Assembly: GCA_029219205.1 (NCBI GenBank)
Contig: JAQXSY010000019.1
Location: 1 to 38,171, forward strand
Direction: 5' to 3'
DNA: 38,171 nt
Source: Bacillota bacterium
GTDB lineage: Bacteria > Bacillota > Clostridia > Oscillospirales > CAG-272
Both the position numbers and the translations under genes were made by a program. The notes under the pieces are model-generated. The model worked only from the letters and a program-made list of their open reading frames with translations, was not told the origin of the DNA and made no database searches. Each line of letters opens with the position of its first letter. The first letter of the stretch is position 1. Shown in pieces: positions 1 to 38,171 of this stretch.

Positions 1-658
1 ACTTATCGATAAAACAAAGCTTTATGATCCCGCTGACGCGCTTAACCTTGTTTGCCAGACTGCAAAGGCTAAGTTCGACGAGACAGTCGAGATTCACGTC
101 AGACTCGGTGTCGACAGCCGCCACGCCGATCAGCAGGTCAGAGGCGCCGTTGTACTCCCTAACGGAACCGGTAAAACCGTCCGCGTTCTCGTATTCGCAA
201 AGGGTGACAGAGCAAAGGAAGCCGAGGCTGCCGGAGCTGATTATGTCGGCGCTGAGGAATATGTTGCAAAGATTCAGCAGGAAAACTGGTTTGAGTTCGA
301 CGTTATCATAGCTACTCCCGATATGATGGGCGTTATCGGTCGTCTCGGCCGTGTACTCGGACCTAAGGGTCTTATGCCTAACCCCAAGGCAGGAACGGTT
401 ACAATGGATGTTGCTAAAGCGGTCAATGACGCTAAGGCCGGTAAGATTGAATACCGTCTTGATAAGACAAATATTATCCACTGCCCGATCGGTAAGGCTT
501 CATTCGGTCCTGAAAAGCTTTCTGACAACTTTATGGCGCTCATGGGCGCAATCATAAAGGCTAAGCCTGCGGCATCAAAGGGTCAGTACATCAAGAGCTG
601 CGTAATCGCATCCACGATGGGCCCCGGAATAAAGATCAACGCTGCAAAGATCGACTGA
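1..658 (+). CDS. rplA: 50S ribosomal protein L1, 3' part (5' end outside window)
   Basis: The reading frame is open from base 2 and stops with TGA at 656-658. About 218 residues are visible of a family that is usually near 230, so only the extreme N-terminus is missing. L1 hallmarks are clear: a segment reading [20 protein letters not shown], then [10 protein letters not shown], and a C-terminal stretch ending [13 protein letters not shown]1 binds 23S rRNA at the mobile L1 stalk, helps release deacylated tRNA, and in many bacteria represses its own mRNA. A terminator follows 15 bases downstream and the next gene is a membrane protease. The usual downstream partners rplJ and rplL are therefore not adjacent here. 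The identification is secure. Confidence 0.97.
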
Positions 659-672
659 TGCAAGGATTACAG

Positions 673-700
673 GGGCTGTCACAACGTGGCAGCCCTTTTT
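673..700 (+). terminator. Rho-independent terminator after rplA
   Basis: A 10-bp stem, GGGCTGTCAC (673-682) with GTGGCAGCCC (686-695) including one G-T wobble, encloses a 3-base loop and is followed directly by five T. It ends the ribosomal-protein transcript. The next start codon is only 30 bases further on, so the protease gene must depend on readthrough or on a promoter I could not recognise. Confidence 0.88.
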
Positions 701-729
701 GCATATTATCTGTATAACGGAGGAGAATT

Positions 730-1581
730 ATGGAGAACAAGCTGTCGCCGCTCAAAGGTTTTATCGTTTTTGCTGCGGCTATGGTCTGCTTTGTGATTTT
801 CGGCTCATTTTTTCAGTACTCATGGGGCATTTGGGGACTGGCTGCAACCGAAATTATGTTTCTTTTTATTGCGTTTGCTGCAGCGTCGTTGTTCGGAGTG
901 AGCTTCAGAGAGGCTTTTCCGATGAGGCTTCCTCCCGTAAAAGAGTTTGCAGGCAGTTTTCTTCTCTATATTTCCGCATTTCTTCTGATTACGCCCGTTG
1001 TGATTATCACCGAAATTTTTTTCCCGCAGATAAGCGATTCCGCAGCGGCAATTTCGGGAATTGCCGACGGCGCGTCGCCGTATTTGTGCGTGTTTGCGAT
1101 GGCTTTTTTGCCGGCGGTCTGCGAGGAGCTGCTGCATAGGGGAATGATTCTCGGATGTATGAAGAAAATCAGAAACGATGCGGCTGTAACTTTGATTATG
1201 GCGCTGCTTTTCGGACTTTTTCATCTTGACCCGTACCGTTTTCTTCCGACCGCAATGTTGGGCGCCGTTTTTACATATACGGCAATTAAAACGCGTTCCG
1301 TTTTTTTGCCGATGCTGCTTCATTTTATCAACAATCTTATTTCGGTTGTATCGATATTAGCTGAGAGATCCGATAATATAACTGAAAGCGCAATCGTTAC
1401 GGGAAATGCCGCAAACATCGGCGTTTGCATTACTTATATCGGTCTCGGAATTGTTCCTCTGACGCTCGGCGCATTCATACTGAACAAAAAAAAGATCAAC
1501 TCCGTCACTGTTTTGGTTGCGGCGATAGGCAGCGTGGTTTTAACTGCCTGCGGAATTGTAATTACTTCACTTAATATTTAA
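730..1581 (+). CDS. CPBP-family intramembrane metalloprotease (Abi/CAAX type)
   Basis: This 283-residue polytopic membrane protein carries the three CPBP (Rce1/Abi) motifs: EELLHR near residues 132-137, an FxxxH-like FGLFH ending at about His165, and HFINN near 198-202. In this family the paired glutamates and the histidines form the active site inside the membrane. Members process prenylated or small peptides, give self-immunity to bacteriocins, or handle signalling peptides; the substrate here cannot be told from sequence. A good ribosome-binding site, GGAGGAG, lies about seven bases before the ATG. The gene stands alone between two terminators. Family assignment is firm; the biological role is unknown. 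Confidence 0.85.
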   Translation: MENKLSPLKGFIVFAAAMVCFVIFGSFFQYSWGIWGLAATEIMFLFIAFAAASLFGVSFREAFPMRLPPVKEFAGSFLLYISAFLLITPVVIITEIFFPQISDSAAAISGIADGASPYLCVFAMAFLPAVCEELLHRGMILGCMKKIRNDAAVTLIMALLFGLFHLDPYRFLPTAMLGAVFTYTAIKTRSVFLPMLLHFINNLISVVSILAERSDNITESAIVTGNAANIGVCITYIGLGIVPLTLGAFILNKKKINSVTVLVAAIGSVVLTACGIVITSLNI

Positions 1582-1645
1582 TTTTTTTTATAATCCAAAA
1601 TCGGGATTGATTCATCCGGAATTATTAAGGCAGCCACAAAAACGA

Positions 1646-1689
1646 ATACCGAGAAAAGCCTTTAAAAAGTTTTTCTCGGTATCTTTTTT
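1646..1689. terminator. Rho-independent terminator after the CPBP gene
   Basis: A 12-bp stem, ATACCGAGAAAA (1646-1657) with TTTTCTCGGTAT (1671-1682), is followed by six T at 1684-1689. It terminates the protease gene. Read leftward it is followed by a short T-rich run, so it may also end the leftward transcript that reaches the decayed glycosidase gene. Confidence 0.88.
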
Positions 1690-1709
1690 GCCTTCGGGAG
1701 CCGGGTTGT

Positions 1710-2299
1710 TCATAATTCGCCGCACCACAGGTTTTTATCGGGATTTTGTTTAACAAAATCAACTGCCTGCTTTCGAAAAAATCTTATACATTACAATGTT
1801 CATTTCTTCATAATCCGGGTAAGCCGAGGAATTGCCGCATACCGTAAGCTGATAATCACGGTAGCGTCCGATTTCACACGGATATGGCATTTCTCTCATT
1901 GTCATATGGCATTTCTCTCATTGTCAAGTAGTTCCATATTTTCCTTTATGTTGCAATAGTTTTCGATAGTCTTATGCAGATTTAGTACGATGATTAATTT
2001 GTACTTTTTGCACCAGCTTATAAAATTGTCAATATGCTTTAATGTTTCCTCGCGATAGACAAAAGGTGATTCTTCAATCACAATTTGATCGAATCCGAGA
2101 CGGATGTGATCCATCCCGAGGCTTGCTATATACCGAATATCTTTTTCTGTGATATACTCGGCAAAGTGTTCCATGTCGCCGACTGTAAGGCAAAGCTTTC
2201 TGTCGTCAGGCAAAACATTGAACCGCTTATAATTTGTAAGCCATCCTCCGATACCCATTCCGTGTTCAAAACCCGTAAATTTTTTAATAAGCTTACTGC
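1710..2299 (-). pseudogene. Decayed glycoside hydrolase family 5 (cellulase-like) gene
   Basis: Pieces of one GH5 enzyme lie in different leftward frames. The N-terminal piece (about 2297 to 1902) has the typical opening TGFEHGMGIGGWL, then a run of about 90 residues with DHIRLGFD and LNLHKT. A second piece runs to KIFSKAGS and stop. A third, AVDFVKQNPDKNLWCGEL, matches the strand carrying the family's nucleophile glutamate (CGE) and stops at 1710-1712. The catalytic middle, perhaps 150 residues, is missing. A 22-base tandem duplication (1882-1925) separates the first two pieces. A 4-base GCAG duplication near 1767-1774 splits the others; removing it restores IFSKAVDFVKQNP. A stop also precedes the apparent start. 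It lies just downstream of the oxidoreductase gene, so it was probably the operon's hydrolase. Confidence 0.65.
1882..1925. repeat. Perfect 22-bp tandem duplication inside the GH5 pseudogene
   Basis: Two identical 22-base copies (1882-1903 and 1904-1925) lie head to tail. Because 22 is not a multiple of three the duplication shifts the frame, and it sits where the N-terminal GH5 fragment runs into a stop. It looks like a slippage or misalignment event. Confidence 0.9.
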
Positions 2300-2323
2300 T
2301 TCATTCCGTCTTTTCGATTTTCT

Positions 2324-3607
2324 TCAGTGACTGCCAGAAGTCAGGGGAGTGTCGTTGAATCTGTCCTGTATTTTTTTATATACGGAGTCGTCAACCTCAA
2401 CAAAACCGGATTTACAGGAAGGCAGCAAATCTTTTTCGAAAGACAGCGAAGCGTCTGTGCTGCAGTTGTCGTTCCTCCAAAGGTTTCTCTCTTCTTCGTT
2501 TCGTAAATCTGGAACTTTTACAGAATTGCTGTTGTTTAAAATCGAACGGTAAGCCAAAAGCCCGACCGTTGACATATCAAACGCACGGTAAACGTCAATC
2601 ATATATTTTTTTGCCGCATCGTTTCCAAGCAATGTTTGAATAAATATGTTTATTAAATAAACATCGGCGATTTCGAAAGTATTCATATCGGAAAGATCCT
2701 TGTACGAATACAAAGGTATTTCATTAAAGAAATAAGGCGGTTTTATAAAATCAACTTTATAGTTTGATGATTCATTGTTTGCTTTTGAAATCCGCAGTTC
2801 TCCGAAGCTGTAAATGTTGGTTTCAACAGTTCCGTTTTCGGCAATGAAACGGTAATCAGCGCTGTAATCCCTCCGATAGTTGCCGTTCATGCTTTTTGCG
2901 GCGGCTCCGTTATCAAACTGCATCAACTCCACCGCGGCGCTTCCGCTTCTTGCTCCGACTTTTGACATATGCGGCATCAGCTGCGTTTCCATTCCGACAA
3001 CATTAACGGCTCTTCTTCCGCTGACAAACATCAACGGACCTATTGAGTGCGTGCAGTAAAAGGTTGAAGGCACAAAATTTCTCCAGTGATTTCTGTCTCC
3101 TCTGGTCAGCAAGTGCCATTTATAGGAGCAGTCGTTTATGAAGTTTCCTTCGGCATACATGAGTTCTCCCATTTCTCCGCTGTCAAAAATCCTGCGCATC
3201 TCAAGAACATGGGGCAGATAACAGTAATTTTCACCGTAAGCATATATTTTTCCGCTTCTCTCAACTGCCTCAACAAGCCCTACGGCTTCTTTCATGGTTT
3301 GCGATGGAAGATTCTCGCTGAAAACGTTAATTCCGCTGTTAAGTGCTTTTATCGCATAGGGCGCGTGCTCGTTTGCAAAGTTTGCAATTATAACAGCATC
3401 AATTCCGCTTTGCAGAAATATGTCGTAATCAGAGTAAACCTTTATACTGTCGGAAAAAGATTTTGCTTCGCTCTCAATTTTTTCCCTTAATCCGTCAAAC
3501 TTTTCACATATTGATGTAACTTCCGCATAAGGGTGGTTTAAAAGAACCCGGGTAAGAAAATCAAGTCCTCTTGTGCCGCCTAAAATACCGATTTTTAATT
3601 TTTGCAT
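2324..3607 (-). CDS. Gfo/Idh/MocA-family oxidoreductase
   Basis: The protein has 427 residues. The N-terminus KIGILGGTRG is a Rossmann-type NAD(P)-binding start, and residues about 90-160 follow the family pattern (NSGINVFSENLPS, then YGENYCYLPHVLEMRRIFDS and GEMGEL). Members reduce or oxidise sugars, inositols or sugar acids with NAD(P). The usual EKP lysine is replaced: the sequence reads SENLP, with Asn99 where the catalytic lysine normally sits, so activity may be altered. The start codon lies inside the end of the TIM-barrel gene (13-base overlap), which implies translational coupling. The pair fits a sugar-catabolic module controlled by the divergent AraC regulator. The substrate is unknown. 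Confidence 0.85.
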   Translation of the reverse strand: MQKLKIGILGGTRGLDFLTRVLLNHPYAEVTSICEKFDGLREKIESEAKSFSDSIKVYSDYDIFLQSGIDAVIIANFANEHAPYAIKALNSGINVFSENLPSQTMKEAVGLVEAVERSGKIYAYGENYCYLPHVLEMRRIFDSGEMGELMYAEGNFINDCSYKWHLLTRGDRNHWRNFVPSTFYCTHSIGPLMFVSGRRAVNVVGMETQLMPHMSKVGARSGSAAVELMQFDNGAAAKSMNGNYRRDYSADYRFIAENGTVETNIYSFGELRISKANNESSNYKVDFIKPPYFFNEIPLYSYKDLSDMNTFEIADVYLINIFIQTLLGNDAAKKYMIDVYRAFDMSTVGLLAYRSILNNSNSVKVPDLRNEEERNLWRNDNCSTDASLSFEKDLLPSCKSGFVEVDDSVYKKIQDRFNDTPLTSGSH

Positions 3608-4431
3608 GTCCGCTTCACTTCCTGCAAATTATGTATATATTCAACTGCCTTTATATAATCATTTTCATCGGAAAGATGTTCGATTAATACCGGCATATCG
3701 GGGCTTAGTTTATTTATCTGCGCAATGTAGTTTGTAATATTGAAGCCTCCCTGTCCGCAAGGCGCTTCGCTGAGATGAACTGTTAAATTGTTTTTTAGGA
3801 CAACATCCTTGACATGGCAGCTTTTTATAAAGTCTCCTAAAAGTTCAAAAGCTTTATTTGTATAGTCTTCGTTAAACAGATACTTTTTCGGATCGGAAAT
3901 CATGTTGACCATGTCCATATGAACCGCAAACGCTTTTCTGTCTGTATCCTTAATTAATTTCAGATAACTTTCGGGTGAATCCGGATACATCCAGGGCATG
4001 GGTTCTAATGTGTAGAATGTTTTGTGAGGATTTACACAGTCAATCAGCTTTTGGACCGTTTCAACGATTTCCGCATAAGTTTTTTCCGAATAATTTTCTG
4101 CATAAGCGCCGTCCCAAATGTCGCCCTTTGCTCCGGAAATATTTACACAGCATGCCGCGCCAACGTATTCTGCAAGTTCAAGTTGATTTTTACAGAATTC
4201 AAAGTTGTCCGATTTGGCTTTTTTGTCAACGGACAGAACATTCTTCCACGCTCCAACCTCAGCAATAGTTAAGCCATATTCCCGGCAAGCCTTTGCGTAC
4301 GCATCAATTTTTGATATTTTATCGGCGCAGCTGCAAGGAAAAACCACCGCAGAGAGCCCTAAATCCCGATGCCTTTTTGCCCACTCGTCAGGAGTTTTGT
4401 GCGGCAGGCTTATTGCAATTCCAAGTCTCAT
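3595..4431 (-). CDS. Sugar-phosphate isomerase/epimerase-like TIM-barrel protein (xylose isomerase-like, AP endonuclease 2 family)
   Basis: The protein has about 278 residues and an AP_endonuc_2/xylose-isomerase-like TIM-barrel pattern. Likely metal ligands lie in YTLEPMPW (Glu), AVHMDMVN (His/Asp), SCHVKDV (His) and VLIEHLSDE (Glu). Relatives act on ketoses, inosose or sugar acids using a divalent metal. Two in-frame ATGs exist. The one at 4440 is only one base from the GGAGG box, while the one at 4431 is ten bases from it, so 4431 is preferred. It is the first gene of a leftward set with the oxidoreductase and the ruined GH5 gene, and it faces the AraC regulator across about 120 bases. Confidence 0.82.
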   Translation of the reverse strand: MRLGIAISLPHKTPDEWAKRHRDLGLSAVVFPCSCADKISKIDAYAKACREYGLTIAEVGAWKNVLSVDKKAKSDNFEFCKNQLELAEYVGAACCVNISGAKGDIWDGAYAENYSEKTYAEIVETVQKLIDCVNPHKTFYTLEPMPWMYPDSPESYLKLIKDTDRKAFAVHMDMVNMISDPKKYLFNEDYTNKAFELLGDFIKSCHVKDVVLKNNLTVHLSEAPCGQGGFNITNYIAQINKLSPDMPVLIEHLSDENDYIKAVEYIHNLQEVKRTCKN

Positions 4432-4456
4432 ACAAAACATACCTCCGATTCTTTTA

Positions 4457-4486
4457 ATTATAAATTTTCTGCGCCTGATCAGATAT
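4457..4486 (-). promoter_or_regulatory. Possible activator-dependent promoter of the leftward sugar operon
   Basis: Read leftward there is a consensus -10 TATAAT (4457-4462) 26 bases before the chosen start, but no good -35 hexamer at 16-18 bases. A TGATCA palindrome lies at 4476-4481 where the -35 should be. A strong -10 with a weak -35 is common for promoters that need an AraC-type activator. This is inference only. Confidence 0.35.
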
Positions 4487-4504
4487 AATAATTCATATTA
4501 ATAC

Positions 4505-4533
4505 TTGTCTGAAAAATAGATTTGTGATATTAT
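4505..4533 (+). promoter_or_regulatory. Sigma-A type promoter of the araC-like gene
   Basis: TTGTCT (4505-4510), a 17-base spacer, then TATTAT (4528-4533). The predicted RNA start is almost at the ribosome-binding site AGGGGTG (4538-4544), so the leader would be very short. Confidence 0.55.
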
Positions 4534-4549
4534 TTATAGGGGTGATAAT

Positions 4550-5278
4550 TTGGATTTGCAAATCAGCTGCACAGAAGACGGAATAAAAACATATCCGCTT
4601 CATAATCACAAAAAACATGAAATTATTTACTATCTGAAAGGCGAAGGATATCTCCGCACAAGAGATAAAAATCTGCCTTTTTCCCCCGGAACCATAATTA
4701 TTGTGCCTCCGAATATTGATCATGGCTCGGTTTCAAAAAAGGAATTTAAAAATATCTGCGTTTCCGGAGAGTTTGAGCATCTGCTTAATTTTACGTTGCC
4801 GGTTGTTTTGTTCGATAATGAAAAAAGAGAAGGAAAAAAATTGGCGGAGCTTATTTATGAAAATCGTTTGTTAAACAACGACTATCTTTTAAGTTTGTGC
4901 ATTTCCTACATTCATTTTCTGTGTCAAAGCGTCAAAATCGATAATTCAATAAACGCTTCTTTGAAAAAGATTATTTCGGAGATTTCAGCTAATGCTTTTG
5001 ATTCGGATTTTGATTTAAAGCCGCTGCTTTTAAAAAGCGGTTATTCCGAAGATTATATCAGACATTGTTTCAAAAAAAACATAGGTAAAACTCCGACGGA
5101 ATTTTTAACGGAAACAAGAATAAAACATTCCTGCCATCTTATTGAGATATATAAGGATACTCTTTCCATGGGACAAATTGCAGAGCAGTGCGGTTTTCTT
5201 GACTATGTATATTTTTCAAAATGCTTTAAAAAAATAACCGGGATTTCTCCTGCTGCGTACAGAAAACAAATTCTTTAA
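4550..5278 (+). CDS. AraC-family transcriptional regulator
   Basis: The protein has 242 residues in two parts. The N-terminus is a cupin-like sensor (HNHKKHEIIYYLKGEGYL, then FSPGTIIIVPPNIDHG, residues about 18-65). The C-terminus (about 140-242) has two helix-turn-helix units ending with the AraC signature: MGQIAEQCGFLDYVYFSKCF followed by KKITGISPAAYRK. The start is TTG, placed six bases after AGGGGTG; no nearer ATG is in frame. It is divergent from the TIM-barrel/oxidoreductase/GH5 genes and most likely activates them in response to a sugar. The family call is certain; the inducer is not known. Confidence 0.92.
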   Translation: MDLQISCTEDGIKTYPLHNHKKHEIIYYLKGEGYLRTRDKNLPFSPGTIIIVPPNIDHGSVSKKEFKNICVSGEFEHLLNFTLPVVLFDNEKREGKKLAELIYENRLLNNDYLLSLCISYIHFLCQSVKIDNSINASLKKIISEISANAFDSDFDLKPLLLKSGYSEDYIRHCFKKNIGKTPTEFLTETRIKHSCHLIEIYKDTLSMGQIAEQCGFLDYVYFSKCFKKITGISPAAYRKQIL

Positions 5279-5382
5279 ACGAAAAAAATCAGCGTTTGTC
5301 CGCCCGGTATAGCCATTATATATAAATTGCGTCGGAAAAAGTTGTATCAAGTGACGAATTTTTTTATTGCCCGGAGGGGGTA

Positions 5383-5410
5383 TTGATTTTTTTTTAAAAT
5401 GATTTAAAAT
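5383..5410 (+). promoter_or_regulatory. Candidate promoter of the alpha/beta hydrolase gene
   Basis: TTGATT (5383-5388) is followed after 16 bases by TAAAAT (5405-5410), 31 bases before the ATG. The region is AT-rich, so chance similarity is possible. Nothing else was recognised in the 5279-5441 gap. Confidence 0.4.
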
Positions 5411-5441
5411 TAATGGTAGAAACGAGGGGAAGAAAGCAGTT

Positions 5442-6350
5442 ATGATAAAGATTATTCATTTTTCTGTCGATGTTGAAATAGACGGAGATTTATACTCTGA
5501 CATGGGCGTGATTATGCTGCCGGACGGTTATTCCGACAGCGGAGATCCGGTCAGACTTGTTATTTCGTGTCACGGAGCGGGCGGCACAGTCAGTACCGAT
5601 GATTCGCAGACGGAGGGAACCGTGCTTTCAAGGTATCTTGTTGCAAACGGTTTCGCAGTTGCGGACGTAAACGGTTTGCCGCGCGAATACGCCGAAGAGC
5701 ATGGAATTGATATAAGAAACAATATCGGAAGTCCGGTGGCGGTTGATTGCTATGTAAACGCATACAATTTGCTTATGGACAGCTTTAATCTTAAACGAAG
5801 GGTTTTCGTTATGGGCGCTTCAATGGGCGGAATAAGCAGCACAAATCTGGTGCTGAGCGGAAAGGTGCCTGTAATCGCGCAGGCGGGTTTTTGTCCGGTG
5901 CTTGATACATATAACGAAATATATATGCATCCGTGGAGCGGCGGGCTTCCGAAAGACGCGCTCGGAATTTTTTACGGTCTCAAAAAAGACGAAGACGGCG
6001 TTTACATATATGAAGAAGAAAAAATAAATTGCTATAATCCGGCAGAACGTGTGAAGAACATAAGATATCCTGTGCCGGTCAGATTCTGGCACTGCGTTGA
6101 CGATAAGACTGTTTCGCCCGCGGTTACAAAAGAATTTACGGAAACCGTGTGCAAAAACGGGGGAAGAGCAGAGCTTGTTCTGCTTCCGGACGGAGGACAC
6201 GAACCTCAGAATTACGGAGAGCCGATTGACGTTCCGGCCGGCCTGACCGATTATAACGGTGAGAAGCTTTACGTAAAGCCGGCGGTTGAGGGCGCGTTTT
6301 TGTGGTTTTGCGGCTTTGAAAAATCGTCCGGCGGGGACCGTTTGTTCTGA
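5442..6350 (+). CDS. Alpha/beta-hydrolase fold esterase/peptidase-like protein
   Basis: The protein has 302 residues. The oxyanion segment HGAGG (44-48), the nucleophile elbow GASMGG (Ser127), an acid candidate in CVDDKT (Asp220/221) and GGHEP (His253) form a complete serine-hydrolase triad in the expected order. There is no signal peptide, so it is probably cytoplasmic. Such enzymes include acyl or carbohydrate esterases and prolyl-oligopeptidase relatives; nothing fixes the substrate. It follows the AraC gene by 163 bases and has its own candidate promoter. It could deacylate sugars released by the neighbouring pathway, which is an inference from position only. The ribosome-binding site GAGGGGAAG lies about ten bases upstream of the start. 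Confidence 0.8.
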   Translation: MIKIIHFSVDVEIDGDLYSDMGVIMLPDGYSDSGDPVRLVISCHGAGGTVSTDDSQTEGTVLSRYLVANGFAVADVNGLPREYAEEHGIDIRNNIGSPVAVDCYVNAYNLLMDSFNLKRRVFVMGASMGGISSTNLVLSGKVPVIAQAGFCPVLDTYNEIYMHPWSGGLPKDALGIFYGLKKDEDGVYIYEEEKINCYNPAERVKNIRYPVPVRFWHCVDDKTVSPAVTKEFTETVCKNGGRAELVLLPDGGHEPQNYGEPIDVPAGLTDYNGEKLYVKPAVEGAFLWFCGFEKSSGGDRLF

Positions 6351-6404
6351 AATGATGCGGATTGGTCGAAAAACCAAAAAATTATTTAAAAATGTCGCAA
6401 AACA

Positions 6405-6433
6405 TTGAAAAAATGCAGTAAATATGTTATCAT
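6405..6433 (+). promoter_or_regulatory. Strong extended -10 promoter for the RDD/ABC/nuclease operon
   Basis: TTGAAA (6405-6410), a 17-base spacer, then TATCAT (6428-6433) preceded by TG one base before it (extended -10). It starts about 40 bases before the RDD gene and is the only convincing promoter before the terminator at 14911, so it probably drives all seven genes. Confidence 0.75.
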
Positions 6434-6480
6434 ACAGTTAATAATCTGAAGAGAATAATTTTCAAAAGGGTAATTGCGCA

Positions 6481-7242
6481 ATGATTTTTGACATTCAGAA
6501 AGCAAATATCTGGAAAAGAGCGGCGGCGTTTTTACTTGACGCAATAATTTTAAGCATCATTTCGGTTGGCTTTGCTTATGTTTTCTCGGCATGTCTGAAC
6601 TATGACGGTTACGGAAACGAACTTACGGCATGCTACGAAGAATACGAAAAAAATTACGGGATAGATTTCAATATATCGCAGAAGGAATACGATGAGCTGC
6701 CGGACGAAAAACGGTTGGCTTACGACGAAGCATTCAAAGCTTTGTCGGGGGACGAAAAAGTGCGCGGATTATATTCGGCATTAATTCAGTTTGCTCTGCT
6801 TATCACATCGTTAAGCATATTCTTATCGTCTGCGATCGTTGAATTTTTTATCCCGTTGTTTTTTGGAAACGGTCAGACGGTCGGGAAAAAGATCTTCGGA
6901 CTTTGCGTAATCAAAAGCAACGGAGTTAAGGTCAAGCCGGTACAGATGTTCATTCGGGCTTTGCTGGGCAAATATACGATCGAAACAATGATACCGGTTC
7001 TGATTGTTATAATGATATACTTTAACAGCATAGGCATAGTCGGTCCGATTATAATTTTCGGTATAGCGGTATTGCAGCTGATAATCCTGGCTGTCACAGA
7101 AAATAATCTTCTGCTACACGATCTGCTTGCCGGAACCGTTGTGACGGACGCCGGAAGTCAGATGATTTTTAGGGATGAAGCGGAGATTTTGGAATATAAA
7201 CTTAAAAGGCATTCGGAAGAAGCCGCTCACAGCAACTACTGA
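6481..7242 (+). CDS. RDD-family integral membrane protein
   Basis: The protein has 253 residues. The N-terminus KRAAAFLLDAIIL holds the Arg and Asp of the RDD signature. Three or four hydrophobic segments (about 15-37, 104-130, 162-185, 188-208) flank a hydrophilic loop at 40-100, and NGQTVGKKIFGL followed by LLLHDLLAGTVVTD is typical of the family's C-terminal half. RDD proteins have no single known function; some act as ion antiporters or accessory membrane proteins. It is first in the operon, 32 bases before the ABC ATPase gene, so it may support the transporter, but that is a guess. Confidence 0.82.
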   Translation: MIFDIQKANIWKRAAAFLLDAIILSIISVGFAYVFSACLNYDGYGNELTACYEEYEKNYGIDFNISQKEYDELPDEKRLAYDEAFKALSGDEKVRGLYSALIQFALLITSLSIFLSSAIVEFFIPLFFGNGQTVGKKIFGLCVIKSNGVKVKPVQMFIRALLGKYTIETMIPVLIVIMIYFNSIGIVGPIIIFGIAVLQLIILAVTENNLLLHDLLAGTVVTDAGSQMIFRDEAEILEYKLKRHSEEAAHSNY

Positions 7243-7274
7243 TAAGAAAATAAAACATAAAGGAAACAAGTCTA

Positions 7275-8384
7275 ATGAAAGTCGTTTTACAGAATGTTAC
7301 AAAAATTTTCCCCAATAAAAAAGAAAAAAACAAAGAAGTCGTTGCGGTAAACAATTTCAACTTTACAATTCCTGACGGGAAGCTGATAGGGCTACTGGGA
7401 CCGTCCGGCTGCGGAAAAAGCACGACGCTCTACATGATATGCGGACTTCAGAAACCGACGAGCGGAAGTATTTTTTTCGGCGACGACGAAGTTACCGACC
7501 TTCCTCCCGAAAACCGCGGAGTCGGACTTGTATTTCAGAATTACGCGCTCTATCCTCACATGACGGTTAAGCAGAACATAATGTTTCCGCTTCAGAATCT
7601 GAAGGGAGCCGACAAACCGGACAAGAATGAAATGCTTAAAAGAACCTTTGAAGCGGCGAAGCTTGTTCAGATCGAGGAACTGCTTGACAGAAAGCCGAGC
7701 GAGCTTTCGGGAGGACAGCAGCAGCGTGTTGCAATCGCGAGAGCGCTTGTAAAAATGCCGCGCGTGCTTTTGCTCGATGAACCGCTTTCAAATCTGGACG
7801 CGCGGCTGAGACTCAAAACAAGAGAGGAAATCAGGCGAATTCAGCGCGATACAGGTATAACCACTGTATTTGTGACGCACGATCAGGAGGAGGCAATGAG
7901 CATTTCCGATATGATCGTTGTTATGAAGCAGGGAATAATTCAGCAGATTGGCGCTCCGCAGGATGTATATGACGATCCGGTGAACCTTTTCGTTGCAAAA
8001 TTTCTCGGAACGCCTCCGATCAATGTTTTTTCGGGACAGATTCGCAGCCAAAAGCTTTTTATAGGCGGCGACGAAGTCCTTGACGTAGGAAACATCGGCG
8101 ACCGGGACGTTTATGTCGGAATACGTCCGGAAGGATTTATTCTCAAAGATGACGGACGGTTGTCATGCCGTCTCAGCAGCGTTGAAGTTATGGGCAGAGA
8201 CGTCAGCGTTGTCTCCAAAAACGATGCTTCTCTCAATCCGACGATACGCTCCATAATCGACGCCGACAATAAAGTTAACGCAGCGGCTGAGTTTGTGCGC
8301 TATGATATAAAGCCGCATAAGCTTTTCATTTTTGATCGCGAAACCGAGGAAAGAATCGTTTTTGAGGTAAAAGAAAATGATTGA
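7275..8384 (+). CDS. Sugar ABC importer ATPase (MalK/UgpC/MsmX type)
   Basis: The protein has 369 residues. Walker A GPSGCGKST (42-50), Q-loop VFQNYALYPHMT (about 86-97), signature LSGGQQQR (144-151), Walker B VLLLDEP (164-170), the D-loop SNLDAR and switch His202 are all present. The C-terminal 130 residues form a TOBE/OB regulatory region like that of MalK and UgpC. It powers import of an oligosaccharide or glycerophosphate-like solute through the two permeases that follow. Its last eight bases overlap the start of the first permease gene, so the two are translationally coupled. The ribosome-binding site AAAGGAAA lies about nine bases before the ATG. The domain call is secure; the solute is unknown. 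Confidence 0.94.
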   Translation: MKVVLQNVTKIFPNKKEKNKEVVAVNNFNFTIPDGKLIGLLGPSGCGKSTTLYMICGLQKPTSGSIFFGDDEVTDLPPENRGVGLVFQNYALYPHMTVKQNIMFPLQNLKGADKPDKNEMLKRTFEAAKLVQIEELLDRKPSELSGGQQQRVAIARALVKMPRVLLLDEPLSNLDARLRLKTREEIRRIQRDTGITTVFVTHDQEEAMSISDMIVVMKQGIIQQIGAPQDVYDDPVNLFVAKFLGTPPINVFSGQIRSQKLFIGGDEVLDVGNIGDRDVYVGIRPEGFILKDDGRLSCRLSSVEVMGRDVSVVSKNDASLNPTIRSIIDADNKVNAAAEFVRYDIKPHKLFIFDRETEERIVFEVKEND

Positions 8385-9321
8385 GACAAAACATCGGTGG
8401 AAGGCGTGGTTGTATCTTTCTCCTGCGATTATTCTGCTGCTGGTTTTTACGGTCTGGCCGATAATAAATACTGTAAGAATGGCGTTTCTTGAGGATTATA
8501 AGGCGCTGGAAGCTGTCGGAGGGCGGGTATTTGAATTCGGTCTCGGCAATTTCAGAAAAGTGCTTTCCTATCAGCGATTTTTAAATTGTCTGACTAATAC
8601 CGTGCTGCTATGCGTGCTGACCGTTCCGATATCGTCGATGCTCGCGCTGCTTATTGCGGTGTGTCTGAATTCGATTAAGCCTTTGCAAAAGCTGCTTCAG
8701 ACGATATTCTTTCTTCCGTATGTAACAAACTCGATTGCCATAGGCATGGTTTTTGCCGCTATGTTCAATATTGTCGGCAACAACCTCGGAAATGAGAATG
8801 AAATTATTGTTACAGCCGGAATAATCAATAACATTATCGAGTTTTTCGGAGGCAGTCCCGTAAACTGGATCAATGCGGGATCTTCATATGCCGCGAATAT
8901 AACCGTGATGGTTATATATATAGTTTGGAATGCGCTTCCGTTCAAGATCCTGATTCTGCTGGGCGGCCTGCAAAGCATAAACAAGCAGTATTATGACGCT
9001 GCGCGCGTTGACGGTACGTCACGCAGACGTATTTTTACGCGTATAACGGTTCCGTTGCTTTCACCCATGCTTGCATATGTTGTTATCACGGGCTTTATCG
9101 GCGGATTTAAAGAGTATACGAGCATTGTCGGTATATTCGGAGAAAACATGGGGCCGGTTGGAGACAACGGAAGGCTAAATACCATGGTCGGATTTATTTA
9201 CGACGCGCTTTCCGGAAACAATCAGGGCAGGGCAAGCGCAGCCGCGTTGATTCTTTTTGCAATAATTCTTGTTGTTACGCTGATAAATCTTTACGTAAGT
9301 AAAAAGCGTGTTCATTATTGA
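8377..9321 (+). CDS. CUT1 sugar ABC transporter permease (MalF/UgpA-like)
   Basis: The protein has 314 residues with six predicted membrane helices. The N-terminus WLYLSPAIILLLVFTVWPI is the usual first helix. The cytoplasmic EAA loop, YYDAARVDGTSRRRIFTRIT at about 204-223, contacts the ATPase. Length and motif match MalF/UgpA-type subunits without the large periplasmic insert of E. coli MalF, as expected for a Gram-positive. It overlaps the ATPase gene by eight bases and is followed by the second permease gene after 12 bases. It forms half of the membrane channel. Confidence 0.93.
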   Translation: MIETKHRWKAWLYLSPAIILLLVFTVWPIINTVRMAFLEDYKALEAVGGRVFEFGLGNFRKVLSYQRFLNCLTNTVLLCVLTVPISSMLALLIAVCLNSIKPLQKLLQTIFFLPYVTNSIAIGMVFAAMFNIVGNNLGNENEIIVTAGIINNIIEFFGGSPVNWINAGSSYAANITVMVIYIVWNALPFKILILLGGLQSINKQYYDAARVDGTSRRRIFTRITVPLLSPMLAYVVITGFIGGFKEYTSIVGIFGENMGPVGDNGRLNTMVGFIYDALSGNNQGRASAAALILFAIILVVTLINLYVSKKRVHY

Positions 9322-9333
9322 GAGGTGCGCACA

Positions 9334-10224
9334 ATGACGACAAGTAATGTGAGAATGAATGAGGAAAACCTGCGCAAAGAATCGGTCAAGCAGAAAATTA
9401 TAAAAATAATCGTTAAAATCATCGTATATCTTTTTCTGATTATTATGGCGCTGACCGTTCTTTTTCCGTTCTACTGGATGATCAATTCATCGCTGAAGTC
9501 TCTTGAGGAATATAGGATGAGCGTTCCGACGCTGTGGCCTAAGAAGATATTGTTTGAAAACTACGTTCAGGCATTTACAACCGCGAACCTGGGCAGGCTG
9601 TTTTTGAATACGGTCATTGTCGGATTGGTTTCAACCGTCTTATCGCTCGTTATAACCGTTCTTGCCGCGTTTGCGTTTGCGCGGCTTGAATTCAAGGGCA
9701 AAAACTTACTGTTTGCGGCGCTTCTTGCAACGATGATGATTCCCGGCGAGCTTTTTACGATCACAAATTACACAACGGTTAATTCATTCGGCTGGATGAA
9801 TACGTATACGGTTCTGATTGTGCCGTTTCTTGTGAGCGTGTTTTACATATACCTGTTAAGACAGAATTTTCTACAGATACCCAACGAGCTGTATCTTGCC
9901 GCAAAGGTGGACGGAACCGGAGACCTTAAATATTTATGGAAGGTAATGATCCCGTTGTCTCTTCCGACGCTTATTTCAATTACAATTCTTAAGATGATGG
10001 GGGCTTGGAACTCGTATATCTGGCCGCGTCTCGTTGCAAATGACGAAGCGCATCGCCTGATTACGAACGGACTCCGCAACGCTTTCACTGATACAACGGG
10101 AGATGTTAATTATCCGGTACAGATGGCGGCAGTCGCGCTGGTTTCGATTCCGCTGTTTTTGGTGTTTGTTTTTCTACGGAAATACATTATGAAAGGCGTA
10201 AGCAGAAGCGGTATTAAAGGCTGA
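9334..10224 (+). CDS. CUT1 sugar ABC transporter permease (MalG/UgpE-like)
   Basis: The protein has about 296 residues with six helices. It carries the MalG/UgpE hallmarks FPFYWMINSSLKS near the N-terminus and an EAA loop LYLAAKVDGTGDLKYLWKV around 185-203. A GTG at 9325 would extend it by three residues, but the ribosome-binding site GAGAGG (9320-9325) would then overlap the start codon. The ATG at 9334, eight bases downstream of that site, is preferred. It pairs with the preceding permease to form the channel. A small hairpin lies between it and the binding-protein gene. Confidence 0.92.
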   Translation: MTTSNVRMNEENLRKESVKQKIIKIIVKIIVYLFLIIMALTVLFPFYWMINSSLKSLEEYRMSVPTLWPKKILFENYVQAFTTANLGRLFLNTVIVGLVSTVLSLVITVLAAFAFARLEFKGKNLLFAALLATMMIPGELFTITNYTTVNSFGWMNTYTVLIVPFLVSVFYIYLLRQNFLQIPNELYLAAKVDGTGDLKYLWKVMIPLSLPTLISITILKMMGAWNSYIWPRLVANDEAHRLITNGLRNAFTDTTGDVNYPVQMAAVALVSIPLFLVFVFLRKYIMKGVSRSGIKG

Positions 10225-10238
10225 GTTTATAATAAAGC

Positions 10239-10261
10239 CTGAAAATAAAAATAATTTTCAG
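10239..10261 (+). other. Small intercistronic hairpin before the binding-protein gene
   Basis: CTGAAAAT (10239-10246) and ATTTTCAG (10254-10261) form a perfect 8-bp stem immediately before the ribosome-binding site AAAGGAAAG. No T-run follows, so it is not a terminator. Such hairpins often protect the 5' end of a processed mRNA and raise binding-protein levels, but that is inferred here. Confidence 0.45.
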
Positions 10262-10274
10262 AAAGGAAAGAATT

Positions 10275-11690
10275 ATGAAGAAAATCGCAGCATTTATTCT
10301 TGCTCTGATAATGATAATGACGTGTTTAATGGCTGTATCATGCGGAAGCAGGAAAGCAATTCCGAATTTTGAGGTTCCCGAATCCGGCTATGATGGTAGC
10401 GAAGTTACTATCAAGTTTTACCACACCATGGGAAGCAATCTCAAAGAGGTTCTTGACAGTTACATAGCCGAATTTAATACGCTTTATCCGAACATTCACG
10501 TTGTCAGCGAATCCATCGGATCGTATGATGATGTGAGAAATCAGATCAGCACGGAGCTGACAATTCCGACGTCGCCGAACATTGCGTACTGTTACCCGGA
10601 TCATGTTGCGCTTTATAACCTGGCAGGAGCGGTTGCAACTTTAGACACTCTGATAGACAGTGAGATTGAAGTCAAGCGCGCGGACGGATCAACCGAAATG
10701 CTGGGCTTGACCGACGAGCAGAAAAATGACTTTATCTCAGGCTATTACAACGAAGGCAGACAGTTCGGAGACGGACTGATGTATATGATGCCTTTTTCAA
10801 AATCAACCGAGGTTTTATACTATAACAAGACATTTTTTGACGAGCACGGACTTGTTCCTCCGACAACCTGGACAGAACTTGAAGAGCTGTGCGCAAAGAT
10901 AAAGGAAATTGACGAAAACTGTATTCCTCTCGGATATGACAGCGAGGGAAACTGGTTTATAACAATGTGTCAGCAGTATGATTCGCCGTATACCAGTGCG
11001 ACCGGCGAGAACTACCTTTTTGACAACGAAACAAACAGAGCGTTTATAAAGACATTCAGAGAGTGGTACAAAAAGGGCTATATAACGACTCAGTCGATAT
11101 ACGGAACATATACGTCGGGTCTTTTCAAATCCGAAACCGGAGTCAAAAGCTATATGTCCATAGGCTCGTCCGCCGGAGCAACTCATCAGCGTCCTGATGC
11201 GCTCTCAGACGGAAGTTATCCGTTTGAAGTCGGAATAACGACAATTCCGCAGGTAAATCCTGAAAACAAGAAGGTCATTTCGCAGGGACCGAGCGTATGC
11301 ATTTTTAAGAAAGATAATCCGCAGGAAGTTGTTGCGTCCTGGCTGTTTGTAAAATATCTGACCACAAGCGTTGAATTCCAGGCCGAATTTTCAATGGCGT
11401 CCGGATATGTACCGGTTTTGAAATCGGTTTCGTCCAATCCGCTTTATGCCGATTTTATTGAAAAAGCCGACGGAGGCAAATACATTTCCGCACTTAGCGC
11501 AAAGGTATGCCTTGAACAGGAAGAAGCGTACTATACGTCTCCGGCGTTTAGAGGATCTTCGGTTGCGCGTGACCAGGTTGGCGCACTGCTTGCAAAATGT
11601 CTGACCGCGGACGACGGCGGCGACGTTGACAAAATGATTCAGAAAGCGTTTAAAGACGCAATAGAAGAGTGCAGGTATAACGGTCAGTAA
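10275..11690 (+). CDS. Extracellular solute-binding lipoprotein of the sugar ABC importer
   Basis: The protein has 471 residues. The N-terminus is a lipoprotein signal (MKKIAAFILALIMIMTCLMA, then the VSC lipobox, Cys23). The body follows the UgpB/MalE-type family-1 binding fold: TIKFYHTMGSNLKEVLDSYI, later YYNKTFFDEHGLVPPTTWTE, and a C-terminal WLFVKYLTTSVEFQAEF segment. It is anchored outside the membrane and delivers solute to the two permeases. UgpB-like proteins bind glycerol-3-phosphate diesters and MalE-like ones bind oligosaccharides; the sequence alone does not decide. The stop is four bases from the start of the nuclease lipoprotein gene, so the two are in one transcript. Confidence 0.92.
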   Translation: MKKIAAFILALIMIMTCLMAVSCGSRKAIPNFEVPESGYDGSEVTIKFYHTMGSNLKEVLDSYIAEFNTLYPNIHVVSESIGSYDDVRNQISTELTIPTSPNIAYCYPDHVALYNLAGAVATLDTLIDSEIEVKRADGSTEMLGLTDEQKNDFISGYYNEGRQFGDGLMYMMPFSKSTEVLYYNKTFFDEHGLVPPTTWTELEELCAKIKEIDENCIPLGYDSEGNWFITMCQQYDSPYTSATGENYLFDNETNRAFIKTFREWYKKGYITTQSIYGTYTSGLFKSETGVKSYMSIGSSAGATHQRPDALSDGSYPFEVGITTIPQVNPENKKVISQGPSVCIFKKDNPQEVVASWLFVKYLTTSVEFQAEFSMASGYVPVLKSVSSNPLYADFIEKADGGKYISALSAKVCLEQEEAYYTSPAFRGSSVARDQVGALLAKCLTADDGGDVDKMIQKAFKDAIEECRYNGQ

Positions 11691-11694
11691 AGTA

Positions 11695-13059
11695 ATGTGT
11701 AAAAATAAAAAAAATACGGGATATGTATTTCGGCTTTTAGCGTTTCTCTGCTTAATTTTTGTTATTCTATCCTCCTGCGGCAGGCGAACGGCAGATGAAG
11801 AAGTAACAACGTCAGACGGTATTATTGAAATTACCGTAAAGGATTATGCTTCTGAAGTGAAGCTCGACATGAGCTCCTCTTCACTTAAGCAGAAAGTAAC
11901 GGTAAAAACGTACATCGACGGAGACACAACGCATTTTTACGTACCTGAAGACGTCGATAAAACCGGGATTCTGAAGGCGCGCTATCTTGCGGTAAATACC
12001 CCCGAATCAACCGGAAAAATTGAGGAATACGGAAAAAAAGCGTCAGAGTTTACAAAAGAGAAGCTGATGTCCGCAGCTTCGATAATCATTGAATCGGATA
12101 ACGATGCATGGAATGCTGATTCCACCGGTTCACGGTACCTTGTTTGGGTGTGGTACAGAACAAACGAGGATGAGGAATACCGTAATCTGAATATTGAACT
12201 TCTTCAGAATGGTCTTGCCGCCGCCTCGTCTTCCGCAAACAATAAATACGGCGAGTTTTGTGTTTCCGCAATATCGCAGGCTAAGAATCTGAAGCTGAAT
12301 ATTTATTCGGGCGAGCGCGATCCGGATTTCTATTACGGAGATGCGGTCGAGTTATCGCTTAAAGAGCTGAGAGTCAATATTGAAAGCTACAACGGCATCA
12401 AGGTTGCGTTTGAGGGAACCGTCACGATGAACAGCGACAACAGCGTTTTTGTCGAGGACTATGACTTTGAGACGGGGTTATACTACGGAATTTCGGTCTA
12501 CTACGGTTATTCTCTCACCGGAGAGGGACTGGATATTTTGTCTGTCGGCAACCGGTCGCGCATTGTGGGAACGGTTCAGTATTACGAAGCCGGTGGAACG
12601 TATCAGATCTCGGGAGTTTCATACCGTGTGATGAGGCCGGACGACCCGAACAATCTTAAAAAGCTCGGCGAAGGAAATGAGCCTGCTTTTGTTAAAACCG
12701 ATGCGTCGGTTTTGTATGAGGGAAAGGTTGAAGTCGAATCGAATGGCGAAATAACCGTACGCGACTATGCCGGACTTGTACTTGGAACGTCGGTTTACAT
12801 GTCTGATCTCGACGTAATCAGCATATATACGACGCAAAACGAAGAAAGCTCGTCATACGGTGCGATGACTTTTGTCTGCGATTCAAACGGAGTGCCGGTT
12901 AAAATAAGGACAGCCGTACTTCTTGACGAGAATAAAAATGTTATCAAAAGCGAAGCGTATACCGGAAAAAATATAGACGTCAGAGGAATTGTGGACTATT
13001 ATAACGGCGAATACCAGATCAAAGTTTTTTCTTCAAAGGATATTATTGTCAATAATTAA
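11695..13059 (+). CDS. Lipoprotein with staphylococcal-nuclease (thermonuclease) domain and OB-fold tail
   Basis: The protein has 454 residues. A signal peptide ends in the lipobox LSSC (Cys28). Residues about 66-205 are an SNase-like domain: YIDGDTTHF (Asp75, Asp77), KARYLAVNTPES (Arg96, Asn101, Thr102, Glu104) and TGSRYLVWVW (Arg147) match SNase Asp19, Asp21, Arg35, Asp40, Thr41, Glu43 and Arg87. The only change is Asp40 to Asn, which also occurs in other family members. The remainder (about 225-454) has two OB-like segments ending in patterns such as VDYYNGEYQIKV, resembling the accessory domains of Bacillus YhcR-type extracellular nucleases. It should sit on the cell surface and cut DNA or RNA with calcium. 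The start is four bases after the binding-protein stop with a poor ribosome-binding site, suggesting coupling. Confidence 0.85.
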   Translation: MCKNKKNTGYVFRLLAFLCLIFVILSSCGRRTADEEVTTSDGIIEITVKDYASEVKLDMSSSSLKQKVTVKTYIDGDTTHFYVPEDVDKTGILKARYLAVNTPESTGKIEEYGKKASEFTKEKLMSAASIIIESDNDAWNADSTGSRYLVWVWYRTNEDEEYRNLNIELLQNGLAAASSSANNKYGEFCVSAISQAKNLKLNIYSGERDPDFYYGDAVELSLKELRVNIESYNGIKVAFEGTVTMNSDNSVFVEDYDFETGLYYGISVYYGYSLTGEGLDILSVGNRSRIVGTVQYYEAGGTYQISGVSYRVMRPDDPNNLKKLGEGNEPAFVKTDASVLYEGKVEVESNGEITVRDYAGLVLGTSVYMSDLDVISIYTTQNEESSSYGAMTFVCDSNGVPVKIRTAVLLDENKNVIKSEAYTGKNIDVRGIVDYYNGEYQIKVFSSKDIIVNN

Positions 13060-13091
13060 AAAAATAAAAAATATTTAATTCAGGAGAAATT

Positions 13092-14882
13092 ATGAAAAGA
13101 CTGATAACATGCGTTCTTATTGCAGCTCTATGTTTGACATGCTTTGCGGCGTGCAATAACAACGAATCAAACGGACTTACACGCGCAAGAGATTATCTTT
13201 TTTCAATGTACAAAGACGCAGCAGAAATTACGGCGTCAGATTTCCAGAGAGTAAACAAAGTAACGATTGACGGAACGGTTTATGATATTGAATGGACGGC
13301 CGAAATTACCTCGGGACCTGAGGACGGCGTTAAAATTGTCAATGAAGAAAACACCGTTACGGTAGACGTTAACGAGAAGACCTCTGAGGAGATTGTATAT
13401 ACGCTTAAGGCGTCGGTTAAGGACGCTTCCGGAAAAACCGAGGAGCTTAAGTTCAATCATAAGGTTCCGGTATTCAAGGAATCGAGCTGGGCGGCGTATG
13501 CGGAGGCATCCGACGGCGACAGCGTCGTAGTTAAAGGCGTGGTTACCGGAATTATTGCAAAATCCAAAGGCAACTCATCCAACTGCCTTTATATGCAGGA
13601 CAGCGACGGCGGATACTATGTATACAACCTTGCCGAAGATCCTGTTTCCGACCTGAATATCGAAGCCGGCATGACTGTCCGCGTGACAGGAAAGAGAACG
13701 ACTTACAACGGCACATATGAAATCGAGGAAGGCTCTGTTGAGATTCTTGATACAAACAAAACCGAAATTGAAGCGGTGGATTATACAGAAAAATTTACAA
13801 GCGCAGAAAGCCTCAAAGACAGCGCGCTTGTTTCAAAACAGGCTTTGCTTGTAACTGTAAAGGGCGTTGAGGTTACCGATTCGGACGTTTCGAAAGGTTA
13901 TTACAAATTCAAGCTCGGAGAGTTTGAGTCTTATGTAAGGATTTCTTCATCCGTCTGCCCGCTCACAAAAGACGAACAGTCAGCGCTTAAAGAAGGTCAC
14001 GCGGAACATCTGGGTTGGACTGCGGATGTAACCGGTGTTATATGCGTATATGACGGCGCGTTCTATTTGACGCCTGTTTCTGCCGAAGCATTTAAATATA
14101 ACAGTCTTCCTTCAAAAGACGACGCAGAAATGGTTGCCTTTGAAAAGGAAAATCTGAAGCTTCCCGAAAAAATAACCGAAGATACCGTTATAGATCTAAA
14201 TACAACCGGACAAGGATATGAATCGGTTTCCGTCTCGTGGACTTCCGACAATGACTGTGCGGTAATCGACGGCAGCAAGCTTAAGATAACTCTTCCGGAT
14301 AATGAGACAGTTGTAAAGATTACAGCAGTGCTCACAAGCGGTTCGGCTTCTGAAACGGTTGTGTTTGAGATAAACGTGGATTCAGCGCCAAAGGAAACCT
14401 ATACGACAAAAATTGAGAGCGATCCGTCTGCCGGAAAAGCATATAAGTTCGTTCTTGATCAGAAAAACGCCGGAAAGATTTACTATTTCACAGGTGAAAT
14501 GGACGGAAATTATCTTGCAACCTCCGACAGAGCAGACAAAGCGGTCGACGTCTTTGTTGAAGAGACTGATGGCGGAATTTATCTGTACTTCATGAACGGA
14601 GATACTAAAACCTATATAGAAATATATGAATACCAGGAAAACAAGGGCGGCGTCAAGCTGACGTCGGATACACCCGCGTCTGTAATGGTATGGAACGCCG
14701 ACTCGAAAACATATACTTCAAAGATCGGCGAAAACACATACTATCTCGGAACATATAAAACATACACAACCTTCAGTGTAAGCAATGTAAGCTATATATC
14801 CGATGACAATGCGGCTAATGTAGACGTATCTCAGTTCCCCGGCAGACTTGCAACGGTTTCTGCCGAAACAGCCGGAGAATAA
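13092..14882 (+). CDS. Large lipoprotein with OB-fold and atrophied Ig-like segments
   Basis: The protein has 596 residues. A signal peptide ends in the FAAC lipobox (Cys21). No catalytic motif was found. Segments in order: an atrophied-bacterial-Ig-like region (about 30-120); an OB-like region with VVVKGVVTGI and VTGKRTTYNGTYEIEEG (about 130-220); a second OB-like region with DVTGVICVYDGAFYLTPV (about 235-335); a second Ig-like region (about 345-435); and a Tyr-rich beta C-terminal domain (about 440-575). The motif V-x-G-x4-Y-N/D-G is shared with the tail of the preceding nuclease lipoprotein. Such domains usually bind nucleic acid or glycans beside extracellular nucleases. It is the last gene before a strong terminator, and AGGAG precedes the ATG by six bases. 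Domain names are by eye. Confidence 0.7.
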   Translation: MKRLITCVLIAALCLTCFAACNNNESNGLTRARDYLFSMYKDAAEITASDFQRVNKVTIDGTVYDIEWTAEITSGPEDGVKIVNEENTVTVDVNEKTSEEIVYTLKASVKDASGKTEELKFNHKVPVFKESSWAAYAEASDGDSVVVKGVVTGIIAKSKGNSSNCLYMQDSDGGYYVYNLAEDPVSDLNIEAGMTVRVTGKRTTYNGTYEIEEGSVEILDTNKTEIEAVDYTEKFTSAESLKDSALVSKQALLVTVKGVEVTDSDVSKGYYKFKLGEFESYVRISSSVCPLTKDEQSALKEGHAEHLGWTADVTGVICVYDGAFYLTPVSAEAFKYNSLPSKDDAEMVAFEKENLKLPEKITEDTVIDLNTTGQGYESVSVSWTSDNDCAVIDGSKLKITLPDNETVVKITAVLTSGSASETVVFEINVDSAPKETYTTKIESDPSAGKAYKFVLDQKNAGKIYYFTGEMDGNYLATSDRADKAVDVFVEETDGGIYLYFMNGDTKTYIEIYEYQENKGGVKLTSDTPASVMVWNADSKTYTSKIGENTYYLGTYKTYTTFSVSNVSYISDDNAANVDVSQFPGRLATVSAETAGE

Positions 14883-14910
14883 TGTCCTGATTCTTTAAAA
14901 AAGATAAATA

Positions 14911-14954
14911 AAATCGCGCCCGGCAGTCCGAAACTGCCGGGCGCGATTTATTTT
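14911..14954 (+). terminator. Very strong terminator ending the ABC/nuclease operon
   Basis: A perfect 17-bp stem, AAATCGCGCCCGGCAGT (14911-14927) with its complement at 14933-14949, has a 5-base loop and is followed by a T-rich tail. It closes the rightward operon that began at 6405. Confidence 0.92.
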
Positions 14955-15040
14955 CTTTGGTGTCTTTCGTCAAAGAGATGCACGTCTTTTGCATACTTGT
15001 TTTTCTTTACTCTGCTAAACGATTTATGATAAAACAAAAT

Positions 15041-15086
15041 AAAAAAACCTCTCTTGGCTTTGCAAAGAGTCAAGGGAGGTTTTTTT
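15041..15086. terminator. Bidirectional terminator between the nuclease operon and metNIQ
   Basis: A 13-bp stem with two wobble pairs (15047-15059 with 15068-15080) is flanked by seven A on the left and seven T on the right, so a U-run follows in either direction. Its main job is probably to end the leftward metNIQ transcript. The rest of 14955-15134 shows nothing recognisable. Confidence 0.85.
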
Positions 15087-15134
15087 GCATATGCGGTGCA
15101 AAAGTAATGCGTTTTCTGCTGATTTTATTTTAAA

Positions 15135-15938
15135 TCAAAATATCGGAACTACCGCTTTATCAAATGTTTCGTTTATGTAGTTGCGGACAGCTTCGCTCTG
15201 AAGTGCTTCGACAAGCGCTTTAATCTTCGGAAGGTTTTCGTTGCCCTCTTTTACAACAAGGATGTTGGCAAAGGTCTGAGCTGCTTCAGAATCTGCGGAT
15301 TCGGCAGCAAGCGCCTCAGAAACTTTGAGTCCGGCGCCTATGGCATAGTTTCCGTTGATGACTGCGATGGCAACTTCATCAAGAACTGTCGGAAGCAAAG
15401 CGGCTTCCATTTCACGGATGTCAAGGTTAAGAGGATTTTCAATGATGTCACTCTTGGCAGCCTTGAGACCGACTCCGTCCTTGAGCTTTATAAGGCCCTG
15501 AGCGGCAAGCAGCTGGAGTGCGCGCGCTTCATTGGAAGGATCGTTGGTTACAGCTACAATAGAGCCTTCTGTGAGGTCGGAAAGGGAAGAAACTGTTCCG
15601 GCATAGATTGCGTAAGGTTCATAGTGAATCTTTGCAACGGAAACGAGGTGAGTATTGTTTGACTCATTAAAGCTGTCAAGGTAAGGCTGATGCTGGAAGT
15701 AGTTTGCGTCAACGTCTCCGCTTTCGGTTGCGTTGTTGGGAGTGACATAGTCTGTCATTTCTCTGATTTCAAGAGTGTATCCCTGTTTTTCAAGCTCTTC
15801 TTTGCAGATTTTCAAAATATCCGCATGAGGAGTAACGCTTGCCGCAACTACAATCTTTTTGTCGTTGTTTCCGGAGCATCCGGCAAAGCAGCAGAATATG
15901 AACAGAAATGCGATGGCGAGTGAAAGAATTTTTTTCAT
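15135..15938 (-). CDS. metQ: Methionine ABC transporter substrate-binding lipoprotein MetQ
   Basis: The protein has 267 residues. A lipoprotein signal ends in FAGC (Cys21), followed by KIVVAASVTPHADILKI, a segment with DYVTPNNATESGDVDANYFQ, and NDPSNEARALQLLAAQGLI. All are hallmarks of the NlpA/MetQ family. It binds L-methionine (or D-methionine or methionine derivatives) outside the cell and passes it to MetI/MetN. It is the last gene of the leftward metN-metI-metQ operon, separated from metI by an AT-rich 41-base gap. A ribosome-binding site, AAAGGAGAAAAAACC, precedes the ATG. Confidence 0.95.
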   Translation of the reverse strand: MKKILSLAIAFLFIFCCFAGCSGNNDKKIVVAASVTPHADILKICKEELEKQGYTLEIREMTDYVTPNNATESGDVDANYFQHQPYLDSFNESNNTHLVSVAKIHYEPYAIYAGTVSSLSDLTEGSIVAVTNDPSNEARALQLLAAQGLIKLKDGVGLKAAKSDIIENPLNLDIREMEAALLPTVLDEVAIAVINGNYAIGAGLKVSEALAAESADSEAAQTFANILVVKEGNENLPKIKALVEALQSEAVRNYINETFDKAVVPIF

Positions 15939-15979
15939 GGTTTTTTCTCCTTTTTATAAATTTATTTAATTTAATTAAT

Positions 15980-16669
15980 TTACTTTTTGCGTATACGCTT
16001 GTCGCAGGCCTTTGCGATGAAGCTCAGCGTTTCCTGCATGATCTGAACAATAATTATAAGAAGCAGGGAAGCCACATACATGATATCCGGCGTAAACCGG
16101 TACAGACCGTATTGTATTGCAAGCTGACCGAGACCGCCGCCTGCTATGAGGCATGTCATCGGTGTGTAACCGAGTATCGTTGTTATCGCGATTGCCGCGC
16201 CGACTATCAGCGAGGGCTTTGCTTCGGGTATAAGTACCTTTGAAATTATTTGCAGGTTGTTAGATCCCATAGACTGCGCCGCTTCAATTACACCGCGGTC
16301 AACTTCTTTTAATGAAGATTCAACCATTCTCGCAACAAACGGAGCCGCGGCGATTACTAAGTGAAAAATAAATGTGTTGTCGCCGATCTTTGTTCCGATT
16401 ATAATCTTTGCAAGCGGCTGAGTCATTACAAGAAGTATCATAAACGGGACGGAACGCAGGATGTTTACGATAAAGCCTGTTATCGTATTAACCGTTTTGT
16501 TTGGGAATATTCCGTCTGACGAAGTACCGTATAAGAGTACTCCCATGGGCAGACCGATTATGTACGCCAAAAGCGTGCTGATTATTGTAATCTTTAGCGT
16601 AATGAATATATTTTCGGCATAGACCGCAAGCATTCCGTTGCCGAAAGCACTGTTAAGAAATTCGCTCAT
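15980..16669 (-). CDS. metI: Methionine ABC transporter permease MetI
   Basis: The protein has 229 residues with five membrane segments, the usual size for MetI. The motif GVIEAAQSMGSNNLQIISKV around 137-156 is the EAA coupling loop, and NILRSVPFMILLV is a family signature in the third helix. It forms the homodimeric channel for methionine import. Its start codon lies 17 bases inside the end of metN, so translation of the two is coupled. Confidence 0.95.
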   Translation of the reverse strand: MSEFLNSAFGNGMLAVYAENIFITLKITIISTLLAYIIGLPMGVLLYGTSSDGIFPNKTVNTITGFIVNILRSVPFMILLVMTQPLAKIIIGTKIGDNTFIFHLVIAAAPFVARMVESSLKEVDRGVIEAAQSMGSNNLQIISKVLIPEAKPSLIVGAAIAITTILGYTPMTCLIAGGGLGQLAIQYGLYRFTPDIMYVASLLLIIIVQIMQETLSFIAKACDKRIRKK

Positions 16670-17660
16670 TGCTGTCTACCTCCTCGAAATGTATATTACG
16701 CGAATCGAGATATTTTTTGATTCTGACGATTGCGTTTTCGTCGTCCGGAAGCTGTAAAAGCATTTGACCGTATGCCTTGCCGCCTATATTTTTTGTGTCG
16801 GCGCCGAGAATATTTACTGCGGTCCGGCATTCAAGCGACAGGTTCGAAATGACCGGTTCAAATGAGGATTGACCGTCAAAAACGATGCGTATAACGGTTT
16901 TTCCGGATACTTCCGTGACGGCGGAGCTTTTCGGAAGGATAAGTTCTTTTGCAATGTCCGACTGCGGGGCAACAAAAATATCTTTAACCAAACCGGTCTC
17001 GGCAACTGAGCCTCCGTCGAGCACCGCGACTTTGTTGCATATCTGTTCAACTACCTTCATTTCGTGAGTGATTACGACAATGGTTACTCCCATTGACTCG
17101 TTAATGCTTTTCAGAAGAGAAAGGATTGACGAAGTGGTGTTTGGATCAAGCGCGCTCGTCGCTTCATCACACAGCAGCACCTCAGGATCGGTTGCCAGCG
17201 CTCGTGCAATCGCCACACGCTGTTTTTGTCCTCCCGAGAGCTGCGCGGGATAATTGAACATTCGGTCCGAAAGTCCTACAATTTCAAGCAGTTTTTTTGC
17301 TTTTTCGAGAGATTCCTTTTTTGAAACTCCCGCAATTTCAAGCGGATAGCAAACGTTTTTAAGTGCGTTACGCTGAGCGAGAAGATTGAAATTCTGAAAT
17401 ATCATCGAGATGGATCTTCTGGTTTGGAGCAGTTCGTTCTTTTTTAGTGAACTGAGATCGACTCCCTTGAAGAGTACTTTGCCGGATGTGGGAATCTCAA
17501 GATAATTCATTATTCTTACAAGTGTGGACTTGCCTGCTCCGGAAAGTCCGATTATGCCGAATATATCTCCCGTTTCGATTTTAAGCGAAACGTCTTTTAC
17601 AGCTTCAACTTCGGCTTTTTCGGTGCGGAATGATTTTGAGACATGCTGTAATTCAATCAA
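16653..17660 (-). CDS. metN: Methionine ABC transporter ATPase MetN with C-terminal NIL domain
   Basis: The protein has about 335 residues from a TTG start at 17660. That start sits eight bases after the ribosome-binding site AAAGGAG and gives the family N-terminus IELQHVSKSF. The longer frame from 17717 lies inside the leader hairpin region and is not needed. Walker A GLSGAGKST (38-46), signature LSGGQKQR, Walker B VLLCDEATSALD and the H-loop ITHEMKVV are intact. The last 90 residues form the NIL domain, which binds methionine and inhibits transport when the cell is replete. It is first in the metNIQ operon, under a long structured leader. Confidence 0.95.
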   Translation of the reverse strand: MIELQHVSKSFRTEKAEVEAVKDVSLKIETGDIFGIIGLSGAGKSTLVRIMNYLEIPTSGKVLFKGVDLSSLKKNELLQTRRSISMIFQNFNLLAQRNALKNVCYPLEIAGVSKKESLEKAKKLLEIVGLSDRMFNYPAQLSGGQKQRVAIARALATDPEVLLCDEATSALDPNTTSSILSLLKSINESMGVTIVVITHEMKVVEQICNKVAVLDGGSVAETGLVKDIFVAPQSDIAKELILPKSSAVTEVSGKTVIRIVFDGQSSFEPVISNLSLECRTAVNILGADTKNIGGKAYGQMLLQLPDDENAIVRIKKYLDSRNIHFEEVDSNERIS

Positions 17661-17696
17661 AATGGTTACTCCTTTCGGACAATCATTGCTGGATAC

Positions 17697-17732
17697 AAAA
17701 ACAGTCCGGGAAAACATAAGGTATCCCGGACA
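17697..17732 (-). terminator. Leader terminator (attenuator) just upstream of metN
   Basis: Read leftward, TCCGGGA (part of 17724-17732) pairs with TCCCGGA (part of 17703-17711) around a 12-base loop; one outer G-C pair extends the stem to 8 bp. It is followed by TGTTTTTG (five T at 17697-17701). This intrinsic terminator lies 36 bases before the metN start codon, within its own transcript, so it must be conditional. Confidence 0.8.
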
Positions 17733-17893
17733 ACTATTTATACAAGCTTAGGCTATGCTTTAAAAAGAAGCGGAGGCAAAGCCAAAAAACCCGTACATAC
17801 GTGTCCGGGCAGAAAACATTCGACCGCAACGGAAATTACTTCTGAGAAGATTTTCAAAAAAGAATCTCACCGGACTGCCTCCCTTAAAACATT
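17703..17893 (-). promoter_or_regulatory. Structured metNIQ leader with mutually exclusive pairings
   Basis: Four complementary segments occur in transcript order: S1 GTCCGG (17870-17875), S2 CCCGGACA (17802-17809), S3 TGTCCGGGA (17724-17732) and S4 TCCCGGACT (17703-17711). S1 with S2 gives 6 bp, S2 with S3 a perfect 8 bp, and S3 with S4 the terminator stem. S1 also fits S4. An outer helix pairs GGAGGCA (17876-17882) with TGCCTCC (17772-17778). The design is that of a transcription attenuator: if S1 holds S2, the terminator S3-S4 forms; if S2 is free it can pair with S3 and prevent it. I searched by eye for the S-box (SAM-I) core and the T-box AGGGTGG sequence and found neither. Confidence 0.7.
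17760..17870 (-). CDS. Candidate 36-residue leader peptide upstream of metN
   Basis: This short ORF starts with GTG at 17870, seven bases after the strong ribosome-binding site GGGAGG, and stops with TAA at 17760-17762. It encodes 36 residues beginning MRFFFENLL and ending YGFFGFASASF. It has nine Phe, six Arg, one Cys and two internal Met (18 and 25). It starts about 23 bases from the predicted transcription start. It overlaps leader segments S1 and S2, and its last codons pair with its own ribosome-binding site. That placement is what a translated attenuator needs: ribosome position would decide which hairpins form. It matches no leader peptide I can name. It may equally be an accidental frame inside a riboswitch; comparative data are needed to decide. 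Confidence 0.5.
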   Translation of the reverse strand: MRFFFENLLRSNFRCGRMFSARTRMYGFFGFASASF

Positions 17894-17899
17894 TTTTAA

Positions 17900-17928
17900 A
17901 GTATATCACTATAATCCCGTTTTGTCAA
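17900..17928 (-). promoter_or_regulatory. Consensus promoter of the metNIQ operon
   Basis: Read leftward: TTGACA (17923-17928), exactly 17 bases, TATACT (17900-17905). The predicted RNA begins near 17893, which gives metN a leader of about 230 bases. With so strong a promoter, control probably happens in the leader. Confidence 0.85.
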
Positions 17929-18013
17929 GCAAAAAAAGATAAATTATGAATAAAATCTAAAAAATCGGCAAAAAAGCAACTCCGGCGCAATAAAAAATCA
18001 AATAAAATACATA

Positions 18014-18056
18014 ATGCTGACGGTTTGGCTCAAATTATCGCCTTAACCGCCAGCAT
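18014..18056 (-). terminator. Terminator after the 613-residue lipoprotein gene
   Basis: A 12-bp stem, ATGCTGACGGTT (18014-18025) with AACCGCCAGCAT (18045-18056) and one G-T pair, lies 18 bases downstream of the leftward stop codon. The tail is AT-rich rather than a clean T-run. The stretch 17929-18013 otherwise shows nothing recognisable. Confidence 0.65.
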
Positions 18057-18074
18057 ATGTCTTTGTTTTATAAA

Positions 18075-19916
18075 TCAGTTCATTTCGGAGTAATAGTACT
18101 TATATCCGTCGAGAATGAAGTATTTTTCTCCGTCGGTATCTTCAATTATGCTGTAGTCGAATGTTGTTTCACTATTGTTGCGCGCGATGAATGTTATTTT
18201 AAGAGTTGTATCATCCATCTCATAAAGAATGTGTTCGTATATGTAAGTCGTTCCGTCGGAAGATGTCTCAAAAGCAAGATAACTGTTTTCGGAATATATA
18301 GACCAGTATGTTGTCCCGTCGTATTCGCTCGTTTCAACATTGTATTCAACGGATTCATCCCAATTTAAAAATGCTTTTTCGCCTTCGATTATGATGTTAT
18401 AATTAAGTTCTTCGGAAACATTGATTATAATTTCATAGTTAATACCGTCGCCGCCGAATTTGACGGACGATGTGTAAGGAACCGTCCAGGTTGCGGTATT
18501 GTTGTTGTAGAATGTGACTGCCTCATATTCGTTATAAATCTGGAAAATTGCTTCAACGTCGTCGTAGTCTTCATTATTGCCGCCCATGAATTGTGAGACG
18601 ATTCCGAGAAGCGCAGGATTGTTCTGAAGGGTGGTGAGCGATTCGCTTACGAAGCTCTGGAAATTATCCGGCTCAGATCCGTTCATAAGTTCAACAATGT
18701 CAAACCCGTTTGTTTTATCGTATGTACCGGGCGCTTGCGCTTCAACTTTTGTAAAAGCTGATTTACAGGAGATATCTACCGTTGTTCCAAGTATGGTTGT
18801 GTTAATTGAAAATTCAAATTCGGCTTTGCTGTTGTCCACCGTATATTTTACGCTGTAAGGAACTGTAATCGCAGAACCGTTGTCTGTTAAAGTGACCGAG
18901 CAATTCAAATCTCCGGATTTTTCTGCGGCTTTTCCTTTAAATTCAATCTTTATGTCTTTGTTTTCGTCTTCGACAACAGCTTTAAGTGCAAATATACCCT
19001 CAATGTTTTCGCCGTTCGCAGTTATATTCAGGCTTGCGTCAACGATTTTTTCATCATTTTTGAATATGCCGAACAGGAAGGAGATATTGTTTTTGTCTGA
19101 AAGTGTGAGCGAAGCTTCGAGCTTGCACGGCTGTCCGTCATCATTGCTTCCTTCAAACAGAGCGGAGGCGAGAACCGGTTCGTTTTTGTCATATTTAACC
19201 GAAATTGTTCCGGCAATTTCATTGTTTTCATTGAATTGAAGCTCCTCGCCGTCTGCGAAGCTTTGGAAGACTTTTTCGATTTTTTCAAAAATATCTTTGA
19301 GGTCGTCTTTATTCAGACTCAGAGAAACGACGGTGTATGTCTTGCCGTTTTCTTCAAGCGTGGATTCGCTTATACGTTCCTCTGTGAGATATTTTGTCTT
19401 GATTTCATTTAATACGGATTGAATATCGTTTATTAACTTGTTTGCGTCGGGTATTGCAGCGCCGCTTTCGTTTAACGTTGAAGCGAGATCCGTCATATTT
19501 GCATAAGCAAATACGCTGCTGAATTCGGGCAGCGAAATGAAAATATCGCCGTTTTCGGCTGTTTCGCCTTTGAGTTCAACTTCTTCGCCCGCAATTTGGA
19601 GTGTTACGTTGAATGCAGCGGTTTTGTCGCCGGTTGCAATGCAGCCGATATTGAGCTTTGTGCCGTTGATAAGCTCGCTTATGTCGGAGCCGAGCATTTC
19701 GCTGCTTTCAAATTTATTGATGCTGATTGTGTAATCCGCCTTGTTGTATTCAGCTGCCGAAGCGGATGTGTTTGAAATAAACATTTCCGAGGCTTTATTA
19801 AATCCGGACGTAAACTTTTCAAGCGGCGTCATTTCTTTTTTTCCGCAGGAAGAAAAGCTGAAAGCTGCAGTGAATATCATGACCGCAGTCAGTATAATTA
19901 GTAAAGCTCTTTTCAT
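18075..19916 (-). CDS. Large secreted lipoprotein of unknown function (613 residues)
   Basis: The protein has a clear lipoprotein signal (MKRALLIILTAVMIFTAAFS then FSSC, Cys24). The mature part is acidic, rich in Ser, Thr, Asn, Asp and Glu, almost free of cysteine, and built of alternating beta strands. Two sections with similar flow (NGTKLNIGCIATGDKTAAFN, later DASLNITANGENIEGIFAL) suggest repeated LppX/DUF6612-like beta sheets. The C-terminal 130 residues are Tyr-rich (ending DGYKYYYSEMN). No catalytic motif was seen. The gene is a single transcription unit with a near-perfect promoter and its own terminator, so it may be abundant on the surface. The start follows GAAAGGAAC by about eight bases. 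I do not recognise a specific family. Confidence 0.75.
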   Translation of the reverse strand: MKRALLIILTAVMIFTAAFSFSSCGKKEMTPLEKFTSGFNKASEMFISNTSASAAEYNKADYTISINKFESSEMLGSDISELINGTKLNIGCIATGDKTAAFNVTLQIAGEEVELKGETAENGDIFISLPEFSSVFAYANMTDLASTLNESGAAIPDANKLINDIQSVLNEIKTKYLTEERISESTLEENGKTYTVVSLSLNKDDLKDIFEKIEKVFQSFADGEELQFNENNEIAGTISVKYDKNEPVLASALFEGSNDDGQPCKLEASLTLSDKNNISFLFGIFKNDEKIVDASLNITANGENIEGIFALKAVVEDENKDIKIEFKGKAAEKSGDLNCSVTLTDNGSAITVPYSVKYTVDNSKAEFEFSINTTILGTTVDISCKSAFTKVEAQAPGTYDKTNGFDIVELMNGSEPDNFQSFVSESLTTLQNNPALLGIVSQFMGGNNEDYDDVEAIFQIYNEYEAVTFYNNNTATWTVPYTSSVKFGGDGINYEIIINVSEELNYNIIIEGEKAFLNWDESVEYNVETSEYDGTTYWSIYSENSYLAFETSSDGTTYIYEHILYEMDDTTLKITFIARNNSETTFDYSIIEDTDGEKYFILDGYKYYYSEMN

Positions 19917-19962
19917 ACGTGAAAGTTCCTTTCAAAATAATGCTTTGATAATTAACAAGAGA

Positions 19963-19991
19963 ATTATAACATATAAATAAATCTGTGTCAA
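19963..19991 (-). promoter_or_regulatory. Perfect consensus promoter of the 613-residue lipoprotein gene
   Basis: Read leftward: TTGACA (19986-19991), 17 bases, TATAAT (19963-19968), with TG one base before the -10. Both hexamers equal the sigma-70/sigma-A consensus and the spacing is ideal. Confidence 0.9.
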
Positions 19992-20028
19992 GTCAAAGCG
20001 CAAACAGTCATTAATTTCCGACAAACGA

Positions 20029-20057
20029 TTGACGAATTTTCGTTTATGTGTTATCAT
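20029..20057 (+). promoter_or_regulatory. Promoter of the phosphodiester-glycosidase/exporter operon
   Basis: TTGACG (20029-20034), 17 bases, TATCAT (20052-20057) with an extended TG. It is divergent from the lipoprotein promoter 38 bases away, and its -10 (TGTTATCAT) is identical to that of the promoter at 6405-6433. The leader to the first ATG is about 90 bases. Confidence 0.8.
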
Positions 20058-20154
20058 GTTATTATATTATTGTTGTGTTTTTGTGTGGCGGAACAAAAGC
20101 GGGATGCCGGACGTCAAATAAGCATTAAAAACGTTTTTTAAAAGGGGCAGTGTT

Positions 20155-21255
20155 ATGATAAACAAGGAGACCGCACGAAAAATCGGCAAATATCTGTGCC
20201 GCGTTCTGATTGTCATACTTATTACGATTGCTATGACTGCAGCCACACTGTACGGCGTGCTGTTTGTGCTTACAAAGGGACCGTCGCCGACAGCAAGCAA
20301 GCTGTTTGTAAAAACCGTCAAGGAAACCAGCGCCGGAGGGTTTCTTGCGGATATGTTTTTTACAAAAGCGGAAATTGACGAAATAATATCCGTAAAATCG
20401 TCTGAGATTGATGAGTCTGAGACTGTCGATCCGTCGCTTATCAGAATACCGGATAAGCCGGAAGATTCAAAACCGGACGATTCGTCCGGAAAAACAGACA
20501 ATCAAACGGATGTGCCGGACACGGATGAACATGAAACGTCTGTTCCGATTCAGGATGATCCGGATGACGGAATTGAGATAATTGATATTATCGGCGGCGC
20601 GTACAAGGGCAAAATGCTAATTGTAAAGGATCCGAAACGTGTGTTCATCGGCATTCCTCCGGAAGGTTACGGCGAAAACAAATGGGGTCTCACCGTAAAG
20701 AAAATGGTTAATTACTACGGTGCGGTTGCCGGAACGAACGCCGGCGGTTTCTTTGACCCCGATGGAAAGGGGACCGGAGGCATCCCGGAGGGATATGTTA
20801 TCTACGAAGGAGAGCTTGTTTGGGGAGCCCGCAATATTGCGTACAGCATAGTTGGTTTTGACGATAACGGTTTGCTTCACGTCGGCAGGATGACTGCCGA
20901 AAGAGCGCTTGCGCTTGGTATGAAATATGCGGTTTGCTTTGGTCCTTCGCTGATAATTAACGGAGTGCCGTGCAATGAAAACTATGATCTCGGAGGAGGA
21001 GTGAATCCGAGAACGGTGGTTGGCCAGAGAGAGGATGGCGCGGTTCTTATTCTTGTGATAAACGGCAGGCAGATTGACAGTATCGGTGCATCATATGACG
21101 ATCTGATTGATATTATGCTTGAACACGGAGCGGTTAATGCCGGAAATCTCGACGGCGGTTCTTCTTCAATACTTATGTATGAAGGCGAATATCAGACGAA
21201 AAGCGCGTATCTGTTCGGGGAAAGAATTGTTCCGAACGCAATTTTGGTGAAATGA
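20155..21255 (+). CDS. Membrane-anchored phosphodiester glycosidase (NAGPA-domain) protein
   Basis: The protein has 366 residues. A membrane anchor lies at about 14-40 and an acidic Asp/Pro-rich linker at about 105-150, followed by a NAGPA-like domain (about 150-366). Family marks are VAGTNAGGFFDPDG, VNPRTVVGQREDGAVLILVI with the following NGRQ, and NAGNLDGGSSS. The founding enzyme removes GlcNAc from phosphodiester-linked mannose. Bacterial relatives act on teichoic-acid-like or exopolysaccharide phosphodiesters. The domain should be outside the cell. It is first in a five-gene operon with a TcaA-like protein and an ABC exporter, which points to envelope polymers. GGGGCAG lies a few bases before the ATG. 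Confidence 0.87.
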   Translation: MINKETARKIGKYLCRVLIVILITIAMTAATLYGVLFVLTKGPSPTASKLFVKTVKETSAGGFLADMFFTKAEIDEIISVKSSEIDESETVDPSLIRIPDKPEDSKPDDSSGKTDNQTDVPDTDEHETSVPIQDDPDDGIEIIDIIGGAYKGKMLIVKDPKRVFIGIPPEGYGENKWGLTVKKMVNYYGAVAGTNAGGFFDPDGKGTGGIPEGYVIYEGELVWGARNIAYSIVGFDDNGLLHVGRMTAERALALGMKYAVCFGPSLIINGVPCNENYDLGGGVNPRTVVGQREDGAVLILVINGRQIDSIGASYDDLIDIMLEHGAVNAGNLDGGSSSILMYEGEYQTKSAYLFGERIVPNAILVK

Positions 21256-21256
21256 A

Positions 21257-22912
21257 ATGAATGAAAAGAAAATTCCAAAGAAAATTTCAGGTTTTACAAA
21301 AGGCCTTTTGATATACATTGCGGCTTTTGCCGTTTTAATTCTGATTGGCCTGCTGATATTCAATGATTTTCTGTCTGTATACGAAAGGTCGCGCCCGGAC
21401 AACGAAGCCCTTGACTATATAAACGAAATCGGTGGGGAAGGCGTCAAAAATATCATGCTGCCGGCATATCCCAAAAGAGTTTCTGAGCTTGAGGATGCGG
21501 AAAGAGTTTATGACGAAGTTATAGCGCCGTTTCTTCTCAGCGGGAATTTGTCTGTCAGAAAGCTTGCCGGCAAATACAGTGAAAACAACCCGGTTTATGC
21601 TGTTGTCAATGAAGACGGAAAAAAACTGTTCAGTATTTCACTTGAAAAATCCGCAGAAAAGGACAAATACGGTTTTCCGAAATGGAGCGTCGTTTCTGCA
21701 CAGCCTTTTGAAGGCATTGATCTGCCGGAACCATTCGATTACAGTATAACCGCACCGGCTGACGCAGTTGTAAGCGTGAACGGAGTTGAACTCAGCGACG
21801 GTTATATTTTGTCTGACATGACCGGTTACCGCAAAATTTCGGAATATGAAAAGGGAACCGACAGCGAAGTTTTTTGCAGCGTTTATAAAGTATCCGGGCT
21901 TTATTTTGCTCCGGATGCCGAAGCCGTTTACAATGGCGAGAAGCTTTCATGCGCGACGGAAGAAAATACATATTTTTTTGATTATCCCGAGTCTGCCGTT
22001 AAAAGCGTGACCGTGACGGTTCCTGCGGACGCTGAACTCAGCTTGAACGGAAAGAAAGTCGGCGCGGATGATGAGTTTACAAAAGCGGAGGTTGAAGACA
22101 TAACCGTTTTTGAATCGGCGGAAAATGTCTATATGAAGGTTTACAGATTCAGCGGTCTGTTTTCCGAACCGAAAATAACCGTCAGCCGCAAAGGAATATT
22201 GCTTGAAGGACAAAACGGTTTTTATTCGGTTCCCGAGGACGAGAAATATTCTCCGGAAATAACCGTCCCGGAAGGTGCAGTCGTAAAAATTAACGGAGTT
22301 GTGCTTGACGAAAAGTATATAAGCGGCGAAGGAACCGAATATCGGCTGCTTGAAAAGCTCGGCAAGTTTTTCAGCAATCCTCCAACGCTTGATATGTATT
22401 GTGTAAGCGGACTGTACAATGAACCGCAGGTTGAAGCATCTTTGAACGGAAAGCCGCTCAGGTTGATTGAAAGAAAAAACGATGAGCAGAAGAATTCGTA
22501 TGAATTTGTAATTGACAGCGACGACAACCGCAAAGACGAGATAAAGGAACGCGCGGAGTCCTTCCTTGAAAGCTATGTGTATTTCTCCGCTATGGGAAAT
22601 TCAAATATACAAGAAAATCATAAACGCGTGATGTCGTATATGCTGGCTCAGACGCCGTCGTATAGTATTATGAATCAGGCATATTACAGCATAATCTGGA
22701 ATAAGCGCTACGACAGAATAAAATATAATTCCGTAGAGACCGATAATTTTATTTATTATACGGACAACTGCATATCATGCGACATATCATTTGACGTATC
22801 CCTTTCCCGCATTGGCTCGGAATATAATTACAAAGACGTTTTTACGCTTGTATTCATCAAATACGGCGGGGAATGGATGGTTGGAAATATTGTTTTTTAC
22901 GGTGGATATTGA
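21257..22912 (+). CDS. TcaA/YvbJ-like membrane protein with three PEGA-like repeats and an NTF2-like tail
   Basis: The protein has 551 residues. One membrane helix at about 16-36 puts the rest outside. Three repeats of about 90-100 residues each open with a P-x2-A-x-V-x2-N-G pattern (ITAPADAVVSVNGVEL, VTVPADAELSLNGKKV, ITVPEGAVVKINGVVL) and close with a SGLY-type strand (VSGLYFAPDAEAVYNGEKL, FSGLFSEPKITV, VSGLYNEPQVEASLNGKPL). The last 120 residues look like an NTF2-like domain. This order matches TcaA/YvbJ proteins, which in staphylococci bind teichoic acid and affect glycopeptide sensitivity. The usual N-terminal zinc ribbon is missing. The start lies one base after the previous stop with a weak ribosome-binding site, implying coupling. 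Confidence 0.65.
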   Translation: MNEKKIPKKISGFTKGLLIYIAAFAVLILIGLLIFNDFLSVYERSRPDNEALDYINEIGGEGVKNIMLPAYPKRVSELEDAERVYDEVIAPFLLSGNLSVRKLAGKYSENNPVYAVVNEDGKKLFSISLEKSAEKDKYGFPKWSVVSAQPFEGIDLPEPFDYSITAPADAVVSVNGVELSDGYILSDMTGYRKISEYEKGTDSEVFCSVYKVSGLYFAPDAEAVYNGEKLSCATEENTYFFDYPESAVKSVTVTVPADAELSLNGKKVGADDEFTKAEVEDITVFESAENVYMKVYRFSGLFSEPKITVSRKGILLEGQNGFYSVPEDEKYSPEITVPEGAVVKINGVVLDEKYISGEGTEYRLLEKLGKFFSNPPTLDMYCVSGLYNEPQVEASLNGKPLRLIERKNDEQKNSYEFVIDSDDNRKDEIKERAESFLESYVYFSAMGNSNIQENHKRVMSYMLAQTPSYSIMNQAYYSIIWNKRYDRIKYNSVETDNFIYYTDNCISCDISFDVSLSRIGSEYNYKDVFTLVFIKYGGEWMVGNIVFYGGY

Positions 22913-22930
22913 CATTTAGGAGATGATTAA

Positions 22931-24712
22931 ATGCTGTTTGGCAAGCATATTAACCGATATTATTTAAAATACATGCCTGTTTTGCTTCTGGGACTTGCTT
23001 CGCTGATACTTGTCGACTACGTACAGCTGTTGATACCGGAAATATACAAAATGGTGATTAACGGCATGAATACCGGGTTTGTTGAGCACAACGGTGCTGT
23101 CACGCCTTTTGATTTGGATTTTTTGCTTGACAAAATATGCCTTCCTATGATATTAATAATATTATCTCTGGTTGCCGGGCGTTTTTTATGGCGAATGTGT
23201 TTTTTCGGGTCCGCCGTCAAAATCGAAGCAGACATTCGCGACCGGATGTTTGACCGGTGCAAGGAGCTTTCTCAACAATATTATCAGGTAAATAAGGTCG
23301 GAAATCTAATGTCTTTGTTTACAAATGATCTTGAAACGATCGAAGAAAGCTTTAGTTCAGGAATAATGATGTTTTTTGACGCGCTGTTTCTCGGAGCGCT
23401 TGCGATCGGTAAAATGTTCAGGATGAACATTTGGCTTACGCTTTTGACGCTTATACCGGCTTCGCTTTTAATGATTATGAGCCTGATTATCGGAAAAGCC
23501 ATGGAGCTGAAATGGGACAAAAGGCAGGAAGCTTTTTCATCTCTTTCTGATTTTTCCCAGGAAAGCTTCTCGGGTATTGCAGTTATCAAGGCATTTGTGA
23601 AGGAATCAAAGGAACTTATTGCGTTTCGCGGCCTGAACAGTGAAAATGAAAAAGCAAATCTCGCGTATGTAAAGATATCCACGCTTTTCAAAATTATGCT
23701 GACGCTTTTTGTTGAATCCATTGTCGGTATTATTCTCGGTTACGGAGGTTACCTCGTTCACGAAAAGGTGTTCAACGCGGGCGAGCTTATCGAGTTTATC
23801 GGATATTTCAACGCGATCGTTTGGCCTGTAATGGCGGTAAGCGAACTGATTGAGATGACGTCGAGAGGAAAAGCGTCGCTTCATCGCATAAGCGAGCTGC
23901 TTGATGCCAAACAGGATGTTCGGGACGCAGACGATGTTAAAGAACCTGCGGAGATCAAGGGCGGAATCGAGTTCAGAAATCTGACCTTCAGATATCCGGA
24001 CAGCGAAAATGATGTTCTGAAAAATGTTTCGTTTACTATAAACGCAGGCGAAAATGTCGGTATTGTCGGTAAAACCGGTGCGGGCAAGACAACGATTGTT
24101 GACCTGATGCTTCGAACCTATAATGTGCCGGACGGGACGGTATTTTTTGACGGAAACGACGTTAACAGCATACCCATTCATACGGTCAGAAATGCGGCTG
24201 CGTATGTGCCTCAGGATAATTTCCTTTTCAGCGATACGATTGAAAACAATATATCTTTCATGCCGGAGGGAGCAACGCACGAACAGGTTGAAACCGCCGC
24301 AGTCAATGCAGACATTCATGACAACATTGTTTCATTTACTGACGGCTACAAAACAGTGCTCGGAGAACGAGGAGTGACCGTTTCCGGCGGTCAGAAGCAA
24401 AGAATTGCGATCGCTCGTGCTCTTGTCAAGGATTCGGCAATACTTATTCTTGATGACAGCGTGTCCGCAGTTGATACTGCGACTGAAAAAAATATTCTTT
24501 CGAATCTGAAAAAACTGCGCGCCGGCAGAACTACAATTCTGATTGCCCACCGCATAACAACTATTGAAAATATGGATAAAATTATATTCATTGACGACGG
24601 AAAAGTTAAAGCGGTCGGAAGCCACGGAGAGCTTTATGAATCCTGCGGCGAATACCGGAATATGGTCGATCTGCAGAAGCTTGAGGATGAGGAGGAAAAG
24701 GTTAATGCGTGA
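22931..24712 (+). CDS. ABC exporter half-transporter, degenerate-site subunit
   Basis: The protein has 593 residues: a six-helix type-I exporter domain (about 1-320) and a nucleotide-binding domain (about 340-580). Walker A GKTGAGKTT is near 379-387, the signature VSGGQKQR near 484-491, and Walker B ILILDDS has Asp509 where the catalytic glutamate belongs. An aspartate here marks the degenerate half of heterodimeric exporters such as BmrCD and TM287/288. Its partner, with a normal glutamate, is encoded next and overlaps by eight bases. Heterodimers of this kind export drugs, lipids or peptides. The ribosome-binding site TAGGAGATG precedes the ATG. Confidence 0.92.
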   Translation: MLFGKHINRYYLKYMPVLLLGLASLILVDYVQLLIPEIYKMVINGMNTGFVEHNGAVTPFDLDFLLDKICLPMILIILSLVAGRFLWRMCFFGSAVKIEADIRDRMFDRCKELSQQYYQVNKVGNLMSLFTNDLETIEESFSSGIMMFFDALFLGALAIGKMFRMNIWLTLLTLIPASLLMIMSLIIGKAMELKWDKRQEAFSSLSDFSQESFSGIAVIKAFVKESKELIAFRGLNSENEKANLAYVKISTLFKIMLTLFVESIVGIILGYGGYLVHEKVFNAGELIEFIGYFNAIVWPVMAVSELIEMTSRGKASLHRISELLDAKQDVRDADDVKEPAEIKGGIEFRNLTFRYPDSENDVLKNVSFTINAGENVGIVGKTGAGKTTIVDLMLRTYNVPDGTVFFDGNDVNSIPIHTVRNAAAYVPQDNFLFSDTIENNISFMPEGATHEQVETAAVNADIHDNIVSFTDGYKTVLGERGVTVSGGQKQRIAIARALVKDSAILILDDSVSAVDTATEKNILSNLKKLRAGRTTILIAHRITTIENMDKIIFIDDGKVKAVGSHGELYESCGEYRNMVDLQKLEDEEEKVNA

Positions 24713-26603
24713 ATTTTATCCTCTTCTTGTAATCGGCGCGGTTATAGGCGTTTTTTCGGTTTGTTTTATTACGGCTTATGCCTTGATGAAAAATAAAAAA
24801 GACGCCATTGGATTTGACCGCAACATGAAAGACGCCGAGATTGTTCGTCGGCTTATCGTTTATGCAAAGCCTTATTGGAAAGGCTTTGTCGGCGTTATAT
24901 TGATAATGCTTGTATCGATTGCTTATGACATAATTTCTCCTCTTATTATCGGAATTATCGAAGAAACAGTCAAGACTGAATTTGAGCTTAGCTTATTGTA
25001 TAAACTTCTTGCCGCTTACGTCGGTGTATTGATTGTTTCGCTGCTGTGTTCATATCTGCAGACGATGATTTTGCAGAAAATCGGACAGAGGATATTGTCA
25101 AGACTCCGTGAAGATGTGTTCAGCCATGCTGAACAGCTTTCACACGAACAGCTTACTGCCATACCGGTCGGTACTCTTGTAACCCGAGTTACCTATGACA
25201 CCGAGCACATTTCACGAATGTTTTCGAGAATTTTCATAAACCTTTTTAAAAATTTTCTTATTATTCTCGGCGTCATTACCGCAATGCTGCTGATTAATTA
25301 CGAGCTTGCGCTTATGGTTATGTGCTTTATCCCATTTATCTTCCTGTCTACGCTTATTTTCCGGAAATTTTCAAGAAGCGTTCACAGAAAAGTCAAAGAC
25401 ACAACCACTGCGATAAATATTTTCCTTTCCGAAAATCTGTCCGGAATGAAGGTTACGCAGATATTCAACTGCGAGGGAAAGAAGCTTAACGAATTCAGGG
25501 AAAGAAACCGGAAGCTATCCGAAGCAAGGCAAAAGCAGGTTTTTGTTTTCAGCGTGTTCCGTCCGGTTGTATATATGCTTTACATATCGTCCGTTATGTG
25601 TTTGTTCTATCTCGGAGGAAGGGGATATCTGGATAATACCAGTTTTCTCGGACAGACTCTGAACGCCGGCACGATAGTGATTTTCTATTCATACATATCG
25701 AAATTCTTCGATCCGGTTCAGAATATTGCAGAGCAGTTCAATATGCTCCAGTCGGCGTTTGCTTCGGCGGAAAAGATTTTTACTATTCTTGATATAAAAC
25801 CGACGATAACAGATTCTCCGGACGCAGTTGAACTTGACAAAATTGAAGGAAATATCGAATTCCGTGACGTCTGGTTTGCGTATGTCCCGGAGAAATGGGT
25901 GCTCAAGGGCGTGTCCTTTAAAGTTAAGGCGGGAGACACAGTTGCGTTCGTAGGTGCAACCGGATCCGGAAAAACAACGATACTGTCTCTTATGTGCCGA
26001 AATTACGACATACAGAAGGGGCAGATTCTGATCGATGGGATCGATATAAAAAAAATAAAGATTTCATCGCTCAGACGGCATTTCGGGCAGATGCTTCAGG
26101 ACGTATTTCTGTTTTCCGGAACAGTTCGGAGCAACATTCTGCTGAGACTTGACGGCGTAAGCGACGATGAGGTCATGGATGCCTGCCGATATGTTAACGC
26201 CGACAGCTTTATAAACAAGACAGATAAGGGCCTTGACGAAGAAGTCCGTGAACGCGGCAACAATTTTTCTGCCGGTCAGCGGCAGCTGCTTTCTTTTGCA
26301 CGTACGATAATTCACAAGCCTTCGGTAATGATTCTTGATGAAGCCACAGCGAATATCGATACAGAGACCGAGCTGCTTATCCAGGATTCGCTTGAAAAAA
26401 TGATGAATATCGGTACTATGCTTATTGTTGCGCACAGACTTTCAACTATACAGCACGCCGATAATATAATTCTGTTGTCTCAGGGAAAGATAATTGAGCA
26501 GGGAAATCATCAGGAGCTGCTCGCTCTGAGAGGAAAATACTATAATCTGTACAGTCTTCAGTATTCAAAGCAGAGCATTAAAATCGCTGCTGGTCAAAGT
26601 TAA
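24705..26603 (+). CDS. ABC exporter half-transporter, catalytic subunit
   Basis: The protein has 632 residues from the ATG at 24705, which overlaps the previous stop by eight bases and follows GAGGAGGAAAAG. The frame is open further upstream but that part only shadows the previous gene. An extra N-terminal helix precedes the exporter domain. The nucleotide-binding domain has Walker A GATGSGKTT (about 417-425), a variant signature FSAGQRQ (about 521-527) and Walker B MILDEAT with catalytic Glu546. It forms the heterodimer with the preceding subunit, supplying the active ATP site residues. The substrate is unknown; neighbours suggest an envelope component or an antibiotic. Confidence 0.92.
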   Translation: MREFYPLLVIGAVIGVFSVCFITAYALMKNKKDAIGFDRNMKDAEIVRRLIVYAKPYWKGFVGVILIMLVSIAYDIISPLIIGIIEETVKTEFELSLLYKLLAAYVGVLIVSLLCSYLQTMILQKIGQRILSRLREDVFSHAEQLSHEQLTAIPVGTLVTRVTYDTEHISRMFSRIFINLFKNFLIILGVITAMLLINYELALMVMCFIPFIFLSTLIFRKFSRSVHRKVKDTTTAINIFLSENLSGMKVTQIFNCEGKKLNEFRERNRKLSEARQKQVFVFSVFRPVVYMLYISSVMCLFYLGGRGYLDNTSFLGQTLNAGTIVIFYSYISKFFDPVQNIAEQFNMLQSAFASAEKIFTILDIKPTITDSPDAVELDKIEGNIEFRDVWFAYVPEKWVLKGVSFKVKAGDTVAFVGATGSGKTTILSLMCRNYDIQKGQILIDGIDIKKIKISSLRRHFGQMLQDVFLFSGTVRSNILLRLDGVSDDEVMDACRYVNADSFINKTDKGLDEEVRERGNNFSAGQRQLLSFARTIIHKPSVMILDEATANIDTETELLIQDSLEKMMNIGTMLIVAHRLSTIQHADNIILLSQGKIIEQGNHQELLALRGKYYNLYSLQYSKQSIKIAAGQS

Positions 26604-26623
26604 AAATAAAGGTGGGACTGATT

Positions 26624-28393
26624 GTGATTAAACGAATTGAACATGAGTGTGGATTTTGCGTTGTCGGAGGCGGACTCGCAGGCATGTGTGCGGCGATTGC
26701 AGCGGCAAGATCGGGCGTAAAGACTGTTATAATTCAGGACAGACCTGTTTTCGGAGGAAACTGTTCGTCTGAAATACGTATGCATGTCAACGGTTCAAAG
26801 GGAGAAAACAACCGCGAAACCGGAATTGTCGAAGAAATTCTGCTTGAGTCTCTATACAAAAATCCCGATAAAATTTATGGCATTTGGGATGGTATTTTAT
26901 TCGGAAAAATTCGGTGCGAGAAGAATATTGAGTATCTGCTGAATTGCTCGGTTTGCGACGCCGACGTTGACGGAGACACAATAAAAAGCGTGACCGGCTG
27001 GCAGACAACAACGCAGCAATGGCATACAGTTAAAGCGGATTATTTTGCGGACTGTTCGGGAGACAGTATACTTGCACCCTTGACAGGAGCAGAATACAGG
27101 ATCGGAAGGGAAGCGGCGTCCGAATTCGGAGAAAAAACGTCTCAGGTTACTTCAGACAAACAGACGATGGGAATGAGCTGTCTTATACAGTGCCGCAAGA
27201 CGGATAGAAAGTCGTCGTTTGTTCCGCCAGATTGGGTACATCGGCTGACAGAGGAAGAGATTGCGTTAAGAAAGCCGAACATGGAAGCAAGTTCAGAAAA
27301 TTTCTGGTACTTAGAGCTTGGCGGAAATCGCGATTCGATTGGAGATACGGAAGAGGTACGCGACGAACTTGTTTCTCTTGCGTACGGTATGTTTGATTAT
27401 ATAAAAAACAGCGGAAATATTAAAGACGCGGAGTATTGGCAGCTTGATTTCCTGGGATTTCTTCCCGGCAAAAGAGAATCAAGGAGAATGGTCGGGGATC
27501 TGATTATGACTCAGACTCATATTCTTGAAGGCGGTCACTTCGACGATATTGTCGCATACGGAGGCTGGCCTCTCGACGACCATCATCCAGACGGATTCAG
27601 GCATGCCGGAAATCCTAACATTTGGGGAAAAACTCCAGCGCCATACGGTATACCGTACAGATGTATGTATTCGGTTAATATCAGAAATTTGTATTTTGCA
27701 GGCAGAAATATTTCAATGACACACGCGGCGATGAGCAGTGCGCGCGTCATGGCAACCTGCGGAGTAATCGGCGAGGCGGTCGGTACTGCTGCGGCAATCG
27801 CATTCAGAGATAAGCTGACGCCGAGAGAGGTTTACCGGTTCAGAATAGACGAGCTCAAACAGACCCTTATGGAAAACGGATGTTTTCTTCCTTTTAACAA
27901 AAGGAAAATCCGGGACGAAATTATGCAGGCGCCGCTTATTAAGGAGGACACAGAAAACATTAGAAACGGTATTGACCGTAATAACTGGACTTACGGTGAA
28001 GCTGAAACCGGAGTGACTTTTCAGCTTGGAGAGAATATCGGATACCGTTTTGAATCTCCGGTTCATATCTCAAATATTCATATTGCGTTTGATTCTGATT
28101 TAGACCGTAAGACGCTTGCCGGAGACGAGTATGAAAGAATATGCTCAATGCGTGCGAACATTTTCCCAGACTCTCCGACCGAATACGTCCCGAAAACGCT
28201 TGTCAAAGATTACATTGTTGAGGGCGTAGATAAGAACGGTAATTTAATTAACCTTTTCAGCGACGATTGTAATATAAGGCAATGCGTAAATATAAAAATT
28301 GACTCTGAATTATACGGGCTGATATTGAGGGTAAACTCAGTTTGGAATGAATCTGCCGAATTTGTTCACATATTCTCTTTTGATGCAAGGTAA
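26624..28393 (+). CDS. FAD-dependent oxidoreductase (FAD_oxidored family)
   Basis: The protein has 589 residues from a GTG at 26624, eight bases after AGGTGG. A GTG at 26612 would lie inside that site and is rejected. FAD binding is shown by FCVVGGGLAGMCAAIAAARS near the N-terminus, then FGGNCSSEIRMHVNG, DYFADCSGDSILAPLTGAEY and YFAGRNISMTHAAMSSARVM. The last 130 residues look like a beta-sandwich (TFQLGENIGYRFESPVHISN). Relatives (PF12831) oxidise or hydrate sugars and other hydroxylated substrates, but for most the reaction is unknown. It is the last gene of the operon, 20 bases after the exporter. Its link to export is not obvious. Confidence 0.85.
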   Translation: MIKRIEHECGFCVVGGGLAGMCAAIAAARSGVKTVIIQDRPVFGGNCSSEIRMHVNGSKGENNRETGIVEEILLESLYKNPDKIYGIWDGILFGKIRCEKNIEYLLNCSVCDADVDGDTIKSVTGWQTTTQQWHTVKADYFADCSGDSILAPLTGAEYRIGREAASEFGEKTSQVTSDKQTMGMSCLIQCRKTDRKSSFVPPDWVHRLTEEEIALRKPNMEASSENFWYLELGGNRDSIGDTEEVRDELVSLAYGMFDYIKNSGNIKDAEYWQLDFLGFLPGKRESRRMVGDLIMTQTHILEGGHFDDIVAYGGWPLDDHHPDGFRHAGNPNIWGKTPAPYGIPYRCMYSVNIRNLYFAGRNISMTHAAMSSARVMATCGVIGEAVGTAAAIAFRDKLTPREVYRFRIDELKQTLMENGCFLPFNKRKIRDEIMQAPLIKEDTENIRNGIDRNNWTYGEAETGVTFQLGENIGYRFESPVHISNIHIAFDSDLDRKTLAGDEYERICSMRANIFPDSPTEYVPKTLVKDYIVEGVDKNGNLINLFSDDCNIRQCVNIKIDSELYGLILRVNSVWNESAEFVHIFSFDAR

Positions 28394-28410
28394 AAGGTAA
28401 TATCGTAAAA

Positions 28411-28450
28411 AACAACGCAGTGCGGATTTTTTCCGTACAGCGTTGTTTTT
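28411..28450. terminator. Bidirectional terminator between convergent operons
   Basis: A 16-bp stem with one A-A mismatch and one wobble (28411-28426 with 28432-28447) has an A-run on the left and a T-run on the right. It ends both the rightward exporter operon and the leftward housekeeping operon. Confidence 0.9.
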
Positions 28451-28471
28451 ATTTATGATAATTTGTGGTTT

Positions 28472-29074
28472 TTAAAGCATTTCGTTTATTTCATTTTTTA
28501 TTGTTTCAACATTTTCGTCGACATGAAGGGAGATATCGCGAATTTTTGTGCGCAATTCAAGCATAATTTTCTTAAACTCATCCGAAGATTCACCTGTACA
28601 GGAAGAAAAGCGTTCAAAATACTCGTCAAACAAGGCAAAGAGACTCCGCTGAGTACGTTCAAGCAGCAGACGCGACATTACCGACGCCTCAAGTTTTGTG
28701 GTTTCGGATTCTTCCGCTGCCCGGCAGACGATTTTATCAGCTTCATTCTGAGCCATCAGTAAAACTTTTCCGACTTTTGAAGAAATATCGGATTCGCTTG
28801 TCATTTCTGAAAGCTTTGTTTCAAGCCGATTAATTTCCTGCTTCAGACGATCGATTTCCTCGGTGTCCGGCTCCTTAACGGGCTGCTCAACCGTTTGATT
28901 ATGTTTTTTCAGCAGTTCGTTTTCAATTCTTAAAAGATCGATTTCATGTTTCAGTCGCTTGGTTTCGGAATCAAAGCGAATGTTCATGTCCTCAATATAT
29001 TTGTTTACGTCACTTTTGTTGTAGCCACTGCCGGCTTTTCTGAATATAATTGAACAGTCGTTTGAATTATTCAT
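28472..29074 (-). CDS. DivIVA-like coiled-coil protein
   Basis: The protein has 200 residues. The N-terminus (FRKAGSGYNKSDVNKYIEDM, about 11-30) resembles the DivIVA/GpsB membrane-binding turn and first helix. Long coiled-coil stretches rich in Glu, Lys, Arg and Leu follow (about 32-95 and 100-200), separated by a short Pro-containing break. DivIVA-type proteins mark negatively curved membrane at poles and septa and recruit division or wall-growth factors. The exact paralogue cannot be fixed. It is the last gene of the leftward housekeeping group, 78 bases after the HAD gene. GGAG lies ten bases before the ATG, and a TTGACA without a clear -10 lies upstream. Confidence 0.7.
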   Translation of the reverse strand: MNNSNDCSIIFRKAGSGYNKSDVNKYIEDMNIRFDSETKRLKHEIDLLRIENELLKKHNQTVEQPVKEPDTEEIDRLKQEINRLETKLSEMTSESDISSKVGKVLLMAQNEADKIVCRAAEESETTKLEASVMSRLLLERTQRSLFALFDEYFERFSSCTGESSDEFKKIMLELRTKIRDISLHVDENVETIKNEINEML

Positions 29075-29152
29075 GGTTTAGCGTCTCCGTTTCGTTAGAA
29101 TTTGCGAATATGCGAAAATCAGTTGTCAAAAACGCTGAATATCAAAACAGAA

Positions 29153-30007
29153 TCAATAAGAACTCAAAAGTGCTTCTCCGGCTTCCGAAAGAGACGGAAG
29201 TATTACGTCCGGGCGAAGATTTTCGGGAAGTTCTGCTACGTCTTCCGCGGTGCTTTCACCCGTGAGGACAAGTATTGAATGAGCTCCGTTTCGTTTGCCG
29301 AATGCAATGTCTGTATAAAGCCTGTCGCCGAAAATGCAGATTTCATTTGCAGCGACTCCGTATTCCGCGCAGATAAGCTCCAAAGCGTCTGCGTACGGCT
29401 TTCCGAAATATCTTGGTACAGCTCCTGTGGAAGCGGTTATAAAAGCCGTAATTGCGCCGCTGTCGGGAATAAATCCGTTTTCCGTAGGACAATTCAGATC
29501 GGGATGAGTTGACAAAAATTCCGAGCCGTTTCGGATGAGATCGCAGGCTGTCATGAGTTTTTTATAAGTAAGCGTTGTGTCAAAGCTTGTAACGACAATT
29601 TCGGAACGGTCGTTAAGCTCTATACCGGAGTTACGAAACTGTTCCTCAAGCTCCGGCGTTCCCACAAGATATACCGGCCGGCCTGCGCGCTGTGATTGTA
29701 AAAATCGTATTGTGACGTCGCCTGATGTTAAAAGCTCATTGCGTTGCGGCTCAAATCCCATTTTGGACAATTTGTTTATGTATGTGTTGGGATTGCGCGA
29801 CGCATTATTTGTAAAGAAAAGAATTTTTTTGCCACAGTCGCGAAGATTTTTTATGAAATTTACGGCGCTGGGAAAAACGCAGTCGCCGAGGTAGATTGTG
29901 CCGTCCATATCGAATATGAACAGCTTTGTCTCTTTAAACAAACCGGCGGCACGCTCAATCTGTGAGTTTAACGATTGGGATTTGCGTGCTTCTTGAATAT
30001 CTCGCAT
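29153..30007 (-). CDS. HAD-IIA family sugar phosphatase (NagD-like)
   Basis: The protein has 284 residues. HAD motif I FIFDMDGTIYLGD (Asp33, Asp35), motif II FFTNNASRNP, and motif IV IFGDRLYTDIAFGKRNGAHS are clear, with the C2-type cap typical of NagD/4-nitrophenylphosphatase proteins. These cytoplasmic enzymes dephosphorylate nucleotides or sugar phosphates such as glycerol-phosphate or UMP. The start codon comes three bases after the rnhB stop, with AAAGG inside the end of rnhB, so the two are in one transcript. Confidence 0.9.
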   Translation of the reverse strand: MRDIQEARKSQSLNSQIERAAGLFKETKLFIFDMDGTIYLGDCVFPSAVNFIKNLRDCGKKILFFTNNASRNPNTYINKLSKMGFEPQRNELLTSGDVTIRFLQSQRAGRPVYLVGTPELEEQFRNSGIELNDRSEIVVTSFDTTLTYKKLMTACDLIRNGSEFLSTHPDLNCPTENGFIPDSGAITAFITASTGAVPRYFGKPYADALELICAEYGVAANEICIFGDRLYTDIAFGKRNGAHSILVLTGESTAEDVAELPENLRPDVILPSLSEAGEALLSSY

Positions 30008-30010
30008 TGT

Positions 30011-30622
30011 TCAGATACCTTTCAGAAAGCTTTTACGATGGCACGGTGTAATTCCGTATTTTTTGATCGCCGCATAGTGTTCCTTTGTTCCGTATCCTTT
30101 GTGACGTGCGAAGCCGTATTCGGGATAAAGCGCGTCAAGTTCATAGCATACACGGTCTCGCGATACTTTTGCAAGTATTGACGCGGCAGCAATCGACGGC
30201 GAAATTGCGTCGCCGTGTACGACGGTTACTGTTTCAAAGTCAAAGCCACGTGCGATATTCCCGTCAACGAACACAAGCGATGGAGATATGCTAAGCGAAT
30301 TTACTGCACGCCGCATGGCAAGTTGGGCGGCATTGAGAATATTGAATTCTTCAATTTCTTCAACGGAGGCGGAGGCAATTGAATATGAGGACGCAACAGA
30401 TACGATTTCGTCAAAAAGCTGCGTACGCTTCTTTTCAGAAAGCTTTTTTGAATCATTGAGGCCGTCAATTATTGTTCCGCGCTCCAGGATTACGGCTGCT
30501 GCATAAACCGGTCCGGCAAGCGGTCCTCTTCCTGCTTCGTCTGTCCCGCAAATTACAGAATAACCGAGCGAGGCGTATTTTTCTTCAAGCTCATAGGAGA
30601 GTTTCATGTTGCTGCATTTCAT
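30011..30622 (-). CDS. rnhB: Ribonuclease HII
   Basis: The protein has 203 residues. VICGTDEAGRGPLAGPVYAA (Asp28, Glu29) is the RNase HII active-site signature, FVDGN holds another metal-binding aspartate, and GDAISPSIAAASILAKVSRD plus YGFARHKGYGTKEH complete the set. It removes ribonucleotides misincorporated in DNA and degrades RNA-DNA hybrids. The ATG at 30622 is two bases after the rbgA stop; a second ATG at 30607 is possible and neither has an evident ribosome-binding site. The rbgA-rnhB order is standard in Firmicutes. Confidence 0.96.
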   Translation of the reverse strand: MKCSNMKLSYELEEKYASLGYSVICGTDEAGRGPLAGPVYAAAVILERGTIIDGLNDSKKLSEKKRTQLFDEIVSVASSYSIASASVEEIEEFNILNAAQLAMRRAVNSLSISPSLVFVDGNIARGFDFETVTVVHGDAISPSIAAASILAKVSRDRVCYELDALYPEYGFARHKGYGTKEHYAAIKKYGITPCHRKSFLKGI

Positions 30623-30624
30623 AG

Positions 30625-31488
30625 TTAAGGCGTTTCAAGTGATATTCTGCCGATAATTCCCCCGCGGAATTCATCGAGAAGCATAACGGCGGTGCGTTCG
30701 TAGCTGACTTCGCCTCCGCTTATAAGAAATCCGCGCTTTCTTCCGATAGTTTCAAATAATTCATAGTCCTGATAGTCGTCGTATTGCGACATTTCACCAA
30801 GCTTGTATCTTTCAGACAGATAATCCGGATATTTTTTTCTCAAACGTCCGCAGAGAAGAACCGCTATTGTTTCCGTGTCGAGTATCTGATCTCTGATAGC
30901 GCCGGTCATAGCCAGATTTTCTCCAACTCTCTTTTCATCAAACTTGGGCCAAAGCACACCCGGAGTATCGAGCAGTACAAGCCCGGACGAGGTGGTTACC
31001 CATTGTTTGTCGGTTGTGACGCCGGGACGGTCTTCAACCTTTGCCCGCTTGCCTCCGGCAAGCTTGTTGATGAAGGATGACTTTCCAACATTCGGAATGC
31101 CGCACACAAGCGCCTTGACCGTGCGTCCGCTCATTCCTCGGTCTTCATATTTTTGCAGCTTTTCGGATAGAATGGCGTTAACCGCCTTTGGAATGTCGGA
31201 AATGCCGGAATTTGTAATACAATCAGCAAATATACAGCTTTGACCGTGACTGCGGTAATAATCTCGCCATTTTGCGGATATTGCCGGATCTGCAAGTGAC
31301 GATTTTGTCAGAATCGTAAGCACAGGCTTTTGTCCGACGATTTTTTTAAGCTCCGGATTTTTGGAACTGTAAGGAATTCTGGCGTCAAGAAGCTCAAGGA
31401 CGATATCAACTTCCGGAAGCATTTCCTTAATCATACGGCGGGTTTTGGCCATATGACCGGGAAACCATTGTATATTCTGTGAAGGCAT
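30625..31488 (-). CDS. rbgA: Ribosome-biogenesis GTPase RbgA/YlqF-like, unusual G4 motif
   Basis: The protein has 287 residues and is a circularly permuted GTPase. It starts with QWFPGHMAKTRR, continues with LELLDARIPYSSKNP, the G4 region (ILTKSSLADP), then P-loop G1 GIPNVGKSS and G3 DTPGVLWPK, and a C-terminal RNA-binding helical domain. RbgA helps late 50S maturation, around uL6/uL16 incorporation. Oddity: the guanine-specificity motif, normally NKxD (as in LNKADLADP), reads TKSS, losing both the Asn and the Asp. The rest of the GTPase core is normal. AGGAG precedes the ATG. It sits between lepB and rnhB as in other Firmicutes. Confidence 0.93.
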   Translation of the reverse strand: MPSQNIQWFPGHMAKTRRMIKEMLPEVDIVLELLDARIPYSSKNPELKKIVGQKPVLTILTKSSLADPAISAKWRDYYRSHGQSCIFADCITNSGISDIPKAVNAILSEKLQKYEDRGMSGRTVKALVCGIPNVGKSSFINKLAGGKRAKVEDRPGVTTDKQWVTTSSGLVLLDTPGVLWPKFDEKRVGENLAMTGAIRDQILDTETIAVLLCGRLRKKYPDYLSERYKLGEMSQYDDYQDYELFETIGRKRGFLISGGEVSYERTAVMLLDEFRGGIIGRISLETP

Positions 31489-31505
31489 TTCAGTCTCCTG
31501 TATAA

Positions 31506-32063
31506 TCAGTTAAAGAAGGTAAGCGGGTTTAAACGCATTATAACCTTGCCGATGATATATCTTGTATCGACCGCTCCGACCCTTGTGCTTCGGCTGTCGC
31601 TTGAGTTTACGCGGTTGTCTCCAAGGACGAAAAGACACCCTTCGGGAACCGTATAAGAATCGCCGTAAGCCCAGCCGGTCATCGGACGTTCAAGCTTGTT
31701 CAGATATGGCTCGTCGATTATTTCGCCGTTTACTTTTATGACCCATTCGTCAAAATCTATTTCAACCGTATCTCCCTCTGTTGCGATTATGCGTTTTACC
31801 AGGGGATTGTTGTTATTTACGCCGGGCTTTTGAAAAACGATGATATCTCCGCGCTTCGGTGTATAAAAAAGCTCGGAAATGATAAGCGGCTCGCCGTGGT
31901 GGAGGGTGTCAACCATTGACGATCCGTCAACGACAGCAATCCTGAGTATAAACGTAAACAAAGTGAATACGATTGTAATTGAAAGGACAAATACTTCAAG
32001 CCAGTCAAATAACTCAGATTGTATGCTCTTGGTATTGACGTCTGTTTGGGCTTCGTTATTCAT
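31506..32063 (-). CDS. lepB: Signal peptidase I
   Basis: The protein has 185 residues with one N-terminal membrane helix (about 22-43). The catalytic serine lies in GSSMVDTL (Ser49) and the general-base lysine in NPLVKRIIATEGDTV (Lys90). The GDNRVNSSDSRS box is present near the C-terminus. The position after SM is usually followed by x-Pro-T, but here Asp replaces Pro. The enzyme removes signal peptides from exported proteins at the outer face of the membrane. AAAGGAA precedes the ATG, which lies four bases after the apgM stop. Confidence 0.95.
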   Translation of the reverse strand: MNNEAQTDVNTKSIQSELFDWLEVFVLSITIVFTLFTFILRIAVVDGSSMVDTLHHGEPLIISELFYTPKRGDIIVFQKPGVNNNNPLVKRIIATEGDTVEIDFDEWVIKVNGEIIDEPYLNKLERPMTGWAYGDSYTVPEGCLFVLGDNRVNSSDSRSTRVGAVDTRYIIGKVIMRLNPLTFFN

Positions 32064-32067
32064 AATA

Positions 32068-33273
32068 TCAATTTCCTTTGCTTCCGATCATTTTTGACAA
32101 TAAATCGTATCCATGCGGCAAATATTCGCCTGTGTCAGCAGCATTTTTTTCGGTGAAAGAGGGAATTCCTTTGTGTTTGTTTTCCGAATTCCAGATCATA
32201 AAAGGAACAGGGTCTATCGTGTGTGTTCTGCGGGATATTGGAGTCGGATGATCCGGAAGCGACATTATTGAGAATGGCTCGCCGCTTTTTGACAGATAGT
32301 CGTATACCGGCTTGAGTATTTTTTTGTCGATAAGTTCAATCGAAAGCACCTTGTTGTCAAGCTCGGCGCGATGACCGCATTCATCCGGCGCCTCAACATG
32401 AACGTAAACAAAGTCAAATCCATCCTCAAAGGCTTTTATAGCCGCATCGGCTTTGCCTTTATAGTTGGTTTTTACATTTCCGGTTGCGCCTTCAACGTCG
32501 ATCGATTCCATGCCTGCGCAAAGACCGATTCCCTTTATAAGATCGACCGCTGAAATGACAGCGCCCTTAAGTCCCCATTTTTTGCAGAAATCCGGAAGCG
32601 CGGGCTTTGCACCCGGACTCCAGAGCCAGATGGAATTGGCAGGCCTGAGTCCTCTGCTTCTGCGGCTTACATTAACGGGGTGATCCTTCAGGATAAGTTC
32701 GCTTTCGCGGTACAATGACGCATAAGGCTCCGGCGGAAGGTATTCGCGAATACACTTTCCAAGTATGTCGTGAGGACGTGCAAAATCACCGTAAGCAGGC
32801 GGATTTTTCCATATCAGACAGTGACGGTAGCTTATTCCCGGGTAAAATTTGCGCGAGCCGTTCCCGAGAATTTTATCAACAGAGGCAATTAACTCTGCGG
32901 CTTCCTCGGTCGTTATTTCGTCTGCACTGTGATCTATCATTGTGCGGCCGTCATAATCTCCGTCATCGGAAACTGTGACTACGTTGCATCTGAAGGCAAT
33001 CTCATCCGGCTTCATATCGATGCCCATGGATACAGCCTCAAGCGGTGAACGGCCTTTTGAATAAATTTTTGGATCGTATGAAAGAATAGCAAGGTTTGCC
33101 GTGTCGCTTTCCGGAACCATACCCTGGGGAACATTTGAAACGGTGCCGCAGTACGCTTCTTTTGAGAGCATATCGAGGCAGGGTTTGTCAGCAGCCTCAT
33201 AGGGCGTGCGTCCGCCGAGATCTTTGCAGGGAATGTCGGCGGCTCCGTCAAATACCAGAACAAAGTACTTCAT
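32068..33273 (-). CDS. apgM: Cofactor-independent phosphoglycerate mutase, archaeal type (ApgM)
   Basis: The protein has 401 residues, as expected for the ApgM family rather than the longer GpmI (about 510). The N-terminus YFVLVFDGAADIPCKDLGGR carries a metal-binding Asp, VPESDTANLAILSYDP the phosphorylated-serine loop, and YVHVEAPDECGHRAELDNK plus MSLPDHPTPI the other metal ligands. It interconverts 3- and 2-phosphoglycerate in glycolysis; relatives act on homoserine phosphate or cofactor-like substrates. It is first in the leftward operon apgM-lepB-rbgA-rnhB-HAD-divIVA-like. The ribosome-binding site is weak. Confidence 0.92.
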   Translation of the reverse strand: MKYFVLVFDGAADIPCKDLGGRTPYEAADKPCLDMLSKEAYCGTVSNVPQGMVPESDTANLAILSYDPKIYSKGRSPLEAVSMGIDMKPDEIAFRCNVVTVSDDGDYDGRTMIDHSADEITTEEAAELIASVDKILGNGSRKFYPGISYRHCLIWKNPPAYGDFARPHDILGKCIREYLPPEPYASLYRESELILKDHPVNVSRRSRGLRPANSIWLWSPGAKPALPDFCKKWGLKGAVISAVDLIKGIGLCAGMESIDVEGATGNVKTNYKGKADAAIKAFEDGFDFVYVHVEAPDECGHRAELDNKVLSIELIDKKILKPVYDYLSKSGEPFSIMSLPDHPTPISRRTHTIDPVPFMIWNSENKHKGIPSFTEKNAADTGEYLPHGYDLLSKMIGSKGN

Positions 33274-33299
33274 ATAATTTCAGCTTTCAATTAAATAAA

Positions 33300-33323
33300 A
33301 TATAATATAATATTATATTATAT
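33300..33323. repeat. Perfect 24-bp AT-only palindrome overlapping the apgM -10
   Basis: Two 12-base arms (ATATAATATAAT and its complement) meet without a spacer. The palindrome covers the -10 hexamer at 33317-33322 and the likely transcription start, so it could act as an operator or simply favour melting. Low-complexity origin is also possible. Confidence 0.6.
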
Positions 33324-33345
33324 CATAATTTTCAGTGCATTACAA
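33317..33345 (-). promoter_or_regulatory. Promoter of the apgM-lepB-rbgA-rnhB operon
   Basis: Read leftward: TTGTAA (33340-33345), 17 bases, TATAAT (33317-33322). It lies about 45 bases before the apgM start in an AT-rich gap. Confidence 0.7.
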
Positions 33346-33383
33346 TAATAAATATTGAATTAAATTGATATAAATATATTAAA

Positions 33384-33416
33384 CGCGGCTGGAAACTCAA
33401 TGGATACCCAGCCGCG
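33384..33416 (-). terminator. Terminator after ftsH
   Basis: A 9-bp GC-rich stem (CGCGGCTGG at 33384-33392 with CCAGCCGCG at 33408-33416) lies 41 bases downstream of the leftward ftsH stop and is followed by TTTAATATATTT. The tail is not pure T, so efficiency is uncertain. Confidence 0.7.
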
Positions 33417-33456
33417 CTGCAATTTTTGGCTGATAGTACCGAACAAAATAGTAGGA

Positions 33457-35505
33457 TCAGTCTTTTTTGTTATTTATATCGTCTCGACGCACTTCTTTAC
33501 CGTATGCGTCAACGCCTGAACCGTCGGCAGAATGGCGCTGTGAATCACGCTTGCGCTGTTCTTCCTCTCGCTTTAAGCGTTCTTCTTCATCCCGCTTCAT
33601 TCGAGCGGCGTTTTCTTCTTCACTTCTTCTGCGTTTGTCTGCGTTTATCGCTTCAAGCTGTTCAAACGTAACCGGCTCGCCCTCCGGTGCGCTCCAAACT
33701 GCATTAAACTGATCTTCGTCCATGATTTCGTTCTTGAAAAGGAATCCGGCGATCAGGTGAAGCTTATCCATATGCTCTTTCAGTATATTTTCGGCTGCAG
33801 CGTATGCTTTGTCGATTATCGCTCTGACTTCAGCGTCAATTTTTGCGGCAGTGTCTTCAGAATAGTTCCGGACAGAGGAAAAATCCCGTCCGAGAAATAC
33901 TTCGTCTCCGTCATGCTCGGAACCGTACACTATCGGTCCGAGACTGTCTGTCATGCCGTATTTTGTTACGATATTCCGTGCAATCGACGTTGAACGCTGG
34001 ATGTCGTTTGATGCGCCCGTTGAAATATCGCCCATGATCAGACTTTCAGCAACACGTCCGCCGAGAAGGGTGACAATTTCGTTCTCCATGTCTCCCTTTG
34101 ACATATAGGAGCGGTCTTCTTTTGGAAATGAAAGCGTGTAGCCTCCGGCGCGTCCGCTCGGAATGATTGAAATCTGATGAACCGGTGCGTCCGTTTTCAT
34201 AATTTTTGTTACAATCGCATGACCTGCCTCATGATATGCTGTGAGCTTTTTCTCTTTGTCTGTAATAATTTTGGATTTTTTCTGAGGACCGACTATAACT
34301 TTTATCGTAGCTTCTTCTATATCGTTCATTCCGATCAATGCTTTGCCCTTGCGTGCGGCGAGAAGCGCCGCTTCGTTCAGAAGGTTTGCAAGGTCGGCGC
34401 CGGTGAATCCGACGGTTGTTTTCGCGATAGTTGAAAGATCGACATCGTTTTCAAACGGCTTGCCGTGCGAATGTACACGTAATATTTCTTCTCTTCCTTT
34501 GACGTCTGGGTAGTTGACAGTGATCTGACGGTCAAAACGTCCGGGGCGGAGAAGCGCCGGGTCGAGTATATCGGGACGGTTTGTTGCTGCCATGACGATA
34601 ACTCCGTCGTTTGAACCAAAGCCGTCCATTTCGACAAGCAGCTGGTTAAGAGTCTGCTCGCGTTCATCGTGTCCGCCGCCGAGACCTGCTCCGCGGTGAC
34701 GTCCGACTGCGTCAATTTCGTCTATAAATACGATGCTTGCCGGGTTACGCTTTGCCGTATCAAAGAGGTCGCGGACACGCGAAGCGCCGACGCCGACGTA
34801 CATTTCAACGAAATCCGAACCCGAGATCGAATAAAACGGAACGCCTGCTTCTCCGGCTACGGCTTTTGCAAGAAGCGTTTTACCGGTTCCGGGAGGGCCC
34901 ATCAGCAGAACGCCGTGGGGAATTTTTGCACCGAGTTTTGAGAATTTAGCAGGGTCGCGAAGAAACTCAACAACCTCCTGAAGCTCTGCCTTTTCTTCGT
35001 CCGCACCGGCAACATCTTTAAAATAAACCTTATTTTTTTCGTCGGAGCCGAGCTTGGCGCGCGCTTTTCCGAAAGAATTGATTTTTCCGCCTTTGCCCGA
35101 AGACTGGTTGATAACATATATCCAAAGAACAACAAACAGTATAATGATTATTGCATAAGGAATGAGACCAATCCACCAGGGAGCTTCGTATGCCGGGACA
35201 TAATCGTATTTTTCGATAATTCCGTCGGCTTTTTGCTGTTTGATTATATCGGCAAAATCATAATAGAAAACAGAAAAATCACGCAGCTTATATTCAATGC
35301 TTTTATTATCCTGGGTGATAATTGTTACTACGTTATTGTCATCAACTTTGAATGATTTGACCTGCTCGTTTTCAAAAAGCTCAACGAGGTCGCTGTAAAC
35401 GACACTGCTTGTGTTGAGATTCCGAAACATTGCTGTTGTAGCTATCAAAATGACCGCAATCAACGCGATGTAAAAAATTAAAACCTTATAATTACTTTTT
35501 TTCAT
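33457..35505 (-). CDS. ftsH: ATP-dependent zinc metalloprotease FtsH
   Basis: The protein has 682 residues. Two membrane helices (about 7-27 and 107-130) flank a small extracellular domain. The AAA+ domain has Walker A GPPGTGKT (203-210), Walker [12 protein letters not shown] and the second region of homology with [18 protein letters not shown]. The zinc site HEAGH is at 425-429. FtsH degrades membrane and regulatory proteins. The last 70 residues are a long Arg/Glu-rich coiled tail ([15 protein letters not shown]), more charged than in Bacillus. Its start overlaps the hpt stop by four bases (ATGA), and GGAG lies about ten bases upstream. Confidence 0.97.
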
Positions 35506-36062
35506 ACGGTATAAATCTCCGGCTTCAGCACTCCGACAAAGGGAAGTGCGCGATACTTTTCTGCGTAGTCGAGACCATACCCGACGACAAATTTATCGGG
35601 TATCTCAAGACCGACATGGTCGGCATTAAAATCAACGACACGCCTTGACGGTTTATCAAGCAAAGTACAGGTCCGGACCGTTTTGGCTCCCTTCAGTTTA
35701 AGATATTCGACAAGGTACGAAAGAGTATTGCCGCTGTCAATTATGTCTTCGACAATAAGTATATCCGTATTTTCAAGATCCTTGCGGTAAAGATCGAGTA
35801 TTATATTGATTGCGCCGCCGGTTTTGGTTGAATTGCCGTACGACGAAACCTTCATAAAGTCAATCTCAACAGGTACTTTGATATGCTTCATCAGCTCTCC
35901 CATGAAAACGACGGAGCCTTTCAGAATTCCCAGAAGAAGCAGCCGGCTGTCACGGTCACCGTAAAATTCGTCGATCTCGGAGGCAATCCGTTTCACAGTT
36001 GCGGACAACTCTTCTTCTGAAACAAGGATTTCAGCGATGTCGTCTTTAATGTTCTTTTTCAT
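35502..36062 (-). CDS. hpt: Hypoxanthine phosphoribosyltransferase
   Basis: The protein has about 186 residues from the ATG at 36062. The longer frame starting at 36185 only reads through the end of tilS. The PRPP-binding motif ILIVEDIIDSGNTL and the family segments ILKGSVVFMGELMK, MKVSSYGNSTKTGG and PDKFVVGYGLDYAEKYR are all present. It salvages hypoxanthine and guanine to IMP and GMP. It overlaps the tilS end by 17 bases and the ftsH start by four. The tilS-hpt-ftsH order is conserved across Firmicutes, where TilS and Hpt can also work together to activate ftsH expression. Confidence 0.96.
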   Translation of the reverse strand: MKKNIKDDIAEILVSEEELSATVKRIASEIDEFYGDRDSRLLLLGILKGSVVFMGELMKHIKVPVEIDFMKVSSYGNSTKTGGAINIILDLYRKDLENTDILIVEDIIDSGNTLSYLVEYLKLKGAKTVRTCTLLDKPSRRVVDFNADHVGLEIPDKFVVGYGLDYAEKYRALPFVGVLKPEIYTV

Positions 36063-37476
36063 GTTCTTTTTTTCCTTTGAAATACCATATATGAATAATA
36101 TTATTAATGTCACGGTCTGCGACAGACGCTTTGTCGGAGGTTCCGACTCCCGGTATCCACAGTATGCCCGACTCGTCGCAGACAAAAGGAAGGCGGTTCC
36201 GTTCGGTTACCGGTATTCCGGCTGCGTTCAGCAGCTTTTTTACGGAGCGCGTCATGCCGTGCATCACAATTCTGTCACCGGCTTCGCGCTGCCTGATAAA
36301 AACACTATTTATTTTATCAGAATAAAGCGAGCTGTATATTGATAATTTGTAAATATTTTTGAATAAAGCGATAATATTATTACAATCTTCGTCCGCGCCA
36401 CCGGTTTTTACAAAAATTAGCGCGTCAATTTCGGGAAACTCGTTCGCTCCTTCCTGCAGAAGGCGCTTGAAATTAACTGTTGATTCGTCCTGAGCGGCGG
36501 ATGACGGCGCAAAGAACACCATTGAATCCTTGATTATAAACGATATATTTCCGTGCAGCGATACGGAAGTGTCGCTTTGTATGCGTATAAGCCGACAAAG
36601 ACTTTGAACGCGGTCATACTCAAGCGGCGAAGCTGCTCCTGCGTCGCGATAGCCGTTCTGAAGAACCCTGCCGCATAAAGCCGGATGGAGCTGTGCGAGC
36701 TCGCTGGATTTGCAGGGAAGAGAATATTTAAGCGCCTCTTTGTCGAGTGCGTCGCGGTCGTTTCTCAATAAGGCGCACATACGGGAAGCCGCGGTGTCGG
36801 CTTCGGGATTGAGACTTCTCAGCTTCGGAACGATAATGTTTCTGATGTAGTTTCTTGAATAATCCGTGTCGCTGTTTGTTGAATCAACGACAAACGGAAT
36901 GTTCTCATTTCGGCAGAAATCAAGTATATCGCTCTTCGGGCAATATATAAGAGGACGTATAATATTATTTCGTACGGGCGGTATTCCGCACATTCCGTTT
37001 ATTCCGGAGCCCCGCGCAAGATTGAAAACGACGGTTTCGAGATTATCCGAAGCATTATGCGCTGTAACAATTTTGTTTATGCCGTGCTCTTCGCACAAAC
37101 GCTTGAATATTGAATACCTAACATCTCTTGCGGCTTCTTCAAGTCCGATTCCGCGCTCTTTTGCGATTTGCGGCACATTTTCGTTTACTACAAAAAGCTT
37201 AATGCCGAGACTTTTACATCGTTCGACACAAAAAGCGGCATCGCGCTCTGCTTCCTCTCCGCGGATCATGTGATTGACGTGAACGGCGTACAGCCTGCCT
37301 GTGTCGTTAAGCCCGGTTTTATAGAACTCGCTTATAAGGCTTAGCATTGCACCGGAATCCGCGCCTCCCGAAAATCCCATGAGCAGCGACGGATATCCGT
37401 CGAGCATTGAAAAATCTTCAACCGCTTGAAGGAAACATTCACGTACTTTATTTTTTTTTGATGAATCCATGTTCAT
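36046..37476 (-). CDS. tilS: tRNA(Ile)-lysidine synthase
   Basis: The protein has 476 residues. The PP-loop SGGADS (36-41) starts the ATP-binding N-ATPase domain, followed by YAVHVNHMIRGEEAERDAAF and TAHNASDNLETVVFNLARGS. The C-terminal part has the TilS substrate-binding domain ending with GDRIVMHGMTRSVKKLLNAA. It adds lysine to C34 of the AUA-decoding tRNA(Ile), which is essential for isoleucine decoding. Its ATGA start overlaps the dnaB stop. Confidence 0.96.
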   Translation of the reverse strand: MNMDSSKKNKVRECFLQAVEDFSMLDGYPSLLMGFSGGADSGAMLSLISEFYKTGLNDTGRLYAVHVNHMIRGEEAERDAAFCVERCKSLGIKLFVVNENVPQIAKERGIGLEEAARDVRYSIFKRLCEEHGINKIVTAHNASDNLETVVFNLARGSGINGMCGIPPVRNNIIRPLIYCPKSDILDFCRNENIPFVVDSTNSDTDYSRNYIRNIIVPKLRSLNPEADTAASRMCALLRNDRDALDKEALKYSLPCKSSELAQLHPALCGRVLQNGYRDAGAASPLEYDRVQSLCRLIRIQSDTSVSLHGNISFIIKDSMVFFAPSSAAQDESTVNFKRLLQEGANEFPEIDALIFVKTGGADEDCNNIIALFKNIYKLSIYSSLYSDKINSVFIRQREAGDRIVMHGMTRSVKKLLNAAGIPVTERNRLPFVCDESGILWIPGVGTSDKASVADRDINNIIHIWYFKGKKEHEKEH

Positions 37477-38171
37477 TTGTGCTGATCTTCGTCAGGACGG
37501 TCTGTGAGAGTAATAAATTTGGTAAATTGAGCGAGCCAGCCCATTTTTACGTTTGAAAGGGCGCCGTGTCTGTTTTTTGCAACGATTATCTCCGCAGTGT
37601 TTTGCTTGTCTTCCGGATCCTTATAATAATCGTCGCGGTACAAAAACATTACAATGTCCGCGTCCTGTTCGATCGCACCCGAATCTCTTAGGTCGGAAAG
37701 CATGGGCCGTTTGTTCTCACGGCTTTCGGGTCCTCTTGAAAGCTGGGCGCAGGTTATTACCGGCACCTTAAGGTCTTTTGCAAGCAATTTTAAGTTGCGT
37801 GAAATATCGGCAACTTCATTTACTCGGTTGTCGATACGCTTGTCGCTCTGCATGAGCTGAAGATAATCGATGATTACGAGACCGAGGTTTTTGACTCGAC
37901 GGAGCTTTGCACGCATCGCAGAAACCGTCATTCCGGAGGTGTCGTCAATAAGAATTTCGCATTCTGACAGAAGCGATGACGCCTTTGCGATTTTTGACCA
38001 TTCATCGCCCGAAAGAGTGCCCTTTCGTATATTGTAGCTGTCTACACGCGCTTCGCTGGATATCATACGTGAAACCAACTGCTCGGCGGACATTTCGAGT
38101 GAAAATACGCAAACGGCTTTTTTCTTTGACCTTGCAACACTTGCGGCGATATTCATTGCAAACGATGTTTT
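37473..38171 (-). CDS. dnaB: Replicative DNA helicase DnaB, C-terminal part (5' end outside window)
   Basis: About 232 codons are visible, reading from the window edge as KTSFAMNIAASVARS, the end of the Walker A region. SLEMSAEQLVSRM, LVIIDYLQLM (Walker B), VPVITCAQLSRGPE and LRDSGAIEQDADIVMFLYRD are standard DnaB RecA-fold motifs. DnaB unwinds the replication fork. The N-terminal domain and the first half of the P-loop lie beyond 38171. It is the first visible gene of the leftward dnaB-tilS-hpt-ftsH run. Confidence 0.97.
   Translation of the reverse strand, partial: KTSFAMNIAASVARSKKKAVCVFSLEMSAEQLVSRMISSEARVDSYNIRKGTLSGDEWSKIAKASSLLSECEILIDDTSGMTVSAMRAKLRRVKNLGLVIIDYLQLMQSDKRIDNRVNEVADISRNLKLLAKDLKVPVITCAQLSRGPESRENKRPMLSDLRDSGAIEQDADIVMFLYRDDYYKDPEDKQNTAEIIVAKNRHGALSNVKMGWLAQFTKFITLTDRPDEDQHK

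Follow-up and report, generated by a model that had tools for sequence, protein, structure and literature searches.

A conserved family of putative leader peptides upstream of methionine and cysteine genes in Clostridia

How the metNIQ operon of this Bacillota bacterium is controlled, and whether a small open reading frame (ORF) in its leader takes part, is the question raised by this locus. The window, i.e. the whole 38,171-nt stretch of DNA analyzed, carries on its minus strand metN (methionine ABC transporter ATPase, 16653-17660, TTG start at 17660; TIGR02314, E 1.4e-100, 336.7 bits, under the curated cut-off of 499.7), metI (methionine ABC permease, 15980-16669; NF008049, E 1.1e-54) and metQ (methionine-binding lipoprotein, 15135-15938; NF008285, E 2e-52). 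The original prediction had described, ahead of metN, a consensus promoter, a GGGAGG ribosome-binding site and a 36-codon ORF with a GTG start, ending about 100 bases before the gene. Inspection of the sequence recovered all of these features on the minus strand. The promoter is of the sigma-70 type (17900-17928, 11 of 12 consensus matches), with TTGACA at 17928-17923, a 17-nt spacer, TATACT at 17905-17900 and a TG extension ahead of the -10 box; transcription probably starts near 17893. The Shine-Dalgarno GGGAGG (17878-17883) precedes the ORF (17760-17870; VRFFFENLLRSNFRCGRMFSARTRMYGFFGFASASF, then TAA), which is supported by the ORF call and by homologues. About 99 nt separate the end of the ORF from the start of metN, which has its own Shine-Dalgarno, AAGGAG, at 17675-17670.

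An intrinsic terminator lies between the ORF and metN, at 17731-17696; the predicted element, 17760-17928, covered promoter and ORF and left this terminator outside. It is a perfect hairpin of GTCCGGGA and TCCCGGAC with a 12-nt loop, followed by TGTTTTTG. We number the pairing segments of the leader 1 to 4. Region 1, CCCGGACA, lies inside the ORF, 10 nt past the A of ATG18 (17802-17809), and has two possible partners: region 2, a local CGGG (17790-17793) which is weak in the window, or region 3, GTCCGGGA (17724-17731), the 5' arm of the terminator. Region 4, TCCCGGAC (17711-17704), is the terminator's 3' arm, and the U-tract TGTTTTTG its tail (together 17696-17711). The complementarity of 17809-17802 to the terminator 5' arm bears out the earlier suggestion that the ORF overlaps a strand of a conditional terminator. 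The fold of the window leader RNA is 3.7 standard deviations below shuffled controls (z = -3.7), and homologous ORFs stand in the same relation to a terminator upstream of metN in other genera; the arrangement is thus more than chance. The complementarity of TGCCTCC to GGAGGCA, also part of the prediction, exists in the window and is absent from the nearest metN homologue (L002), and we leave it out of the proposed mechanism. The minimum free energy fold of the window also involves a GTCCGG at the start codon of the leader (17875-17870); this too is missing from L002 and was dropped as a general feature.

Genomes were searched in six frames with the window peptide, then with a profile of its first 18-19 residues, on samples of the family, order, class and phylum. 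The six-frame search found homologous small ORFs before metN in two other genera, and before metY (O-acetylhomoserine sulfhydrylase) in several. Profile matches occurred in 88 of 394 genomes of the order and 36 of 391 of the class; among 299 genomes of the phylum there was no match except in the window's own genome. By these sequence matches, the leader has many homologues in Clostridia. The window's own genome also carries a second copy, of the Shine-Dalgarno-masking type described below, before metY (L030 1501-1572, G000:C75).

The 157 ORFs gathered by peptide similarity served for codon counts. They share the motif M1-x8-R10-x-N-F-R-x-G-R17-M18, with near-invariant amino acids at positions 10, 12, 13, 14, 16, 17 and 18, and the window ORF is a member: its conserved part, codons 1-18 (17817-17870), ends in N12 F13 R14 x G16 R17 M18. 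By sequence, the window ORF belongs to a conserved, previously unnamed family of 18-codon leaders of methionine and cysteine genes in Clostridia. For R10, N12, F13, R14, G16 and R17 it is the residue that is conserved, with synonymous change and at a fixed distance from the presumed pause site. Each of the six Arg codons occurs at R10 (AGA 67, CGC 27, CGG 24, AGG 16, CGT 13, CGA 6) and at R14, and every Gly codon at G16. R17 is CGA in 156 of the 157 leaders, and codon 18 is ATG in 153; in metY genes, 2% of all Arg codons are CGA. This nearly invariant CGA17-ATG18 pair (17817-17822 in the window) is the putative site of the ribosome pause. Series of several tandem regulatory codons, which are typical of classical attenuators and not required, do not characterise the 157 leaders: the sensor codons are usually a single Met, often with one Cys next (codon 19 is Cys in 71, TGA in 42 and Trp in 5). 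Past codon 18 the tail varies in length and sequence. The Phe/Arg-rich tail and second Met are not conserved; it is codons 1-18, ending NFRxGRM, that are. In one leader (L307) the core is duplicated, NFRCGRMCCSCSNSNFRCGRMCCSCS.

Since the 157 ORFs were chosen by peptide similarity, their intact reading frames alone are not evidence of coding. An independent DNA pattern, restricted to codons 12-18 plus TG (a 23-nt core), was scanned against 84,980 species genomes and gave at least 121 matches. Among the matches listed, an ATG, GTG or TTG stands exactly at codon 1, 17 codons ahead of M18, in 103 of 121; ATG peaks at the codon 1 nucleotide with 96 occurrences, the runner-up position having 8. An in-frame stop within codons 1-11 was seen, among these listed matches, in L290 only, which has no recognised sulfur gene behind it and is taken as an expected chance match. 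The translated search for synonymously biased change, a check proposed with the original prediction, was strongly successful, and the view that the ORF is a leader peptide is supported. Across the family the conserved short ORF has a start codon and a Shine-Dalgarno and lies ahead of the operon presumed to be regulated. Records with titles shown, among the core-scan matches listed, are nearly all Clostridia. One leader copy (L271 671-693) is in a record titled as a Treponema metagenome-assembled genome, before a uroporphyrinogen-decarboxylase-like gene, and reflects either transfer or a misbinned contig.

The total set holds 256 distinct candidate leaders, a lower bound for Clostridia. All 245 candidates with an assigned gene precede methionine, cysteine or sulfur-related genes; 6 candidates with too little downstream DNA and 5 without gene assignment, two of which (L062 and L290) are chance matches, were left out of the tally. 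Based on short sequence motifs, the downstream gene is metY in 196 candidates, metQ/NlpA in 26, metN or another ABC ATPase in 12, a TcyP-like symporter, an SsuA/NMT1-like binding protein or an ABC-permease-like protein in 3 each, and a sulfate-binding protein or a uroD-like protein in 1 each. The leader is not confined to metN, the gene of the original prediction; it is found chiefly before metY, and the same peptide is used there with a different RNA platform. NCBIfam confirmed the sulfate-binding protein and gave no match for the ABC-permease-like, SsuA-like and uroD-like proteins; the TcyP-like label is a family resemblance, since the dicarboxylate symporter DctA was matched in NCBIfam only weakly. 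The ABC-permease-like membrane protein, uncharacterised and found behind L012, L122, L088 and L329, is possibly a sulfur-compound transporter.

Residue 18 is Met in 251 of the 256 candidates. The four leaders of cystine/sulfate transporters, and no others, have Cys there, a correspondence that comprises four loci only: L067, L169, L210 and L261, with GRC or GRCM before TcyP-like symporters and the sulfate-binding protein. One metQ leader (L185) has Thr, GRT. A scan of 335 genomes for the GRC pattern gave 2 matches, neither of them usable, one being at a contig end and one without a leader. Upstream of many metY leader ORFs, near the promoter, we also observed CCTAC..GTAGG-like inverted repeats (L011, L024, L036, L038, L056 and others), possibly an Rrf2/CymR-type operator; a loose pattern finds them at 79 of 256 leaders, a figure that carries no background estimate.

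In the metY platform the ORF ends soon past Met18, and codons 11-19 are complementary to the surroundings of the metY Shine-Dalgarno: AUUUCC..UUUCG pairs with CGAAAGGAAAU, and GAAUGUG with CACAUU. Over 161 loci the duplex between a leader and its own spacer has a mean energy of -16.6 kcal/mol, against -13.9 for swapped partners. The difference persists in a nonredundant set of 137 loci with swaps made within GC bins (-16.5 vs -14.3 kcal/mol, z = -10.4), and a control segment upstream of the ORF shows no own-versus-swapped effect. Matching changes are found in L066 (GAAUGCGUA with UACGCAUUC) and in L024 (UUUCAGAUUC with GAAUCUGAAA). Modelled accessibility of the metY Shine-Dalgarno is 0.30 in free RNA and rises to 0.50 when a ribosome occupies codons 17-18. 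In these models the leader codons mask the Shine-Dalgarno as in translation attenuation of the ermC type. Of the 44 ORFs that stop directly after Met18, 42 do so with TGA, a preference partly explained by the AUGUG/CACAU pairing.

The terminator platform is found before metN and some metY genes. About 17 leaders have a TCCCGGAC-like region 1, located 6-10 nt past the A of ATG18 and within +6 to +18, that can pair with the 5' arm of the terminator; the complementarity is often longer than the stem (13 nt in L002), and most have a region 2 as local partner. Paired changes between region 1 and the terminator 5' arm occur in L161, L226 and L086. Equilibrium folding of 15 of these leaders gave, for free RNA, a mean terminator probability of 0.40 and antiterminator probability of 0.59; a ribosome placed anywhere from codon 18 to about codon 27 raised the terminator to about 0.9, and one further along left it at roughly 0.3-0.5. 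With ATG18 in the P site the mean terminator is 0.86-0.91 and the antiterminator 0.01-0.07 (downstream edges of 14 and 12 nt), and with CGA17 in the P site the mean antiterminator is 0.44-0.54 (downstream edges of 12 and 10 nt), so that the modelled outcome is decided by a one-codon step, is sensitive to the assumed footprint and lies within model error. In the models of both platforms, ribosome position would select between mutually exclusive RNA folds. Met or Cys codons of the tail were considered as the stall site of the terminator platform and rejected: their positions differ between loci, and the window has none at the right offset.

We consider it likely that the element is a peptide-coding attenuator in which pausing at codons 17-18 reads the supply of methionine or cysteine. 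We infer that a ribosome translates the 18-codon leader, and that the nascent chain, R10..NFRxGR, together with CGA17 causes it to pause at codons 17-18. The residue after CGA17 is Met, or Cys in the leaders of cystine/sulfate transporters, and the paused ribosome would set the fold of the downstream RNA. At metN, the leading edge of the ribosome would decide whether region 1 is used: in the on state region 1 would pair with the terminator 5' arm, giving antitermination and transcription of metNIQ, and in the off state region 1 would be masked and the intrinsic terminator would form. At metY, including the second copy in the window's own genome, a hairpin containing leader codons would mask the Shine-Dalgarno and the paused ribosome would open it, switching the gene on. 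The likely signal is Met or Cys supply, most simply the charged tRNA at codon 18 (or Cys19), reported by the duration of the pause or its exact register. Among the examined tRNAs of the window's own genome, tRNA-Arg with anticodons ACG, CCG and TCT are present and tRNA-Arg(TCG) was not found; CGA17 is therefore expected to be read by an inosine-A wobble pair, as established decoding rules have it.

Genes switched on by starvation fit the metY platform directly. Starvation would also turn metN on if the starved ribosome holds CGA17 in its P site and keeps region 1 free to pair, this region being masked once Met18 has been added. In the folding models, a ribosome that has reached ATG18 with its P site promotes the terminator yet opens the metY Shine-Dalgarno, so the two platforms agree in sign only with a wait at CGA17. 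A more specific reading, tentative and in our view somewhat short of an even chance, is that in a Clostridia-wide leader family one Met or Cys codon senses sulfur amino acids: the R..NFRxGR peptide and CGA, an obligatory I-A wobble codon, in the P site would hold the ribosome until the next charged tRNA arrives, one sensor would serve two unrelated RNA platforms, and a swap at residue 18 would change specificity.

As metN may take either of two signs, we retain ligand-induced arrest as the main rival, although we consider it unlikely. Here an abundance of Met, SAM or Cys would cause NFRxGRM to stall the ribosome while Met18 occupies the P site; the stalled ribosome would cover region 1 and let the terminator form, i.e. 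feedback repression of the TnaC/SpeFL type with inverted output. A conserved peptide of fixed length is indeed typical of arrest peptides rather than of classical attenuators, and a ribosome modelled at codon 18 does give the terminator in that platform. The same ribosome, however, opens the metY Shine-Dalgarno, so that abundance would activate a biosynthetic gene, and residue 18 tracks the amino acid of the gene, which fits decoding of codon 18 better. We regard as very improbable that the ORF encodes a small trans-acting protein whose place before sulfur genes is mere operon organisation: conservation of the first 18 residues speaks for it, but the tail varies without constraint on length or sequence, TGA directly follows Met18 in 42 of 157 copies, and the coding sequence itself makes the RNA pairings. 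Hardly credible is control of the terminator by a riboswitch or RNA-binding protein with an incidental ORF, since despite strong alternative RNA folds neither the window nor 20 related loci matched any Rfam family at gathering score, and the peptide is conserved with free synonymous change, a fixed start position and no stops.

According to the original prediction, no leader peptide with this sequence is known to be described, and the peptide is indeed absent from Rfam and from protein family libraries. At a relaxed E-value Rfam gave only unrelated sub-threshold matches to the leader, and NCBIfam gave none to the peptide; a Pfam SEHBP match (17.8 bits, cut-off 27) was taken as chance. Our literature search found no NFRxGRM and no description of a metY or metN leader peptide; preprints and most subscription papers lay outside it, and a description may exist elsewhere. 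Attenuation by the leader peptide, if true, would explain the control of methionine and cysteine genes in many uncultured gut and rumen Clostridia, and would add a widespread and directly testable family for Firmicutes, where almost no leader-peptide attenuators were known in 2010 (PMC2965389). Because CGA is preferred almost absolutely over the five other Arg codons, the family would allow a clean test of P-site I-A wobble as a regulatory device in bacteria, and with the Met/Cys swap at codon 18 a single codon change suffices to test specificity.

Several known systems resemble this family in part. Like the classical trp, his and leu attenuators, it has a short upstream ORF with a codon of the regulated amino acid and a mutually exclusive terminator and antiterminator downstream; unlike them, it usually has one Met (or Cys) codon and not a series of them, a preceding peptide conserved at fixed length with a nearly invariant CGA before the sensor codon, and region 1 directly after that codon. 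The metY hairpin recalls ermC-type leaders, since it includes leader codons, masks the Shine-Dalgarno and would be opened by a paused ribosome; here, however, no antibiotic is involved, the genes serve amino-acid biosynthesis and uptake, and the peptide occurs with a transcription terminator as well. The arrest peptides TnaC, SpeFL and those of the RAPP type (PMC10987492) similarly have conserved residues at fixed spacing before a presumed pause site, but we noticed no common sequence, stalling is inferred here, and the pause-site residue tracks the regulated amino acid. In other Firmicutes, S-box (SAM) riboswitches and T-boxes also control methionine genes including transporters; none was detected in the loci examined, which have no Rfam match, and the proposed sensor is a translated codon instead of an aptamer or a tRNA-binding RNA. 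The actinobacterial cysteine leader ORFs (PMC1262725), together with the mycobacterial polycysteine ORFs (Canestrari et al. 2020, cited in PMC13236596), are also small ORFs with sulfur amino-acid codons before sulfur genes; they differ in that Cys codons follow one another in runs and conserved hairpins are lacking, and the NFRxGRM core is not known to be described for them. Each of the classical attenuators, the ermC-type leaders, the arrest peptides and the actinobacterial cysteine leaders thus has part of the features of this family, and none has the whole set.
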